From Burkholderiales bacterium (GTDB lineage Bacteria; Pseudomonadota; Gammaproteobacteria; Burkholderiales; SG8-39): a stretch of DNA of 64,000 nucleotides. The position numbers and the translations under genes are program-made. The stretch is taken from positions 1-64,000 of the forward strand of contig JADGRQ010000020.1 in assembly GCA_017880775.1 (NCBI GenBank), given 5' to 3'. Positions 1 to 64,000 of the stretch are shown here, in pieces; positions within the stretch are counted from its first letter, which is position 1; each line of letters begins with the position of its first letter. The notes below the pieces were generated by a model. It did no database searches, was not told where the DNA came from, and worked only from the letters and a program-made list of their open reading frames with translations.

Positions 1-1
1 A

Positions 2-1021
2 TGCCGCGGCCGAGCCTGCGACGACGACGTAACGCGCGACCCGCAGCTTGCGCCGGGTCGCTTCGAGACGCGAGGGCTGTTCCATGACGATCCCTTTTGC
101 ATCGGCATCTCGGGCAGCTTCACGCCCGAGGTCGGCCTCGAATACCTGGCGCAGGCCGATTTCGTCGTCGCGGTAGGCTGTTCGCTCGCCTTCCACGCGG
201 GCGGCGGCGGCCAGCTCTGGCCGAAGGCGAAGATGCTGCAGGTCGATATCGACCCCGTCGCCCTCAGTCAGGGCCAGGAAGTGGCGCGTCATCACTTGCG
301 AGCCGACGCGCGCCTGGGCGTCGAGGCATTGACGGCGGCGATGACGGAAGAACTGCGGCCCCGCGACCGAAGCTGGCGCAGCGATGCGATGGCTGCGCGC
401 ATCCGCGATTCGAAGCCCGACAGCCACACGTTCGAGATCGAGCCGGGCCTGCTCGACCCGCGCCACGTGGTCGAAGCGCTGGAAGAGGCTTTGCCGCACG
501 AATGGGAGATGGTGAACTCGGGAGGCCACTGCTCATGGTTCTTCGCGCAGATGCCCTCGCGTCCGCAGGAAAAGTTCCTCACCATCCGCGAGTTCGGCGC
601 GATCGGCAACGGCATCTCGTTCGCCATGGGGGTGGCCGCCGCGCGCCCGGATCGAACCGTGGTGCTGTTCGACGGCGACGGCAGCCTGATGATGCATGTG
701 CAGGAGCTTGAAACCATCAAGCGCCACCGGCTGAACATCCTGATCGTGGTGATCAACGATGGCGCGTATGGGTCGGAAGTGCACAAGCTCCGCTCGGAGG
801 GGATGCCCGAGGATGGGGCGGTGTTCGGCTATTGCGATTTCGCCGGCATCGCGCGCGGATTCGGGCTACCGGGAAAGACGGTCAAGAATCTGGACGACCT
901 GCCGAAGTTCGTGGCGGAGTTCGCCGCAAGCGGCGGTGCCGCGGTCTGGGACTTTCACGTCTCGGACAAGGTCGTGTCACCGACTATACGCCGCGCCCAT
1001 CCTCACCCTGCCAAGAAATAG
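2..1021 (+). CDS. Thiamine-pyrophosphate-dependent enzyme (acetolactate synthase/benzoylformate decarboxylase-like), C-terminal part, truncated by window start
   Basis: Frame 2 is open from the window edge to TAG at 1019-1021; contains EFGAIGNGISFAMGVAAARPDRTVVLFDGDGSLMMHVQELETIKRHRLNILIVVINDGAYG, the TPP-binding GDG...N motif. Confidence 0.88.
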   Translation, partial: CRGRACDDDVTRDPQLAPGRFETRGLFHDDPFCIGISGSFTPEVGLEYLAQADFVVAVGCSLAFHAGGGGQLWPKAKMLQVDIDPVALSQGQEVARHHLRADARLGVEALTAAMTEELRPRDRSWRSDAMAARIRDSKPDSHTFEIEPGLLDPRHVVEALEEALPHEWEMVNSGGHCSWFFAQMPSRPQEKFLTIREFGAIGNGISFAMGVAAARPDRTVVLFDGDGSLMMHVQELETIKRHRLNILIVVINDGAYGSEVHKLRSEGMPEDGAVFGYCDFAGIARGFGLPGKTVKNLDDLPKFVAEFAASGGAAVWDFHVSDKVVSPTIRRAHPHPAKK

Positions 1022-3070
<2,049 letters not shown>

Positions 3071-3105
3071 TTATAGGCTCAGAAAGAGTTCACAGGCGGT
3101 ATATT

Positions 3106-3119
3106 ACTGACCGGTCAGT
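3106..3119. promoter_or_regulatory. Candidate TetR-family operator, perfect 14-bp palindrome
   Basis: ACTGACCGGTCAGT is fully self-complementary and lies 17 bp before the TetR-family gene at 3137. Confidence 0.7.
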
Positions 3120-3136
3120 TAGTTTATAATTTAACA

Positions 3137-3808
3137 ATGAACGCACCCGCCGAACCCAAGCAGCAGCCCCGCTGGACGCGCCGCAAGGATGCGCGCCCGG
3201 AGGAGATTTCGGCCGCTGCGCTCGATCTGTTCGTCGAGCGCGGCTACGCCGGCACGCGATTGGACGACGTAGCCACGCGCGCCGGTGTGAGCAAGGGCAC
3301 CGTCTATCTTTACTTCGCCAGCAAGGAAGACCTGTTCAAGGCGGTGGTGCGCGAAGGGCTGGTTTCCCCGATCACCGAATTTCGCAACGAGGTGCTCGAG
3401 CAGTACCAGGGCAGCACGTTCGAACTGCTGCGCCTGCTGGTCTACGGCTGGTGGGAGCGCATCGGGGCGACGCGCATCTCGGGCATCCCGAAACTGATCG
3501 TCGCCGAATCGCGCAACTTTCCCGAAATCGCGAAGTTCTACCTCGAAGAGGTGGTCAAACCCGGGCAGGCGGTGCTCGAGGCGATCGTGGCGCGCGGTAT
3601 CGCGAGCGGGGAATTCCGTCGAGTCGATCCGCACGACACCGGAACGCTGCTGATTGCACCGCTGCTGCTCATCGCCCTTTGGCGAAATTCGCTCGGGCAT
3701 TACCAGCCGGGTGCGATCGACGCCAAGCGCATTCTCGATGCGCACCTCGAGATGGTCCGTCATGCGCTGGCGGCAACGCCGGCGCGTGCCCGCAAGGCTT
3801 CTTCCTGA
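3137..3808 (+). CDS. TetR/AcrR family transcriptional regulator
   Basis: N-terminal HTH: ISAAALDLFVERGYAGTRLDDVATRAGVSKGTVYLYFASKEDLFKAVV. Confidence 0.95.
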   Translation: MNAPAEPKQQPRWTRRKDARPEEISAAALDLFVERGYAGTRLDDVATRAGVSKGTVYLYFASKEDLFKAVVREGLVSPITEFRNEVLEQYQGSTFELLRLLVYGWWERIGATRISGIPKLIVAESRNFPEIAKFYLEEVVKPGQAVLEAIVARGIASGEFRRVDPHDTGTLLIAPLLLIALWRNSLGHYQPGAIDAKRILDAHLEMVRHALAATPARARKASS

Positions 3809-3818
3809 AGGCCCGGCC

Positions 3819-4973
3819 ATGTCTGCCTCCGTACGACGTTCACTCCTCCTCACGTTGCTGGCGCTCGCCGCGGGTTCTGTCCTGTTCGTCGGAGTCGCCA
3901 GCGTGCGCAGCAAGACTGCCGACACCGCCACGGCGGCCGACGCGCAGAAGGTCACGCTCGAGTTCCTGCCCGCCGACCTGCTTATGCTCAAGCCGGCCGC
4001 GCTGGTGCGCACCCTCCCCCTCACCGGCACGCTCGCCGCGCTCAACGAGGCAACGCTGAAGGCCAAGGTCGCCGGGGAGCTGGTCGAGCTCAGCGTGCGC
4101 GAAGGCGAGAGCGTGAAGCGCGGACAGACGCTGGCGCGCATCGACCAGACCGAGGTACTGGCGCGCGTCGCGGCGCGCAAGGCTGATGTCGCAGCCGCGC
4201 GGGCACAACTGGTCTGGGCCGAGAAGAACCGCAACACGCAGAAAGCGCTGCTCGACAAGAGCTTCATCTCGCAGAACGCGTTCGACAACGTGCAGAGCAG
4301 CCATGACGTCGCGATCGCCAAGCTGGGCGCTGCCGAGGCGGACCTGGTGATGGCGCAGAAATCGCTGGGCGACTCGGTGCTGGTGGCACCGATGAACGGC
4401 ATCGTCGCCCAGCGCCACGCGCAGCCCGGCGAACGCGTGCCGCTCGATGCGAAGGTCATCACCGTCGTCGATCTCACGCGCCTCGAACTGGCTGCATCTG
4501 TGCCCGCCGCAAACATCGCCCAGGTAAGGATCGGTCAGTCGGTGGGGTTTCGCGTGGACGGCTTCGGTGAACGCGAGTTTTCCGGACGCATCGAGCGCAT
4601 CAATCCCGCCACCACGGCCGGATCGCGTGCCATCACCGTATACGCGGTGATCGACAATCCGCAGAGCGTACTGCGCTCCGGATTGTTCGCCCAGGGCGGC
4701 GTGATCCTCGAGCGTATCGAGAACGCGCTTGCGATGCCGGCTTCCGCGCTGCGCGAGGAAGCCGGCCAGAGCTTCGTGTATGTGATCGAAGGCGGGACGC
4801 TGCGCAAGCGAATCGTGAAAGCGGGCGCAGGCGACGGCGCGGGCAACCTGCCGGTGCTCGAAGGCTTGCGCGAAGGCGACGTCATCGTCCGCCACAACCT
4901 CGGCCTGTTGCGCGACGGCGCGGCGGTGCGAATCGCGCAGTCCGCATCCGGGTCCGCGCCCGCGCCACGCTGA
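3819..4973 (+). CDS. RND efflux periplasmic adaptor (membrane fusion protein)
   Basis: Start MSASVRRSLLLTLLAL; lipoyl/hairpin region VAGELVELSVREGESVKRGQTLARID...VLVAPMNGIVAQRHAQPGERV. Confidence 0.93.
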   Translation: MSASVRRSLLLTLLALAAGSVLFVGVASVRSKTADTATAADAQKVTLEFLPADLLMLKPAALVRTLPLTGTLAALNEATLKAKVAGELVELSVREGESVKRGQTLARIDQTEVLARVAARKADVAAARAQLVWAEKNRNTQKALLDKSFISQNAFDNVQSSHDVAIAKLGAAEADLVMAQKSLGDSVLVAPMNGIVAQRHAQPGERVPLDAKVITVVDLTRLELAASVPAANIAQVRIGQSVGFRVDGFGEREFSGRIERINPATTAGSRAITVYAVIDNPQSVLRSGLFAQGGVILERIENALAMPASALREEAGQSFVYVIEGGTLRKRIVKAGAGDGAGNLPVLEGLREGDVIVRHNLGLLRDGAAVRIAQSASGSAPAPR

Positions 4974-4987
4974 GGAGCCCTCGAACG

Positions 4988-7900
4988 ATGTGGATCACGC
5001 GCGTCTGCATCCAGAATCCGGTTTTCGCGACCATGATGATGGCCGCGCTCCTGGTGTTGGGCCTGTTTTCCTACAGCCGGCTGCCGGTCGAGCAGTTTCC
5101 CGACGTGAGCTTCCCCGTGGTGGTGGTGACCACCGAGTTTCCCGGCGCCGCCCCGGAGAACGTCGAGGAGGAAATCACGCGCAAGATCGAGGAATCGGTC
5201 AACACCATCAGCGGTATCAAGACGTTGTCGTCGCGCTCCTACGAGAGCCAGTCGGTGGTGATCGTCGAATTCGACCTCAACGTCGACCCGAAGCTCGCGG
5301 CACAGGACGTGCGCGAGAAGATTGCGCTGATCCGGCCGAGCTTCCGCGACGAAATCAAAGAATCGCGGGTCTCGCGCTTCAACCCGGACGATCTGCCGAT
5401 CGTGTCGGTCGCCGTGACCTCGCCCAGCCGTTCGCTGCGCGACCTGACCACACTTGCCGATCAGGTGATCAAGAAGCGGTTGGAGAATGTCGGCGGCGTG
5501 GGGCAGGGCACGCTGGTCGGCGGGGTGAAGCGCGAGATCAAGGTGGTCCTCAAGCCCGAGGACATGGAGGCGCAGAAGATCGGCGCCGATCAGGTCATCC
5601 AGGCACTGCGCACCGAGAACCAGGACCTTCCCGCCGGCAGTCTGGTCACCGGCGGCGACGAGCGCATCGTGCAGGTGAAGGCGCGCCTCGCCGACCCGCG
5701 CGATTTCCGCAGCCTGATCGTCGCGCGCCGCGGCGGCAAGGCGGTGACCCTGGGCTCGATTGCCGACATCGTCGACGGCGAGCAGGAGGAAGAAACCGCC
5801 GCGCTGGTGAACGGCAAGCGCGCGCTGTCGATCGACATCATCAAGGCGCAAGGGGAAAACACCATCGCGGTGGTGGACGGCGTGCGCCGCGTGGTGGCCG
5901 AGCTGCCGGGGCTGCTGCCCGCCGACGTCAAGCTCGACATCGTGCGCGACGCCTCGACCGGCATCCGCAACTCTGTGGCCGACGTGAAGGCGACGCTCAT
6001 CGAGGGGGCGTTGCTCACGGTGGCGATCGTATTCCTGTTCCTCGCTTCGTGGCGCAGCACGGTGATTACCGGGCTTACGCTGCCGATCGCGCTGATCGGT
6101 TCTTTCCTGTTCATCTACGCTTACGGCTTCACGCTCAACATGCTCACGCTGATGGCGCTATCGCTGTCGGTCGGCCTGCTGATCGACGACGCGATCGTGG
6201 TGCGCGAGAACATCGTGCGCCATGTTGCGCTGGGCAGCGACCATCGCACGGCGGCGCTCGACGGTACGCGCGAGATCGGCCTGGCCGTGCTCGCGACCAC
6301 CTTTTCCATCGTTGCGGTATTCCTGCCGGTGGGTTTCATGGGCGGGATCATCGGACGCTTTTTCCACCAGTTCGGGCTCACGGTGGTCGCGGCGGTGCTG
6401 ATCTCGATGTTCGTGTCGTTCACGCTGGACCCGATGCTGTCGTCGATCTGGCGCGACCCGCAGTCCGAAGGTCATTTCGGCAAGGACCCCCTCGGCCGCC
6501 TGCTCGCGTGGTTCCACCGGTTGATGGAGCGGTTCTCGGCGAGATACGAACGCCTGCTCGCATGGAGCCTCGCGCACCGCAAGACGGTGCTGTTGGTCGC
6601 GCTGGCGAGCTTCCTCGGCGCGTTTCCGCTGATGAATTTCCTCGGCTCGGAATTCGTGCCCGAGTCCGACCTCTCGGAGCTGCAGGTGCAGTTCAAGACA
6701 CCCGTCGGTTCCTCGCTCGCGCTGACGCAGGCCAAGGCCGAGCAGGTCGAGGCCGCGTTGCGCGAATTCCCGGAGGTGAAGCACACCTACGCGACGGTCA
6801 ATACGGGCGTCGTGCTGGGCAAGAACAGCGCCAACGTGTTCGTGCAACTGGTGCCGCGCAACGAGCGCAAACGCTCGCAGGGCGCCCTCAGCCAGCCGAT
6901 GCGCGAGCGCCTGTCGCGCATCGCGGGCATCGAGCTCACGCAGATCGGCGCATACAGGACCGTTTCCAGCGGCAAACCGGTGCAGGTCTCGCTGCTCGGC
7001 CAGGACCGCCAGGTTCTCGACGATCTTGCGCTCAAGGTCATGCAGGTGGTGCGGCAGGTGCCCGGCGCGGTCGACATCGAGTCGAGCAACCAGGCCGCCA
7101 AGCCCCAGGTGTCGGTCGAAGTCAAGCGTGAGCTCGCCTCCGACCTCGGCATCAGCGTCGGGCAGATCGCGGCCACCCTGCGCCCCCTGCTCGCGGGCCA
7201 GGCCATCGGCAACTGGCGCGCGCCGGACGACCAGTACTACGACGTGACGGTGCGCGTTTCGCGCAACGATCGCGCCCAGCCGGAGGACCTCGCGCGCGTC
7301 CCGCTCGCATCGAGCCAGCTCGACGCCAACGGCGCACCGCGCATGGTGCAGTTGCGCGAGGTCGCCAGCATGCGCGCCGACACGGGCGCGCAGCAGATCA
7401 ACCGCAAGGAGCAGTTGCGCGAGGTGCTGGTCTCCGGCAACGCCTACGGTCGTCCTGCGGGCGACGTCGCCAGCGACGTGAAGCGGCGCATGGAGGCGAT
7501 TGCGTTCCCGCCGGGCTACCGCTACCTGATGGGCGGCTCGTCGAAAGACATTCAGGAATCGATGAGCTACGCCGGCCAGGCGCTCGCCCTCGCGGTGATC
7601 TTCATCTACCTGATCCTCGCCTCGCAATTCGGCTCGTTCCTGCAGCCGATGGCGATCATGATGTCGCTGCCGCTGTCGCTGATCGGGGTCGTCATGGCCC
7701 TGCTGCTCGCGCGCTCGACGCTCAATATCTTCTCGATCATCGGCTTCATCATGCTGATGGGGCTGGTGACCAAGAACGCGATCCTGCTGGTCGATTTCAT
7801 CAACCACGCGCGCAAGGCCGGCAAACCGCGCACCGGTGCGGTGCTCGAGGCCGGCCGCGTGCGGCTGCGCCCGATCATGATGACGACACTGGCGATGATC

Positions 7901-8098
7901 TTCGGCATGCTGCCGCTCGCGCTCGGCCTGGGCGAGGGCGGCGAGCAGCGCTCGCCGATGGGACAGGCCGTAATCGGCGGGGTGATCACGTCGGGCCTGC
8001 TGACGCTGGTGGTGGTGCCCGTGATCTACACCTACCTCGACGACCTCGCCGACTGGGCGCGCCGGCTCGCGCGCGGGCGGAAGACGCACGCCGCATGA
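4988..8098 (+). CDS. RND (AcrB/HAE1-type) efflux transporter permease
   Basis: 1036 aa; [65 protein letters not shown]. Confidence 0.97.
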
Positions 8099-8165
8099 AG
8101 CTCGAGCAAGGGCGGATAGGTTACAATTTCTCCCCTCCATCGCGCTGTCCCGCACTGCTCCGTCG

Positions 8166-8831
8166 ATGAATTTCGAACAAGCCCGCTTCAACATGGTCGA
8201 GCAGCAGATCCGCCCCTGGGAGGTTCTCGACCAGACGGTGCTCGATCTGCTGTACGCCGTGCCGCGCGAGGAGTTCGTGCCGCCGGCGTACGTGACGCTC
8301 GCGTTTTCCGACATGGAGATCCCCCTCGAGATTGGCGGCAAGACCGGCGAGAAAATGTGGGCGCCGAAGATCGAGGCGCGCGTGCTGCAGGCGCTGGCGG
8401 TGAAGAAATCCGAGCGCGTGCTCGAGGTCGGCACCGGCAGCGGCTATCTCACGGCGCTGCTCGCGCATCGCGCGGCGCACGTGCATTCGGTGGAAATCAA
8501 GCCTGCGCTGGCCGAATTCGGCCGCGCCAACCTGATGCGCCACGGCGCGGACAACGTAACGCTCGAGGTCGGCGATGGCGCGCGCGGCTGGGCGAAGCAC
8601 GCGCCCTACGACGTGATCGTGCTCACCGGCTCCACCCCCGTGCTGCCGGCTGCATTTCTCGAACAGCTCGCCGCGGGCGGCCGCCTGTTCGCCGTGGTCG
8701 GGGATGCGCCCGTGATGGTGGCGCGCGTGGTGACCTGCGCCGCGCCGGGAGCCTGCAGCGAACAGGACCTGTTCGAAACGCAGCTCGCGCCGCTCGTGAA
8801 CTGCGCGCAACCTGACCGCTTCCGTTTTTGA
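8166..8831 (+). CDS. Protein-L-isoaspartate O-methyltransferase family protein
   Basis: NMVEQQIRPWEVLDQTVLD; VLEVGTGSGYLTALLA; VGDGARGW. Confidence 0.92.
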   Translation: MNFEQARFNMVEQQIRPWEVLDQTVLDLLYAVPREEFVPPAYVTLAFSDMEIPLEIGGKTGEKMWAPKIEARVLQALAVKKSERVLEVGTGSGYLTALLAHRAAHVHSVEIKPALAEFGRANLMRHGADNVTLEVGDGARGWAKHAPYDVIVLTGSTPVLPAAFLEQLAAGGRLFAVVGDAPVMVARVVTCAAPGACSEQDLFETQLAPLVNCAQPDRFRF

Positions 8832-8868
8832 CCCGGCGCTGCCGGTTGACTGATTTCGGGTAAATGAC

Positions 8869-10203
8869 ATGAACCGCGGTATTCGCTTTGCCCTGCTGGT
8901 TGCGTCGTGTACGGCCGCGCAGGCGGTTGCCGCGACCGACCTAGTGGCGGTGTACCGCGACGCGCGTGCCTTCGATGCGCAGTACGCCGCGGCGCGCTTC
9001 GCGCTCGCGGCCGGTCGCGAGAAGTTGCCTCAGGGGCGCGCGCTGGTGCTGCCGACGCTCGGCCTGACTGCCGGCGACACGACGAGCCGCTTGGGCCTCA
9101 TCCCGTATGGGCCAACCCCGGTGCCTGAATCAGCGCGCAATTTCTACAACCGGAACTATCTGCTCAGCTTCAGCCAGCCGCTGTATCGCCCGCAGAACCT
9201 CATCCAGTACGACCAGTCGGAATACCAGGTCAGGCAGGCCGAGGCCACCTTCGGGCAGGCCGATCAGGACCTGATCGTGCGGGTCGTGCAGGCCTATGTG
9301 GATGTGCTCGGCGCACAGGAGACGCTCACCGTGGCGCGCGCGCAGACGATCGCCATTGGCGAGCAGCTTGCGCAGGCCAAGCGCAACTTCGAGGTGGGCA
9401 CCGCGACGATCACCGATACCCACGAGGCGCAGGCGCGCTTCGACCTGTCCTCGGCGCAGGAGATCACGGCGCAGAACGATCTCGACAACAAGTTGCGTGC
9501 ACTGCAGCAGATCACCGGCAAGCTCTACTCGGACCTGAAGCCGCTCAGGCACGACGTGAAGCTCTCGCCGCCCGATCCGAACAACATGCAGACGTGGACG
9601 GAACTGGCGGAGAAGCAGGGCTATCCGGTGCAGATCCAGGAAGCGGTGACCGAAATCGCCAAACTGCAGGCGAAATTCAGCAAGGCGGGGCACTACCCTA
9701 CGATCGACCTGGTGGCCACTTACGGGCAGACCCAGCAGACGGGCTCGACGATCACAGCTGCCAGTGCCCAGCTCAATCTGGGCTCGATCGGCGTGCAGCT
9801 CGCGCTGCCGCTCTATCAGGGCGGCGGGATCAGCTCGCGCGAGCGCGAGGCGGCTGCGCTGTACGAAAAATCGATGCAGGACCTCGAGAACGCGCGTCGA
9901 TCGATCGCTCTGACCTCGCAGCAGAGCTATCTTGGCGTGATCAGCGGCATCGCGCAGGTGGGCGCACTGGAGCAGGCGCTGGTGTCGAGCCAGAGCGCCC
10001 TCGAATCGAACAAGCTCGGCTATGAAGTCGGCGTGCGCATCAACATCGACGTGCTGAACGCGCAGCAGCAGGTGTTCACCACGCAGCGCGACCTCGCCCT
10101 GGCGCGCTACAACACGATCGTCAACCACTTCAAGCTCCGGGCGGCGGCCGCGGCGCTCAAGGAAGAAGACCTGCAAATCATGAACAGCGCGCTAACGCAG
10201 TAG
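8869..10203 (+). CDS. TolC-family outer membrane channel protein
   Basis: Signal peptide then DLVAVYRDARAFDAQYAAAR; duplicated helical repeats; IDVLNAQQQVFTTQRDLALARYN. Confidence 0.94.
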   Translation: MNRGIRFALLVASCTAAQAVAATDLVAVYRDARAFDAQYAAARFALAAGREKLPQGRALVLPTLGLTAGDTTSRLGLIPYGPTPVPESARNFYNRNYLLSFSQPLYRPQNLIQYDQSEYQVRQAEATFGQADQDLIVRVVQAYVDVLGAQETLTVARAQTIAIGEQLAQAKRNFEVGTATITDTHEAQARFDLSSAQEITAQNDLDNKLRALQQITGKLYSDLKPLRHDVKLSPPDPNNMQTWTELAEKQGYPVQIQEAVTEIAKLQAKFSKAGHYPTIDLVATYGQTQQTGSTITAASAQLNLGSIGVQLALPLYQGGGISSREREAAALYEKSMQDLENARRSIALTSQQSYLGVISGIAQVGALEQALVSSQSALESNKLGYEVGVRINIDVLNAQQQVFTTQRDLALARYNTIVNHFKLRAAAAALKEEDLQIMNSALTQ

Positions 10204-11466
10204 CGCTGCAATCGTCTCCAGCTGACGTCCGGTGGCGCCGCGATGGGCGGCGCACAGCTTGATCCCGGCTTCGCCCATTCGCGCTCGCCGCGCTGCATCG
10301 GCAATCAACGACAGCGCGGCTTCGATGACGCCCGCGGCGTGCGCTGCGCGCACCGCCGCGCCCGCTCCGAGCGCCGCCCGTGCGGCGTCGCTGAAGTTGT
10401 AGTCGCTCGGCCCCAGCACCACGGGCACTCCCTGCGCGAGCGGCTCGATCAGGTTCTGGCTGCCAAAGGGCAGCACGCTGCCGCCCATCACGACGACATC
10501 GGCGAGACCGTAGTAGAACGCCATCTCTCCCATCGTGTCGCCGAGCAGCACGTCAGCTTGCGAATCGGCGGCCCATGCGGCGGCGCCCGCGCTGCGGCGC
10601 GCGAGTGTGAGCCCGCGGCGCGCGATGAGGCCCGCCACCTCGTCGAAACGCCGCGGATGGCGCGGCACGATGACCAGCAGGCACGGTTTCGCGGCTTTCG
10701 CGCCGAGGGCATCGAGCAGCGCCGCCTCCTCGCCCTCGCGCGTGCTCGCCCACAGCAGCACCGGGCGAGCGCCGAGCGAGCGTTTCAATTGCGCGCCCCG
10801 GTGCGCCTGCGCGGCGTCGGGCAGCAGGTCGAACTTCAGGTTGCCGCTCACCTCCACGGTCCGGGCGCCGAGCGCGCGCAGGCGCCCCGCATCGGCTTCG
10901 GTTTGCGCGCACACGGCGTCGAGCGCCGCGAACGCGGGTCCGCTGAGCGCGCCGAACATCGCATAGCCGCGCGCGGATTTCTCCGACATGCGCGCGTTGG
11001 CAAGCGCCACCGGAATGCCATTCGCCTTGCAGCGCTCGATCAGGTTGAACCAGACCTCGGTTTCCATCAGCACCGCGAGCCGCGGCCGGAAAAACGCGAG
11101 GAAGCGGCGCACCGCGAACGGCGCATCCCAGGGCAGCCATGCGATGCGCGCTTCATTCCCCCAGATCTGCTCGAGCGCCTCGCGACCCGCGGCCGTCGAG
11201 CAGGTCGCGAGCAGCATTGCCCCGGGATGCCGCGCGAGTAGGCCGCGGGCGAGCGGCACGCTGGCGCGCGCCTCGCCTACTGAGACCGCGTGCACCCAGA
11301 TCACCGGACGGTCCACCGGCAGCGAATGAACGCCGAAGCGCTCGCCGATGCGCTCCCGATAGAGCGGTTCGCGCCGCGCGCGCAACAATAGCCGCAACAG
11401 CGCGATCGGCAGCGCGAGCCAGACCGCGACCGTGTAGGCGGCGCGCGCGAGCGCGCTCACAACCAT
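10192..11466 (-). CDS. waaA: 3-deoxy-D-manno-octulosonic acid transferase
   Basis: WVHAVSVGEARASVPLARGLL; METEVWFNLIERCKANGIPVALANARMSEKSARGY; GGSVLPFGSQNLIEPLAQGVPVVLGP. Confidence 0.95.
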   Translation of the reverse strand: MVVSALARAAYTVAVWLALPIALLRLLLRARREPLYRERIGERFGVHSLPVDRPVIWVHAVSVGEARASVPLARGLLARHPGAMLLATCSTAAGREALEQIWGNEARIAWLPWDAPFAVRRFLAFFRPRLAVLMETEVWFNLIERCKANGIPVALANARMSEKSARGYAMFGALSGPAFAALDAVCAQTEADAGRLRALGARTVEVSGNLKFDLLPDAAQAHRGAQLKRSLGARPVLLWASTREGEEAALLDALGAKAAKPCLLVIVPRHPRRFDEVAGLIARRGLTLARRSAGAAAWAADSQADVLLGDTMGEMAFYYGLADVVVMGGSVLPFGSQNLIEPLAQGVPVVLGPSDYNFSDAARAALGAGAAVRAAHAAGVIEAALSLIADAARRARMGEAGIKLCAAHRGATGRQLETIAALLR

Positions 11467-12395
11467 GCCTCGAGCACGGCACACACCTCATCGGCGGGCG
11501 GCGGCTTTCCCGGCGCCCCCAGGTTGCAAATGCGCGTTGCGCCATACAGGCCCGTGAGCGCGGGATCGGACCCGCAGTAGATGCCCGCCACCGGCGCGCC
11601 CAGTCCCACAGCGAGGTGCGTGAGCCCGGTGTCCACTCCGGCCACCGCACGCGCCTGCGCAAGCGTTGCCGCGAGCTGCGCGAGCTCCATGCGCTCCGGC
11701 ACGCGCGCATGCGCGAAGCCCGACGCGATCCGTGTGCAGCGCGCGCGCTCGGCTGCGCTGCCCCAAGGCAGCAGGCAGGCCAGCCCGCGCGCGCCGAGCC
11801 AACCGACCAGCTCGCGCCATCGCGCCTCGGGCCACAACTTATCGTCGCGACTGGTCATCGTGAGCAGCACTGCGAAAGACTCGCCGCCGGAAGCTGCGGC
11901 GGTGAAGCCGTAATCGACAGCATCCCCGGGCGCGACACCGAGCGCGGCGCACGCGAGCGCGCGGTTGCGCTCAACCGCATGCATGGCGGTCGCTACCGGG
12001 TGCCGCACGTCGTAGAAGCGCGCGGCCAGCGGCTCGCGCGCGCTGGCGGCATCGTAGCCGTGCGTCTCGCCGTGCGCGCTGGCCGCGATCAGCGCGCTTT
12101 TCACCAGTCCCTGCGTGTCGATCACGCACCCGTAGTGCTCGGCCGAGAGCGCGCGGCGAAACGCAGCCAGCTCACGCCACGTGGCCGGATCGTACAGGCG
12201 CGCGCGCCAGCGTCGCACAGCCACCGGAATCACCCGCCTCACGCACCGGTGCAGGCGCGCCACGTCCACGAACGATTCCTCCACCACCCAGTCGATCGAA
12301 GCGCCGGGCAGCGCGCGCAGCGCATCGCTCACCGCGGGGCCGTTGTGCACGATATCGCCGAGCGAAGAAGTCTTGACGAACAGGATCGAGGGCAT
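11457..12395 (-). CDS. waaC: Lipopolysaccharide heptosyltransferase I (GT9)
   Basis: MPSILFVKTSSLGDIVHNGPAVSDALRALPGASIDWVVEESF; VDTGLTHLAVGLGAPVAGIY. Confidence 0.94.
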   Translation of the reverse strand: MPSILFVKTSSLGDIVHNGPAVSDALRALPGASIDWVVEESFVDVARLHRCVRRVIPVAVRRWRARLYDPATWRELAAFRRALSAEHYGCVIDTQGLVKSALIAASAHGETHGYDAASAREPLAARFYDVRHPVATAMHAVERNRALACAALGVAPGDAVDYGFTAAASGGESFAVLLTMTSRDDKLWPEARWRELVGWLGARGLACLLPWGSAAERARCTRIASGFAHARVPERMELAQLAATLAQARAVAGVDTGLTHLAVGLGAPVAGIYCGSDPALTGLYGATRICNLGAPGKPPPADEVCAVLEAWL

Positions 12396-12438
12396 TGCGG
12401 CGGAACGCGGGGTCACGCTGGGATAGAATGAGGCCCCG

Positions 12439-13221
12439 TTGCACGGCGATTATAAGGTACGCAACTTGCCCGGCCGCGTCCCGCTCTCGGCGGTGCTCAT
12501 CACCCGGAACGCGGCGCACGCGATCGAACCCTGCCTCGCCAGCCTCGCGTTCGCCGACGAAATCCTGGTCGTTGATTCCGGCAGCAGCGATGCGACGCGC
12601 GCCATCGCCGAGCGCCACGGCGCGCGCGTGATCGAGAAGGACTGGCTCGGCTTCGGCAGGCAAAAGCAGTTCGCGGTGGACGAGGCGAAGCACGACTGGG
12701 TGCTGAGCGTGGACGCCGACGAGCGCGTCTCCGCGCCGCTCGCCGCGAGCATCCGCGCCGCGCTCGAGCATCCGGCGTCGCCGGTGTACCGCATGGCGCG
12801 CTGCAACCGCTTTCTCGGGCGCTGGCTGAGGCACGGCGAAGGCTATCCGGACTGGAGCCCGCGCCTGTTCGACCGGCGCAAGGCGCGCTGGAGCGACGAT
12901 CCGGTGCACGAAAAGGTCCTGTTCGCAGTGACGCCCGCGACGCTGGCGGGCGACCTGCTGCACGAATCGGCCGAGAATCTGGAGCAGTACCTCGCCAAGC
13001 AGAACCGCTACACCACGCTCGCGGCGCGCCAGCTCTACGAGCGCGGCGCGAGCGCCGGCGCCCTGCGGATGCTCGCCTCGCCCACCGTGCGCTTCGTCAA
13101 GTTCTACGTCGTGCGCCTGGGCTTCCTCGACGGGATGCCGGGACTGGTGCACATTGCGATCGGCTGCATGAACAGCTTCGTGAAATACGCCAAGCTCGCA
13201 GAGCTGCGGCGCGGCGCGTGA
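12439..13221 (+). CDS. Glycosyltransferase family 2, WaaE/KdtX-like LPS core
   Basis: VPLSAVLITRNAAHAIEPCLASLAFADEILVVDSGSSDATRAIAE; SVDADERVS; start is probably TTG/non-ATG. Confidence 0.9.
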   Translation: MHGDYKVRNLPGRVPLSAVLITRNAAHAIEPCLASLAFADEILVVDSGSSDATRAIAERHGARVIEKDWLGFGRQKQFAVDEAKHDWVLSVDADERVSAPLAASIRAALEHPASPVYRMARCNRFLGRWLRHGEGYPDWSPRLFDRRKARWSDDPVHEKVLFAVTPATLAGDLLHESAENLEQYLAKQNRYTTLAARQLYERGASAGALRMLASPTVRFVKFYVVRLGFLDGMPGLVHIAIGCMNSFVKYAKLAELRRGA

Positions 13222-14273
13222 ACGAACTGCGCCGCGTGCTGGTCATCCGGCGCGACAACATCGGCGACCTGGTATGCACCACGCCGCTCATCGCGGCGCT
13301 GCGCGCGCGCTTTCCGCGGGCGTGGGTCGGCGCGCTCGTAAACAGCTACAACGCGCCGGTGCTGGAGGGCAACCCCGATCTCGACGCCGTCTACAGCTAC
13401 GAAAAGCTCAAACACCGCTCAGTCGACGGCGCGCTGCTCGGCACATTCGTCGGCGCGGTCATCGCGCGCTTCGGTCTGATCCGAAGGCTGCGCGCGCTGG
13501 AGCTCGATTGCGTAGCGATCGCCACACCGATGCATGTCTCGCGCACCGTCACGCTCGCGGCGATGCTCCGGCCGCAAGCGATCGCCGGCTTCGTGGACGG
13601 CAAACGCCCCGATTCGCGCATCCACCTTCCGGTGCCGCAGGAAACCACGGCGGGCCTGCACGAAGTCGAGGCCGTCTATCGCCTCGCGCCGCTGCTCGGC
13701 ATCGACGCGCCGATACCGCGTTTGAAGATCGTGCCCGCAGCCGACGCGGTCGCAAAGGCGAGGAGCGCGATCGAGCGCGCGGGACTCACCGGGCGGACGC
13801 TCGTTGGCGTGCACTTGAGCGCGCGCCGCCCTGCGCAGCGCTGGCCCGAGGACCGCTATGCGGAGCTGATCGTGAAGCTAAACGAGCGCATCAACGCGGC
13901 AAGCGTGATGCTCTGGTCGCCCGGCGCGGCCGACCACCCGCGGCACCCGGGCGATGACGCCAAGGCCATAGAGGTCGAAAGACTCGTGGGCGCGCGCGCA
14001 CCGCTCCTTGCTTATCCGACCGTCGAGCTGCGCGATCTGATCGCTGCGCTGTCGGTGTGTGACGCGATGGTCTGTCCCGACGGCGGCGCGATGCACATCG
14101 CGGCGGCCCTGGACAAGCCGACCGTGGCGCTGTTCGGCGATTCGTCTCCCGAGCGCTGGCGGCCGTGGGGCGTGCCGCACCGGGTGTTGCGCCCGGAGAG
14201 CCGCAGCCTTACCGATCTCGGCGAGGAAGAGGTGTTGTCCGCGCTCGCCGAGCTATACGCGCTTATGCGCTGA
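13218..14273 (+). CDS. Glycosyltransferase family 9 (heptosyltransferase-like)
   Basis: VLVIRRDNIGDLVCTTPLIAALRARFP; CPDGGAMHIAAALDKPTVALFGDSSPERWRPWG. Confidence 0.92.
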   Translation: MNELRRVLVIRRDNIGDLVCTTPLIAALRARFPRAWVGALVNSYNAPVLEGNPDLDAVYSYEKLKHRSVDGALLGTFVGAVIARFGLIRRLRALELDCVAIATPMHVSRTVTLAAMLRPQAIAGFVDGKRPDSRIHLPVPQETTAGLHEVEAVYRLAPLLGIDAPIPRLKIVPAADAVAKARSAIERAGLTGRTLVGVHLSARRPAQRWPEDRYAELIVKLNERINAASVMLWSPGAADHPRHPGDDAKAIEVERLVGARAPLLAYPTVELRDLIAALSVCDAMVCPDGGAMHIAAALDKPTVALFGDSSPERWRPWGVPHRVLRPESRSLTDLGEEEVLSALAELYALMR

Positions 14274-14756
14274 ACGGGCCGTTTCGTCGCCGATTCCGAT
14301 GCGCTCGAAGTCGCCCAGCAGGCGCAGCAGTTGCGCGGCCTCCTTCGAGGCGGCCGATTTCCCGAGAAGCTTAAGTGTCTTCCTCACGAAATCGCAGATC
14401 CACGGCCGGAACTCGAGCACGTCGGAGGCATCCACCGGCACGAACGTCTTGTAGTCCGCGGTGTTGCGCCGGTCCATCAACGCGTTGAACCTCTTTGATG
14501 TGTCCGCCGGCAGCGCCGCAGGCTTGACGAAATGCAATGCCAACAACTCCTGGGCGGCATCGTGGCTCTTTGCCCGTATGCCCTTTGACACGAGTAACGC
14601 CGTCGCGACATGAAAACACGCGAAGTACAGTTCCTTGATGCTGCTGCGGTACTCCGGGCCGTACGGGCCGGCGAGGTTGTTCATCGCGGACGCCAGGCAG
14701 CCCGCCGAAGCCATCAACTCGCTCTTTACCGCTTGCGCCGTCCCGGTCTTTTCCAT
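14253..14756 (-). CDS. HEPN-domain protein, partner of the adjacent MNT nucleotidyltransferase
   Basis: Helical protein with YFACFHVATALLVSKGIRAKSHDAAQELLALHFV (HEPN-like) and RFNALMDRRNTADYKTF; overlaps the MNT gene by about 30 nt. Confidence 0.8.
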   Translation of the reverse strand: MEKTGTAQAVKSELMASAGCLASAMNNLAGPYGPEYRSSIKELYFACFHVATALLVSKGIRAKSHDAAQELLALHFVKPAALPADTSKRFNALMDRRNTADYKTFVPVDASDVLEFRPWICDFVRKTLKLLGKSAASKEAAQLLRLLGDFERIGIGDETARSAHKRV

Positions 14757-15244
14757 ACCACCTCCATCTCATCGCGGATCGACTCGAGCAGCGCGTCACC
14801 GTCCGCGGCGAAGATCGGCACCGGATTGAGAAAAATCCCGTATTGCCCCGAGCAGTACGGCCGGCGGGCCTCCAGCGCGATCCGCGATAACTGCGACTCG
14901 ATGCCCGGGTCCCGCCCGACGTCGAAGAACACCACCACATCGAGGTCCGAAGCGTCATCCGACAGGCCGTTCACGCGGCTGCCGAATGCGGCGACCGCAT
15001 CGGGCTCAACCGGAAGCTTTCCGAGTCCGACGCAGAAGCGCCGCAGCACGGCCTGCTCCCCCGGCGTCAGGTGGGTCGCCGGACCGAAGCGCATCGCCCC
15101 GAGCACCGGGTCGCGACGCATCACCGCGCGAACGCGGATGCCACGCTCGCGGAGCCGTGCGCGGTAGCGGCGCATCCGCTCCGCCGCCGACACGGCAACC
15201 CCGGTAGTTGGACGCCCGACGCGGCGCCGCAGATTTGTTTCCAC
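14726..15244 (-). CDS. MNT-type nucleotidyltransferase with basic N-terminal extension
   Basis: Pol-beta NTase motif AFGSRVNGLSDDASDLDVVVFFD; N-terminal GRPTTGVAVSAAERMRRYRARLRERG. Confidence 0.82.
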   Translation of the reverse strand: METNLRRRVGRPTTGVAVSAAERMRRYRARLRERGIRVRAVMRRDPVLGAMRFGPATHLTPGEQAVLRRFCVGLGKLPVEPDAVAAFGSRVNGLSDDASDLDVVVFFDVGRDPGIESQLSRIALEARRPYCSGQYGIFLNPVPIFAADGDALLESIRDEMEVVWKRPGRRKR

Positions 15245-15280
15245 GAATTATCGTAACGCAGTGATATTAATTAAGCAAAG

Positions 15281-17122
15281 TCAGACGGCCTGCGCCGGCA
15301 TCGCGTACTCCGGCACCCATTTCTTCAGCTGCTCGCGCACGGCGTCGTCGGCTGCAGCGCCGCGTCCCTCCAGCCAACCGGTCACCTCGCGGATCAGCGC
15401 GCCATCGGCCGTACCGCCCGCTTTGGCAATGCGCAGCTTCGCGCGCGGCGTGGGCAGCGTGCGTTCGGCGTCGGCGAGGATCTCCTCGTAAAGCTTCTCG
15501 CCCGGGCGCAGGCCGGTGAACTCGATCTTGATGTCGCTCTCGGCGAAGCCCGAAAGACGGATCATCTGGCGCGCAAGGTCCACGATCTTCACCGGCTCGC
15601 CCATGTCGAGCACGTAGATTTCGCCCGCCTTGCCCATCTGCCCGGCCTGCAGCACCAGTTGCGCCGCTTCCGGGATGGTCATGAAATAGCGCCGGATCTC
15701 CGGGTGCGTGACCGTCACCGGTCCGCCACGCGCGATCTGCTCGCGAAAGCGCGGCACCACGCTTCCGGTCGAACCAAGCACGTTGCCGAAACGCACGATC
15801 ACGAACTGCGTCGCGCAGCCCGGCTGCAGCGCCTGGCACACCAGTTCTGCCACGCGCTTGGAGGCGCCCATCACGTTGGTCGGATTGACCGCTTTGTCGG
15901 TAGAGATCAGCACGAATTTCTGCGCGCCCGAGGCGGCCGCGGCGCGCGCCACATTGAGCGTGCCGAGCACGTTGTTCCGCACCGCCTCGAATGCGTTCTC
16001 GGTCTCCATCAGCGGCACGTGCTTGTACGCCGCAGCGTGGAATATCACTTCCGGTCGCCAACGGGCGAACACCTCGGCCAGACGCTGCGCATCCTTCGCG
16101 TCGCCGATCACCGGCACGATCTCGGCGGCGCCGCGCAAGTCGCGGAACTCCTGCGCGATCGTATAGAGCGCAAACTCGGAGTGATCGAACAGCACCAGCC
16201 GCGCCGGCGCGAAACGGGCGATCTGGCGGCACAGCTCCGAGCCGATGGATCCACCGGCGCCGGTGACCAGCACCGTCTTGCCCTTCAGGAACCCTTCGAG
16301 GCCCGGCAGGTCGAGCGCCACGGCGTCGCGCCCCAGCAGGTCATCGAGTTCGATGTTGCGCAGCGCGGAGACGCTCACCTTGCCCGAGACGATGTCCGAG
16401 AGCGCCGGCACCGTCATCACCGTGATCCCCGCGGCGACGCACAGGTCCACTGCGCGCTTGCGCACCGCGTGCGTCGCGCCGGGCATCGCGATGATGGCCT
16501 GCGTCACGCCGAGTCGTTCCGCAATTTCGCCGACCTTGTCCAGCGTACCGATGACCTTCACGCCGGCGATCGCGCCGCCTTTCTTTCGCGCATCGTCGTC
16601 GAGCAGCCCGAGCACGCGCCAGGCGCGGCTGTTGGCAAGGTCCTGCAGCAGCAGCGCCGCCGCGTCGCCCGCGCCGAGCACCAGCACCGGGATCGATTCC
16701 GGACGGGCGACGACGTGCATCAGGCCGCCCTCCTTCCACGCGCGGTACAGAAGGCGGCTTCCGCTCATCGCACCCACCAGCAGCACCGGCGCGATCAGGA
16801 ACACCGAGCGCGGCACGGCTCCTGCCATCCGCAGGAACGACAGCAACGCGAGCACGGCAAGCGCGCCAACGCCCACCGCGATCAGGATGCGTTGCAGATC
16901 CGGCAGGCTCGCGTAGCGCCACAGGCCGCGGTACAGGCCGAGCGCCCAGAACACCACCACGTGCACCGCGACCACGTACGGCAGCCGCGCGAGCATCACC
17001 TGCTGGAATTCGGGTGGAATGTCGAGGTTGAAGCGTAACCAGAACGCGGCGCACCAGACCACGCCGGCCGCGACCACGTCGTGGGCAAATGCGAGCAGCG
17101 CGCGCGGATTGGGCAGCGCCAT
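15281..17122 (-). CDS. CapD/WbpM-like nucleoside-diphosphate-sugar 4,6-dehydratase (membrane)
   Basis: N-terminal TM helices; KGKTVLVTGAGGSIGSELCRQI; KFVLISTDKAVNPTNVMGASKRVAE. Confidence 0.95.
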   Translation of the reverse strand: MALPNPRALLAFAHDVVAAGVVWCAAFWLRFNLDIPPEFQQVMLARLPYVVAVHVVVFWALGLYRGLWRYASLPDLQRILIAVGVGALAVLALLSFLRMAGAVPRSVFLIAPVLLVGAMSGSRLLYRAWKEGGLMHVVARPESIPVLVLGAGDAAALLLQDLANSRAWRVLGLLDDDARKKGGAIAGVKVIGTLDKVGEIAERLGVTQAIIAMPGATHAVRKRAVDLCVAAGITVMTVPALSDIVSGKVSVSALRNIELDDLLGRDAVALDLPGLEGFLKGKTVLVTGAGGSIGSELCRQIARFAPARLVLFDHSEFALYTIAQEFRDLRGAAEIVPVIGDAKDAQRLAEVFARWRPEVIFHAAAYKHVPLMETENAFEAVRNNVLGTLNVARAAAASGAQKFVLISTDKAVNPTNVMGASKRVAELVCQALQPGCATQFVIVRFGNVLGSTGSVVPRFREQIARGGPVTVTHPEIRRYFMTIPEAAQLVLQAGQMGKAGEIYVLDMGEPVKIVDLARQMIRLSGFAESDIKIEFTGLRPGEKLYEEILADAERTLPTPRAKLRIAKAGGTADGALIREVTGWLEGRGAAADDAVREQLKKWVPEYAMPAQAV

Positions 17123-18114
17123 CAGGGGGCCGCCTTCACGTGCCGCGCCCAGCGCAGATCGACCCAGACCGCGACTGCGATCAGGACCGCGGTGGCGGCG
17201 GCAATCGCGCCGAGCTGCACTGCGGGCCGCTGGTTGCGGGCACCAAGCGCGACGAGCGCGCAGCCGAGCATCGCCGCGTATTCGATGTACGCCGTGCCGC
17301 GATGGCCGAATCCCATGCGCACCAGCCGCTGGTAGTAATGCTCGCGGTGCGCGTGCGACGCGCTCTCCCCTCTTAGCACGCGCTTAAGGAGCGTGAGCGT
17401 GGCATCGCACATGAAGGGCGCGAACACCAGCATCGGAAACCACAACGGCCAGAGATCGTCGCGCCATCCGACCACGCCGAGCGCTCCGGCCAGAAAACCG
17501 AGCGGAACCGAGCCCACGTCGCCCATGAAGATGCGCGCCGGGTGGAAGTTCGAGGTCAGGAACGCTGCAGCGGCGGCGGCAAGTGCCGCGCTCAGCGTGG
17601 CGAGCGCCGAGCCGCCCGCCAAGTGCGCGGCGAGTGCGTAAGTGCCGAAGCCGATCACCGCCATGCCGCCCGCAAGGCCGTCCGAGCCGTCCATGAAATT
17701 GTAGAGATTCGCGGTCCAGGCGACCGCCAGCGCGAGCAGCACCAGCGCCGCCGGGTGCATCGGGCTCAGCACGTACCACACCAGCACGCCCGCCGACGCA
17801 AGGTGCGCTGCCAGCCGGCCAACCGTCGGCAATCCCAGCGTGTCGTCGGCGAACGAGAGCAGCGCGAGCCCCGCGGCGAGCGCCATCGACAGCCACAGCG
17901 AGCCGATGCCCGAATCGACGCCCACTGCGAGCGCGACCGCGGCGCCCGCAAGCACTGCAATGCCGCCGGTGCGCGGCACGGGACGATCATGCAGCGAACG
18001 TTCGTTGGGTTGGTCGAGCGCGAGGCCGCGCCCGAGGCGCGACAGCAGCAGGCGCAGGCAGACGAAGGAGACGGCGAAGGCAAGCAGCGCCGGGACGGCG
18101 GGCATGGCGGGCAT
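17122..18114 (-). CDS. WecA/WbpL-like undecaprenyl-phosphate glycosyl-1-phosphate transferase (GT4)
   Basis: LDQPNERSLHDRPVPRTGGIAV; NLYNFMDGSDGLAGG; ATGA overlap with the CapD-like gene. Confidence 0.93.
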   Translation of the reverse strand: MPAMPAVPALLAFAVSFVCLRLLLSRLGRGLALDQPNERSLHDRPVPRTGGIAVLAGAAVALAVGVDSGIGSLWLSMALAAGLALLSFADDTLGLPTVGRLAAHLASAGVLVWYVLSPMHPAALVLLALAVAWTANLYNFMDGSDGLAGGMAVIGFGTYALAAHLAGGSALATLSAALAAAAAAFLTSNFHPARIFMGDVGSVPLGFLAGALGVVGWRDDLWPLWFPMLVFAPFMCDATLTLLKRVLRGESASHAHREHYYQRLVRMGFGHRGTAYIEYAAMLGCALVALGARNQRPAVQLGAIAAATAVLIAVAVWVDLRWARHVKAAP

Positions 18115-18180
18115 TCTAGCCGCCGGAGGCCGTGGAGATCCCGAACGGCGCGCCGCCCCGGTGGGAAATCGCCACCCCGA

Positions 18181-18219
18181 TTTATGCAAATTGAGTATCG
18201 AACTTGCAATTTGCATAAA
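18181..18219. repeat. Perfect inverted repeat, 13-bp arms, 13-bp spacer, upstream of DUF4143-type ATPase
   Basis: TTTATGCAAATTG-AGTATCGAACTTG-CAATTTGCATAAA; arms 18181-18193 and 18207-18219 are exact reverse complements. Confidence 0.95.
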
Positions 18220-18238
18220 CAGGGAAGATCATCGCTGC

Positions 18239-19426
18239 ATGACTCCGCGGCTCCTCACCCCGCTGCTGCGCGCCATGGCCCGCAAGGTCCCGGTTGTGGC
18301 TGTGTTCGGTCCGCGGCAAAGCGGCAAGACGATGCTTTGCCGCGCGGCGTTCAGGCGCAAGCCGTACGCCAATCTCGAGGCTCCGGACACGCGGCAGTTT
18401 GCCCTGGACGATCCGCGCGGCTTCCTGCGCCAGTTTCCGGCCGGCGCGCTGCTCGACGAAGTGCAGCGCGCCCCCGAGCTTCTGTCCTACATACAGGAAG
18501 AGGTGGACGAGCACCGCGCGCCGGGTCGCTACGTGCTCACCGGCAGCGAGCAGTGGCTGCTGTCCGAGCGCATAAGCCAGCCGCTTGCCGGGCGCACCGC
18601 GCTGCTGCGGCTGCTGCCGTTCTCGCTGGCGGAAATGCGCGGCCACTATCCGGCCCGCTCGCTCGACGAGACGCTGTTTCACGGCTTCTATCCACGCATC
18701 CACGACGCCGGCCTCGACCCGGTCCAGGCGCTCGGCGATTACGTCGAAACCTACGTGCAGCGCGACCTGCGGCTGATGGCCAATGTGCACAATCTCTCGC
18801 TTTTCGTGAAGTTCCTCGGACTCCTGGCCGGGCGCACCGGGCAACTGCTCAATCTCTCGCAACTCGCCAATGACGCGGGCTTGTCGCACACCACGGCACG
18901 GCAGTGGATCTCCCTGCTCGAGGCCGGCTTCATCGTGCATCTTCTCCCACCCTGGTTCGCCAATCTTGGCAAGCGGCTGGTGAAGACACCGAAGCTTTAT
19001 TTCGTCGACGTGGGGCTTGCCTGCTACCTGCTCGGGATCACGGCGGCGGCTCAGCTCGCCCGCCACCCCTTGCGCGGCGCGCTGGTCGAGAACCTGGTGG
19101 CGATCGAGGCGCTCAAGAGCTTCCATCATCGCGGCATCGCTCCCAGGATGTACTTCTACCGCGACAGCAACGGCAACGAGGTGGACCTCGTGCTCGAACA
19201 CGGCCTCTCCCTCTACGCCGCTGAAGTCAAGGCGGGCGCGACGGTCGTCTCCGACTATTTCAGGGGCCTGTCGCGCTTCGCGGCGCTGATGCCCGACCGC
19301 CTCGCCGCCGCTGCCGTCGTGTATGGCGGCGACAGCACCCAGCAACGAAGCGGCTATCAGGTCGTGCCCGCGCTCGAATGCGACCGGCTGTTCGCTGGCT
19401 GGTTCAGAAAGAAGCCGCCGCGCTGA
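18239..19426 (+). CDS. AAA-family ATPase with DUF4143-type C-terminus
   Basis: Walker A VFGPRQSGKTML; LLDEVQRAPELLSYIQEEVDE; RYVLTGSEQWLL; C-terminal FYRDSNGNEVDLVLEHG (nuclease-like E-V-D). Confidence 0.93.
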   Translation: MTPRLLTPLLRAMARKVPVVAVFGPRQSGKTMLCRAAFRRKPYANLEAPDTRQFALDDPRGFLRQFPAGALLDEVQRAPELLSYIQEEVDEHRAPGRYVLTGSEQWLLSERISQPLAGRTALLRLLPFSLAEMRGHYPARSLDETLFHGFYPRIHDAGLDPVQALGDYVETYVQRDLRLMANVHNLSLFVKFLGLLAGRTGQLLNLSQLANDAGLSHTTARQWISLLEAGFIVHLLPPWFANLGKRLVKTPKLYFVDVGLACYLLGITAAAQLARHPLRGALVENLVAIEALKSFHHRGIAPRMYFYRDSNGNEVDLVLEHGLSLYAAEVKAGATVVSDYFRGLSRFAALMPDRLAAAAVVYGGDSTQQRSGYQVVPALECDRLFAGWFRKKPPR

Positions 19427-19464
19427 TCAGGGCGTTGCACGCGCACGGCGGCGTTTAGGACGGC

Positions 19465-20328
19465 TCAGCGAGACCGGTACCACTCGGAGGTGGCGCGCAA
19501 GCCTTCCTCGAAGCCGAACGGCGCCCGCCATCTCAACTCCGCGCGGATCGCGGAATCGTCCACTTCGAGCGAGCGCGTGAGCTTCTTCATCGGCGGCACA
19601 AGTTCGAGCAGCGCGACCGGAAAATGAAACAGCCGCGCCGGATGGCCGAGCGCGGCGCCGATCGCACGGCACAAATCCGGCGTGGATACCGGTGCACCAT
19701 CGCTCAATGGGTAAGTGCGACCCGCTGCCGCGGGAGCATCCACACAGCGCACGATCGCGTCGGCGAGATTTCCGACGTAGATCAGGCTGCGCCGGTTCTC
19801 AATACTGGCGAGGGGCAACGGCAGCCCGTGATCGATCGCGCGCATCAGTGCGAGAAAGTTCGCCTTCACGCCCGGGCCGTAGACGAGCGGCGGGCGCAGC
19901 ACCACGAGCTCGATGCCGTCGATCCGCGCAAGCTGCGCCTCGGCTTCGGCCTTGAGCGCGGCGTACGGGTCCTCGCGCCCCTCGCCGGTTTCGGCTTTCG
20001 CGCTGCTCAGGTAGATGAACCGTCGCACGCCACGTTCGGCGGCCGCCTGCGCGAGCCGTGCGGTCGCCTCTACGTTCAGCTCGCGCGCACGCGCGATCTG
20101 CGCCGCCGCAACGTGCGCCAGATTGGCGAGGTGCACCACGCAATCGACTCCGCCGAGCAGGTCGTCCCAGCGATCGAAAGTCGCGAGGTCTCCCGTCGCC
20201 GCGCGCGACGCGGCGCGCACCTCGAATCCCCGGGCCGCCAGTGCCGGACACACCGCGCTGCCGATGAATCCGGTTGCGCCGGTGACGAGGATGCGCGCGC
20301 TGTTTCCGATGGGCGCCTCCTGATCCAC
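19465..20328 (-). CDS. NAD-dependent epimerase/dehydratase (SDR)
   Basis: NSARILVTGATGFIGSAVCPALAARGFEVRAASR; FIYLSSAKAE; start uncertain (ATC where a partial copy has ATG; GTG at 20328 possible). Confidence 0.87.
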   Translation of the reverse strand: MDQEAPIGNSARILVTGATGFIGSAVCPALAARGFEVRAASRAATGDLATFDRWDDLLGGVDCVVHLANLAHVAAAQIARARELNVEATARLAQAAAERGVRRFIYLSSAKAETGEGREDPYAALKAEAEAQLARIDGIELVVLRPPLVYGPGVKANFLALMRAIDHGLPLPLASIENRRSLIYVGNLADAIVRCVDAPAAAGRTYPLSDGAPVSTPDLCRAIGAALGHPARLFHFPVALLELVPPMKKLTRSLEVDDSAIRAELRWRAPFGFEEGLRATSEWYRSR

Positions 20329-20339
20329 CCGCGCCTGGC

Positions 20340-20735
20340 CTAAAGCAGCTGCACGCCGGGCAGCGAGCCCATCCGCTCGTCGAACGTCAGCGTGTGGCTG
20401 CAGCCGGCGTGGCCGGCCTTGGACACGATCAGGCAATCAGGGAAATCGACGGCATTGCCCTCGAAGCTGGCCAGCGCGGTACGCATGGCTGCCGGTGATT
20501 CGAGCGCGATGCTGGCGTTCTCGAGCAGGGCGCGCACGGTGCGTGCAATGTCGGCGCGCGGCAACCCATAGCTGCGCGACAGCGTCCAGCACAGCTCGAC
20601 CAGCACGATGTCGGACACGAACAGCCCGCCGTCTTCGCCCCCGTGGACGTCGAATACCGCCTTGGCGCGCGCGGCCTGCGCTTCGTCGTCTCGAGTGACG
20701 AGCCGCACCAGGACGTTCGTGTCGAGGGCGATCAC
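20340..20735 (-). CDS. vapC: PIN-domain toxin, VapC-type
   Basis: MIALDTNVLVRLVTRDDEAQA; SDIVLVELCWTLSRSYGL; FPDCLIVSKAGHAGCSHTLTFDERM. Confidence 0.92.
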   Translation of the reverse strand: MIALDTNVLVRLVTRDDEAQAARAKAVFDVHGGEDGGLFVSDIVLVELCWTLSRSYGLPRADIARTVRALLENASIALESPAAMRTALASFEGNAVDFPDCLIVSKAGHAGCSHTLTFDERMGSLPGVQLL

Positions 20736-20989
20736 TTGCGCGAGCGCCGGTTACGCGCGCCGGCCGCGGCGGCAATGCCCTCGTCCATCGCCTCGATGCT
20801 GCGCGGCGCGATGCCGGGGCGATGCACCAGGCCGAACAGATTGTCGGCGCCGCGCGCCAGCACGCGCACGCGCAGGGTGCCGTCTTCCTGGGCCTCGAAA
20901 TCGAGCCTGCTGCCTGGCGCAATGCCGAGCCGGTCGCGAATTTCCTTGGGGACGGTCACTTGTCCCTTGTCTGTCACGGTCGCCAGCAT
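20732..20989 (-). CDS. vapB: AbrB/MazE-fold antitoxin, VapB-type
   Basis: MLATVTDKGQVTVPKEIRDRLGIAPGSRLDFE; overlaps vapC start. Confidence 0.9.
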   Translation of the reverse strand: MLATVTDKGQVTVPKEIRDRLGIAPGSRLDFEAQEDGTLRVRVLARGADNLFGLVHRPGIAPRSIEAMDEGIAAAAGARNRRSRK

Positions 20990-21083
20990 GTGGCCTCCGG
21001 CAATGATGGGTGGGATTCCGACTGATGGTTTAAAGTAAGAAGTATGCTCTCAATCTAACATACGTGTAAAGTAAGGAAATCCC

Positions 21084-21302
21084 ATCAAGGCGTCGGAGTT
21101 CAACGCGAAGTGCCTCGCCCTCATGGATGAGGTCCAGCGCACGGGCGTGCCGATGCTGATCACCAAGAACGGCAGGCCCGTTGCCGAACTCAGGCCGCAC
21201 CGGCCGCGCCCGACGAACTTCCTCGGCGTGTGGAAGGGCCTGGTGATCGTCAAGGGCGACATCATCTCTCCGGTCAACCAGAAGTGGGAAGCGCTCGAGT
21301 GA
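21084..21302 (+). pseudogene. Phd/YefM-type antitoxin lacking a canonical start codon
   Basis: Frame reads ...taa GGA AAT CCC ATC AAG GCG TCG GAG: IKASEFNAKCLALMDEVQRTGVPMLITKNGRPVAELRPHRPRPTNFLG; no ATG/GTG/TTG between the stop at 21072 and the conserved N-terminus. Confidence 0.72.
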
Positions 21303-21493
21303 GCGTGCTGCTCGACACGCACGCCGCCAAGATTGCACTTCTGGTCGAGAAAGGCCGGCTCCGGGCCACGGCACCGGCTTCGGAGTTGCGTTCGCTCCTG
21401 CTGGACGCGGGCGTAGTGGAGCTTGCGGTGGCAGGGGATATCGCTCTACTTTCGGCAACGCTCCTGACCGCCGATGCGCGGTCGCACCGGTGA
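21299..21493 (+). pseudogene. VapC-like PIN toxin remnant with internal deletions
   Basis: VSVLLDTHA then jumps to KIALLVEKGRLRATAPASELRSLLLDAGVVELAVAGDIALLSATLLTADARSHR; only about 64 codons, middle PIN blocks missing. Confidence 0.75.
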
Positions 21494-21518
21494 CGAGGAT
21501 GCGCGCGCTGCTTCCCAT
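21479..21518 (-). repeat. 40-bp copy of the 5' end of the epimerase at 19465-20328
   Basis: Minus strand ATGGGAAGCAGCGCGCGCATCCTCGTCACCGG (MGSSARILVTG) versus GGAAACAGCGCGCGCATCCTCGTCACCGG at about 20281-20310. Confidence 0.85.
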
Positions 21519-21553
21519 CTACGCGACGAGCGGTTCGCGGACCGCAACCGGCG

Positions 21554-21946
21554 CTAAGGGACCGATACCACGGGCGTGACGCCCAGCTTCTCAGCGCGCT
21601 TGGCAAGTGACGCATCGAAGCTGTGGAACTCCGTACGTCTGCTCGACAGCGCCAGATGCAACGCGTCGGCAAGATCCAGGCCCTTCTCGGCCCAGCGCAG
21701 GGCCACGTGCACCGCCTCGGGCAACTGGGGCCGGACGTTGGCCAGCGCGAGCACCCCGCGCAATTTCTCCGCCATCTCCCTACGCGGCACCCCTGCGCTC
21801 TTGAGCACCCATGCAAGCTCCAGGATTACCGTCACCGGGATCCAGCATTCGGCTTCGCGCTCGAGCAGCGAGCGCGCCTTGCGGTACTGCGCGGGATCGT
21901 CGCGCAACAAGAAGCGCGCGAGCACGTTGGTATCGAGCGCGATCAT
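21554..21946 (-). CDS. vapC: PIN-domain toxin, VapC-type (second copy)
   Basis: MIALDTNVLARFLLRDDPAQYRKARSLLE; VILELAWVLKSAG; FHSFDASLAKRAEKLGV. Confidence 0.92.
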   Translation of the reverse strand: MIALDTNVLARFLLRDDPAQYRKARSLLEREAECWIPVTVILELAWVLKSAGVPRREMAEKLRGVLALANVRPQLPEAVHVALRWAEKGLDLADALHLALSSRRTEFHSFDASLAKRAEKLGVTPVVSVP

Positions 21947-22245
21947 CCGTCCTCGTGACCGCGCGATTCGCGCTTGATGCGCGCGTCGTCTTCGCGCACC
22001 GCTTTCGCGATCGCCGCATCATCGGTCCGCGCCGAAGCGCGCCGGCCGCGCCCGTACCCGGCGAGCGAACCCGCAAGCCGCCGCACCTGCTCGCGGTGGT
22101 TGAGTTTGAGCTTGAGCTTCACGGCAAAACCGGTATCCGAGACCAGCTCGAACATGAGCTCGGTCCCGGAGCGGATGCCGAGGGCTTCGCGGATCGGCTT
22201 CGGGATCACAACCTGCCCTTTGCTCGATACCCTGATGCTGTCCAT
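21943..22245 (-). CDS. vapB: AbrB-fold antitoxin, VapB-type (second copy)
   Basis: MDSIRVSSKGQVVIPKPIREALGIRSGTELMFELV; ATGA overlap with toxin. Confidence 0.9.
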   Translation of the reverse strand: MDSIRVSSKGQVVIPKPIREALGIRSGTELMFELVSDTGFAVKLKLKLNHREQVRRLAGSLAGYGRGRRASARTDDAAIAKAVREDDARIKRESRGHEDG

Positions 22246-22420
22246 GCGACGGGTTCCCGAAGTAAGCCAAGAAAGTAAGACGATACCGCAGCGCCGGCGG
22301 CAGCGTCAAGACCGCCGCTGCTGATCCGTTTGACGAAGTCCTTGCGCCTCCGCCGATGATTGAGTCAGGAGCGGCGAGCCATCGGCGTCGCATTGCATCG
22401 CCCGGCTATACTGCGCGGCG

Positions 22421-23179
22421 ATGCAGGAAAGGGAAATCACGCTTTCGGTGGTGAGCCACGGCCAGAATGCGCTCGTCAACCAGTTGCTGGGAGACGTGCA
22501 GCGCAACTGCGCCGGCCGCGTCGCGCTGGTGCTGACGCAGAACGTGCCCGATCCAGTTCGTTTCGCCACCGGGAATCTCGCCTGCCCGACCGAAATCATC
22601 GTGAACGGCGAGCCCAAGGGCTACGGCGCAAACCACAACGCGGCCTTTCAGCGCTGCCGCACAAAATACTACTGCGTGTGCAACCCGGACATACGCCTGC
22701 CCGCGGATCCGTTTCCGGCGCTTCTGCAAGCGCTGGCCGACACGCGTGTTGCGGTCGCCGGCCCGCTGGTGCGCAGCCCCAAAGGCACGACCGAGGATAG
22801 CGTTCGGCGGTTTCCGACGGCGGCGACGCTGGTGAAGAAACTCTTCGTCGATCGCAGGCAGCCCGACTATCCGACCGACCGCGGGCCGCTGGAGGTCGAC
22901 TGGGCGGCTGGCATGTTCATGCTGTTCCGCAGCGACGCGTATCGTGCTGCGGGGGGATTCGACGAGGCGTACTTCCTCTACTACGAGGACGTGGACATCT
23001 GCCATCGCCTGCGCGCGGGCGGCGCGGCGGTCGTGTTCGAGCCGCGCGCCGAGGTGATCCACGACGCGCAGCGCGCAAGCCGCCGCAACTTGCGCCGCGC
23101 ACTGCATCACCTTGCCAGTATTTTCAGGTTTCTGTGGCGCCGCGGTTTTCCGCGAGGCGGTAATGGGAGCGCCGCCTGA
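22421..23179 (+). CDS. Glycosyltransferase family 2 (rhamnosyltransferase-like)
   Basis: ITLSVVSHGQNALVNQLL; CVCNPDIRLPADPF; AGMFMLFRSDAYRAAGGFDEAYFLYYEDVDICHRLR. Confidence 0.92.
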   Translation: MQEREITLSVVSHGQNALVNQLLGDVQRNCAGRVALVLTQNVPDPVRFATGNLACPTEIIVNGEPKGYGANHNAAFQRCRTKYYCVCNPDIRLPADPFPALLQALADTRVAVAGPLVRSPKGTTEDSVRRFPTAATLVKKLFVDRRQPDYPTDRGPLEVDWAAGMFMLFRSDAYRAAGGFDEAYFLYYEDVDICHRLRAGGAAVVFEPRAEVIHDAQRASRRNLRRALHHLASIFRFLWRRGFPRGGNGSAA

Positions 23180-24191
23180 GGAAAGGCCGCTCGACAGCGT
23201 GCCAGCATAGAACCGACAGGGCCGCAACCAGCGCAAGCGAGGTCCAGAAAGCGGTCCATGGATTGGCGGCGAACATCCCGCTGGCGACCAGCCCCTGCAC
23301 CACCGGGAAGTGAATGATGTACACGCCGTAGGAAAAGTCGCCGTATCGCGCGAAATTCCCCAGATGAGGAATGGCGGTCGCCGCGAAAACCACTACCACG
23401 CCGAGCGCGAGCGGTTCGAGCAGCACCGTGATGACCGGATCAGCGCTCGCCCTGATCAGGACCAACATCACCAGCGCAGCCGCAACCAGCGCGCCCCATC
23501 GGCCGCGGAGCCGGTCCCTCGCGAAGTACAGGGCAACCCCGACGAGAAAATAACCGAGTTGCCCGGGAAGCTGGCGCTGGAGCTGGAGCCAGAACCCGGC
23601 GCCGGTCCGCGCGTGGAGTTCTCCCATGACGGCCGAGTAGACAACCGCCAGCATGTAGAGCACGACCATCACGCGCCATCGACCGAAACGCGCGAGCATC
23701 CAGGCGAGCACCGGCACGAATGCGTAGTACATAACCTCGATCTTGAGCGTCCAGAGCGCGCCGTTCACCTCCGTGTACGATTGACCTTCGAATACCCCGG
23801 GCAGCGTGGGCGCCAGAAAGTTCAGGAACACCAGGTTCGCCGCGAGGTAACGCAATACACGCGCGTCGAAGTACTCCGCGAGCGGCAACGCCGTGACGAA
23901 CACTCCCGCGACAGCGCACGCGAGCACCACGGCCGCATACGCGGGATAGATCCGCCGAGCGCGTTTTTCCGCATACTCGCGGAGCGAGGACGAGTTCTCC
24001 CAGCTCATCATCACGAGATAGCCGCTGATGACAAAAAAGCCCTTCACCGCAAGGCTCGCGGAAAACAGCTGCGAAAATATCTCCAGGGCCGGAGCCTGCG
24101 ACAACAAATACAGATGCCAGAAGAACACCGAGCTGGCGAACACCAGTCTCAGCAGATCGAAGTTGTTCTCGCGATCGGGCGACGCGGTCAT
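23124..24191 (-). CDS. Acyltransferase family 3 (OafA-like) membrane protein
   Basis: MTASPDRENNFDLLRLVFASSVFFWHLYLL; GFFVISGYLVMMSWENSSSLREYAEKRARRIYPAY. Confidence 0.92.
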   Translation of the reverse strand: MTASPDRENNFDLLRLVFASSVFFWHLYLLSQAPALEIFSQLFSASLAVKGFFVISGYLVMMSWENSSSLREYAEKRARRIYPAYAAVVLACAVAGVFVTALPLAEYFDARVLRYLAANLVFLNFLAPTLPGVFEGQSYTEVNGALWTLKIEVMYYAFVPVLAWMLARFGRWRVMVVLYMLAVVYSAVMGELHARTGAGFWLQLQRQLPGQLGYFLVGVALYFARDRLRGRWGALVAAALVMLVLIRASADPVITVLLEPLALGVVVVFAATAIPHLGNFARYGDFSYGVYIIHFPVVQGLVASGMFAANPWTAFWTSLALVAALSVLCWHAVERPFLRRRSHYRLAENRGATET

Positions 24192-24278
24192 GGGCGAGTC
24201 TAGCATTCGCTTTCGATGCGCCGCCGCGATCGGACCTGCCATACGGCGCAATGAGATCCCTGCTACTGCATATCGCGC

Positions 24279-24550
24279 ATGCGGGCGGTGAGGCCGCGGA
24301 TCGAGCGCATCGTGATCCCGCCTGGCGAGCTGTTGCTCGCGCCGCGGGTCCTGCTCGCCGTGTGGCTGATGAAGCTGGCACGCCGCGTTTGCGTGTTCCC
24401 GATCCGCGACCGTTATTACGAGCCACTGTTCCATCCGCGGCACCTGCACCGCCCGCTTGTTCAGGTCCGCAGCCTGCCCGGGATCAATTTCGACGCCGCT
24501 GGACAGTTCGCGCTGCCCGAACGATTCGACCATGCAGCCGAACTCGACCG
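24279..24550 (+). pseudogene. Truncated 5' fragment resembling a polysaccharide-locus methyltransferase N-terminus
   Basis: VFPIRDRYYEPLFHPRHLHRPLVQVRSLPGINFDAAGQFALPERFDHAAEL, then runs into antisense epimerase fragment. Confidence 0.5.
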
Positions 24551-24708
24551 GCCAGCAGTTCGTCCCATCGATCGAATGCCGCAAGATCGCCTGTCGCGGC
24601 GCGCGAGGCGGCGCGCACGTCGAACCCCCGGGCGGCGAGCGCCGGACACAGCGCGCTGCCGATGAATCCGGGCGCGCCGGTGATCAGGCCTCGCGCAGTG
24701 TTCGCCAT
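24551..24708 (-). pseudogene. 5' fragment of an NAD-dependent epimerase, partial paralog of 19465-20328
   Basis: MANTARGLITGAPGFIGSALCPALAARGFDVRAASRAATGDLAAFDRWDELLAG aligns to GNSARILVTGATGFIGSAVCPALAARGFEVRAASRAATGDLATFDRWDDLLGG, then homology stops. Confidence 0.88.
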
Positions 24709-24785
24709 GGTCGCAGCATTTTATCGTCGGGCCATGTTGCGCGGCGAAGAGCGTTGCGCAACCCCTGACGCTCAGTCGAAATCGG

Positions 24786-25589
24786 TCAGGTTTCCGCCAG
24801 AACGACACTGCGCCCATAAGCCAGAAATGCTGATTCGCATCGTGCATCAAGGCGCGCCGTAGCGAAGCCTGCCGCCAGAAGTCTCGCCGTGATATCGCGG
24901 CCGTATTCCCGGTAGACAAGCACTTCGCTACGGCCACGAATCCGGCCGTCGTGATACTCGGCCGGAAGCAGATAATCGAGCCGGCCGTCGCGGTGCACAG
25001 CGCGCTCGATTGTGCGCTCAGTGTCCGCGATCGGCACCGTAAACACGAACGCTCCGCCCGGACGCAACACGCGCCGTATTTCGGCAAATCCTTTCATGTC
25101 ATCCGGCACGTGCTCGAACACCTCGGTCGAAGTTACGAGCTCGAACGATGCGTCCGGGTGCGTCAGGCGCTGAATGTCCTGGCACTGGACGCCGTTCCGG
25201 TACGTCCCTGGCGGTACATCGTCGAAGTATTCGGAGAAGCTCAGGTCCTTGACTTCACGCTTGAGAAACTCAAACAGCGGCCCCCGCGACGAAAGCTCGT
25301 ATACGCGTTCGCCCCGGAAGCCGGGCCGCTCGGACCGCAAAACCGACACCATGGAGAGCGTGATTGCACTCGCGCCACAGCGGACGCAACGCACGCCGAT
25401 CTCGGTCCGGGAGAGACGTATGAGCGCGCTTGGGCCGCACAGCGGGCACAGGAACGGGCGAACCGCAACGTCCAGAACCTTGAGAATCGAGAGCGAATAG
25501 CGAATCCGGTGAAGGAACTCAGACGCAACACACGCCAGTCCTATGCCAGCAATTCGCGATGCCGCCGAAGAAACGAGGCGGCGACGCAC
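24786..25589 (-). CDS. SAM-dependent class I methyltransferase with N-terminal Cys (zinc-ribbon-like) region
   Basis: FLCPLCGPSALIRLSRTEIGVRCVRCGAS; LVTSTEVFEHVPDDMKGFAEIRRVLRPGGAFVFTVP; start uncertain. Confidence 0.85.
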   Translation of the reverse strand: MRRRLVSSAASRIAGIGLACVASEFLHRIRYSLSILKVLDVAVRPFLCPLCGPSALIRLSRTEIGVRCVRCGASAITLSMVSVLRSERPGFRGERVYELSSRGPLFEFLKREVKDLSFSEYFDDVPPGTYRNGVQCQDIQRLTHPDASFELVTSTEVFEHVPDDMKGFAEIRRVLRPGGAFVFTVPIADTERTIERAVHRDGRLDYLLPAEYHDGRIRGRSEVLVYREYGRDITARLLAAGFATARLDARCESAFLAYGRSVVLAET

Positions 25590-26779
25590 GAGGCTGCGCC
25601 ATAGCCATAGTCGCCCGGACGCAGCAGCGCCGAGAAGCGCGCCTGCAGCGACCGGCCATCGTCGCCTTGCGATGCATGGCCTTCAAGCTGATCGAGAAGC
25701 TCGATCACCGCCTCACGGATCTCGTCCGCGGTGTTCTCGCGCAGCTCGATGCCGGCGCGCTCGTACTGCCCGGCAAAACGGTAACTCGCGGCGGGCGTCC
25801 CGAAGATCTCGTTGAAACGCAGCAGCCGCGCCTCGCGCTTGCTCCAGTACAGCTTGGGAATCGAGAGGTCTTGCGGCAGGACGCTGAGCGCGGAAACGGG
25901 TACCATGTTCGCCAGCATGCTCGGGCGTCCGAACACCGAACCGACCAGCGCAATTCCGGAGCTGTTGCCGACGAAGAACCTGGCCCTGGCGCACAGCACT
26001 ACGTCGAGCCGCGCCGAGCGCAGTGGATGATGCGCGTAATCGATCATCCCCGGCTCCGGCGCCAGCACCCGCATCGTGGGATCTCCCATCCGGACGCACC
26101 AACCGCCGCGCTTCACGATCTCGCGCACGGCGGGAAGCAGCATTTCGGGCGAGGCGTTGCGGTGGGCGTGCGTCGCCTGGTCCGCCGGAAAAAACCCCGC
26201 CTCTCTCGCATGAACGCAGGCGATCCACGCGCCGGGCGGCACGCCCAGCGCCGCGAGCATTTCCTCGCCCCAGTTCTTGTCCTCGGGGGTCAGCGAGAGC
26301 AGCGGCGGGCGACCGGCCCACCGAGCGTTGAGCCGATAGACGTCCTGGCTGCGGTCGAGCCACAACACGTAGCGGCCGGTGCCGTAGCGCATCAGGCCGA
26401 GCGAGCTCAACGCGGCGATCGCCTTGCACGCAAACGTATCACGCACCGCCGGGATGCGCGGAGACCAGTACGAAAGCAGGTGTTCGTTTGCAACACCGCC
26501 CGGGGGTGCGGTGAAGAACCAGCGCCGCGGCGGCAGTTCGCCGAGCGCGCACGCCTTGAGGAAACTGTCGGGCTCGGCGGCGAGGTGCCCGATGCGCGAC
26601 GTGATGAAGGTCAAGCGGCGGAATCCCGCGGCATGAAGCAAGAGCGCAGCCGGGCTCAGAAGGAGGCCGGACACCAGCAGCAGGATCCGCCCTCCGATAT
26701 CCGCCGCGGTCGGGCCCAATCCTTCCTGACGGGCGCGGGCAACCCGGGCCCGGACGCGCGCAAGCAATGAGTCGAGCAC
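25541..26779 (-). CDS. TIGR04372-type putative glycosyltransferase
   Basis: PPGAWIACVHAREAGFFPADQATHAHRNAS; VRMGDPTMRVLAPEPGMIDYAHHPLRSARLDVVLCARARFFVGNSSG; paralog of 53078-54820. Confidence 0.78.
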   Translation of the reverse strand: MLDSLLARVRARVARARQEGLGPTAADIGGRILLLVSGLLLSPAALLLHAAGFRRLTFITSRIGHLAAEPDSFLKACALGELPPRRWFFTAPPGGVANEHLLSYWSPRIPAVRDTFACKAIAALSSLGLMRYGTGRYVLWLDRSQDVYRLNARWAGRPPLLSLTPEDKNWGEEMLAALGVPPGAWIACVHAREAGFFPADQATHAHRNASPEMLLPAVREIVKRGGWCVRMGDPTMRVLAPEPGMIDYAHHPLRSARLDVVLCARARFFVGNSSGIALVGSVFGRPSMLANMVPVSALSVLPQDLSIPKLYWSKREARLLRFNEIFGTPAASYRFAGQYERAGIELRENTADEIREAVIELLDQLEGHASQGDDGRSLQARFSALLRPGDYGYGAASCVAASFLRRHRELLA

Positions 26780-26787
26780 GGACTTTC

Positions 26788-27483
26788 CTACGCGAACTCG
26801 GCCTCGGCGCGGCGAAGACTCTCGGCATTGCCGATGTCGCGATGGTAATCCGCGTTGTGAAACACGGCGATGCGTCCGAGGAAATGCGGGATGACCTCGG
26901 TGCTCAGATCCACGAATTGCTTGCCGAGGGAGGCGATGAAGTCGACTGTTTCCGGCTCGATGATATAGACCGCACCGTTTGCTCTATTGCCAGGCGGGTT
27001 CTTCACTTTCTCGTGGAAATGCACGACCAGCCCGTCGCGGTCCGTCTCGACAATACCGCAGGTTGCCGGCGCATCGGTGTCAAACGTCAGCATCGTCATG
27101 GCTGCCGAGCCGCTCCTGCGGGCGTGCGCGGCCAGAAACTCCCCAACCGGGAAACGCGACAGATTGTCGGCATGGGCCACCACGAAAGGCTGCCGTCCGA
27201 AGAACGCCCGGTTTGCCAGGATCGTGCCCCCCGTTCCCAGCAATTCCGGCTCATGCACCAGCGTGATCCGGTCGCGCCATGGCGAGGCGTCCCGAAATGC
27301 CTCCACCGTCCGGGGCAGGTAGTGCGTGTTGATCAGGACCTCGCTGATTCCGTTCGGCAGCAACAGGTCGAGCCAGTACGCGAGGAGGGGTTTGCCATGG
27401 ATCGGCACCAGGCATTTCGGGATTCGGTCGGTCAGCGGCCTCAGGCGGGTGCCCAGGCCCGCAGCGAGCAGCAGCGCCTTCAA
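26788..27483 (-). CDS. Sugar-phosphate nucleotidyltransferase
   Basis: MKALLLAAGLGTRLRPLTDRIPKCLVPIHGKPLLAYWLDLL. Confidence 0.92.
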   Translation of the reverse strand: MKALLLAAGLGTRLRPLTDRIPKCLVPIHGKPLLAYWLDLLLPNGISEVLINTHYLPRTVEAFRDASPWRDRITLVHEPELLGTGGTILANRAFFGRQPFVVAHADNLSRFPVGEFLAAHARRSGSAAMTMLTFDTDAPATCGIVETDRDGLVVHFHEKVKNPPGNRANGAVYIIEPETVDFIASLGKQFVDLSTEVIPHFLGRIAVFHNADYHRDIGNAESLRRAEAEFA

Positions 27484-28967
27484 AAACGCAACTCCGTAAT
27501 CAGTTCGCCTGCCGAAAGCGGGGAGTTGCCGACCCGGCTGACTTGGCAGGCGGCGGCGATGGATCCCAGGTAGGCGCTGCGCCAGATGTCGGCGCCGACG
27601 GCCAGCGCCATGGACGCGCAGGTCAGCAGCGAGTCACCCGCGCCCGACACGTCCTTGGGGGCCGAATTGAAAGCGGGCAACTGATCCGTGACGTACTCGT
27701 CCGAGCCATTTGCACGCGCGTGAATCAGCAGTCCCTCGGCGCCGAGCGTGATGAACACCTGGTCCGCCCGCGCCTGCAGGCGCAATTCCTCGGCAAGTAC
27801 AACCAGTCCGGAGCTGTTGTCCCGCACCGCGAGCCGCGCCTCGTATTCGGTCGGGGTGATCAGGCGCATCCCCTTGAACCGCGAAACGTCCCCCAACTGC
27901 GAGGAGGTCTGGCTGTCCGCCACCATCATTACGCCGTGCCGCGTGCAACTCTCGACCACGCGTTCCACCAGCGACTGCGGCAGGCAGCCATAATTGAAAT
28001 CCGAGAAAATCAGCAGGTCGGTCCGCACGAGCGAGCGCTCGACCTCGCGGAAAAGCAACTCCGCGAGCTCGCGGCTGATTTCGTGCTGCCGGAGGTGGCT
28101 CACACGCAACAACGTCTTGCCGTTGGCGCGATAGCGCTGCTTGAGGGTCGTCGGGCGGCTGTCGTCGACGATGAACTTCGCGTTCACGCCGAAGCTCGCA
28201 AGCCGTTCCTCGGCATACTTGGCGGGGGCATCATTTCCCACGACGCCGAAGTAGGCGACCTCGGCGCCAAGCCCCCCTGCATGCGCCGCGACAATGCCCG
28301 CGCCACCCACAAACAGGTCCTGGCGTATCGGCGTGACCACGATCGTCGGATCCTCCTGGGACATGCCCAGAGGATCGCAGTTGATGTATTCGTCGACGAT
28401 CAGGTCGCCGATCACCGTGACCCGGAGGCGCGAAAAACTGCCCACCAGGTCGACTAAGTCCCCGAACCCGAAGCCGTGGCGCTCCAGGAACTCGATCGGC
28501 TTGCTGATCGCGAAGTAGTTGGTCTCCAACAGCTCGCGCTGGAGGAGATCGAGCGAAGAAAACCGCACCTCGCCTGAGCTGAAGAGCAGGACCCCGCCAT
28601 AGCTCTCGACCGCAGTCCGCTCGGGATTCGCCTGCGCCTCGAACTCCTTGCCTTTCACCACGACGGCCGGCTTCAGGCCGAGGATGAACTCTTCGGGACG
28701 CCCTTCCAGCAGGAACGCATGGCCTACGATGCCGATCGCGCGCACCCCTTCCAGCCGCATCGCTGCCGGCACCGTCACGGCCGGACTGGAGTCCGCATTC
28801 ACGCCGACCACCAGAAAGTCTCCGCAATCGGCCGCGAACTGCAGCAGCCGCAGGTGTCCGGGATGGACGATGTTGAAGTTGCCGGAGACGAACACCACGC
28901 GCTTCTTCCCCGCGGCCCTTGCACCGATCTCGGCGAACACCTCTGCCACGCTTCGCTGGCGGTCCAT
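27480..28967 (-). CDS. HldE-like bifunctional protein with permuted domains: N-terminal cytidylyltransferase, C-terminal PfkB kinase
   Basis: N-terminal VVFVSGNFNIVHPGHLRLLQFAADCGDFLVVGVNAD (HxGH); C-terminal GDLIVDEYINCDP...DVSGAGDSLLTCASMALAVG (PfkB GAGD). Confidence 0.9.
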   Translation of the reverse strand: MDRQRSVAEVFAEIGARAAGKKRVVFVSGNFNIVHPGHLRLLQFAADCGDFLVVGVNADSSPAVTVPAAMRLEGVRAIGIVGHAFLLEGRPEEFILGLKPAVVVKGKEFEAQANPERTAVESYGGVLLFSSGEVRFSSLDLLQRELLETNYFAISKPIEFLERHGFGFGDLVDLVGSFSRLRVTVIGDLIVDEYINCDPLGMSQEDPTIVVTPIRQDLFVGGAGIVAAHAGGLGAEVAYFGVVGNDAPAKYAEERLASFGVNAKFIVDDSRPTTLKQRYRANGKTLLRVSHLRQHEISRELAELLFREVERSLVRTDLLIFSDFNYGCLPQSLVERVVESCTRHGVMMVADSQTSSQLGDVSRFKGMRLITPTEYEARLAVRDNSSGLVVLAEELRLQARADQVFITLGAEGLLIHARANGSDEYVTDQLPAFNSAPKDVSGAGDSLLTCASMALAVGADIWRSAYLGSIAAACQVSRVGNSPLSAGELITELRF

Positions 28968-28970
28968 TGG

Positions 28971-29879
28971 TTACCGGCTCCCTCTGAATTCCCTGATCAG
29001 ATCGGTTAGCGCCGATTCCAGCGTTTGTGGCTCGAGTCCCGCGTCCCGCGACGGGTTCCCCATGTGCAGACGTCCGCTATTGGAAACGCCTGCACCGAGA
29101 AACGCGCGCACCTCGACAGCGCGGACAAGCGACTGGCTGCAACCCAAGGCGCCGGCGAGCATGCGGGCAAACTCGAAGTAGCTGACATCCTGCGCACCGG
29201 AAAGATGATAGACGCCGCTTGCGCGACGTTCTGCGATCCGACTCAACCCACGCGCGACGTAATCCGGTGAAACCGGCGAGAGCATCATGTCACGCGCAGT
29301 CTCGATCGGCGTGCCGCACGCCAGACGGTTCATCCATTCGCCGAACCGCCCGCCCGCATGCACGACCTTGGCAATCCGGACAGTTGCCGCGCCCGCATTG
29401 GCCGGCGCGCCCGCGGCGAATTTCGCCATCGCCCGCTCGACTTCTGCCTTCTGCCTTCCGTATTCCGTCGTGGGCCGTGTGGTCGCACCCTCGCCAAGGG
29501 CCTGGGCTCCCGTATCGCCGAAGACCGCGCTGCTCGAAGGAAATACCGCGAATGCGCCCCGCTCCACCAGCCGCCTCGCAGTCGCCACAGTGTGATCGAC
29601 GTTCACGATACGCGTCGCGACCGGCTCTGTTTCGCAGCGCTCGTAGCCGGTTGCCGCGGCTAACAGAAATGCGCAAACCGGTCCCTCGGCGAATAGCCTT
29701 TCGAGCCTCGCATCCAACAAGAACCTGTCGGGCGGATCGGCCAAGTCGAGGCCGATGAGATCCTCCCGTCCCTTCTCGCGGCGCGTCGTGCCGGCAACGA
29801 CCCAGCCGGCGGCGCGGAGTTTCGCCAGCAGCGCCCCGCCAAGCAGTCCTTCCGCGCCGATGACCAGGCCTGAAGGCAT
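28971..29879 (-). CDS. NAD-dependent epimerase/dTDP-4-dehydrorhamnose reductase-like SDR
   Basis: GLVIGAEGLLGGALLAKLRAAGWVVAGTTRR; AVFPSSSAVFGDTGAQ; TEYGRQKAEVE. Confidence 0.86.
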   Translation of the reverse strand: MPSGLVIGAEGLLGGALLAKLRAAGWVVAGTTRREKGREDLIGLDLADPPDRFLLDARLERLFAEGPVCAFLLAAATGYERCETEPVATRIVNVDHTVATARRLVERGAFAVFPSSSAVFGDTGAQALGEGATTRPTTEYGRQKAEVERAMAKFAAGAPANAGAATVRIAKVVHAGGRFGEWMNRLACGTPIETARDMMLSPVSPDYVARGLSRIAERRASGVYHLSGAQDVSYFEFARMLAGALGCSQSLVRAVEVRAFLGAGVSNSGRLHMGNPSRDAGLEPQTLESALTDLIREFRGSR

Positions 29880-29894
29880 TCATCGTCCCGCCGC

Positions 29895-30575
29895 CTACCG
29901 CGGTGCCCGCGGCGTGGCGCACAAGGCCAGAAGGTAATGCGCCATCGGGTAAAAGCCCGTGTGGATCACCTCGTCGTTCATCGAGAACACGAAGACGTTT
30001 GAAAAATGCCTCTCGAGGAAATACTTCAGGTCTTTGCCCGACTTGCAATTCACATGCCCTTCCTTACTCTGCGGCGACGCGTGCGCCTGCGATTCAATGG
30101 ATGGCATTCCGATAATCGCCGCACCGCCGGGCGCAAGCGAAGCGAGCAGGTTCCGCATGAAGCGATCCTCGTGCTCCGCAGGAATGTGCTCGAGCACGTC
30201 CAAGCTGTAGATGCCGTCGAAGGAGCCGGGGAAAGGACCCGCCAGCATGTCGTGGACCGCCGCGCGCATCGGCCAGCCGGGATCGGCGCGCTCCTCGATG
30301 TCGGCAACGAATAGCGGGTCAAAGTCCAGCACCGTGAGCTCCGCGACCTCCTGCTTCACGACGCGCGATGCAAAGGCATCCCCGCAACCGACCTCCAGAA
30401 CGCTGCGCCGGCCGCTCAACATCTTCGAGACAAACTTGTAGCGCGCGAGCGTAAACAACAGGCGGCGCGGATCGTCCTGCCAGACCTGGTTGTTCATCAT
30501 TCCCAGGCGCGTCAGACCGCGCCGGCTTTTCAGATCAACCAGAGGCTGGTATTGGGGCTCTTTCGTCGCGGACAT
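29895..30575 (-). CDS. Class I SAM-dependent methyltransferase
   Basis: MSATKEPQYQPL; SVLEVGCGDAFASRVVKQEVAELTVLDFDPLFV; FDGIYSLDVLEHIPAEHEDRFMRNLLASLAPGG. Confidence 0.9.
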   Translation of the reverse strand: MSATKEPQYQPLVDLKSRRGLTRLGMMNNQVWQDDPRRLLFTLARYKFVSKMLSGRRSVLEVGCGDAFASRVVKQEVAELTVLDFDPLFVADIEERADPGWPMRAAVHDMLAGPFPGSFDGIYSLDVLEHIPAEHEDRFMRNLLASLAPGGAAIIGMPSIESQAHASPQSKEGHVNCKSGKDLKYFLERHFSNVFVFSMNDEVIHTGFYPMAHYLLALCATPRAPR

Positions 30576-30600
30576 CAGGGCTTGTCGGGTCGGTTGGGCG

Positions 30601-31788
30601 TCATTTGCGGCACTCGAGGAAGTCGCGGGGATCCAGCACGCGCATGCCATGCCGCGCCGCATGCTCGGATACGCGCGCGGTCCACTTCGGGTAGCCAAAG
30701 CCGGTTCTCAGCACCGATCCGCCCCGCGCGGACGCCTCAAACTGCGCGGTCGAGATTATAGACGGGCTGCCCTCCGCGACGGGCGGAAAGCGGCCGATTT
30801 TTGCGCCATCGTCGTCGATGAAGCGGTCTACGAGCGCGCCGATGCCCGCGTAGTTGGCGAAGTTGTACTGCGAGTGCGATCCGCCGATGAGATACAGGGG
30901 GCGCGGGGCGACCTTCACCGCCGCCTGGAGCCTCGCCCGGAATCCCGTCCAATCCTGCTCAACCCTTCGCCAGAGCGTCACGCAGTCACGCCCGCCTCCT
31001 GTGGATCCTGCTCCCTCGCCCATCCCGCACCACAACAGCAGGTTGCGCGTATCCAGGTGAGGCTGGACCTCGATTGCGTGTATGCGCATTCCGGCGCGCT
31101 CGGCCAGGCGCGCAAGGTTCTCGGCGCAGAAGCAGTAAAGGTGCTCGTCCCAGAACTCGTAGACGTTCCCCAACTCGGGGATCGCCGAACCGTCGGGCAC
31201 CTCGATGAGCGCGATGCCCGTCTCCGGATTCAGGCACTCGCGCAGCGCGGAGACGAAGGCCAGCGGGTCGGGAACATGCTCGATCGTGTGGCGGCACACC
31301 GCCGCGCGTGCGCGGCCGTGCGATGCGAGCAGCCGCGGCACCATCTGTGGACCGAAATAGTCGTCTTCGACCGAAAACCCGCGCGCGCGCCCGTCCTCCG
31401 CGAGCCGGCGCGAAGGTTCTACGCCCACCAGGCGCGTGAATCCCGCGCCGCGCAGCGCTTCGAGGAACGAGCCGTCGTTCGATCCGATGTCGAGAACGAG
31501 ATCATCCAGTCCCACGCCCATTGACTTCAGCGTGGCGATCAGCTTGTCGCCGTAGGACGGGAACTGCCTCGCCGTCGCGCGGTCGGTGCCGCTGTAGTCG
31601 CGCGGTGCTCCGTCGGACTGCCGCACCAGCCCGCAAGCCGCGCAGAGCTCGAAGCGCAGTTCCGCCATCGCGACCGGCTCGGCCGGATCGGCGCGAAAGT
31701 GCCCCGAGACAGGCACTTGTCCGAAATCGAGCAGGCGCTCGAACTTTGAGGCGCCGCAGCAAGGGCAGCCACGTGCAGGATTCTGCAA
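30601..31788 (-). CDS. C-methyltransferase-like protein (zinc-binding N-terminus, Methyltransf_13/14 type)
   Basis: CPCCGASKFERLLDFGQVPVSGHF...CAACGLVRQ; LVLDIGSNDGSFLEALRGAGFTRLVGVEPS; YLIGGSHSQYNFANYAGIGALVDRFIDDD. Confidence 0.9.
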   Translation of the reverse strand: MQNPARGCPCCGASKFERLLDFGQVPVSGHFRADPAEPVAMAELRFELCAACGLVRQSDGAPRDYSGTDRATARQFPSYGDKLIATLKSMGVGLDDLVLDIGSNDGSFLEALRGAGFTRLVGVEPSRRLAEDGRARGFSVEDDYFGPQMVPRLLASHGRARAAVCRHTIEHVPDPLAFVSALRECLNPETGIALIEVPDGSAIPELGNVYEFWDEHLYCFCAENLARLAERAGMRIHAIEVQPHLDTRNLLLWCGMGEGAGSTGGGRDCVTLWRRVEQDWTGFRARLQAAVKVAPRPLYLIGGSHSQYNFANYAGIGALVDRFIDDDGAKIGRFPPVAEGSPSIISTAQFEASARGGSVLRTGFGYPKWTARVSEHAARHGMRVLDPRDFLECRK

Positions 31789-31801
31789 GGCAATGCCCAG
31801 G

Positions 31802-32641
31802 CTAGCGCTTCACGACAAGGCCCTGCCCCGTCGGAAGCTCGAGCACTTCGTAGCCGCGCGCGCGCATGAACGCGTCTTCGGCGATTTTCTGTTTCTCGAA
31901 AAGCTTCCAGCCGTAGTCGTCGAAGACCACCACGCCACCGGGGACAACGCGGTCGAACAGCCGCTCCAGTACGGCAACTTCCGCGCGCGGCGAATTCAGA
32001 TCCACATGAAGAAATCCGATCCGCTCCGGACAATCAACGTCCAGCATCTCGGGAAGGAATCCCTTGATCACCTTTACGTTTGGAAACGGTACGAACCGGT
32101 CCCGCACGTACTCGTACAGGCCCTGCTCGCGGTAGTGCTTGTTTGCAAAATCGAGAAATCCCGGATTGAGCGGGTAGTCCTCGGGCGCCGAATATTCATT
32201 CGAGAAACCCGCGAAGCTGTCGTACAGGTAATAGCTCGGCACATGCGCCGGACCGAGCGCATGCAGGACCACCCACGCCATGTCGCCCTTGAACACCCCG
32301 CACTCGACGAAGTCGCCGCCAACGCGCAGAGCGCATTGCGCCGCCCAGCACAACGTATTCAGCCGCCACAGAATTCCGTCCGGGCCGTTGTATTGGTCGT
32401 ACTGATGGGAGCCCTTGATGGTTTCGAACGCCTGACGAAACAGGCCGTTATCGAGAAAGCCCGCCGTCTTGTCGAGGGTGAGCAGGCGGTCCCCCCATGA
32501 CACGGTAAGATGCGCCCTTCGCGCATTTTGGATCGCGCGGTTGAGCTGGCTCGGACTTACGTCCCCAAGCAAAGCAAGACGTGCGGAAACACCCTTGGCA
32601 ATCCGCCGGAACAAGTCACCCGAAAATTGTGCATACCCCAC
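31802..32641 (-). CDS. TylF/MycF-like methyltransferase
   Basis: GGDFVECGVFKGDMAWVVLHAL; YLYDSFAGFSNEYS; RIGFLHVDLNSPRAEVAVLERLFDRVVPGGVVVFDDYGW. Confidence 0.88.
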   Translation of the reverse strand: MGYAQFSGDLFRRIAKGVSARLALLGDVSPSQLNRAIQNARRAHLTVSWGDRLLTLDKTAGFLDNGLFRQAFETIKGSHQYDQYNGPDGILWRLNTLCWAAQCALRVGGDFVECGVFKGDMAWVVLHALGPAHVPSYYLYDSFAGFSNEYSAPEDYPLNPGFLDFANKHYREQGLYEYVRDRFVPFPNVKVIKGFLPEMLDVDCPERIGFLHVDLNSPRAEVAVLERLFDRVVPGGVVVFDDYGWKLFEKQKIAEDAFMRARGYEVLELPTGQGLVVKR

Positions 32642-32818
32642 AATGAATTCCCGTTCGCCGAGCTCCCCGACCTGGTCTACTTATGACCGGGACATTGCGA
32701 TTCAGCGCGGCAATCGCGTCCCAATCTCCTCAATGGAATGGAAAACTAGGCGTCGCGTTCGTCATGATAGCAAGCCGCCCCTTCCGGCAGGCGCAGACCG
32801 CGCTGCGCGCGCCTCCCC

Positions 32819-33781
32819 GTGAAGCATATTCGCCGGACCTTCGGCTTTCTGGCCAAGCTCACGGTCTCCGTTGCCCTCTTGGCCATCGTTGCAGACCGCG
32901 CTGACCTTTCTGGCGCATTCTCAACCATAAACAAGATCAGTGTCGGCGGCGCGATGATGGCACTCGTGCTCATCTTCGGCCAGATCGTTGCGGGATCCGA
33001 GCGATGGCGCATGATACTGGCAGGCTTGGGCCAGCCGATCACGATGTGGCTAAGCCTTCAAATTGCCCTGATCGGGTTGTTCGTCGGTCAATTCCTTCCT
33101 GGCTCGATCGGCGCCGATATAACGCGCGTCTGGTACTCCAGGAAACTGAGCATCTCTCTGGGAACCTCGATCAACGGCGTCGTACTGGAGCGCGCAGCGA
33201 ATCTTCTCGTGATAGCCACGATTTGCAACCTCGGGCTGCCGATTTTGATTGAGGGAAATGCCCCGGTAGTGGCCATCTCGGTCATTCCATTCCTGACCGT
33301 GTCCGGATTCATCACCCTTTACGTGATGACCGTTCTCGGAAGGATCGGCTCGGGAGGCGCATCTTCAACCGTGGTACGGGCGATCGCGCGCCTTGGCAAC
33401 GACATATCGCTGATCCTGCGCACTCGTTCGGTATGCGGAGCGGTCGTCGGTTGGTCGGTACTGGGTCAGCTATTTCTCTCGCTGGCCACCTTCGCGCTCG
33501 CGACGAGCGCAGGCATTCAGTCTCTCGAGTTTACCGAATGCGTGCAGCTTGTCCCGATTGTGGTTCTGATCAGCTCGATTCCAATCTCGCTTGCCGGTTG
33601 GGGTGTCCGCGAGATGGCGATGGTGTCCGTCCTCGCCTACGCGGGCGTTCGGCCTGAAGAAGCACTGGCGTTATCCGTAGCACTCGGGGTCATGGTGCTC
33701 ATCGCGTCGCTATTTGGCAGCGTGGTATGGCTACGTATGCGAGGATCCCTTTCGGCCGCATCCGGTCGAGAGCTGCGCTAA
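32819..33781 (+). CDS. UPF0104/LPG-synthase-TM (YbhN-like) membrane protein
   Basis: QIALIGLFVGQFLPGSIGADITRVWYSRKL; SIPISLAGWGVREMAMVSVLAYAGV. Confidence 0.88.
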   Translation: MKHIRRTFGFLAKLTVSVALLAIVADRADLSGAFSTINKISVGGAMMALVLIFGQIVAGSERWRMILAGLGQPITMWLSLQIALIGLFVGQFLPGSIGADITRVWYSRKLSISLGTSINGVVLERAANLLVIATICNLGLPILIEGNAPVVAISVIPFLTVSGFITLYVMTVLGRIGSGGASSTVVRAIARLGNDISLILRTRSVCGAVVGWSVLGQLFLSLATFALATSAGIQSLEFTECVQLVPIVVLISSIPISLAGWGVREMAMVSVLAYAGVRPEEALALSVALGVMVLIASLFGSVVWLRMRGSLSAASGRELR

Positions 33782-33801
33782 ATAGCCGAACCAAAGGACC
33801 C

Positions 33802-36009
33802 ATGCGCGCACGATTCATCGTTCTTGATCTTGTATTGCTGATCGTTCTCAGCCTCGGGGCTTTTTCTCGAAACGAAAATCTTCTTCTTCTCGGGTATGAC
33901 GGAAATCACATGCGGCAAGTGATCGAGGAGGCATTTTCGCTTTACCCAGCTTCTTTGGACACCGGGAGTTCAGTCATGCAAGGCGTGGGCGACCTGCGTT
34001 TTCCGGTGAATTTTCGTCTATCTCCCGCGACACTTCTTTCATTTCTCGGAAGCATCACTCCCGATCTTGTAGCCCTCTACACGGTGACCGGGCTTGAACT
34101 TTTCATATCGGTGCTTCTATTGGGGACGACACTAGGATTGGGAGGGGGAGGTGCGCGTATCGCCGCCTGGGCAAGCGTGCTCCTCGTTCAGCCCTTCTTC
34201 AATCCTTCGCGGTTTTATCCGATTGCCGGTTTGATTCCGTGGATCGTCGAACATCTGGCGTGGCAAAGTCTTTTGATCTGCTGCCTCGTGCAGGGGTACA
34301 AGCACCGACGCCAAGCGCGAATCGGTTGGATTGCGGCAGCTCTCCTGATTCAGGGGTTTCTCGTCGCCTTCGTGCCGTTCTCAATCATACTGTCTGTGCC
34401 CCTGGTACTCCTGACACTCGGCGCGCTCGCGTGGCTGGATCATCGCGAAAGTTTGTCGAGCAGATTTGCTCGTGCTGCAGTCGTGTTTCTACTGGTGGGC
34501 GGTCTCTCGATGGGGCCATACATCGTCGGCCTGCTGATCTACAGCGTGCCCCCGTTCTTCACCTCGGAACTCGTATACGCCCGGCCGAACTTGCAATTCA
34601 TTTCCCTACTCTTTTTTTGGTCGCTAGGCGAAGGCGCCATGAATACGGTCATCCCGCTCATGGCGCTTATAGGAGCGGGACTGGCGACGCGAAGCAACAT
34701 ACCGATACTGCGCGCGTTCAGCTGGGTACTGATCGCCGGACAGCTCGGGTTGGTGGCCTTCGGTCTCATCGTCACTTACGTCGTCAGATACCGCGGCCCC
34801 TCAATGCTCTATTTCGAGTGGTTTTTCTGGCCGCTGATGTTCGTATTTGCCGGCTACGCATTTGTAGAACTTGCACGAGTGCTGGCGACGTTGCGGTTCC
34901 CCGGCCTGCCTCTATTCGGTATCGGACTGTCGATCCGGCCCGCGACGCTTCAACAAGGAATCCTTGGCGTGCCGCTTGCAGTGGCGATTGTCGCACTCGT
35001 ATTCGTATATCGGTCTCCCAAACTCACCGGATACGAATTGCCTTACCCGCCTGGACTGCCAGCCATCCCTGCAAAGCTGAAGGAGGCAATCGCTGTTTCC
35101 AAGGACGGCAGATGGAGAGGAACGGCAGCGACGTTCGTAAGCAACCGCGCGGCAACAGAGGGCGTAGATTGGGGCGCGTTGGTATCGAATGACATCCAGT
35201 TGGTCCGAAGTACCGGCAACGACCACAGGACCTTCGGCCTGTGGGCACATCGAGTTCCGACCTTATTTCAGTACAACCAGTACATGTCACCATTCTATTA
35301 CGCGCTTGTGACGAGGGCGTTCGCGAAGCCGTCGGATCCGCAACAGCGCAGCGTTGTCGCAATGACGGTGCCGCGCGTGGCGCTGTTGAGAATGCTTGGC
35401 GTCTCGCACGTGATTATGGACGCGCCGCTCGATGCCTCCGGAATCAGCGAACTCGTGCGGGAGCGCCTGCCATACATTGACACCCGAACCGGCCGCGATT
35501 ACGAACTCATCCTCTACCGTCTGAACGCCTCCAACCTGAATGGATTCGCTCCGGGAAGGGCGTACATCGTGGGATCCGCGAGCGAGGCATTGACCTACCT
35601 GTTGGATCCCGGGTTTGACCCCCGGGATAGCGTCGTCGTAGATTCGCCATTGTCTCAACCGCTGCAGTCACCGGAGCGTTGGACAATACGAATCTCCGTC
35701 TCCGGCATACACGTTCAGGCGGTCTCAAGTGGCCCGGCTTTACTGGTTCTCCCGGTCCAGTTCAGCCATTGCCTGAGAGCAAAGTCCAGCGAACCCGCCG
35801 GTTCGGTCATGCGCACACCGCGCCTGCGACGGGTGGACCTCATACTCACCGGAATAGAGATCGAGGGGCGCATCGACATTGACCTGCGTTACGAAATGTC
35901 TCCTTGGCTGGCGGAGACATGCCGCATTCGAGACTATCTTGACGGCAAATCCCTTCGCCTTGGCGACTTGGCCCGAGCCCCAGCACCTGTGCCAGGGCCA
36001 GGGCCATAG
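33802..36009 (+). CDS. Multi-pass membrane protein, polysaccharide-locus, unknown function
   Basis: Start MRARFIVLDLVLLIVLSLGAFSRNENLLLLGYDGNHMRQVIEEAFSLYP; many hydrophobic segments. Confidence 0.75.
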   Translation: MRARFIVLDLVLLIVLSLGAFSRNENLLLLGYDGNHMRQVIEEAFSLYPASLDTGSSVMQGVGDLRFPVNFRLSPATLLSFLGSITPDLVALYTVTGLELFISVLLLGTTLGLGGGGARIAAWASVLLVQPFFNPSRFYPIAGLIPWIVEHLAWQSLLICCLVQGYKHRRQARIGWIAAALLIQGFLVAFVPFSIILSVPLVLLTLGALAWLDHRESLSSRFARAAVVFLLVGGLSMGPYIVGLLIYSVPPFFTSELVYARPNLQFISLLFFWSLGEGAMNTVIPLMALIGAGLATRSNIPILRAFSWVLIAGQLGLVAFGLIVTYVVRYRGPSMLYFEWFFWPLMFVFAGYAFVELARVLATLRFPGLPLFGIGLSIRPATLQQGILGVPLAVAIVALVFVYRSPKLTGYELPYPPGLPAIPAKLKEAIAVSKDGRWRGTAATFVSNRAATEGVDWGALVSNDIQLVRSTGNDHRTFGLWAHRVPTLFQYNQYMSPFYYALVTRAFAKPSDPQQRSVVAMTVPRVALLRMLGVSHVIMDAPLDASGISELVRERLPYIDTRTGRDYELILYRLNASNLNGFAPGRAYIVGSASEALTYLLDPGFDPRDSVVVDSPLSQPLQSPERWTIRISVSGIHVQAVSSGPALLVLPVQFSHCLRAKSSEPAGSVMRTPRLRRVDLILTGIEIEGRIDIDLRYEMSPWLAETCRIRDYLDGKSLRLGDLARAPAPVPGPGP

Positions 36010-36010
36010 G

Positions 36011-36133
36011 TCGCGTGCGCGCACCTGCTGAGCACACCCTCGAGCGCGTCGACGACCTCCCTCAGCGACCGTCCGATCCCTGACCCTACGATGAACACGT
36101 AGAACACCCTCTCCTCCGCGACAGGGATCTGGC
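36011..36133 (-). pseudogene. Short remnant of an NAD-dependent sugar epimerase C-terminus
   Basis: Minus-strand translation ...AEERVFYVFIVGSGIGRSLREVVDALEGVLSRCAHATYGPG resembles the GalE-like (F)N(I)GSG.GRSL.EV motif; no complete gene around it. Confidence 0.55.
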
Positions 36134-36152
36134 GCGGCCCCCCAAATGCGTG

Positions 36153-37349
36153 TCAAGTATTTCCGACCCTGAGCCTTCTGAAAAACGCTCGTGAGGGAAC
36201 CTCGATCAAAGAATACGAGCCCGCTGCAATGAGCACGTTGAGTAGGACCATCACAGTCACCCGCAAGCACGCCTCAATCCAGTAGAGGGTACCCAAGTCA
36301 ACGAACGGATTCTGGAAATAGGTTACGAGCATTGGATGGAGCAGATACAACGAGTAGCTTAGATCCCCTCCCCACTGCAAGAATCGGGAACTCATGAGCC
36401 AGTTCAGCGGCCCTTGACCGGTGGCGCAGGCCGTGACGATCAGAGCCACGAACGGCCCGAGCAAAAGGCTCGGGGCACCATACCCCATGATGCTCTCAAC
36501 ATTTGCCACCTTGGGCGTCGCCAACACTCCTGCGGCCAGGACGCCAATTGCCCCCAGTGCAATCATCCCCGTTTCAACGAATCCGGAAGCTCGCCCGGTT
36601 AGGCGTGGATCGCCGCCTCGCTGACGCAGCAATATGTACTGCCCTACAATCGTTCCTAGTACGAACTCACAAAAGCGGCCAAACGGAGAAAAATACGAGA
36701 ACCACTTTAAATTGCACGCGGCGCTTTGGCTACCGGGCTGATCGATACCGCCCACCTGAAACAACCGATATGCGTAAAACAGAAATGCGAACCCGACGAT
36801 GCTTGCGACAAACGCGACCCCAAGCGATCTCGAGGAGCGCAACTTCGTCGTCCCCAGGCAAACAAGCGGAAACAGCAAATAGAAAAACCACTCTGTGCTT
36901 ATCGACCAGCTGTGCGGATAGAACACCATGAACTTGAATGCGTTCACGCCGGAGCACGGGGTCCATGATTGAGTTAGCAGGAAGTAGGATGGCAGTGCGG
37001 CCTTCAGCTCATTTGACCAAGGCGTCGCGGCAAAGAAAACGATGCCGCAAAAATAGTAAAGCGGCACAATGCGGGCAAAGCGAGCGACTGCAAAATTCCA
37101 CACCGCGGTGCCCTTGTGTGGCCCTTGAAGGGCGAACGAGTAATTGATCGCGAGGACCGTGCCACTCAGGACAAAAAACAGGGACATACCAAAGAACGCC
37201 AGGTGCGCCGTTGCAAGTGCAATCTGTTTTGCAGCATACGGCGCGAACGCTTGATCCACCGCATGCGCCACGAGCACACTCATCGCAGCAATAAATCGAA
37301 GGCCGGTCAATGCCGGGATCTTCGGTGGTCTTGATTGCGCGGCTTCCAT
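36153..37349 (-). CDS. Acyltransferase family 3 (OafA-like) membrane protein
   Basis: KIPALTGLRFIAAMSVLVAHAVDQAF; FFGMSLFFVLSGTVLAINYSF; ARFARIVPLYY. Confidence 0.93.
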   Translation of the reverse strand: MEAAQSRPPKIPALTGLRFIAAMSVLVAHAVDQAFAPYAAKQIALATAHLAFFGMSLFFVLSGTVLAINYSFALQGPHKGTAVWNFAVARFARIVPLYYFCGIVFFAATPWSNELKAALPSYFLLTQSWTPCSGVNAFKFMVFYPHSWSISTEWFFYLLFPLVCLGTTKLRSSRSLGVAFVASIVGFAFLFYAYRLFQVGGIDQPGSQSAACNLKWFSYFSPFGRFCEFVLGTIVGQYILLRQRGGDPRLTGRASGFVETGMIALGAIGVLAAGVLATPKVANVESIMGYGAPSLLLGPFVALIVTACATGQGPLNWLMSSRFLQWGGDLSYSLYLLHPMLVTYFQNPFVDLGTLYWIEACLRVTVMVLLNVLIAAGSYSLIEVPSRAFFRRLRVGNT

Positions 37350-37368
37350 CGATATCCTCCGGATTCGA

Positions 37369-39825
37369 CTACTGCCATCCAGGGACAGGGGCAAGTTCAC
37401 CCAATGCAGTTGCGGGCAGCCCGTTACCGCTAGTCTTCACGTCGTAGATGAATCTGGAACGAAGGTAGAGGTCTTGGAAGCTGCTTCCAGACAGGGTACG
37501 GGCCCACTCTTCCGCAAACAGGCTCATGGCAGGGTCGGCCGGTTCACCGGCATTTCTCCAGGTCAGCAGGACCAACGAGCCGACGCGCGCAACAACCCGA
37601 AAGTGGTCTTCCAGTGCCGTGGGCGAGAACAGATCGCTGTATGGCAAGGCGCCGAACACCGGCTCGGCGACCTGAAGAAGGAAGTAGTTGAAACCGAGCC
37701 GACTAAGCTCCTCCCGGGCATCGCCGGCGGTGCCGTAGGCGATCACGTGCCACTTCGGGCCGAGCGAGTATGAGACCTCGGTTTCGATTCCTCGACCAAT
37801 GAAGTGGGCGAGGCCGGCCTCATTCGTTGCCCTCAGGTACAGCCAGCGTTCGTTCCTGCCGTATTCGAATCGGAGATCATAGAGCGCGGGCGGCACGCCG
37901 TACTCAAGCGCGAATGCGTCGGCAAAGCTGCGCTGACCAACAAGGAAGGACAGGCGTGCCTCGATCTTCTGTGGGTCCGTGAAATTCGCGTAGACCACAG
38001 CTTTACCAATCACAGCGACTGCGAGAACCGTTGTCACGACCACGGATAGATGGGTCGCAACGCCATGCCTCACGATCACAATGGCAAATGCGATCACGAG
38101 TGGCGTTACGAAAAAAATGTTGAACACGCTTGCCCGGTACACGGACACCGGCTGGCTTACCGCCATGTATCCGGCGACCACGCCGCTGCATACCAGGATA
38201 CAGATGAGTGCGAGTAGGCCGAACTCCGAAGGCCAACGTCGCCTCGAGACGAGAATCACCCCTACTACCATTGCCAGCACTGCCACTACGATGAGCCCCC
38301 ATTTCAAGAACACTAAACCGACGACGCGATCCAGACGCGTTGCGCTAAGCGCACCCAAAAGCTTTACGCCGAAGCCCTCGCGCTGAAACCCCGCACTGCC
38401 TTGCTCCAGATAATCGATCAGGTGCGGACTCATCCATTTGGCAAGACTCACTCTGTCGAGAAACTTCAGCCACGTGCCGAACGGTGTGATTTCGGGCAAT
38501 CCCGTCACCGCGTAGTTCACGACGAGCACGAAACCCAGAAATATGCCCGAAGCAACTAACCAGGAGATGAGGGCGCGAGCGACGCTCCAGCGGCGCATGA
38601 TCGCGGAATAAACTGCCAGCCCGCAGATCAGCACCACGGCGTAGGCAACGGCTGGCGCGGAAAGGACCACAAGCGACATTGCGCACGCGGCCCCGCCCCA
38701 TGTCCAAGCCATGCTGTCACGCTTCTCTGCGTGAAAGAGCTGGTACGAACAGTACGCCATACCAACAAGGATGGACGCAACGCCGGCATGGTGCTTCTCG
38801 AATGCACCCGTGTCGTCTCGCACGAACAGCGACACCGCCACGATCACACCGAGCGCCGCCCAAAACGAGGATTTAAACTCCCTGCGCATCAGATCGAAAA
38901 AGGCAAGGCAGGCGAGCGTAAAGCACAGGAAGGCGGAAAGATGCTTTCCGTGCCTGTCGGAAAGAATCATGCTCAAAAAGCCGAGTCCCTCCCCTTTCGA
39001 ATAAAAGTACTGATACCAGACGTCGTTAGGCCAAATGCCATGCCGTGCAAGAACGGCATCGTAATAAGGTCCGTAGTGCGTGATGTAGTCGCCATTCTCG
39101 TTGCTTACGTAGAGGATGTTGAGCAGCGCTACCGCGAAAAGCAGCATCGCGATCGTAGAGGCAAGCACCGCACCAATCGCGAAATGCGAGCGACTCAGCC
39201 CTGCCGCACAAGCCGAAGCCTCGCGCCACAGCCGGCCGCACAATTCCCAAAGCGCTCTCCGGGCGATCCATAGCACCACGGCGGCGGCCGGGCCGAGAAG
39301 CTCGATCCGCAGGAGATTGGCGTAACCGAGCAGAAAAAGAATCACCCGGATCGCCGCGATGCCGATGAAGGCGGCAAGGAGCGCGACCGGAAGCGTCGCG
39401 TGCCGATCAATGAATTCCCGCATCCGCAGCCCGCGCAGGACCAGAAGACCCGCCGAAACGGATATCGCCGCGAGCACCACGAAATGAACCACCCTAAACC
39501 CGGTGTATAAAGCGCCGTACCCAGCTGCGGCGGAAAAGCCCGTCTTGTCCCAGATCGAATAGCTGGCGAACCACCAAACCTGAAAGGCGAGGATTGCAAT
39601 CAGGAACATCGCGGAAACGTCCGGTGCCCTCGGCAGGATTGCCGGTACGGCCGAGCCTTGGGCTGATCGATCACGCGCATCCAGATGCCGAAGAACCAGC
39701 GCGACGCAGATTATCGCCAGCGCAACGAACGATAACGCAAATGCGTAGCCCGACAACGCGTGCTTGTAGCGTTGCAGCAAGAACAGGATGAAGCCCCGGT
39801 CGCTAAAGTCTGCGAGAGTCGGCAA
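37369..39825 (-). CDS. Large multi-pass membrane protein, unknown
   Basis: 818 aa with many TM segments; NENGDYITHYGPYYDAVLARHGIWPNDVWYQYFYSKGEGLGFLSMILSD. Confidence 0.75.
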   Translation of the reverse strand: MPTLADFSDRGFILFLLQRYKHALSGYAFALSFVALAIICVALVLRHLDARDRSAQGSAVPAILPRAPDVSAMFLIAILAFQVWWFASYSIWDKTGFSAAAGYGALYTGFRVVHFVVLAAISVSAGLLVLRGLRMREFIDRHATLPVALLAAFIGIAAIRVILFLLGYANLLRIELLGPAAAVVLWIARRALWELCGRLWREASACAAGLSRSHFAIGAVLASTIAMLLFAVALLNILYVSNENGDYITHYGPYYDAVLARHGIWPNDVWYQYFYSKGEGLGFLSMILSDRHGKHLSAFLCFTLACLAFFDLMRREFKSSFWAALGVIVAVSLFVRDDTGAFEKHHAGVASILVGMAYCSYQLFHAEKRDSMAWTWGGAACAMSLVVLSAPAVAYAVVLICGLAVYSAIMRRWSVARALISWLVASGIFLGFVLVVNYAVTGLPEITPFGTWLKFLDRVSLAKWMSPHLIDYLEQGSAGFQREGFGVKLLGALSATRLDRVVGLVFLKWGLIVVAVLAMVVGVILVSRRRWPSEFGLLALICILVCSGVVAGYMAVSQPVSVYRASVFNIFFVTPLVIAFAIVIVRHGVATHLSVVVTTVLAVAVIGKAVVYANFTDPQKIEARLSFLVGQRSFADAFALEYGVPPALYDLRFEYGRNERWLYLRATNEAGLAHFIGRGIETEVSYSLGPKWHVIAYGTAGDAREELSRLGFNYFLLQVAEPVFGALPYSDLFSPTALEDHFRVVARVGSLVLLTWRNAGEPADPAMSLFAEEWARTLSGSSFQDLYLRSRFIYDVKTSGNGLPATALGELAPVPGWQ

Positions 39826-39885
39826 CTTGTTTACCGTGTGAGGTCAGGGCCACTCGATCGAATCCGGAGGAGCGCGGTGGATGGA

Positions 39886-41019
39886 TCAATTAGCCGCCGA
39901 ACCGTGCGCCGGAATGCATTCGCCGATTGATCCGGCGGCGCATTGTTGCCCTTGGCTCCAGACTGCGTTCTCGAGCTGAGCATTGCGAAGGTGTACTCCG
40001 AGCAGCGATGTTCGACGGAATGACGCGCCTCGAAGATCGCTGTAGGAAAGGTCCGTGCTCGCCAGGTCTTCCGTTCGTTCCATCCTCGCCTCGTCAAAAA
40101 CGGTACGGCGAAAATTGGCCTCCGAAAACACCGCCGCCCGCAGGTCAGCGCCCGCCAGACGACCTCCTTCCAACACGACCCATTTCCCATAAACGAAGCG
40201 CAATGAAGCCCCGGAAAGGTCAGCGCCGCGCAAATTCGCGCCCTTCATCCAGGCACGATCCATTGATGCTCTCGCAAATACCGCGTTGACCGCCTTCACG
40301 CTGATCATGCGAGCGCAAACCAGCGATGCCCCACTGAGTTTCGCACCGTCAAGTCTGGCGCTCGAAAAATCCGCGTAATCAAGTATCGCGCCGGACAAGA
40401 GAGCCCCGTCCAGAACTGCGCCCAAAAAGTTAGCACGCTCCAGATTTGCGTTCTCAATCAGGGCCGCTCTGAGATTCGCACCGACGAACGAAGGCGCAAC
40501 CTTGCTTGCGCCAATCACGGTATTCGATCGAGACTCGGGCTGACACTCTTCCGCAGGTGGTTTGGCGATCCCATCGGGGTAAGAGCCCGGTAGCGCAGTC
40601 CTCGGTGCCCCGCGCAGGTTCGCCGAAGAAAGGTTCGCGCCGTCGAACACTGCTCCGGTCAGGATCGCATCTTCAAGATTTGCGTAGCTCAAATCGGTCT
40701 GGCGGAGATCCGCCCCGGTAAGATCTACCGCCCGAAGGTCGGCGCGGGACAGGTTTGCCCCGGATAGTTGAGCGTACCTGAGGTTCGAACCAGCAAGTCG
40801 TGCTTGCCGCAGATCCTTGCCCGCCCATCGGATGCCCGCGAGATTCTTCTTCCGGCATTCGACGCCGGGAAACGCGGCGCACCGGTCAGAGCGCGGTACG
40901 GGATCTTCGTCGGCACGTATCGCGTCAGCAGCCAGGGCAATCGATGGATACACGGCGAAGACTACGGTCGCAATTGCAGAACACGACAAAGTCCGAAGCC
41001 TTGAGAGAGCGTTGTTCAT
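39886..41019 (-). CDS. Pentapeptide-repeat protein with N-terminal signal sequence
   Basis: CSAIATVVFAVYPSIALAADA leader; A(D/N)LXX repeats: NLRYAQLSGANLSRADLRAVDLTGADLRQTDLSYANLEDAILTGAVFDGANLSSANLRGA. Confidence 0.92.
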   Translation of the reverse strand: MNNALSRLRTLSCSAIATVVFAVYPSIALAADAIRADEDPVPRSDRCAAFPGVECRKKNLAGIRWAGKDLRQARLAGSNLRYAQLSGANLSRADLRAVDLTGADLRQTDLSYANLEDAILTGAVFDGANLSSANLRGAPRTALPGSYPDGIAKPPAEECQPESRSNTVIGASKVAPSFVGANLRAALIENANLERANFLGAVLDGALLSGAILDYADFSSARLDGAKLSGASLVCARMISVKAVNAVFARASMDRAWMKGANLRGADLSGASLRFVYGKWVVLEGGRLAGADLRAAVFSEANFRRTVFDEARMERTEDLASTDLSYSDLRGASFRRTSLLGVHLRNAQLENAVWSQGQQCAAGSIGECIPAHGSAAN

Positions 41020-41025
41020 CGAGTT

Positions 41026-41296
41026 CTAGCGGCGATAGAACCAGTTCGCCACTCGCCGGATCAAGATGTCGAGAAGCGTGTGTGCGACCGACGAGATATT
41101 CCCGAAGTTCAGCGCTCCGGACTCAGTGCGGTTGACCGCCTCCACATCCACCTCGAGGTACGTCGCGCCCTGGTCGAGCAGCATACAAATGATATCCGCC
41201 TGAAACCCGAAGCCGCGCGTATCCGGGTGCCAGCGCATGACGTCTTGGCGCGGGTGCATCGCAAGGCCGTTGTAGTAGGGCACCGAATTGCCGCTG
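41026..41296 (-). pseudogene. 3' fragment of a GT2 glycosyltransferase, duplicated from or with 51537-51807
   Basis: SGNSVPYYNGLAMHPRQDVMRWHPDTRGFGFQADIICMLLDQGATYLEVDVEAVNRTESGALNFGNISSVAHTLLDILIRRVANWFYRR nearly identical to the C-terminus of the GT2 at 51537; no N-terminal GT domain. Confidence 0.9.
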
Positions 41297-41453
41297 AACC
41301 TGTCTAGAACAAGAGGGTGGACAGGCGACATAATAGCGAAACGTTTCCCTCTTTGGCAGTGTTTCGCCTGGATAGTCCGATGCGTCCCCGCAGTACCCTT
41401 CGCCGCGCCGCGATACCATGCGCATCGAAACCCAACCGTCGAGGGACTACACA

Positions 41454-41852
41454 ATGGAAGATCATAAAACCGATCGCTGGTCTGATTTCTGGCTGCCGGT
41501 AGCGAAAACCGCAGCCATCCTGCTGCTGGTCGGCGTTTTCCTCGACTACGTGCTGCCGGACAGCGCCGATGTCAGGACCGAGGTTGCCGCCTTCAAAAGG
41601 CAGATCACGAAGAACTTCAAGGACGATCGCGCCAAGCTCTACGCGTTGAGCTTCATCCAGAATCCTGCCGCCCTGTACAAGACCTCCGAGATCGCAGAGC
41701 GGGAAGGCAAGATCGACAGCGCGATCAGGGATATCGAGATGGCGATAGGTTTACTCGAGATGCACAGCGCGGACAAACTGGTCATCAAGCGGTATTACGA
41801 GCGCTACGAGCGCCTGGCAAAGCTCAAGCTCGAGGCGAAGCCGGTCAAATAG
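41454..41852 (+). CDS. Small membrane-anchored protein of unknown function
   Basis: MEDHKTDRWSDFWLPVAKTAAILLLVGVFLDYVLPDSADVRTEVAAFKRQ; single TM then helical region. Confidence 0.65.
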   Translation: MEDHKTDRWSDFWLPVAKTAAILLLVGVFLDYVLPDSADVRTEVAAFKRQITKNFKDDRAKLYALSFIQNPAALYKTSEIAEREGKIDSAIRDIEMAIGLLEMHSADKLVIKRYYERYERLAKLKLEAKPVK

Positions 41853-43503
41853 GCGACCGCCGGCGCACTCGATTCGCGGCTCTTGAGATTCCGAGAGTGA
41901 TCACAAACATGCCCAGCAGCAAGCTGGCCCAAAGCTGATCGGCCACCACGAAAAATACGGGATAAGCCCAAAACACGGGCAGCAGCGAACAAACGAAGAT
42001 TACGCCGACTGCAGACAAGGCGGCACCGGATGGCTTCGCCTTTCCGATCCCAATGAGTGCGGCGCCTAGGCCGACAGCGATTGACGCCAGTATCCAGGCG
42101 CCAACGGGGATAAGAGTGAGCATGAATCCAATCAATGACAGGAAGCCTTTCGGCTTGTAGAAAAGAAACAATTCGGCAGCGTACCTGGGATTCTTCACCA
42201 GAAAATCGATATAGGCTGACCTGATAACCCTGTCGTGAAGACGGGCCCGGTAGAGATTGCCTGCGGCTCCCCCAACGTTGGGTATGCCCCTGTCGCGCAG
42301 ATATACCGTCGACACCATGAAAGGGATCGCATCTCCTCGAAAACCGGCCACCTCCTTGATCGGGAGGTGTTCAGGCCACTGTGGATGATGCGTAAGGCCA
42401 ATATACGCAGAGTGCCAGACCAAATGATGAGGAAGCAGATCGTTGGTGAAATAAACTCCATCGAGCTGGGCTCTTTGGATGACGCTTCCCAAAAGCAATC
42501 CGAACAGTACGACGCTCGGTACAACAACAATCGGTGACGAGCCCACAAATCGCGTAAGCAGGCCCGCGAGCGCCTTTCCCATCGGCTGCCTGACCGTCAT
42601 GCGCCATCTTTCGCTACTCAACGCCAGCATCCGCCGGAAATTTCGCAGGCGCGGAGCGCTGATGCGGGAAAACCCGAGCCCTGACGCAAACAGCACGGCC
42701 GCTATTGCACTCCATTGCGCTGACGACCTGAACGAAATTGCAAGCACGAGCATCGCGACCTGGGCCATCAGCAGGACGATTTCCCTGCTAACCAGTGGTC
42801 TTGAAGTGATGGTGGCGAAAACGATATGCAGCAGAGGAATGATCGCCAAAGTCGACAAAAAGCGGTTCGCTGCCAGTGATGGGATGAGGGGGTGGCTCAG
42901 AATGGAGGTCGAGACCAGGAATAGTGCAGTGATACCCAGTGTCACAACGCCCAGTGGCAGGTTTTCGCGCCAATAGGCCGCCAGAAAAAACGCAAAAGAC
43001 GACGCGAGAAAGAGCATGTACAGGAAGTGGGTGCTTTTCGAGCTATACCCGAACAGCCTGAATGCCATGTTGTAGAAGTCCGCGTAACCGACATCCTCCG
43101 CCCAGGTTGTCAGGAATCTTCCTGTCGATTTCCAATCTCTCAGCGCCAGTCTGTCTTTCGGTACCCGCAAGTCGTCTTTTTTTATTCGCGCGGCGGCCTG
43201 CATAGCGCCGGTCACCAGATCCGGTTGCTGGACGAGTTTCATCGTGCCCTCGTCATCGACCTGCATGTCACTCTTCGCCGTCGTGAGGTGATCGGCGAGC
43301 ACTTGAGAGACTTCTCGATAGCCAAGCTTTCCTTTGAGTCCGAACTCGATGTTGGAAATGGCAATCGACATGGCCCAGAAATCCGTGGTCGGACCCCAGG
43401 TAAGGGCCCCGATTCGCCCCGGCGACAGGGTGCCGAAGCCCATCAGTACGATGAGCAGCGCGCCCCAACCGATCGCAAACGTACGCAACCTACCCGAGCT
43501 CAC
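41845..43503 (-). CDS. Multi-pass membrane protein, unknown
   Basis: 552 aa with repeated hydrophobic helices, start MSSGRLRTFAIGWGALLIVLMGFGTL. Confidence 0.72.
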   Translation of the reverse strand: MSSGRLRTFAIGWGALLIVLMGFGTLSPGRIGALTWGPTTDFWAMSIAISNIEFGLKGKLGYREVSQVLADHLTTAKSDMQVDDEGTMKLVQQPDLVTGAMQAAARIKKDDLRVPKDRLALRDWKSTGRFLTTWAEDVGYADFYNMAFRLFGYSSKSTHFLYMLFLASSFAFFLAAYWRENLPLGVVTLGITALFLVSTSILSHPLIPSLAANRFLSTLAIIPLLHIVFATITSRPLVSREIVLLMAQVAMLVLAISFRSSAQWSAIAAVLFASGLGFSRISAPRLRNFRRMLALSSERWRMTVRQPMGKALAGLLTRFVGSSPIVVVPSVVLFGLLLGSVIQRAQLDGVYFTNDLLPHHLVWHSAYIGLTHHPQWPEHLPIKEVAGFRGDAIPFMVSTVYLRDRGIPNVGGAAGNLYRARLHDRVIRSAYIDFLVKNPRYAAELFLFYKPKGFLSLIGFMLTLIPVGAWILASIAVGLGAALIGIGKAKPSGAALSAVGVIFVCSLLPVFWAYPVFFVVADQLWASLLLGMFVITLGISRAANRVRRRSPI

Positions 43504-43508
43504 CGCAC

Positions 43509-44495
43509 TTACTCTGCTGGAGCCGTATTCTTCGCCGTCTCGGCGGGTGGCGTCAGCGCGCCACGATGGAAATTGACGCGCTCGAGCTCCACTACCAGCG
43601 GCACTTTTCGTACCTGTGTATGTATGGACCCGATGTACTCTCCCAGCAGGCCGATGAAGAACATCTGTATCGCACCGAAGAAGAAAATGCCGATCAGGAT
43701 GGGCGCGATTCCAAGCTGAAAGTAATCCCAGAACAGAAGCTTTGCCACGAAAAACGCCAAAGCCACCAGAACGCTGGCAATCGATATCACAAATCCCCCG
43801 ATCGTTATCAGCCGCAGCGGGACTTTGGAATGGTTGGTGATGCCGAGCATCGCCATATCGTAGAGGCTATAGAAATTGTTCTTCGTGATCCCCCGCCTGC
43901 GCTTGGGCTGCTTGAACGGAACGGTGGCGATGGGAAAGCCGATCTCGCAGACCAGACCCCGGAAATAGGGGTATGGATCATCGATCTTCCGCAGGATCTC
44001 TACGACCGCCCGGTCGTAGAGGCCGGCGCCGGTCGCGTTCCTCACCAGCGGGACTTCGGAGATCCGGGATAGAAGCCGGTAATAGATATTTCGCACGAAG
44101 AAGATCAGCGGCGACTCCTCGCTCTCCGGCTTCACCGCCAGCACCGTCTTGTATCCCTCTTCCCAGCGCTTGACGAAGTCGACGATCATCTCGGGCGGGT
44201 CCTGCAGATCTGAGGCAAGCAGCACGCAGGCATCACCGCTGGATTGAAGGATTCCGTGGAAGGGCGACCGGATATGCCCGAAATTGCGGGCATTCACGAT
44301 GATTTTCACCCTCTTGTCGCGAGCCGCAATCATACGAAGCTTGCCGACGGTCCCGTCGGAGGAATGATTGTCTATGCAGATGTGCTCGTAGTCGTAGGGA
44401 AGGACCGCCATTACGGTGGCGATGCGCTCGCACAGTTCCTCGACATTGTCCTGTTCGTTGTAACACGGGGTGACAATGGTGATGAGCTTACGCAT
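43509..44495 (-). CDS. GT2 polyprenyl-phosphate glycosyltransferase (GtrB/DPM1-like)
   Basis: MRKLITIVTPCYNEQDNVEELCERI; LLASDLQDPPEMIVDFVKRWEEGYKTV; C-terminal TM pair FFGAIQMFFIGLLGEYIGSIHTQVRK. Confidence 0.94.
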   Translation of the reverse strand: MRKLITIVTPCYNEQDNVEELCERIATVMAVLPYDYEHICIDNHSSDGTVGKLRMIAARDKRVKIIVNARNFGHIRSPFHGILQSSGDACVLLASDLQDPPEMIVDFVKRWEEGYKTVLAVKPESEESPLIFFVRNIYYRLLSRISEVPLVRNATGAGLYDRAVVEILRKIDDPYPYFRGLVCEIGFPIATVPFKQPKRRRGITKNNFYSLYDMAMLGITNHSKVPLRLITIGGFVISIASVLVALAFFVAKLLFWDYFQLGIAPILIGIFFFGAIQMFFIGLLGEYIGSIHTQVRKVPLVVELERVNFHRGALTPPAETAKNTAPAE

Positions 44496-44871
44496 TTTTG
44501 AACACCAGCCTCCTGAACAGGATGAACGCCAGCGCCGCCATGGGGAGTATCAATACAGCGCCCGCCAGGTATGGGTCAAGGCCGGCCATGACCAGGCCCT
44601 GCAGGAGCGAGACATTCACGGCGTAAACGACGGCGTACGTCGCCACGAAACGAAGAATGAGTCGATTGTCGCGCGACCCGAATACCAGATAGCCGGTGCT
44701 CTTGAAATTGAACAGCACTCCGAGCACGGTGGCCACGAGCAAAGCCAGGGAATAGTGAACGCCGAGGAATACCAGGAACGCGAAGCAGCCGTAGCCGAAC
44801 AGCGTGTTCAATACGCCCACCGCCAGGAATTTCACGAATTCGGAATTGAGCTTGCGCGGCAAGGCAATCAC
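44488..44871 (-). CDS. GtrA-family membrane protein (flippase-like)
   Basis: KLNSEFVKFLAVGVLNTLFGYGCFAFLVFLGVHYSLALLVATVLGVLFNFKSTGYLVF; probable GTG start overlapping the next gene's stop. Confidence 0.88.
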   Translation of the reverse strand: MIALPRKLNSEFVKFLAVGVLNTLFGYGCFAFLVFLGVHYSLALLVATVLGVLFNFKSTGYLVFGSRDNRLILRFVATYAVVYAVNVSLLQGLVMAGLDPYLAGAVLILPMAALAFILFRRLVFKNA

Positions 44872-45836
44872 GGGGAGCGCTGCGCGGCCGGTGTTTCCGC
44901 ATGCAGGGCGCCCGGGCCGATGATCGCGAGCGTTTCCTCGACGATGCCCTCGATGGAACTCCGGGTCGGGACGTAACCGAAATCGGCGGCACGATGGTTC
45001 AGGGAATAGTAGTGGGGCTTGATTCCGGTCGCGTTGACGGCAATCGGCGCCTCGGTGATCGTGTAGTGCAGGCCGAACTGCCGTTGCATTTCGGCAAGCA
45101 GGCTCGGCTTGTCTACAGGCGCGCGACTGTAACAGTCGACCGCGGCATTGGCGGGCGGGGAAGACAGGAGGGATCGGACGAGGCTGCGAAAATCGGCGGG
45201 ATGCAGAAAGTCGCGCACCAGATAGTCCGGCGCGGTCTGCAGCGTGGTTCCGTCGCGTATGCTGCGGATGATGTCCGTCAGAAGGAAGCGCGCCGACAGA
45301 TCCTGGGCCCGGCTGAAATAGTTGAAGACCCGGATGTCGATGATCGGCTGATCCGGGAGGCTGCGATGCCGGCACTCGGCGTGCAGCTTGGCGACTCCGT
45401 ACCATTCCTGCGGCGGCAGGTCGTTCAAGGAGACCGCCGCCGTGCTGGAACGCCGTACCGGCTCATCGAAGCCGCCGCCATAGGCGGCTCCGCTGCTGAG
45501 GAACAGATAGCGGCAATCGCGATGCTCGCTCACGTAGGCCAGCGCGAGCGCATCGAATTGCAGAGTGACTTCGAAGATCGCTCCGCCCATGGCAACCGCC
45601 CGGGCCGGGTCGCCGACCCCGACAAAATTGATGATCGCATCGTAACTCCCGTTGCCGAAAACCGCGAAGTCGGAGACCGGGAACTGATTCGCGCGCCCCG
45701 ACGCGTTCAGCCATTCTTCCACCGCTCCAGGCCGGCGGGCGAACAGCACGAGCTCGTCTTGCTGATCGTTCCGGGAAAGAGAAAGAATGAGGTCTTTCGC
45801 GATCTGGCTGGTTGCGCCCAGGATTGCGATTCGCAT
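44868..45836 (-). CDS. NAD-dependent epimerase/reductase (SDR)
   Basis: MRIAILGATSQIAKDLILSL; YLFLSSGAAYGGGFDEP; WYGVAKLHAECRHR. Confidence 0.87.
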   Translation of the reverse strand: MRIAILGATSQIAKDLILSLSRNDQQDELVLFARRPGAVEEWLNASGRANQFPVSDFAVFGNGSYDAIINFVGVGDPARAVAMGGAIFEVTLQFDALALAYVSEHRDCRYLFLSSGAAYGGGFDEPVRRSSTAAVSLNDLPPQEWYGVAKLHAECRHRSLPDQPIIDIRVFNYFSRAQDLSARFLLTDIIRSIRDGTTLQTAPDYLVRDFLHPADFRSLVRSLLSSPPANAAVDCYSRAPVDKPSLLAEMQRQFGLHYTITEAPIAVNATGIKPHYYSLNHRAADFGYVPTRSSIEGIVEETLAIIGPGALHAETPAAQRSP

Positions 45837-45838
45837 GG

Positions 45839-46762
45839 CTACTTGTCGGGACCGGCATCCGCGAGGATGGCCGCTATCCGGTCCCGCAACTCATTCGTTC
45901 CCAGGCCATGACGGGACATCAGAAACGAATAACTGCCGCACAGATCGGAAAACCGGTTTTCTATGCCGAGACGGGCCACGCGGAAGCCGCCTGACGTGGC
46001 AGCGCTCTCCGCGACGAGGGAACCAAGGCCGCCGTGGACCGAATGCTCTTCCATGACGAAAAGCTGCCTGTGGGCACGGCCGATCTCCAGCAACTGCTTT
46101 TCATTGACAGGGGTGATCGCAGGCACACTCCATACCGGCACGCTTCCGAAATGCTCAGCCAGCTCGATCGCGGTGCGTACCATGGATCCGGTCGCGATAA
46201 ACGCGTACGAGGCGCTTCCCGATCGGACTTGAATCAAATCACCGAGTTCAACCCGGGGCAACGCCGTATGCACGTCGCCTCTATCGGCTTTGCCGAAGCG
46301 GAGGTAAGACGGCCCGTCTGCAGCCAGTATCTGATCGAAGCAATACTCCAACTCGTAACGATCTGCCGGTGACACGATGTTGATGTGCGGAATCGCCCGC
46401 AGGGCTGCCAGGTCCTCCGTGCACTGGTGGCTTGCTCCCAGCGTGCTGTAGACGACGCCTGCGCCGTCACCGATGAAAATCACCGGCAGCGATTCGAAGC
46501 AGACATCCATCTTGATCTGCTCCAGCACGCGCATCGGGATGAATGCAGCGAGCCCATACACGATTGGCCGAAATCCGCCCTTGGCCAGTCCCGCGGCGAC
46601 ACCGACCATGTTCTGTTCCGCGACGCCGCAATTCAGATACTGGCCGGGACAAACCCTGCGGAACTCGTCAAACAGGGCATACCCGTGATCGCCGGTCAGC
46701 AATAGCACGCGCTCGTCCCGCCGCGCCGCGTCCGCCAGCAAGCGGGAGAAGGTTGGCCTCAT
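45839..46762 (-). CDS. Transketolase-like subunit, C-terminal half (Pyr and C domains)
   Basis: LNCGVAEQNMVGVAAGLAKGGFRPIVYGLAAFIPMRVLEQIKMD; YSTLGASHQCTEDLAALRAIPHI. Confidence 0.92.
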   Translation of the reverse strand: MRPTFSRLLADAARRDERVLLLTGDHGYALFDEFRRVCPGQYLNCGVAEQNMVGVAAGLAKGGFRPIVYGLAAFIPMRVLEQIKMDVCFESLPVIFIGDGAGVVYSTLGASHQCTEDLAALRAIPHINIVSPADRYELEYCFDQILAADGPSYLRFGKADRGDVHTALPRVELGDLIQVRSGSASYAFIATGSMVRTAIELAEHFGSVPVWSVPAITPVNEKQLLEIGRAHRQLFVMEEHSVHGGLGSLVAESAATSGGFRVARLGIENRFSDLCGSYSFLMSRHGLGTNELRDRIAAILADAGPDK

Positions 46763-47571
46763 GCCGCGTCCAGCTCACGCAAGGCTTCGCGGTACGTGGC
46801 GTCGGTGAGGCGGGTGTAGTGCCAGATGTTGTCGTTCTCCATGAAGCTGACGCCTTTCCCCTTCACGGTCCGGGCGACCACTGCCTTGGGGCGGGCGTTG
46901 GCAGCGCTCTTCACCTCGCTGAACGCGCGTTCGAGCGCGTTCTCATCGTGCCCGTCCACCGTCACGGCGTCGAAACCGAACGCGCGGAGCTTCACTTCGA
47001 GATCGCCCAGCATCATGATGTCCGCGGTCGTGCCCATGGCCTGGAAGCGGTTCTCGTCAACGATCACCATCAGGTTGTCGAGGCGGAATTGGGCCGCGAA
47101 GAGCAAAGCCTCCCAGATGGCTCCCTCGTTCATCTCGCCATCGCCGACGATGGCATAGCAGCGCTGACCGGTACCCTTGCGCTTCGCTGCCAGTGCCAGT
47201 CCGACCCCGACTGAAAGTCCATGTCCGAGGGACCCCGAAGTGACTTCGACACCCGGCACATGCACGTCCGAGAGGCCCTTCAGCCGGGTGCCGTCTCCGA
47301 AATAGCGATCGATGTCGTCCCGCTGCAACCAGCCCAGCTCGTAGAGACAGGCATACAGGGCCATCACGCCGTGGCCCTTGCTGAGGACGAGATAGTCGCG
47401 GCCGGCGGACTTGGGCTGGCCGTTTCCGAGACGAAGATGGGAGCGGTACAGCACCGCGAGAATCTCGACGATGGAAAACGCGCACCCGATGTGCACCGAG
47501 GAGCCGGCAAAGGCCATCTCCAGCACGGTCTTGCGCAATGCGGGCGCGTGAAATGCCCCCTTCGGCATCAC
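46759..47571 (-). CDS. Transketolase-like subunit, N-terminal half (TPP domain)
   Basis: YLVLSKGHGVMALYACLYELG; EVTSGSLGHGLSVGVGLALAAK; YAIVGDGEMNEGAIWEALLFAAQFRLDNLMVIVDENRFQ; ATGA overlap with C-half. Confidence 0.93.
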   Translation of the reverse strand: MMPKGAFHAPALRKTVLEMAFAGSSVHIGCAFSIVEILAVLYRSHLRLGNGQPKSAGRDYLVLSKGHGVMALYACLYELGWLQRDDIDRYFGDGTRLKGLSDVHVPGVEVTSGSLGHGLSVGVGLALAAKRKGTGQRCYAIVGDGEMNEGAIWEALLFAAQFRLDNLMVIVDENRFQAMGTTADIMMLGDLEVKLRAFGFDAVTVDGHDENALERAFSEVKSAANARPKAVVARTVKGKGVSFMENDNIWHYTRLTDATYREALRELDAA

Positions 47572-47589
47572 GGCCCCGCCTGATCCGAT

Positions 47590-48657
47590 TCACGCACTGG
47601 CGTATTCCGCGATCTGTTCCTGGGTCACGGCGCGCATGTCCTTTCCGTCAAGATGGGCCTTATGCCATGCCACGATCCGATCCAGAGCCGTGGCCAGATC
47701 CCATCGCGGCCGCCAGTCCAGCCTGGCGAGAGCCTTGGAGCAGTCCAGCTTCAGATAAGTCGCTTCGTGCGGCTGCGGGCTCGAGTCCAGCTCCCAACCC
47801 GCTCCATTTCCCCAGCGACCGGCCATGCGCTCGGCGATCCACTGTACCGGCCGATTATCCGCCTCCGCGGGACCGAAGTTCCATGCTTCCGCAAACGCAG
47901 CGCCATCCCGGTAAAGCCGCTCTGCGAGGGCCAGATACCCGCTCAAAGGCTCGAGCACGTGCTGCCAGGGACGGATGGCGCGGGGGCTGCGGATGCGCAG
48001 CGGCTTGCGTTCGGCGATCGCGCGCACGAAATCCGGCACCAGGCGATCGACCGCCCAGTCCCCGCCGCCGATCACGTTGCCCGCGCGGGCGCTCGCCAGC
48101 GCGACCCGGTGCCGGTCGTACTGTTGCAGATTGAAAAACGAATCTCGGTACGCCGTGGTCACGAGTTCCGCGCAGCCTTTGCTGTTGCTGTAGGGATCGT
48201 GGCCTCCCATCGGCTCGTTCTCACGGTAACCCCACAGCCAGTCCCGGTTCTCGTAGCATTTGTCGCTGGTCACGATGACCACCGCGCGCACGCTCGGGAC
48301 ATGTCTCACGGCTTCCAGCAGGTGCACCGTGCCCATTACATTGGTTGCATAAGTGTCGACCGGGTGGGCATACGAAAGCCGCACCAGCGACTGTGCAGCC
48401 ATGTGAAATACGATTTCCGGCTGCGCTTTCTTCAAAGCTTCCATCACGGAAACCGGACTGCGGACGTCCCCCACGAGCGACGCCATTCCGCGGGAGACGT
48501 GCGCTTCCTCGAACAGGCTCGGCTGGGTGGGCGGCTGCAGCGCATAACCGGTCACCCCGGCCCGCAATTGCTGCAGCCACAGACAGAGCCAACTGCCCTT
48601 GAATCCCGTGTGACCGGTCACGAACACCTGCCTGCCCGCCCAGAATACGGGGTCCAT
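47590..48657 (-). CDS. rfbG: CDP-glucose 4,6-dehydratase
   Basis: [84 protein letters not shown] overlap with rfbF. Confidence 0.95.
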   Translation of the reverse strand: MDPVFWAGRQVFVTGHTGFKGSWLCLWLQQLRAGVTGYALQPPTQPSLFEEAHVSRGMASLVGDVRSPVSVMEALKKAQPEIVFHMAAQSLVRLSYAHPVDTYATNVMGTVHLLEAVRHVPSVRAVVIVTSDKCYENRDWLWGYRENEPMGGHDPYSNSKGCAELVTTAYRDSFFNLQQYDRHRVALASARAGNVIGGGDWAVDRLVPDFVRAIAERKPLRIRSPRAIRPWQHVLEPLSGYLALAERLYRDGAAFAEAWNFGPAEADNRPVQWIAERMAGRWGNGAGWELDSSPQPHEATYLKLDCSKALARLDWRPRWDLATALDRIVAWHKAHLDGKDMRAVTQEQIAEYASA

Positions 48658-49424
48658 CACCAGGTCTTCCACGGCGCCTGGCCCGAACTCCACAGCGCTT
48701 CGAGATGATTCTTGTCCCGCAGGGTATCCATCGGCTGCCAGAAGCCTTCGTGAAAATAGGCGCCGAGCTGGCCTTCCTGCGCGAGCCGCTCCAGTGGCCC
48801 CTTCTCCCAGATCGTCGCGTCGCCTTCGATATACTCGAAAATCTTCGGGGAAAGCACGAAGAATCCGCCATTGATCCAGGAGCCATCGCCATGGGGCTTT
48901 TCCTGGAAGCTGCGCACCACGTGCTCCTTCACGTCCAGTACTCCGAAACGTGCCGGCGGCCGGGCGGCGGTCAGCGTCGCGAGCTTGCCTTCCTTCCGGT
49001 GGAATGCGAAGAGGCGGTCCAGCTTGATGTCGGCGACGCCGTCGCCATAGGTGAGGCAGAAGTCTTCATCGGTCAGATATTCCCGCACGCGCTTGAGCCG
49101 GCCGCCCGTCATCGTGTCTTCGCCGGTGTCGACCACGGTTACCCGCCACGGTTCGGCGAACTTCTGATGGACCTCCATCCGGTTCTGCGACATGTCAAAC
49201 GTGACGTCGGACATGTGCAGGAAGTAATTGGCGAAGTATTCCTTGATCATGTATCCCTTGTAGCCGCAGCAGACCACGAAATCGTTTATCCCGTGACTGG
49301 AGTAGATCTTCATGATGTGCCAGAGGACGGGCTTGCCGCCGATTTCAACCATGGGCTTGGGACGCACGGACGTTTCCTCGCTGAGCCGTGTTCCCAGTCC
49401 GCCCGCCAAAATCACCGCTTTCAT
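48657..49424 (-). CDS. rfbF: Glucose-1-phosphate cytidylyltransferase
   Basis: [64 protein letters not shown]. Confidence 0.96.
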
Positions 49425-49469
49425 CGTATCGGACCCCTCAGCTCCGCCCACGGCAACGCTCGCATTATC

Positions 49470-50210
49470 CTATTCCCACGCATCCGTGCGTATGCTGGCA
49501 GAGGGCACGCCCTGGCCGAGCAGTTCCGCCGACAATGCGGCCGCCATCTGCGGCGGGCCGCTCAGGTAGTAGACACGCAGCAGCGGCTCTTCCAGCAGCG
49601 GCCAGAATCCGGTTACGCTGATTCGTCCGCTTCGATGCTCAGGACAGCCCGGTGCCGGCACTGCTCCCGTCGCAAAGCCGGGCGATGCCTGCTCGGCAAA
49701 CAGAACGGCGCTGAAGTTCGGGACGCGTGCCATGAGATCTGCGACGAGGGGGCGATAGATCATCAGGTCCGCCCGGCGTGCTCCGTAAACGAGCGAAACT
49801 CTGCGTGATTGGTCGGGCTTGAGCGCTTCGAGGTATGCAGTGAAGGCGCTGATGCCGGTCCCGCCCGCTACAAGGACGACGTCCTGCAGCCCGTCAATGA
49901 TGAATTCCCCGTAAGGCAGCTTGATCCATACCGCGCTGCCCGGGCGCAGTTCCTGCTCCATGCGTCTCGTGTAGGGTCCGATTACCGAGTACAGGATGCG
50001 GATCCGGCTCGTGTCGCGCGGCGAACTGGCAATGGAAAACACGCGCGACTCCGGCCAGTGGCGCGAGGGATCATATTCGTCCAAGGCAAGATGCAGGAAC
50101 TGCCCAGGCTTGAATGCCGGCACGGGATTCTCCGGCGCCAGATCCACCGTGAACACATGCTCGCCGTGGCTTATCACGGATGCCACTCGGCAGCGGACTC
50201 TCCGCACCAT
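49470..50210 (-). CDS. FAD/NAD(P)H oxidoreductase, CDP-6-deoxy-glucoseen reductase (E3)-like without ferredoxin domain
   Basis: FKPGQFLHLAL; ESRVFSIASSPRD; DVVLVAGGTGISAFTAYLEAL; YYLSGPPQMAAALSAELLGQGV; no CX4CX2C 2Fe-2S motif. Confidence 0.87.
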   Translation of the reverse strand: MVRRVRCRVASVISHGEHVFTVDLAPENPVPAFKPGQFLHLALDEYDPSRHWPESRVFSIASSPRDTSRIRILYSVIGPYTRRMEQELRPGSAVWIKLPYGEFIIDGLQDVVLVAGGTGISAFTAYLEALKPDQSRRVSLVYGARRADLMIYRPLVADLMARVPNFSAVLFAEQASPGFATGAVPAPGCPEHRSGRISVTGFWPLLEEPLLRVYYLSGPPQMAAALSAELLGQGVPSASIRTDAWE

Positions 50211-50214
50211 GTGG

Positions 50215-51534
50215 TCAGACGCACCCCATGCGCCGCATGAAGTCGTCGAAAGTGGCGAGCACGTGCCCCATCATGTGGTCAGTGATGCCGGGATAGACGC
50301 CGATGAAGAACGTGTTGGTCGTGATGGTGTCGGCGTTTGCCAGCTCGCCCACCACGCGATGCTCGATGTTCTCATATGCCGGGTGACGCAGCAGATTTCC
50401 GCAGAACAGGCTGCGCGTTTCGATGCGCGCGGCCTCGAGAAGACTCACCAGATCGTGCCGCTTGAAAGGCGCCTCCGGCCGGATCGTGATCACATAGCCG
50501 AACCACGATGGATCGGATCCGGGGATCGCCTCGTGCAGGATGAAATGTTGCTGGTATTTCTTCAGCCCCGCGGCCAGCACGGCATGATTGCGGCGGCGGG
50601 CGGCGATGAAGCCCGGAAGCTTTTCCAGCTGTGCCGTGCCGATGGCGGCCTGCATGTCCGTCGCCTTGAGGTTATAACCGATGTGGCTGTACACGTACTT
50701 GTGGTCGTATCCGAGCGGGAGCGAGCCGAACTGCTGGCTGAACCGCCGGCCACAGGTATTGTTCTCACCGGCGGCACAGTAGCAATCCCGCCCCCAGTCG
50801 CGAAAGCTGCGCACGATCCGTGCGAGCTCTTCGCTTGCGGTGGCGACCGCGCCGCCTTCGCCCAGCGTGATGTGATGGGCGGGGTAGAAACTGAAGGTGG
50901 CCAGATCCCCGAACGTGGCCGTGAGGCGTCCTTCGTACGTGGATCCTAGGGCGTCGCAGTTGTCTTCGATCAGCCACAGCTTGTGGTGGTCGCAAAGCTC
51001 CCGCACTTCACGAGCGGCAAACGGCACGCCCATGGTGTGGGCCATCATGACGGCTTTCGTGCGTGGACCGATCGCTGCTTCGACCTTCTCGATGCGCGGA
51101 ACATAGGTGCCGAGCTCCACGTCGACGAACACCGGCACGGCACGATTCTGCACGACCGGCGCCACCGTCGTCGGAAAGCCTGTCGCCACGGTGATCACCT
51201 CGTCCCCCGGCTTGAGTGCACGCTCGCCGAGCTTGGGGGAGGTTAGCGCGGACAGCGCCAGGAGATTCGCGGACGAGCCGGAATTGACCAGCAACACATT
51301 TTCGATGCCGAGGAAACGCCCCAGGCCTGCCTCGAACTCATCCGAGTAGCGGCCCGCAGTCAACCAGAAATCCAGCGACGAATCGACCAGATTCACCAGC
51401 TCGGCCGCGTCGTAGACGCGGCCCGCGTAGCGGACCGTGTCCCGCCCCTGTTGAAAGGGCTGCGCGGGCTCGCAAGCGTGGTATTGCCGCACCAGGTCCA
51501 ATATGTTCTGTCGCAGCAATTGCTTGTTGGTCAT
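50215..51534 (-). CDS. rfbH: CDP-4-keto-6-deoxy-D-glucose 3-dehydrase (E1), PMP-dependent
   Basis: LIEDNCDALGSTYEGRLTATFGDLATFSFYPAHHITLGEGGAV (His in place of the aminotransferase Lys); RDCYCAAGENNTCGRRF Cys motif. Confidence 0.95.
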   Translation of the reverse strand: MTNKQLLRQNILDLVRQYHACEPAQPFQQGRDTVRYAGRVYDAAELVNLVDSSLDFWLTAGRYSDEFEAGLGRFLGIENVLLVNSGSSANLLALSALTSPKLGERALKPGDEVITVATGFPTTVAPVVQNRAVPVFVDVELGTYVPRIEKVEAAIGPRTKAVMMAHTMGVPFAAREVRELCDHHKLWLIEDNCDALGSTYEGRLTATFGDLATFSFYPAHHITLGEGGAVATASEELARIVRSFRDWGRDCYCAAGENNTCGRRFSQQFGSLPLGYDHKYVYSHIGYNLKATDMQAAIGTAQLEKLPGFIAARRRNHAVLAAGLKKYQQHFILHEAIPGSDPSWFGYVITIRPEAPFKRHDLVSLLEAARIETRSLFCGNLLRHPAYENIEHRVVGELANADTITTNTFFIGVYPGITDHMMGHVLATFDDFMRRMGCV

Positions 51535-51536
51535 GC

Positions 51537-52346
51537 TTAGCGGCTATAGAACCAGTTCGCAACCCGCCGGATCAGGATGTCGAGAAGCGTGTGCGCGATC
51601 GACGAGATATTCCGGAAGCTCAGCGCTCCGGACTCTGTACGGTTGACCGCCTCCACATCCACCTCGAGGTACGTCGCGCCCTGGTCGAGCAGCATACAAA
51701 TGATATCCGCCTGAAACCCGAAGCCGCGCGTGTTCGGGTGCCAGCGCATGACGTTGTGGCGCAGGTGGATCGCGAGGCCGTTGTAGTAGGGAACGGAGTT
51801 CCCGCTTACTACGTTGACCAGCGCTGTGTACGCTCCCGAAAGCCATTTCCGAAAGCCGCTCTTTCCTTCCACCGATACATAGTGCGGGATGATGATGTCG
51901 GCCTTGCCGAGGTGACTGCAAACCTTGACGATGCTCGCCGGCGGCTCGGTATTGTCGCCGCAGAAAAGCTTGTAGTAGCGGCCCTTGCCCAGGAAGGCGG
52001 CGTCGATGTAGTTCTGCGCCAGGCCGCGGTTGACGAGGTTGCGGCGCAGGATGATCCGGTCCTCCGGGTGCTCGGCGACGTAGTTCTTCACGCGCTCGAC
52101 CGAATCGTCTGTCGAGCAGTCGTCCACCACGATGATCTCGAAGTTGAGCCCCAGTTGCCTGAATGCGCCCCGGATGTCGTCCAGGGTCTGGACAATGAAC
52201 TCCGCCTCGTTGTAGCAGGACACGAACGCCGTGAGCTCGAGTGCCGTGTCGCGCAGTTCGGGTCGAAGCAGCACGCCCTCGTCGTGGTCGACGCGCGCCG
52301 CCGTGGAGAGCGTGAATTCGTACGGCGGCGCGCCGGCCGCCGTCAC
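51537..52346 (-). CDS. Glycosyltransferase family 2
   Basis: ELTAFVSCYNEAEFIVQTLDDIRGAFRQLGLNFEIIVVDDCSTDDSVE; probable GTG start overlapping the neighbour's stop. Confidence 0.9.
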   Translation of the reverse strand: MTAAGAPPYEFTLSTAARVDHDEGVLLRPELRDTALELTAFVSCYNEAEFIVQTLDDIRGAFRQLGLNFEIIVVDDCSTDDSVERVKNYVAEHPEDRIILRRNLVNRGLAQNYIDAAFLGKGRYYKLFCGDNTEPPASIVKVCSHLGKADIIIPHYVSVEGKSGFRKWLSGAYTALVNVVSGNSVPYYNGLAIHLRHNVMRWHPNTRGFGFQADIICMLLDQGATYLEVDVEAVNRTESGALSFRNISSIAHTLLDILIRRVANWFYSR

Positions 52347-53077
52347 GCGCGAGCCCCGCGAACCGCCTTGATCCGCACCGTGACCTGCTGTCGCGCATAC
52401 GCCAGGTATTCGTACTCGATCCCCTTCGCTGCCACCAGTTCCTGAAACGCCTTGAATTCGTGGTTGCGCCAATTCGGATAGTTGAAGTACTCGTCAAACA
52501 GGATGATCGTGCCGGACTGCAGGCGTTCGGCGAGAAGCTCGAAGATCGTCCTGGTCGAGGAATACAGATCACAGTCGATGTGCATGAAGGCGACGGACCC
52601 CGGATTCCTGCCTGTCCATTCCGGCAGCGACTTATCGAACCATCCGGGGTGCAATTGGACGTTGGCAGGCACTTTCGGCAGCTTGCCTTTCACGTCGAAC
52701 GAAGCGGAATCGAGACTGAAGCCGCCCCAGTCCTCGGGCAGTCCCTCAAAACTGTCGAAGCCATGGAAGGTTTGTCGCGACACGCGCTTCGCCATGAAGC
52801 GCATCGTGCCGCCGGTAAAAACGCCGAACTCCAAATAGTGGCCGTCCACCTTGACCTGGCCGAGCGAGTACTCGATCAGCTCCTTCTGAGTCTCGAACCC
52901 GACCGCGTCCGGCATTGCCTCGTCGATGTAGTTGACCGTGTCCTCGAGCGCGCGCAGCGCCCGCTCGCGCACCGGATGGATGCGCCCCACGTCAAGCGCC
53001 TGGTACAGTCCGCACACGATGCGGTAGACGAAATACTTGAAGCGGAAGTTGGTGACGAGCACAGCGCTGTTCCCCAA
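52343..53077 (-). CDS. TylF/MycF-like methyltransferase
   Basis: GHYLEFGVFTGGTMRFMAKRV; FHGFDSFEGLPEDWGGF; VAFMHIDCDLYSSTRTIFELLAERLQSGTIILFDEYFNYPNW. Confidence 0.9.
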   Translation of the reverse strand: MGNSAVLVTNFRFKYFVYRIVCGLYQALDVGRIHPVRERALRALEDTVNYIDEAMPDAVGFETQKELIEYSLGQVKVDGHYLEFGVFTGGTMRFMAKRVSRQTFHGFDSFEGLPEDWGGFSLDSASFDVKGKLPKVPANVQLHPGWFDKSLPEWTGRNPGSVAFMHIDCDLYSSTRTIFELLAERLQSGTIILFDEYFNYPNWRNHEFKAFQELVAAKGIEYEYLAYARQQVTVRIKAVRGARA

Positions 53078-54820
53078 TCAGCCCGCAGCATACCTTGGCG
53101 CAGCGCTTTGCGCAGGAGACCGCACCGCGTCGCGGCCCGGGAGCAGATGCGCGTACTTGCGCAGGAATTGCCGGCCGATCCGCGCCCCTGCATAGCTCCC
53201 CGAGGCAAGTGCGATGCCCCGATACGCCGCGTAGAGAGCGGCATCCTCTTCTGATTCGCGCAGCACGCCCTCCTCGCGTTCCAGCATTTCCACTACAAGG
53301 TCACGCAGATCTTCCGGCGTGTTGTCGAGGACCCGGATGCGCTCGCGCTCGAAGTAGTCGGCGAACTGGCCCCAACCCGCCTGCGAGCCGAACATCTCTT
53401 CGAACGTCAGCAGCCGCCCGAGCGGCTCCGAGTAGCACAACTTCGGAATGAACAGGTCGTTCGGATACCACTGCGGCAGCCCTATCGGCGACCAGTTGGT
53501 GAGTACGCAGGGAACGCCGAAGACCGGCGGCACCAGCCCAAGGCCGGAGTTCGTGCCGATGAAGAACCTGCACGAGGCGCACAGAAATATGTCCATGAAC
53601 TCGGACTTTGCATCGCTGCGGGCATAGTCGATCACGTTGAGCATGGGTTGCAGTGGCCGCATGCTCGGGTCCCCCATGCGAATGACATAGCCGCCCCGCT
53701 CGGTGACTGCCCGGATCGCTTCGACGTAGGTTGTGATGTCGGCGTTGCGGGTGCCGGGATGATGCTTGTGCCACGCCTGATGGAAACCAGACTCGCGTAC
53801 GTGAAGGCAAACGTACCACGCGGCCTCCCGCACACCCAGCCGGGCGAGTTCTTCGCGGCCATGCGCGCGGTCATCCGTCGATAGCGACAGAAGCGGTTTG
53901 CGTGCCTGCTTCTCCCATTCGGTCTGGACCCAGGCGCCGGCGTGGCTATAGATGCGCCAACGGCCGTCGGGGCCTTCCAGGCTCCAGAACTCCTCCTGAA
54001 GCGTCTCGACATCCTCGAAGGACAGCCTGAGATCCTGGGGTACCCGGTACAGAAAGAGATGCTCCCACCGGCGCAGCAGATCCCGATTCGGGATCCTGAA
54101 GCCGACAGGCACAGAGAGCACCAGTTTCTCGCGCCGGCCCTTCAGCTCACGCCACTTGAAGTAGATATCCAGATGCGCGATGTGGCCGATCGCAATGACC
54201 CATGACGGACCGAGAATCCTGATGTTGAGCCGATCGAGTCTCCTCTCACGGATGAGGAAATCCCTGCGCCGATTGCACGCGTCCCAAACATGCTCCGCAG
54301 TCGCATAGTCGCCCGCGAGAAAAGCCAGTATTCCCGCAGTCTGCTGCAGACCGATCTCGTCCGGATGGTCGCGGACGAGCTGCCGCGCCAACGCGGCAGT
54401 AACTTCCACATTTTCGCATTTCGCTGCAAGGCCGACTGCGCAACTAAGCGTCACAGGATCGCCGCTGGTCGGATGCAGACGCGCCACGATGTCGGCAAGA
54501 TACTCGCGCGCTGTCGGTCTGGTCGCAAAGAAATCGAAAGCCCTTGAGGTCGCGGCACGGTCCATCGCGCGCAATGCCTTGCGCATCAATGCGCGCTTCC
54601 GAGCGAAGCCACCCCCCGCTTGAGCCGGAAGGCGTGCATCGGCCGCCGGGATTCCGCGCAGGCGATGCAACCATGCCCGACGCGCAGACGCGATGCGCTG
54701 CCTGCACCGTTCCATTACATGGACGGTCGCCCGCCTGGCGAGTTGCGCGCCCGCAGCTGCCGCGTACCACATGTATACCGCAGCGAGAGAGCACCGCCTG
54801 CTTGCCTTTCCAAGCATCAT
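53078..54820 (-). CDS. TIGR04372-type putative glycosyltransferase
   Basis: YVCLHVRESGFHQAWHKHHPGTRNADITTYVEAIRAVTERGGYVIRMGDPSMRPLQPMLNVIDYARSDAKSEFMDIFLCASCRFFIGTNSGL; start uncertain. Confidence 0.78.
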   Translation of the reverse strand: MMLGKASRRCSLAAVYMWYAAAAGAQLARRATVHVMERCRQRIASARRAWLHRLRGIPAADARLPAQAGGGFARKRALMRKALRAMDRAATSRAFDFFATRPTAREYLADIVARLHPTSGDPVTLSCAVGLAAKCENVEVTAALARQLVRDHPDEIGLQQTAGILAFLAGDYATAEHVWDACNRRRDFLIRERRLDRLNIRILGPSWVIAIGHIAHLDIYFKWRELKGRREKLVLSVPVGFRIPNRDLLRRWEHLFLYRVPQDLRLSFEDVETLQEEFWSLEGPDGRWRIYSHAGAWVQTEWEKQARKPLLSLSTDDRAHGREELARLGVREAAWYVCLHVRESGFHQAWHKHHPGTRNADITTYVEAIRAVTERGGYVIRMGDPSMRPLQPMLNVIDYARSDAKSEFMDIFLCASCRFFIGTNSGLGLVPPVFGVPCVLTNWSPIGLPQWYPNDLFIPKLCYSEPLGRLLTFEEMFGSQAGWGQFADYFERERIRVLDNTPEDLRDLVVEMLEREEGVLRESEEDAALYAAYRGIALASGSYAGARIGRQFLRKYAHLLPGRDAVRSPAQSAAPRYAAG

Positions 54821-54885
54821 GGCGATGCCGATAGCGTTACACTCCCGCCCCGTTCCATGCATCCAACGGTTCGGGCCCATCTTCC

Positions 54886-55917
54886 ATGACGCCACGACGC
54901 AGGGCGGCACTGCTTGTCAAGATCGGTGTGACAGTGACACTGCTCACCTATCTGGCCGGCCGGCTCGACTGGCGCGAGATCGCGCGACTTCTCACGAACA
55001 TCGACGAAAGCATCTACGGCGCCGCGGTCCTCGTGCTGGCTTCCTCCTATGCAATGACGACCGTGCGCTGGCAGCTGTTGCTCGCCGGTCAGGGTCTCGC
55101 GCTTCGCATCCGTTCGGCAATCTCGATCGATCTGATTGCCCTCTTCTTCAACTCGTTCCTGCCCGGCTCTACAGGTGGGGACGCGATGAGCGTCTACTAC
55201 GCTTCGGCGCTGCTGCACGGAGAGCTTAACCGGCTGGTGGCCTCGATCATCATGGACCGGCTGATCGGGCTCACCATCCTGCTCATGTTTGGTTATCTGG
55301 CGTTTGTTCTGCGCCCCGGAATTGCCGCGCGTTTCGAACTGCTGCAAGAGGTCGTTCGCTGGCTTCCGCTTGCACTGGGCATCGGGTTCGCCGGTTGCAT
55401 GGTGGCGCTGTTCGTACCGCCACGCCGTCTCCCGGCTCTTGTCACGAATGCCATAGACCGCGCTTCTCACATACCCATTGTCGGAAGCCTCGTCGAGTTC
55501 GCTCGTCACCTGCGTCGCAAACCTCATGTTCTCGTCCTCGCCGCCGTGACGACTATCGCCGCGCAACTTGTCGGATTCCTCGCAGCGTACCTGGTTGCTC
55601 GGTCGATCGGCATTGCGCTGGATTAGGCGGAGATCGTCCTCGCAATGGCCATCACTCAGACAGCCGTCAGCCTGCCAATCAGTGTTGCCGGTCACGGCGT
55701 GAGTGAAGTGGTGCTGATCGGGATCTTCTCGGCGATGGGCGTGGCCTCCGGCCGGCCGGAGAGCGCGATCGCGTTTTCGGTGCTTTGGTTCTCCGCGCAA
55801 TTGGTATGGAGCCTCGTGGGCGGCGTATGGTTCGCGATCCGGCCGCGGCATCGGCCGCAGAACCGGCAGCGCATTACTCCGTCGCCACCAGCACGCGCCC
55901 AGCCTCGCCAGCCCTGA
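54886..55917 (+). pseudogene. UPF0104/LPG-synthase-TM (YbhN-like) membrane protein gene interrupted by in-frame TAG
   Basis: Same frame carries IDLIALFFNSFLPGSTGGDAMSVYYAS before TAG 55624-55626 and MAITQTAVSLPISVAGHGVSEVVLIGIFSAMGV after it, together matching the architecture of the intact paralog 32819-33781. Confidence 0.83.
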
Positions 55918-56914
55918 CCAACGCGATCGCTTCATTGATCTGCTCCAGCTTGAACTCGTCCGTAATCAGGCCGTCGAGTTTGAATTTCCCGGCCTGCACC
56001 AGGCGCACATAGCGCGGGATGTCGTTGTGCGGCTCCGAATCGCCGCCCTCGGACCCCGTGAGGATCTTCTTGAAGTGCAGCGGCAGCGAGTAGATCGAGA
56101 TGTTGTCGCCCTTCCTCGGCACGCCGACCAGGATGGCCTTGCCCTTCGCCTGCGTCAGGTTGTAGGCGGTCTCGATCACGCGCGCGATGCCGGTGGTCTC
56201 TACGACCACGTCCGCACCCTGGGCGTCGACGATGTCGCGGATCGCCTTATCGACGTCAGGCATTTTCTTCGAGTTGATACAGTGGGTCGCGCCGAAGCGC
56301 TTGGCCATCTCGAGCTTCGCGTCCACCACATCGATCGCGATGATCGGGTAGGCCGAGACCATCTGCGCGGCCTGGGCGACGCACAGCCCTACCCCGCCGA
56401 CACCGAATACGACCACGGATTGGCCGATCTTCACGTGCGCGTTGTTGTTGATCACGCCGATGGCCGTGGTGACCGCGCAGCCGAAGAGCGGCGCGAGTTT
56501 CGGGTCGAAGTCCGCTGGTATCGCGGTCAGGCGGTTCTCCGAGACGATCGCAAAGTCGTTGAAGGTCGTTACCCAGCCTGCATTGACCGTCTTGCCGTTC
56601 CAGCGATACGTCGGCGTGTCGGACTGGATGCCGCTACCCGGCCGCCAGTGCATCACGACTTTGTCGCCCTGCTTGACGGTCTTCACGCCTTCGCCGGTCT
56701 CCAGCACGGTGCCGCAGCCCTCGTGGCCGAGCAGATGCGGGAGGAACCTGTCGGGGCCCTTCGCTCCCTCTATCTCGTTGATCTGCGCGCCGCAGATGCC
56801 GCTGTAATGGACCTTGACCAGCACCTGGCCGAAATGCAGGCGATCGGGGGACTCGATCTCGGCAATCTCGAGCGGCGCCTTCAGACCAACCAGGATCGCC
56901 GCCTTGATTTTCAT
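55874..56914 (-). CDS. Zinc-dependent medium-chain alcohol dehydrogenase
   Basis: MKIKAAILVGLKAPLEIAEIE; HLLGHEGCGTVLETGEGVKTVKQGDKVVMHW; VVVFGVGGVGLCVAQAAQMV. Confidence 0.94.
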   Translation of the reverse strand: MKIKAAILVGLKAPLEIAEIESPDRLHFGQVLVKVHYSGICGAQINEIEGAKGPDRFLPHLLGHEGCGTVLETGEGVKTVKQGDKVVMHWRPGSGIQSDTPTYRWNGKTVNAGWVTTFNDFAIVSENRLTAIPADFDPKLAPLFGCAVTTAIGVINNNAHVKIGQSVVVFGVGGVGLCVAQAAQMVSAYPIIAIDVVDAKLEMAKRFGATHCINSKKMPDVDKAIRDIVDAQGADVVVETTGIARVIETAYNLTQAKGKAILVGVPRKGDNISIYSLPLHFKKILTGSEGGDSEPHNDIPRYVRLVQAGKFKLDGLITDEFKLEQINEAIALVRAGEAGRVLVATE

Positions 56915-56933
56915 CGGGAGCACGGACGCCGCC

Positions 56934-57599
56934 TTATTCGAAGTAGATGAATTCGTAGTCGCCGCTGTATCCAAAATGGTTGTAGAGCCAGATCCATTCG
57001 GCGGTGTCGAAGAAGGATTCGCAGGTCAAGGCCCAGCACTGGAGGTTGAATTGCTCCAGCTCATTACGATAACTTTCCAGCATGACATAGGCTTGCTTGC
57101 CCACGCGTTCAACTTCCCGCAGCGCGGTGCTCAATTCGAATATTCGCAGATTGTGGAAGCAGCCCAGCGAAATGACCAGATCGAATTGATCGTCACCGAA
57201 CGGGTAGCGGTCCTGCGCCCGGTATTTGAACAGTCTGTCTTTGACAGCCGGATGTGCATTTGCAAGGCCGTAATCCGAGCTGTCAAACCCCACGACGTCC
57301 AGGCCGGGCTCGATTTGCAGCATTTCGTAGAGAAGAAAAGCTTTGCCACAGCCCGTATCGAGTACCTTCGATCCTGCCTTCAGGCCATAGGTCTTGATCA
57401 GCGCTTCGGCGACCGGCTTCCAGCGGCCGGGAATGAATTTGTATCCGCCATACCCGTAGCGGCGATCGCCATCCCAATAGTCTGCGCCGTACTCCTTGGC
57501 CTTGAGCATGCAATGGACCTTTTCATCGACCATGCGTGCCAGGTAATCGCGGCGGGTTGCTTGATGCAGCGGGGTAACAATCTTCAGCAAACGTCCCAT
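56934..57599 (-). CDS. Class I SAM-dependent methyltransferase
   Basis: GYKFIPGRWKPVAEALIKTYGLKAGSKVLDTGCGKAFLLYEMLQIEPGLDVVGFDSSDYGL. Confidence 0.9.
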   Translation of the reverse strand: MGRLLKIVTPLHQATRRDYLARMVDEKVHCMLKAKEYGADYWDGDRRYGYGGYKFIPGRWKPVAEALIKTYGLKAGSKVLDTGCGKAFLLYEMLQIEPGLDVVGFDSSDYGLANAHPAVKDRLFKYRAQDRYPFGDDQFDLVISLGCFHNLRIFELSTALREVERVGKQAYVMLESYRNELEQFNLQCWALTCESFFDTAEWIWLYNHFGYSGDYEFIYFE

Positions 57600-57636
57600 C
57601 AGAGGCTCCAGTAGGGAAAAGGCGGTTCGTTCGAAG

Positions 57637-58566
57637 CTATCTGTGCCCGAGCAGCGCGCGGGCCGTCGACACGACCGCGCCGGCGTTGATGCCGTGATAG
57701 TCCATCAGGTTCGCCTGCGAACCGTAGCGATCGGAAAAAACGTCGGGGATGCCGATCCGGCGGAATTTTTTGCCGGGCGAAAACCCGGCCTCGGCGATCG
57801 CCTCGGCCACCGCGCTGCCGAGGCCGCCGAGGATGGTGTTCTCCTCGATCGCGATCACCGCGCGGACCCGCCCGGCAAGGTCGAGCAGCAGTTCGAGGTC
57901 GAACGGCTTGATGGTCGGCATGTGCAGGATCGCGCATTCGACGCCCCCGGGCGCGAGCGCCTTGGCCGCCTCCTGCGCCACCTTCAGCGTGATGCCGGTC
58001 GTGACGAGCAGCACGTCGCCGCCCTCGCGCATGTGCAACCCCTTGCCGATGCGAAACGGCACGGCGTCGCTGGTAACGATCGGGTCGTAGCCCTTGCCGA
58101 GCCGGATATAGATCGGGCCCGCGTAATCGACGGTCTGCGGCATGAGGCGCTTCATCTCTTCGGCATCGGCAACCGCTACGATGGTCATGTTCGGCAGTGC
58201 GCGAAGGATCGAGATGTCCTCGATTGCCAGATGCGTCGGTCCCAGCGGCGCGTACACCAGCCCGCCGCCGTTGCCGATCAGGCGCACATTGAGGTTGTGA
58301 AGACAGACGTCCACCGCGACCTGCTCGAAGCAGCGCCGCGTGATGAAGGTGCTGATCGTGTTCGCATACACGATGCCGCCCTCGAGCGCGAGGCCCGCGG
58401 CCATGCCCACCAGGTGAGCTTCCGAGATGCCCTCCATGTAGAACCGCTCGGGCATTTCCTCCTTGAACTTGCGCAGCGTGCCGACACCGAGATCGGACCC
58501 GATGAAGGTGATGCGCGGGTCCGCCTTGGCAAGCTCGTACACCTGGTCCAGACAGGTTTCTCTCAT
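57637..58566 (-). CDS. Transketolase-like subunit, C-terminal half
   Basis: MRETCLDQVYELAKADPRITFIGSDLGVGTL; FYMEGISEAHLVGMAAGLALEGGIVYANTISTFITRRCFEQVAVD; YAPLGPTHLAIEDISILRALPNM. Confidence 0.93.
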   Translation of the reverse strand: MRETCLDQVYELAKADPRITFIGSDLGVGTLRKFKEEMPERFYMEGISEAHLVGMAAGLALEGGIVYANTISTFITRRCFEQVAVDVCLHNLNVRLIGNGGGLVYAPLGPTHLAIEDISILRALPNMTIVAVADAEEMKRLMPQTVDYAGPIYIRLGKGYDPIVTSDAVPFRIGKGLHMREGGDVLLVTTGITLKVAQEAAKALAPGGVECAILHMPTIKPFDLELLLDLAGRVRAVIAIEENTILGGLGSAVAEAIAEAGFSPGKKFRRIGIPDVFSDRYGSQANLMDYHGINAGAVVSTARALLGHR

Positions 58567-59399
58567 CCCGCGTCGTCGATCGCGCGCATCAGATCCTCGA
58601 TCTCGCTCTCTTTGATGCTGCTCTTGTGGTGCCACTTGAGGTTGTTTTCCGCAAAAGCCACGCCCTTCCCCTTGACCGTGTGGCAGATGACCGCAGAGGG
58701 TTTTCCGGCCGCGAAAGGCACGGCTGCAAAGACCTGCTCGAGCGCGTGGACGTCGTGGCCGTCGACCTCGCGGGTGGCAAAGCCAAATGCTTCCCACTTG
58801 GCGGCGAAGGGCTCGAGGTCGAGGACTTCGTAGGTGCTGCCGTAGGACTGCTGCTTGTTGTAGTCGACGATGGCGGCGAGATTGTCGAGGCGGTGCTTCG
58901 CGGCGCTCATCGCCGCCTCCCACACCGAGCCTTCGTCGCATTCGCCGTCGCCCAGCACAGTGACGACGCGATGCTTCGCGCCGCGGCGCATTGCCGCAAC
59001 TGCCATGCCGACGGCAATCGGCAAGCCGTGGCCGAGGCTCCCCGTGGAAACTTCAATCCCGGGAACCTTGGGATCCGGATGACCGCCGAGGATGCCGTCG
59101 AACCGGCAAAACTTCACCAGCTCTTCCTTGGCAAAGAATCCCTTCTCCTGCAGCAGCACATAGAGCGCGATGCAGCCGTGCCCCTTGCTCAGGATGAAAC
59201 GGTCGCGCTCCGGCCACTTCGGTCTTTTCGGGTCGTAGCGCAGCACGCTGTCGAAGAGCACGCGCAGTATCTCGACGAGCGAGAGCGAAGTGCCCAAATG
59301 CCCCCTGCCGCCGCCCTCGAGGACGCGAACAATCTGCCTGCGCAGGTGCTTCGAGCGCTCATCGAGTGCGGGGCTTTGTTTTGGAATGTCGTTTTTCAC
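58563..59399 (-). CDS. Transketolase-like subunit, N-terminal half
   Basis: FILSKGHGCIALYVLLQEKG; GIEVSTGSLGHGLPIAVGMAVAAMRRG; VVTVLGDGECDEGSVWEAAMSAAKHRLDNLAAIVDYNKQQS. Confidence 0.94.
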   Translation of the reverse strand: MKNDIPKQSPALDERSKHLRRQIVRVLEGGGRGHLGTSLSLVEILRVLFDSVLRYDPKRPKWPERDRFILSKGHGCIALYVLLQEKGFFAKEELVKFCRFDGILGGHPDPKVPGIEVSTGSLGHGLPIAVGMAVAAMRRGAKHRVVTVLGDGECDEGSVWEAAMSAAKHRLDNLAAIVDYNKQQSYGSTYEVLDLEPFAAKWEAFGFATREVDGHDVHALEQVFAAVPFAAGKPSAVICHTVKGKGVAFAENNLKWHHKSSIKESEIEDLMRAIDDAG

Positions 59400-60445
59400 G
59401 CGTCTTGCTCCCTCAACGTGCGTTCCAGCAATCCCCGGGCCGCTTCGAGCTGGTGCATCTGGATCACCTGGATCTCCTCGGCATTGCGGTCGACGTAGCG
59501 GCGCCGCTCGATCTGGTCCAGCCGGAATTCATTCAACATGATCATGCACCATTTGAGCGCGAACAGCGGATAGAGCGCCCTGACGCGTCCGCTCCATCCC
59601 GGGTCCGCGCCGAATATGGAGTCGAATCCCGCGACCATCTGTTTCTTGCGTTCCGGGGCGAGCCGCATCATCGGATGCAGCAGGCAGTCCGAAATAGTCT
59701 TGGCGGGATCGTCCCAGCCGAAATACTCGAAATCGAGGAACACCAGGCGGCCGCCCGCGGCGCGTAGCGAGTTGTGAAAACCGACGTCCGAAGGGCTTAG
59801 GGTGCGGTACTCCCACGCGAGCTCGGAGCCGGAACCGGCTGTCGCCCGTTCGCCTAGCGCCTGCAGCGCCGGTTTGAACTGCCCGCTCAGGAACCGGCGC
59901 AGCGCATCGTAAGCCGCGCCCTGCGCGTCCACAGCTTCGAGCCGCGCCAGGCGCTGATGCAGATTCGACACCACGCCGGCGACGGTGAAAAAAGCTTCCG
60001 CGGCAGGGTTCAAGGCCCGCGCCTGCGCGTCGGGCTCGATTGCCTTCAGCGCGGCGACAAACGACAGCAGCTGGTCGATATCGCCGGCGGAGGCATCGCT
60101 CGAAGAGACCGGTTCGCCGTGGACGAACCGGTAAAGCGCAACCTGGCGTCCGGCGTCGGCCCGGACCGGTTGCGCGATGCTGCGCACGCCCCGCTGCCAG
60201 AGAAATTCAAGGCCGGAATATTCGACCTGCAGCCGGTCGCGTCCGTCGGCGGTCGGCTTGAAATAGAACTTGGCCGCGTACTCGGCCTCGTCGCAGCGGA
60301 CCTTGTACACGCGGCTGTTGCGTCCCGCGCCCACGCGTTCCGCCGAATCGGCGGGCCGCCCGAGCAGCGCATGCAATGCGTCCATGTCCTCGCGCGGCGC
60401 CGACATTGCAGGGGCCCTGGCCGATGCGGTGCCGATTGCGCTCAT
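59396..60445 (-). CDS. Aminoglycoside/choline phosphotransferase-fold kinase
   Basis: RVGAGRNSRVYKVRCDEAEYAAKFYF; SPSDVGFHNSLRAAGGRLVFLDFEYFGWDDPAKTISDCL (APH-type catalytic and DFEY-D motifs). Confidence 0.87.
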   Translation of the reverse strand: MSAIGTASARAPAMSAPREDMDALHALLGRPADSAERVGAGRNSRVYKVRCDEAEYAAKFYFKPTADGRDRLQVEYSGLEFLWQRGVRSIAQPVRADAGRQVALYRFVHGEPVSSSDASAGDIDQLLSFVAALKAIEPDAQARALNPAAEAFFTVAGVVSNLHQRLARLEAVDAQGAAYDALRRFLSGQFKPALQALGERATAGSGSELAWEYRTLSPSDVGFHNSLRAAGGRLVFLDFEYFGWDDPAKTISDCLLHPMMRLAPERKKQMVAGFDSIFGADPGWSGRVRALYPLFALKWCMIMLNEFRLDQIERRRYVDRNAEEIQVIQMHQLEAARGLLERTLREQDA

Positions 60446-61056
60446 TGGCCGAGAAGGTACTGCTGGATCGACGGCCAGGCCGGGAAAGCCCGCCAGCCGC
60501 CCTTGTCGCCCGGCGTCGACTGCGGGGAAAAGAGGATCTTCGCGACACCGGCCGGAAACGACGCCTCGAGAAAGGTTTCCTCGAGGTCGTCTACGAAGTG
60601 CGTGATGCCGAGCGCCCGGATGCGCCCGATCTTCCCGTGCCGCGTGTCTTCGAAGAAAATCCGGTCGCGGCCGACCCCGAAGCGCTCCGAGTCCACGAAG
60701 CCCTGCGCCTCCAGCCAGCCGAGCGCAGCCGCGCGCAGGTTCACGGCGGGATCGCCGAAGTTCGCGTACTCGGTCTTGTGGCTGACGATGAGGACGTCGA
60801 CGCCGCGCTCCTTGCACGCTGCCATGAATTCCTTTACGCCCTCCATCGGGCGCGCTTCGGGCATGCCGGGGCCATAGGAGAAGACCTGCAGTTCGCGCCA
60901 TTTCGCCTCGCCGTCCCCGAGCGCGCGGATGGCGTCGCGGATGAGCTTCTTGTTCTTCGGCAGACCCGCAGGGATCAGGCCGCGCCCAACCGCTGATCGG
61001 TGCATCGGCTCGTCATAGCTGGCGATCGTGTTGTCAAAGTCGATGCCGATGATCAC
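60442..61056 (-). CDS. HAD-superfamily hydrolase
   Basis: MIIGIDFDNTIASYD; VLIVSHKTEYANFG; FVDDLEETFLEA. Confidence 0.88.
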   Translation of the reverse strand: MIIGIDFDNTIASYDEPMHRSAVGRGLIPAGLPKNKKLIRDAIRALGDGEAKWRELQVFSYGPGMPEARPMEGVKEFMAACKERGVDVLIVSHKTEYANFGDPAVNLRAAALGWLEAQGFVDSERFGVGRDRIFFEDTRHGKIGRIRALGITHFVDDLEETFLEASFPAGVAKILFSPQSTPGDKGGWRAFPAWPSIQQYLLGQ

Positions 61057-61060
61057 GCGC

Positions 61061-62056
61061 CTAACGCAGGTGCAAGCGCTGCATGCGCTTGATGTTGTAG
61101 TAACGGTCGTCCGTCATCGAGTTCGGGATCAGGTTCGCCTTGAAGGCATTTTGCAGATCGCGCACCGCATCCTCTAGCGAGCGCTGCGCCGCGAAGCCGA
61201 GGTCGCGCTGGATGCGCGCCGAGGAGACGTGATACGAACGGTTGTCGTCGGTCGGCGTGGTGATGATCTCGATGTCCGGCCCGACGACATTGCGCACCAT
61301 CTCCGCAATCTCGCGCACCTTGAAATTGTGGTAGCCGACGTTGTAGATCTTGCCGTCGATCTTCGCGGCGTCCCACTCGAGCGCCTCGAGGTACAGGCGC
61401 ACCATGTCGTCGATGTGCAGGTTCGGCCGCATCTGCTCCCCGCCGAAGACCTTTATCTTGCGCGTATTGATGGCGTTATTGGTGAGTATGTTGACCACCA
61501 CGTCGAGCCGCAGCCGGCGCGAGTACCCGCAGACCGTCGACGGTCTGACCGTCAGCACCGTGAATCCGGGCGAGCGCTCCTTCATCAGGACGTCCTCGCA
61601 CATCGCCTTGTATTTCGAATAGTCCGTGAGCGGCTCGAGCGGCAGGTCTTCGGTCACGTTCTGGTCGGGCTTGATGCCGTAGACGCTGGAGGACGACGCG
61701 TAGATGAAGCGCTTCACGCCGCTTCCCTTCGACACCTTCACGAGGTCTATGAACGCATCGTAGTTGATGGACTTGCCCAGGGCCGGGTCGAGCTCGAAGC
61801 TGGGATCATTCGAGATGCAGGCGAGGTGGATCACCGAATCGCAGCCGGGGATCGTGCGCTCGAGCAGCTTCCTGTCGCGCATGTCGCCCTTGATCAGCTC
61901 GAGCCCCGGATGGGCGTCGAGCACGTCGTCGCCAAACATGAACAGGTCGAGCACCTTGACCCGGTAGCCGGCCTCGAGCAGCGCCGGCACCAGAGCGGCG
62001 CCGACATATCCGGCGCCCCCGGTGACGTATACGGTTCGTTTTCCCTGGTCGCTCAT
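61061..62056 (-). CDS. NAD-dependent epimerase/dehydratase (SDR)
   Basis: RTVYVTGGAGYVGAALVPALLEAGYRVKVLDLFMFGDDVL; RFIYASSSSVYGIKPDQNVTEDLPLEPLTDYSKYKA. Confidence 0.94.
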   Translation of the reverse strand: MSDQGKRTVYVTGGAGYVGAALVPALLEAGYRVKVLDLFMFGDDVLDAHPGLELIKGDMRDRKLLERTIPGCDSVIHLACISNDPSFELDPALGKSINYDAFIDLVKVSKGSGVKRFIYASSSSVYGIKPDQNVTEDLPLEPLTDYSKYKAMCEDVLMKERSPGFTVLTVRPSTVCGYSRRLRLDVVVNILTNNAINTRKIKVFGGEQMRPNLHIDDMVRLYLEALEWDAAKIDGKIYNVGYHNFKVREIAEMVRNVVGPDIEIITTPTDDNRSYHVSSARIQRDLGFAAQRSLEDAVRDLQNAFKANLIPNSMTDDRYYNIKRMQRLHLR

Positions 62057-62064
62057 GGAGATCC

Positions 62065-62661
62065 TTACATTCCCAGCCGGATGCGGTCGGCGATGTTGTG
62101 CAGCACGAACTGATGCCCGATCTCGACCATGCCGTAGTCGGTCGAGTCGAGCCAGATGTTGACGCCGCCGAGCGAGCGCAACGGATTGTCGCGCTTGAAC
62201 CCGCTCAGCGTCACGGTCTTTCCGCCCAGCTTGCGCATCTCGGCAGCGGCGTTGCGGATGTTGGCCGATTGGCCGGAGCTGCTGATGGCGATCAGCACGT
62301 CGCCGGGGGAGGCGAGCGTCCCGAGAATGCGCGCGAACGCGACCTCATATCCGAAATCGTTGCTCATGCAGGTGAGCAGCGACGGCTCATGCAGCGTCAT
62401 TGCGCGAAGCTTCGCGACGTTGAGGAAGTCGGTGATCGCGTGGCTCGCGACGCCCGCGCTGCCGCCGTTGCCGACAAGGTAAAGCCGGCCGCCGGCCGAC
62501 CGTAGGTCCTTCAGCAGGCCGACCGTCGCGACCATGGCCGCCTCGGTGTCGCTGCGCCGCCCGGCCTGATCGGTGACCTCGGTGGCGGCGACGACGCGCA
62601 GAAATTCAGCGCCGCGCGCGCCCAACGTCATGCCCTGGACCTGATCAAGCGCTGCGGACAC
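62065..62661 (-). CDS. SIS-domain sugar isomerase (GmhA-like)
   Basis: GGRLYLVGNGGSAGVASHAITDFLNVAKLRAMTL; GDVLIAISSSGQSANIRNAAAEMRKLGGKTVTLSG; probable GTG start. Confidence 0.92.
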   Translation of the reverse strand: MSAALDQVQGMTLGARGAEFLRVVAATEVTDQAGRRSDTEAAMVATVGLLKDLRSAGGRLYLVGNGGSAGVASHAITDFLNVAKLRAMTLHEPSLLTCMSNDFGYEVAFARILGTLASPGDVLIAISSSGQSANIRNAAAEMRKLGGKTVTLSGFKRDNPLRSLGGVNIWLDSTDYGMVEIGHQFVLHNIADRIRLGM

Positions 62662-63670
62662 TTGCGCCTCCCAGATATTTGAACCAGGACTGCGTCGCCT
62701 TGCCGATGGAATCGGCGTCCCAGAGCGGGGCCTCGCGCCAGTAATCGATGTTCGCCACCACCCTGCCCACGCCCTCTTCAAAACTTACCTTCGGCGACCA
62801 ACCCAGTTCACCCTTGATGCGGGAAATATCAGCCCAGGTGCAGTCCGGCTCTCCGGGCCGCTTCGGAATGTGCGTCTTCGGGCCACCGAGAAGTTCGACC
62901 AGGCGATTGACCGATTGCGGGTTGCCGGCGCCGACGTTGTAGCACCTGCCACTGTTCGCGGTCTCGGCGGCGGCAAGAAAGGCGCCCGCCACATCGCTTG
63001 CGTAAATGAAATCGCGCTTCTGCGTGCCGTCGCCCACCACCGTATACGGGCGCCCCGCGAGCTTCTGGCGCAGAAATACGCCAAACACCGCACCATATAC
63101 GCCCGAGGTACGGGACCGTATTCCAAAGGCGTTGAATATCCGAATCGAATTGGCGGGCTGCCTGTAGACCTGATGCCAATGCATTACCGCGAGCTCGCCA
63201 AGGTACTTGCTGAGCGCATACGGGTACTGTGGCGCAATCGGGTGTTCCTCGGTCGTCGGCACGGAAGCAAGGCCATAGCATGACGAAGAAGCCGCATATA
63301 CGAACTTGATTGCGGCGGCATGCCGCGCGCATTCGAGCATGCGCACCGTGCCCTGGACATTGGCAGACATGTATTCGGCGGGCTGCTCGATCGAGGGGAC
63401 AATGTCGCCGATGCCGGCAAAGTGAAATACGTAGCGCGCGCCGGCAAACAGCGGGTCGCCCGGCTCATAGTCGCGAATGTCGCGGTACTCGGCCTTCACG
63501 CGGGGATTGCTCGAATGGTGCGCGAGGTTGGCTTCGCGCCCGCCGACCAGGCTGTCGATCACGCGAACCTCGTAGCCGCGCTCGGCCAGCAGATCCACCA
63601 TGTGGCTGCCGATAAAGCCCGCGCCGCCCGTGACTACGGCAACCGGATCAACTCCGCTAGTAACTGCCAT
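62645..63670 (-). CDS. NAD-dependent epimerase/dehydratase (UDP-sugar 4-epimerase-like)
   Basis: VAVVTGGAGFIGSHMVDLLAERGYEVRVIDSLVGGREANL; FVYAASSSCYGLASVPTTEEHPIAPQYPYALSKYLGEL. Confidence 0.95.
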   Translation of the reverse strand: MAVTSGVDPVAVVTGGAGFIGSHMVDLLAERGYEVRVIDSLVGGREANLAHHSSNPRVKAEYRDIRDYEPGDPLFAGARYVFHFAGIGDIVPSIEQPAEYMSANVQGTVRMLECARHAAAIKFVYAASSSCYGLASVPTTEEHPIAPQYPYALSKYLGELAVMHWHQVYRQPANSIRIFNAFGIRSRTSGVYGAVFGVFLRQKLAGRPYTVVGDGTQKRDFIYASDVAGAFLAAAETANSGRCYNVGAGNPQSVNRLVELLGGPKTHIPKRPGEPDCTWADISRIKGELGWSPKVSFEEGVGRVVANIDYWREAPLWDADSIGKATQSWFKYLGGASVRSA

Positions 63671-63759
63671 CGACGAATTCGAATCGGACGTGATGGAAAC
63701 GATAACCCACGAATTATATTACGTTTTGTGCGTCGCAGCTTATCCCCGTGTCTGACCGA

Positions 63760-64000
63760 CTAGCAGGACTCGAACGATATCAAGTCGCCATGCGACAGAC
63801 GCATGATCTTGTTGCAGTTGGAACGGATGAGCGCCTCGTCATGCGAGGCGAGCACCAGGATCTTGGCCTGATCGACGAGTTTGCGCAGGCGCTCCCGGGC
63901 CTTGGACTGGAAGGATTCGTCGCCCACGGACAACCATTCGTCCATCAGAAGGATGTCTGCCGTCACGCAGGTGGATACGGCGAACGCCAGCCTCACTGCC
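63760..64000 (-). CDS. Polysaccharide ABC transporter ATP-binding protein (Wzt-like), truncated at window end
   Basis: VRLAFAVSTCVTADILLMDEWLSVGDESFQSKARERLRKLVDQAKILVLASHDEALI: Walker B, D-loop and switch His of Wzt-type ATPases. Confidence 0.88.
   Translation of the reverse strand, partial: AVRLAFAVSTCVTADILLMDEWLSVGDESFQSKARERLRKLVDQAKILVLASHDEALIRSNCNKIMRLSHGDLISFESC

Follow-up and report, generated by a model that had tools for sequence, protein, structure and literature searches.

What does an operon that joins a split transketolase to an isomerase, a phosphatase, a kinase, and several sugar-modifying enzymes make? In the 64,000-nucleotide stretch of DNA analyzed here (the window), the original prediction had proposed a tightly packed minus-strand operon for an undescribed sugar or polyol pathway. 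Gene calling within the window confirmed the packing, with nine close-packed genes from 63670 to 55874 and gaps of 4 nt (epi2 to HAD), 8 nt (SIS to epi2), 37 nt (TKC to MT), and 19 nt (MT to ADH). Three junctions had been described as 4-nt ATGA overlaps, which is correct for HAD/kinase and TKN/TKC, but the kinase/TKN overlap is GTGA. The nine genes, two partner genes, and one possible further member are as follows.

62645..63670, minus strand: epi1, extended SDR of the 4-epimerase type with an SSSCYG motif (Pfam PF01370/PF16363)
62065..62661, minus strand: SIS-fold ketose/aldose-phosphate isomerase, GmhA-like (PF13580; 77 bits against the GmhA equivalog TIGR00441, under its cut-off of 209), starting at GTG 62661 or ATG 62631
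61061..62056, minus strand: epi2, extended SDR with an SSSSVYG motif (PF01370)
60442..61056, minus strand: predicted HAD phosphatase, motifs DFDNT...VSH...K...DD (AlphaFold2 and Foldseek)
59396..60445, minus strand: predicted APH/choline-kinase-fold small-molecule kinase, motifs PSDxGFHN and DFEYxGxDDP (AlphaFold2 and Foldseek)
58563..59399, minus strand: TKN, ThDP-binding half of a split transketolase (PF00456)
57637..58566, minus strand: TKC, pyrimidine-binding/C-terminal half of the split transketolase (PF02779/PF02780)
56934..57599, minus strand: SAM methyltransferase (MT), YWDGDRRYGYGGY family, candidate C-methyltransferase (Pfam Methyltransf_31/11)
55874..56914, minus strand: Zn-dependent alcohol dehydrogenase (Zn-ADH; PF00107/PF08240)
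27480..28967, minus strand: HldE-like kinase/nucleotidyltransferase with reversed domain order (PF01467 and PF00294)
26788..27483, minus strand: NTP_transferase, a sugar-1-phosphate nucleotidyltransferase (NTase; PF00483)
28971..29879, minus strand: RmlD-like SDR (PF04321), a possible further member by position only, separated by 3 nt from the HldE-like gene on its upstream side

Assignment of the encoded proteins

Pfam supports the SDR, SIS, TK_N, TK_pyr/TK_C, MT, and ADH assignments, and neither the kinase nor the HAD protein had a Pfam or NCBIfam match. The AlphaFold2 model of the HAD protein (pLDDT 95.4) matched HAD phosphatases in Foldseek, and that of the kinase (pLDDT 91.8) matched APH(9)-Ia, LicA, and choline kinase (E value of 4e-10, probability of 1.00). 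Judged by these models, the two proteins belong to the HAD phosphatase and APH/choline-kinase superfamilies, respectively, which bears out the earlier assignments. The HAD motifs (DxDxT, S/T, K, and DD) are invariant across 84 homologues; the kinase motifs SPSDxGFHN and DFEYxGxDDP are also invariant, and the catalytic D...N / D motifs are present. Although the candidate MT is listed as a C-methyltransferase, it could be an O-methyltransferase.

The set resembles the GmhA-HldE-GmhB ADP/GDP-heptose pathway in having a SIS isomerase, a PfkB kinase with a nucleotidyltransferase, and a HAD phosphatase, but it differs in two respects. In the HldE-like protein, as in its homologue from Bradyrhizobium BTAi1, the cytidylyltransferase domain (PF01467, 27-108) precedes the PfkB domain (PF00294, 183-481), the reverse of the HldE order of N-terminal kinase and C-terminal nucleotidyltransferase. 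The metal-site positions of the SIS protein are D/E rather than E/Q: by GmhA numbering, E65 is replaced by D, Q172 is replaced by E, and H61 is kept in 48/48 family members, with H180 kept in 44/48. Because the source genome has a separate canonical transketolase, GmhA, and HldA/E, we rejected a housekeeping role for the cassette.

Recurrence of the gene set across genomes

The kinase, HAD, TKN/TKC, MT, Zn-ADH, and epimerase genes recur jointly in 80 kinase-anchored loci, the transketolase copies of which come from at least 16 phyla, and the set is collinear in unrelated genomes. The MT and Zn-ADH genes had been placed downstream of the operon; their position and gaps were as claimed, but they are not mere neighbors, since both belong to the recurrent set (70/80 and 65/80 loci, respectively). 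In a sample of 399 genomes drawn evenly across phyla, the kinase was found in 34 and co-occurred with TKC relatives in 30 (P = 3e-32). A TKC relative lay <3 kb away from 24 of the 35 kinase genes. Among 300 genomes of the order, all six with the kinase also carried the reversed HldE gene, even when it was unlinked (P = 7e-12). This result agrees with the suggestion that 26788-28967 supplies the nucleotidyltransferase. Distance matrices for TKC, TKN, HAD, SIS, and the kinase correlate at 0.50 to 0.80.

Chance assembly of unrelated sugar genes has in its favor that O-antigen regions are mosaic and that the MT gene has an atypical GC content (0.54, versus 0.635 for the window), which indicates that genes are swapped into the operon. 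Against it stand the co-occurrence statistics and the matrix correlations, and we regard it as having a negligible chance of being right. Collinear recurrence and co-occurrence in an unbiased sample thus show that the cassette is not random, as the proposed neighborhood search was meant to decide, and the co-conserved set, along with the separate housekeeping enzymes, upholds the prediction of a dedicated surface-sugar pathway. Individual members have varied relatives: MT is 85% identical to a verrucomicrobial cassette copy, epi1 is 56 to 59% identical to SDRs of the type 2 Bradyrhizobium cassettes and 54 to 56% identical to those in the cassettes of other phyla, and epi2 reaches 68% identity with cyanobacterial cassette members.

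Relationship to the Bradyrhizobium gdh operon

Bradyrhizose is a rare double-ringed, ten-carbon surface sugar that is immunologically silent and associated with symbiosis, and its tenth carbon is probably a C-methyl. To our knowledge, inositol-fused sugars have so far come from Bradyrhizobium only. In photosynthetic Bradyrhizobium, an 11-gene operon containing gdh lies 40 to 44 kb from a Wzy_C ligase; disruption of gdh, possibly polar according to its authors, abolished the bradyrhizose O-antigen peaks (PMC4743980). In that 2016 paper, the genes for bradyrhizose were termed unknown and the 11-gene candidate cluster was left uncharacterised (PMC4743980). Our full-text literature search found no published biochemistry for this operon. 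Searches for "split transketolase," with or without O-antigen, found no papers, and searches for the cassette gene set found nothing useful.

Both ORS285 gdh primers have 0 mismatches in L103 and 1 to 2 in BTAi1, compared with 7 to 8 in controls. The BTAi1 operon, ~37 kb from a Wzy_C ligase, reads HldE-rev, NTase, epi2, SIS, gdh, TKN, TKC, ADH, HAD, kinase, MT. Homologues of 10 of these 11 genes are found in the window at 31 to 62% identity: HldE-rev, 59%; NTase, 62%; epi2, 43%; SIS, 35%; TKN, 46%; TKC, 39%; HAD, 43%; kinase, 31%; and MT, 45%, with the BTAi1 ADH having a 48% match to the ADH family to which the window copy also belongs. The exception is gdh, a gene for a dTDP-glucose-dehydratase-like SDR, for which no orthologue was found in the window or the whole genome (best matches, 24 to 27%, to other SDRs); a different SDR, epi1, stands in its place. 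Therefore, we call the window operon bradyrhizose-like rather than bradyrhizose. The term "undescribed" was nevertheless too strong, as a homologous operon has already been implicated in a bradyrhizose O-antigen (PMC4743980).

The gdh operons of ORS285, BTAi1, and others thus share ten genes and an O-antigen setting with the window, where the HldE-rev and NTase genes are instead 28 kb from the nine-gene operon, the gene order differs, and TKC belongs to another clade. In the TKC tree, the window copy groups with the type 2 Bradyrhizobium cassette (100/100) and not with BTAi1. Given the missing gdh and the different TKC clade, outright identity with the BTAi1 operon was not adopted. The type 2 cassette was found in 53/199 sampled Bradyrhizobium genomes, with four or five loci read. 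Its epi1, epi2, TKN, and TKC are 55 to 62% identical to those of the window, and the order epi2-HAD-kinase-TKN-TKC is common to both. The type 2 loci differ from the window in that their HldE is divergent (27%), they carry two DegT aminotransferases, a PhyH-like gene, and C-methyltransferases, and no ADH adjoins them. The BTAi1-type kinase was found in 10 of the 199 genomes, and by a PufLM profile, 7 of the 10 carriers are photosynthetic, compared with 21/199 overall (P = 5e-6, a value inflated by shared ancestry), a supportive result that leaves 3 carriers without PufLM.

Active site of the split transketolase

In human transketolase (TKT), R318, S345, H416, D424, and R474 contact the substrate. 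We surveyed these positions in 80 TKC copies by using checked human TKT numbering. The catalytic residues are kept, with E366 as E and position 428 (Q/H in human TKT) as H in 80/80 copies. The substrate-phosphate site, in contrast, is altered in 80/80 (H416G, R474K, and loss of S345), and position D424 is L in 76 and N in 4. R318, kept in 78/80, is the only one of the five substrate-contact positions to be retained. The closest solved relative of both halves is the split transketolase of Carboxydothermus hydrogenoformans (6yak, 6yaj; best PDB match of TKN, 6yak, E value of 5e-71), which retains H416, D424, R474, and S345, whereas the site in the window TKC is rebuilt. The ordinary sugar-phosphate chemistry originally assumed for this enzyme is disfavored because the site is rebuilt in every TKC surveyed.

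A second transketolase pair in the window, with the same residue changes, adjoins RfbF, RfbG, and RfbH, all of which exceed their NCBIfam cut-offs; this arrangement is also conserved in L145. Such a neighborhood implies a nucleotide keto-sugar acceptor. This second pair, fed by RfbFGH-type genes, recalls the YerE/ErwE route to yersiniose and erwiniose, in which a CDP-4-keto-dideoxyhexose gains a C-C bond with the help of ThDP, but YerE is a decarboxylase-family enzyme that uses pyruvate and the window pairs are of the transketolase family. The rebuilt active site, taken with the RfbFGH genes around the second pair, leads us to infer that the cassette split transketolase moves a hydroxyacetyl (C2) unit to a nucleotide keto-sugar. 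The same reaction has been proposed for the miharamycin/amipurimycin split transketolases, and a 2025 review counted 13 such enzymes, all from Streptomycetes and none characterized in vitro, as promising for tertiary alcohols (PMC12247030). This likeness is one of proposed chemistry, and those enzymes belong to antibiotic clusters, whereas the window-type enzymes belong to polysaccharide loci in 16 phyla.

Proposed pathway and alternatives

The reading we favor, at a little under an even chance, is that these genes encode a nucleotide-sugar pathway dedicated to a surface polysaccharide and operating much as the bradyrhizose operon does in photosynthetic Bradyrhizobium. As one SDR differs, the product would be bradyrhizose or a close relative. 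In this route, SIS would convert sedoheptulose-7-phosphate to aldoheptose-7-phosphate, and the reversed HldE kinase, HAD phosphatase, and nucleotidyltransferase would yield a nucleotide heptose. An SDR would oxidize C4 and the Zn-ADH C7, after which the split transketolase would place a hydroxyacetyl unit on the keto-sugar, most likely at C4. The two added carbons could then bridge C4 and C7 in an aldol reaction that closes an inositol-type ring, with an SDR reducing the remaining ketone and MT adding C10. Heptose (C7), C2, and methyl sum to 10 carbons, matching bradyrhizose. C1 of bradyrhizose closes onto O4, O5, or O9 (PMC9912281), so C4 bears C3, C5, C9, and O, and the route would produce just such a tertiary alcohol flanked by C3, C5, and C9. 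The product and ring closure are what we infer from this account; the kinase has no firm step in it, which counts against the route, as do the lack of an obvious cyclase among the encoded genes, the missing gdh, the clade of the window TKC, the possible polarity of the gdh mutation, and the chance that MT is an O-methyltransferase. The wider proposal, that the rebuilt enzyme adds C2 to a nucleotide 4-keto-heptose with the carbons bridging C4 to C7 into an inositol ring and that the window organism and at least 16 phyla make bradyrhizose or other inositol-fused sugars by a widespread, undescribed chemistry, is possible but doubtful.

Alternatively, the split transketolase may attach a hydroxyacetyl unit as a branch on a nucleotide 4-keto-heptose or -hexose that the SDR, ADH, MT, kinase, and HAD proteins then decorate, giving a branched, noncarbocyclic sugar, with bradyrhizose as a special case of photosynthetic Bradyrhizobium. 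The miharamycin/amipurimycin proposal (PMC12247030), the RfbFGH setting of the second pair, and accessory genes that vary by cassette type, such as the DegT and PhyH-like genes of type 2, all fit such a product; however, a simple branch gives the Zn-ADH of 65/80 loci no obvious function and the sole product evidence, from Bradyrhizobium, links to a bicyclic product, so we consider it unlikely. Somewhat more unlikely still is a scheme, near to the original prediction, in which the transketolase acts early: the kinase would phosphorylate an aldose, the split transketolase would lengthen it to a ketose phosphate, SIS would isomerize it, HldE-rev and NTase would activate it, HAD would dephosphorylate the terminus, and the epimerases would finish a higher aldose (an octose or rare heptose). 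This is a coherent textbook chain, and SIS retains most GmhA-type residues, but the scheme must contend with the replaced substrate-phosphate-binding residues and the genome's own canonical transketolase, and it leaves MT, Zn-ADH, and C10 of bradyrhizose without explanation. A building block that is not nucleotide linked, such as a polyol or sugar phosphate transferred by a phosphotransferase, would suit an APH/choline-kinase-fold kinase like those that supply LicA-type decorations, yet the genes for HldE-rev and NTase accompany the cassette and open the BTAi1 operon, which makes this very improbable.

Implications

Taken together, these results provide a gene-by-gene reading of the 11-gene candidate cluster, tie it to the published mutant through the primer sequence, and place the Bradyrhizobium gdh cluster as one branch of a kit that is spread across phyla. 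About 80 sequences of this transketolase type are now available, including some from cultured Herbaspirillum and Bradyrhizobium; Herbaspirillum huttiense and H. rhizosphaerae are among the cultured carriers. The altered split transketolase, with its carbon account of 7 + 2 + 1, suggests a testable way in which a ten-carbon sugar may be built.

Gene set and its conservation

The operon at 63670-55874 (minus strand) encodes epi1, SIS, epi2, HAD, kinase, the split transketolase halves TKN and TKC, a SAM methyltransferase (MT), and Zn-ADH, with epi1 and epi2 being extended SDRs. Rereading the sequence confirmed that all nine lie on this strand with the spacing originally predicted, except that the kinase/TKN overlap is GTGA and not the claimed ATGA. 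Because a Wzt/Wzm-type ABC exporter pair lies past the window edge, just upstream on the same strand (locus L012), we place the operon in a polysaccharide locus. No Pfam or NCBIfam model matched HAD or the kinase. However, motifs and predicted folds agree in assigning them to the HAD phosphatase and APH/choline-kinase superfamilies, respectively, as proposed. MT (57599-56934) has a lower GC content (0.54) than the window as a whole (0.635) and shares 85% identity with a copy from a verrucomicrobial MAG (L075), indicating a recent horizontal gain within the operon. A single plus-strand gene (54886-55626), whose product resembles a flippase-type membrane protein of the UPF0104 family, separates two minus-strand blocks, and a pentapeptide-repeat protein is encoded mid polysaccharide region (41019-39886, minus strand).

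When 300 genomes from the host's order were searched for the kinase, five others were positive. TKN, TKC, HAD, MT, and ADH lay beside the kinase in all five, and SIS, epi2, and a second SDR did so in four; the region retrieved from the fifth stops just upstream of TKN. Scanning named genomes with a kinase profile yielded 80 loci, several on incomplete contigs, with HAD in 79, MT in 70, TKC in 68, ADH in 65, TKN in 64, a gdh-like SDR in 63, and epi2 in 58. Rows of the TKC tree carry 16 phylum labels, many being MAGs with untrustworthy species labels. One cassette fragment (L038), on a short contig labeled as the archaeon Methanocalculus, is probably a misbinned bacterial contig. Because the 80 loci had been chosen by kinase, we ran an unbiased test on 399 genomes sampled evenly across the phylum. 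The kinase occurred in 34, TKC of the window's subfamily in 40, and both in 30 (p=2.7e-32). Of the 35 kinase genes in this sample, 24 had a TKC of that subfamily less than 3 kb away. Thus, the set originally predicted to act together is not randomly assorted.

Relationship to the bradyrhizose operon

In photosynthetic Bradyrhizobium strain ORS285, disruption of gdh, an SDR gene in an 11-gene cluster, abolished the O-antigen and bradyrhizose peaks (PMC4743980). The published gdh primers have 0 mismatches in one genome (G464, L103), 2 and 1 in strain BTAi1, and 7 to 8 in unrelated loci. The Wzy_C ligase is ~37 kb away in BTAi1 and 40 to 44 kb from the gdh cluster (PMC4743980). The collinear BTAi1 operon comprises eleven genes: an HldE-like protein of reversed domain order (HldE-rev), an NTP-transferase (NTase), epi2, SIS, gdh, TKN, TKC, ADH, HAD, kinase, and MT. 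Among 199 Bradyrhizobium genomes, ten carry a BTAi1-type kinase, and seven of these are photosynthetic. Because the gdh insertion precedes TKN-MT, which run the same way, the mutation may be polar, which weakens the claim on gdh itself but leaves that on the operon intact.

The first two BTAi1 genes have counterparts at 26788-28967, where the original prediction had sought the missing nucleotidyltransferase:

28967-27480, minus strand, HldE-rev, 59% identical to its BTAi1 counterpart
27483-26788, minus strand, NTase, 62% identical to its BTAi1 counterpart

HldE-rev (at least 62% identity) occurred in 7 of the 300 order genomes, including all six that were kinase positive (p=7e-12), often on a contig other than the kinase's. 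The seventh genome (G284, 89% complete) has the pair without the cassette; either the genome is incomplete or the pair is put to a different use. There, HldE-rev and NTase (62% and 57%) adjoin RfbF/RfbG (L121), and the assembly has no kinase or transketolase cassette. An RmlD-like SDR (29879-28971, minus strand), 3 nt upstream of HldE-rev in the window, may be a ketoreductase acting in this pathway. The host genome encodes GmhA, HldA/E, and a canonical transketolase elsewhere, and therefore the window set is dedicated.

No gdh orthologue was found in the window or the whole genome; unlike in BTAi1, epi1, a 4-epimerase-type SDR, fills its place. RmlB carries Asp-Glu at positions where most gdh family members have Pro-Glu, making 4,6-dehydration by this family doubtful. 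The window TKC clusters with that of a second cassette type from other Bradyrhizobium genomes (support, 100/100). This type, examined in 4 of 53 other kinase-positive Bradyrhizobium genomes (L104 to L107), differs in having two DegT aminotransferases, a PhyH-like gene, MT, and TylC3-like C-methyltransferases, which points to a different product that is probably amino modified. Given its type 2 core, BTAi1-like HldE/NTase pair, and low-GC, verrucomicrobium-like MT, the window is a mosaic. Its operon would work like the bradyrhizose operon, yet we do not class it as one.

Transketolase active site and second operon

We compared 80 TKC proteins residue by residue, using human TKT numbering. E366 and His at 428 were kept in all 80 and R318 in 78. 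However, H416 was replaced by Gly, R474 by Lys, and D424 by Leu or Asn in every protein, and Ser never occurred at position S345; the split transketolase of Carboxydothermus hydrogenoformans, in contrast, retains H416, D424, R474, and S345. A second pair in the window, TKN2/TKC2 (47571-45839), has the same Gly, Leu, and Lys changes and belongs to another operon:

51534-44868, minus strand, RfbH (690 bits), ferredoxin-reductase-like protein, RfbF (468), RfbG (504), TKN2/TKC2, SDR

RfbF-RfbG-RfbH-TKN-TKC-SDR is collinear in another genome (L145). RfbFGH produce CDP-4-keto-dideoxyglucose. This sugar is branched by YerE and ErwE (PMC12247030), and the operon looks like a yersiniose-type pathway in which the split transketolase would replace YerE. 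A Pirellula locus (L085, 18800-20500) has two TKN/TKC pairs within ~13 kb, of which the second falls in a group with the window TKC2 (83/81). Because of the rebuilt site and the RfbFGH setting of TKN2/TKC2, the most likely reaction of this TKC subfamily is hydroxyacetyl transfer to nucleotide keto-sugars, so far only proposed for Streptomyces split transketolases.

Proposed carbon account

Bradyrhizose has ten carbons and two rings, and C1 closes onto O4, O5, or O9 (PMC9912281). Therefore, C4 bears O, C3, C5, and C9, and the carbocycle is C4-C9. SIS, HldE, HAD, and NTase would yield a nucleotide heptose, in which an SDR would make a C4 ketone and Zn-ADH a C7 aldehyde. The transketolase would then supply a ketol unit of two carbons, attacking first at either C4 or C7, and a presumed aldol closure would complete the bridge between them, giving exactly the C9 frame of bradyrhizose; MT would add one methyl to reach C10. 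The tenth carbon of bradyrhizose is a methyl. This account would give each of these enzymes a step and the kinase none. Taken together, these results indicate a real, dedicated, and widely distributed pathway, a new variant of the type exemplified by the bradyrhizose operon, that comes with a chemical proposal open to testing.
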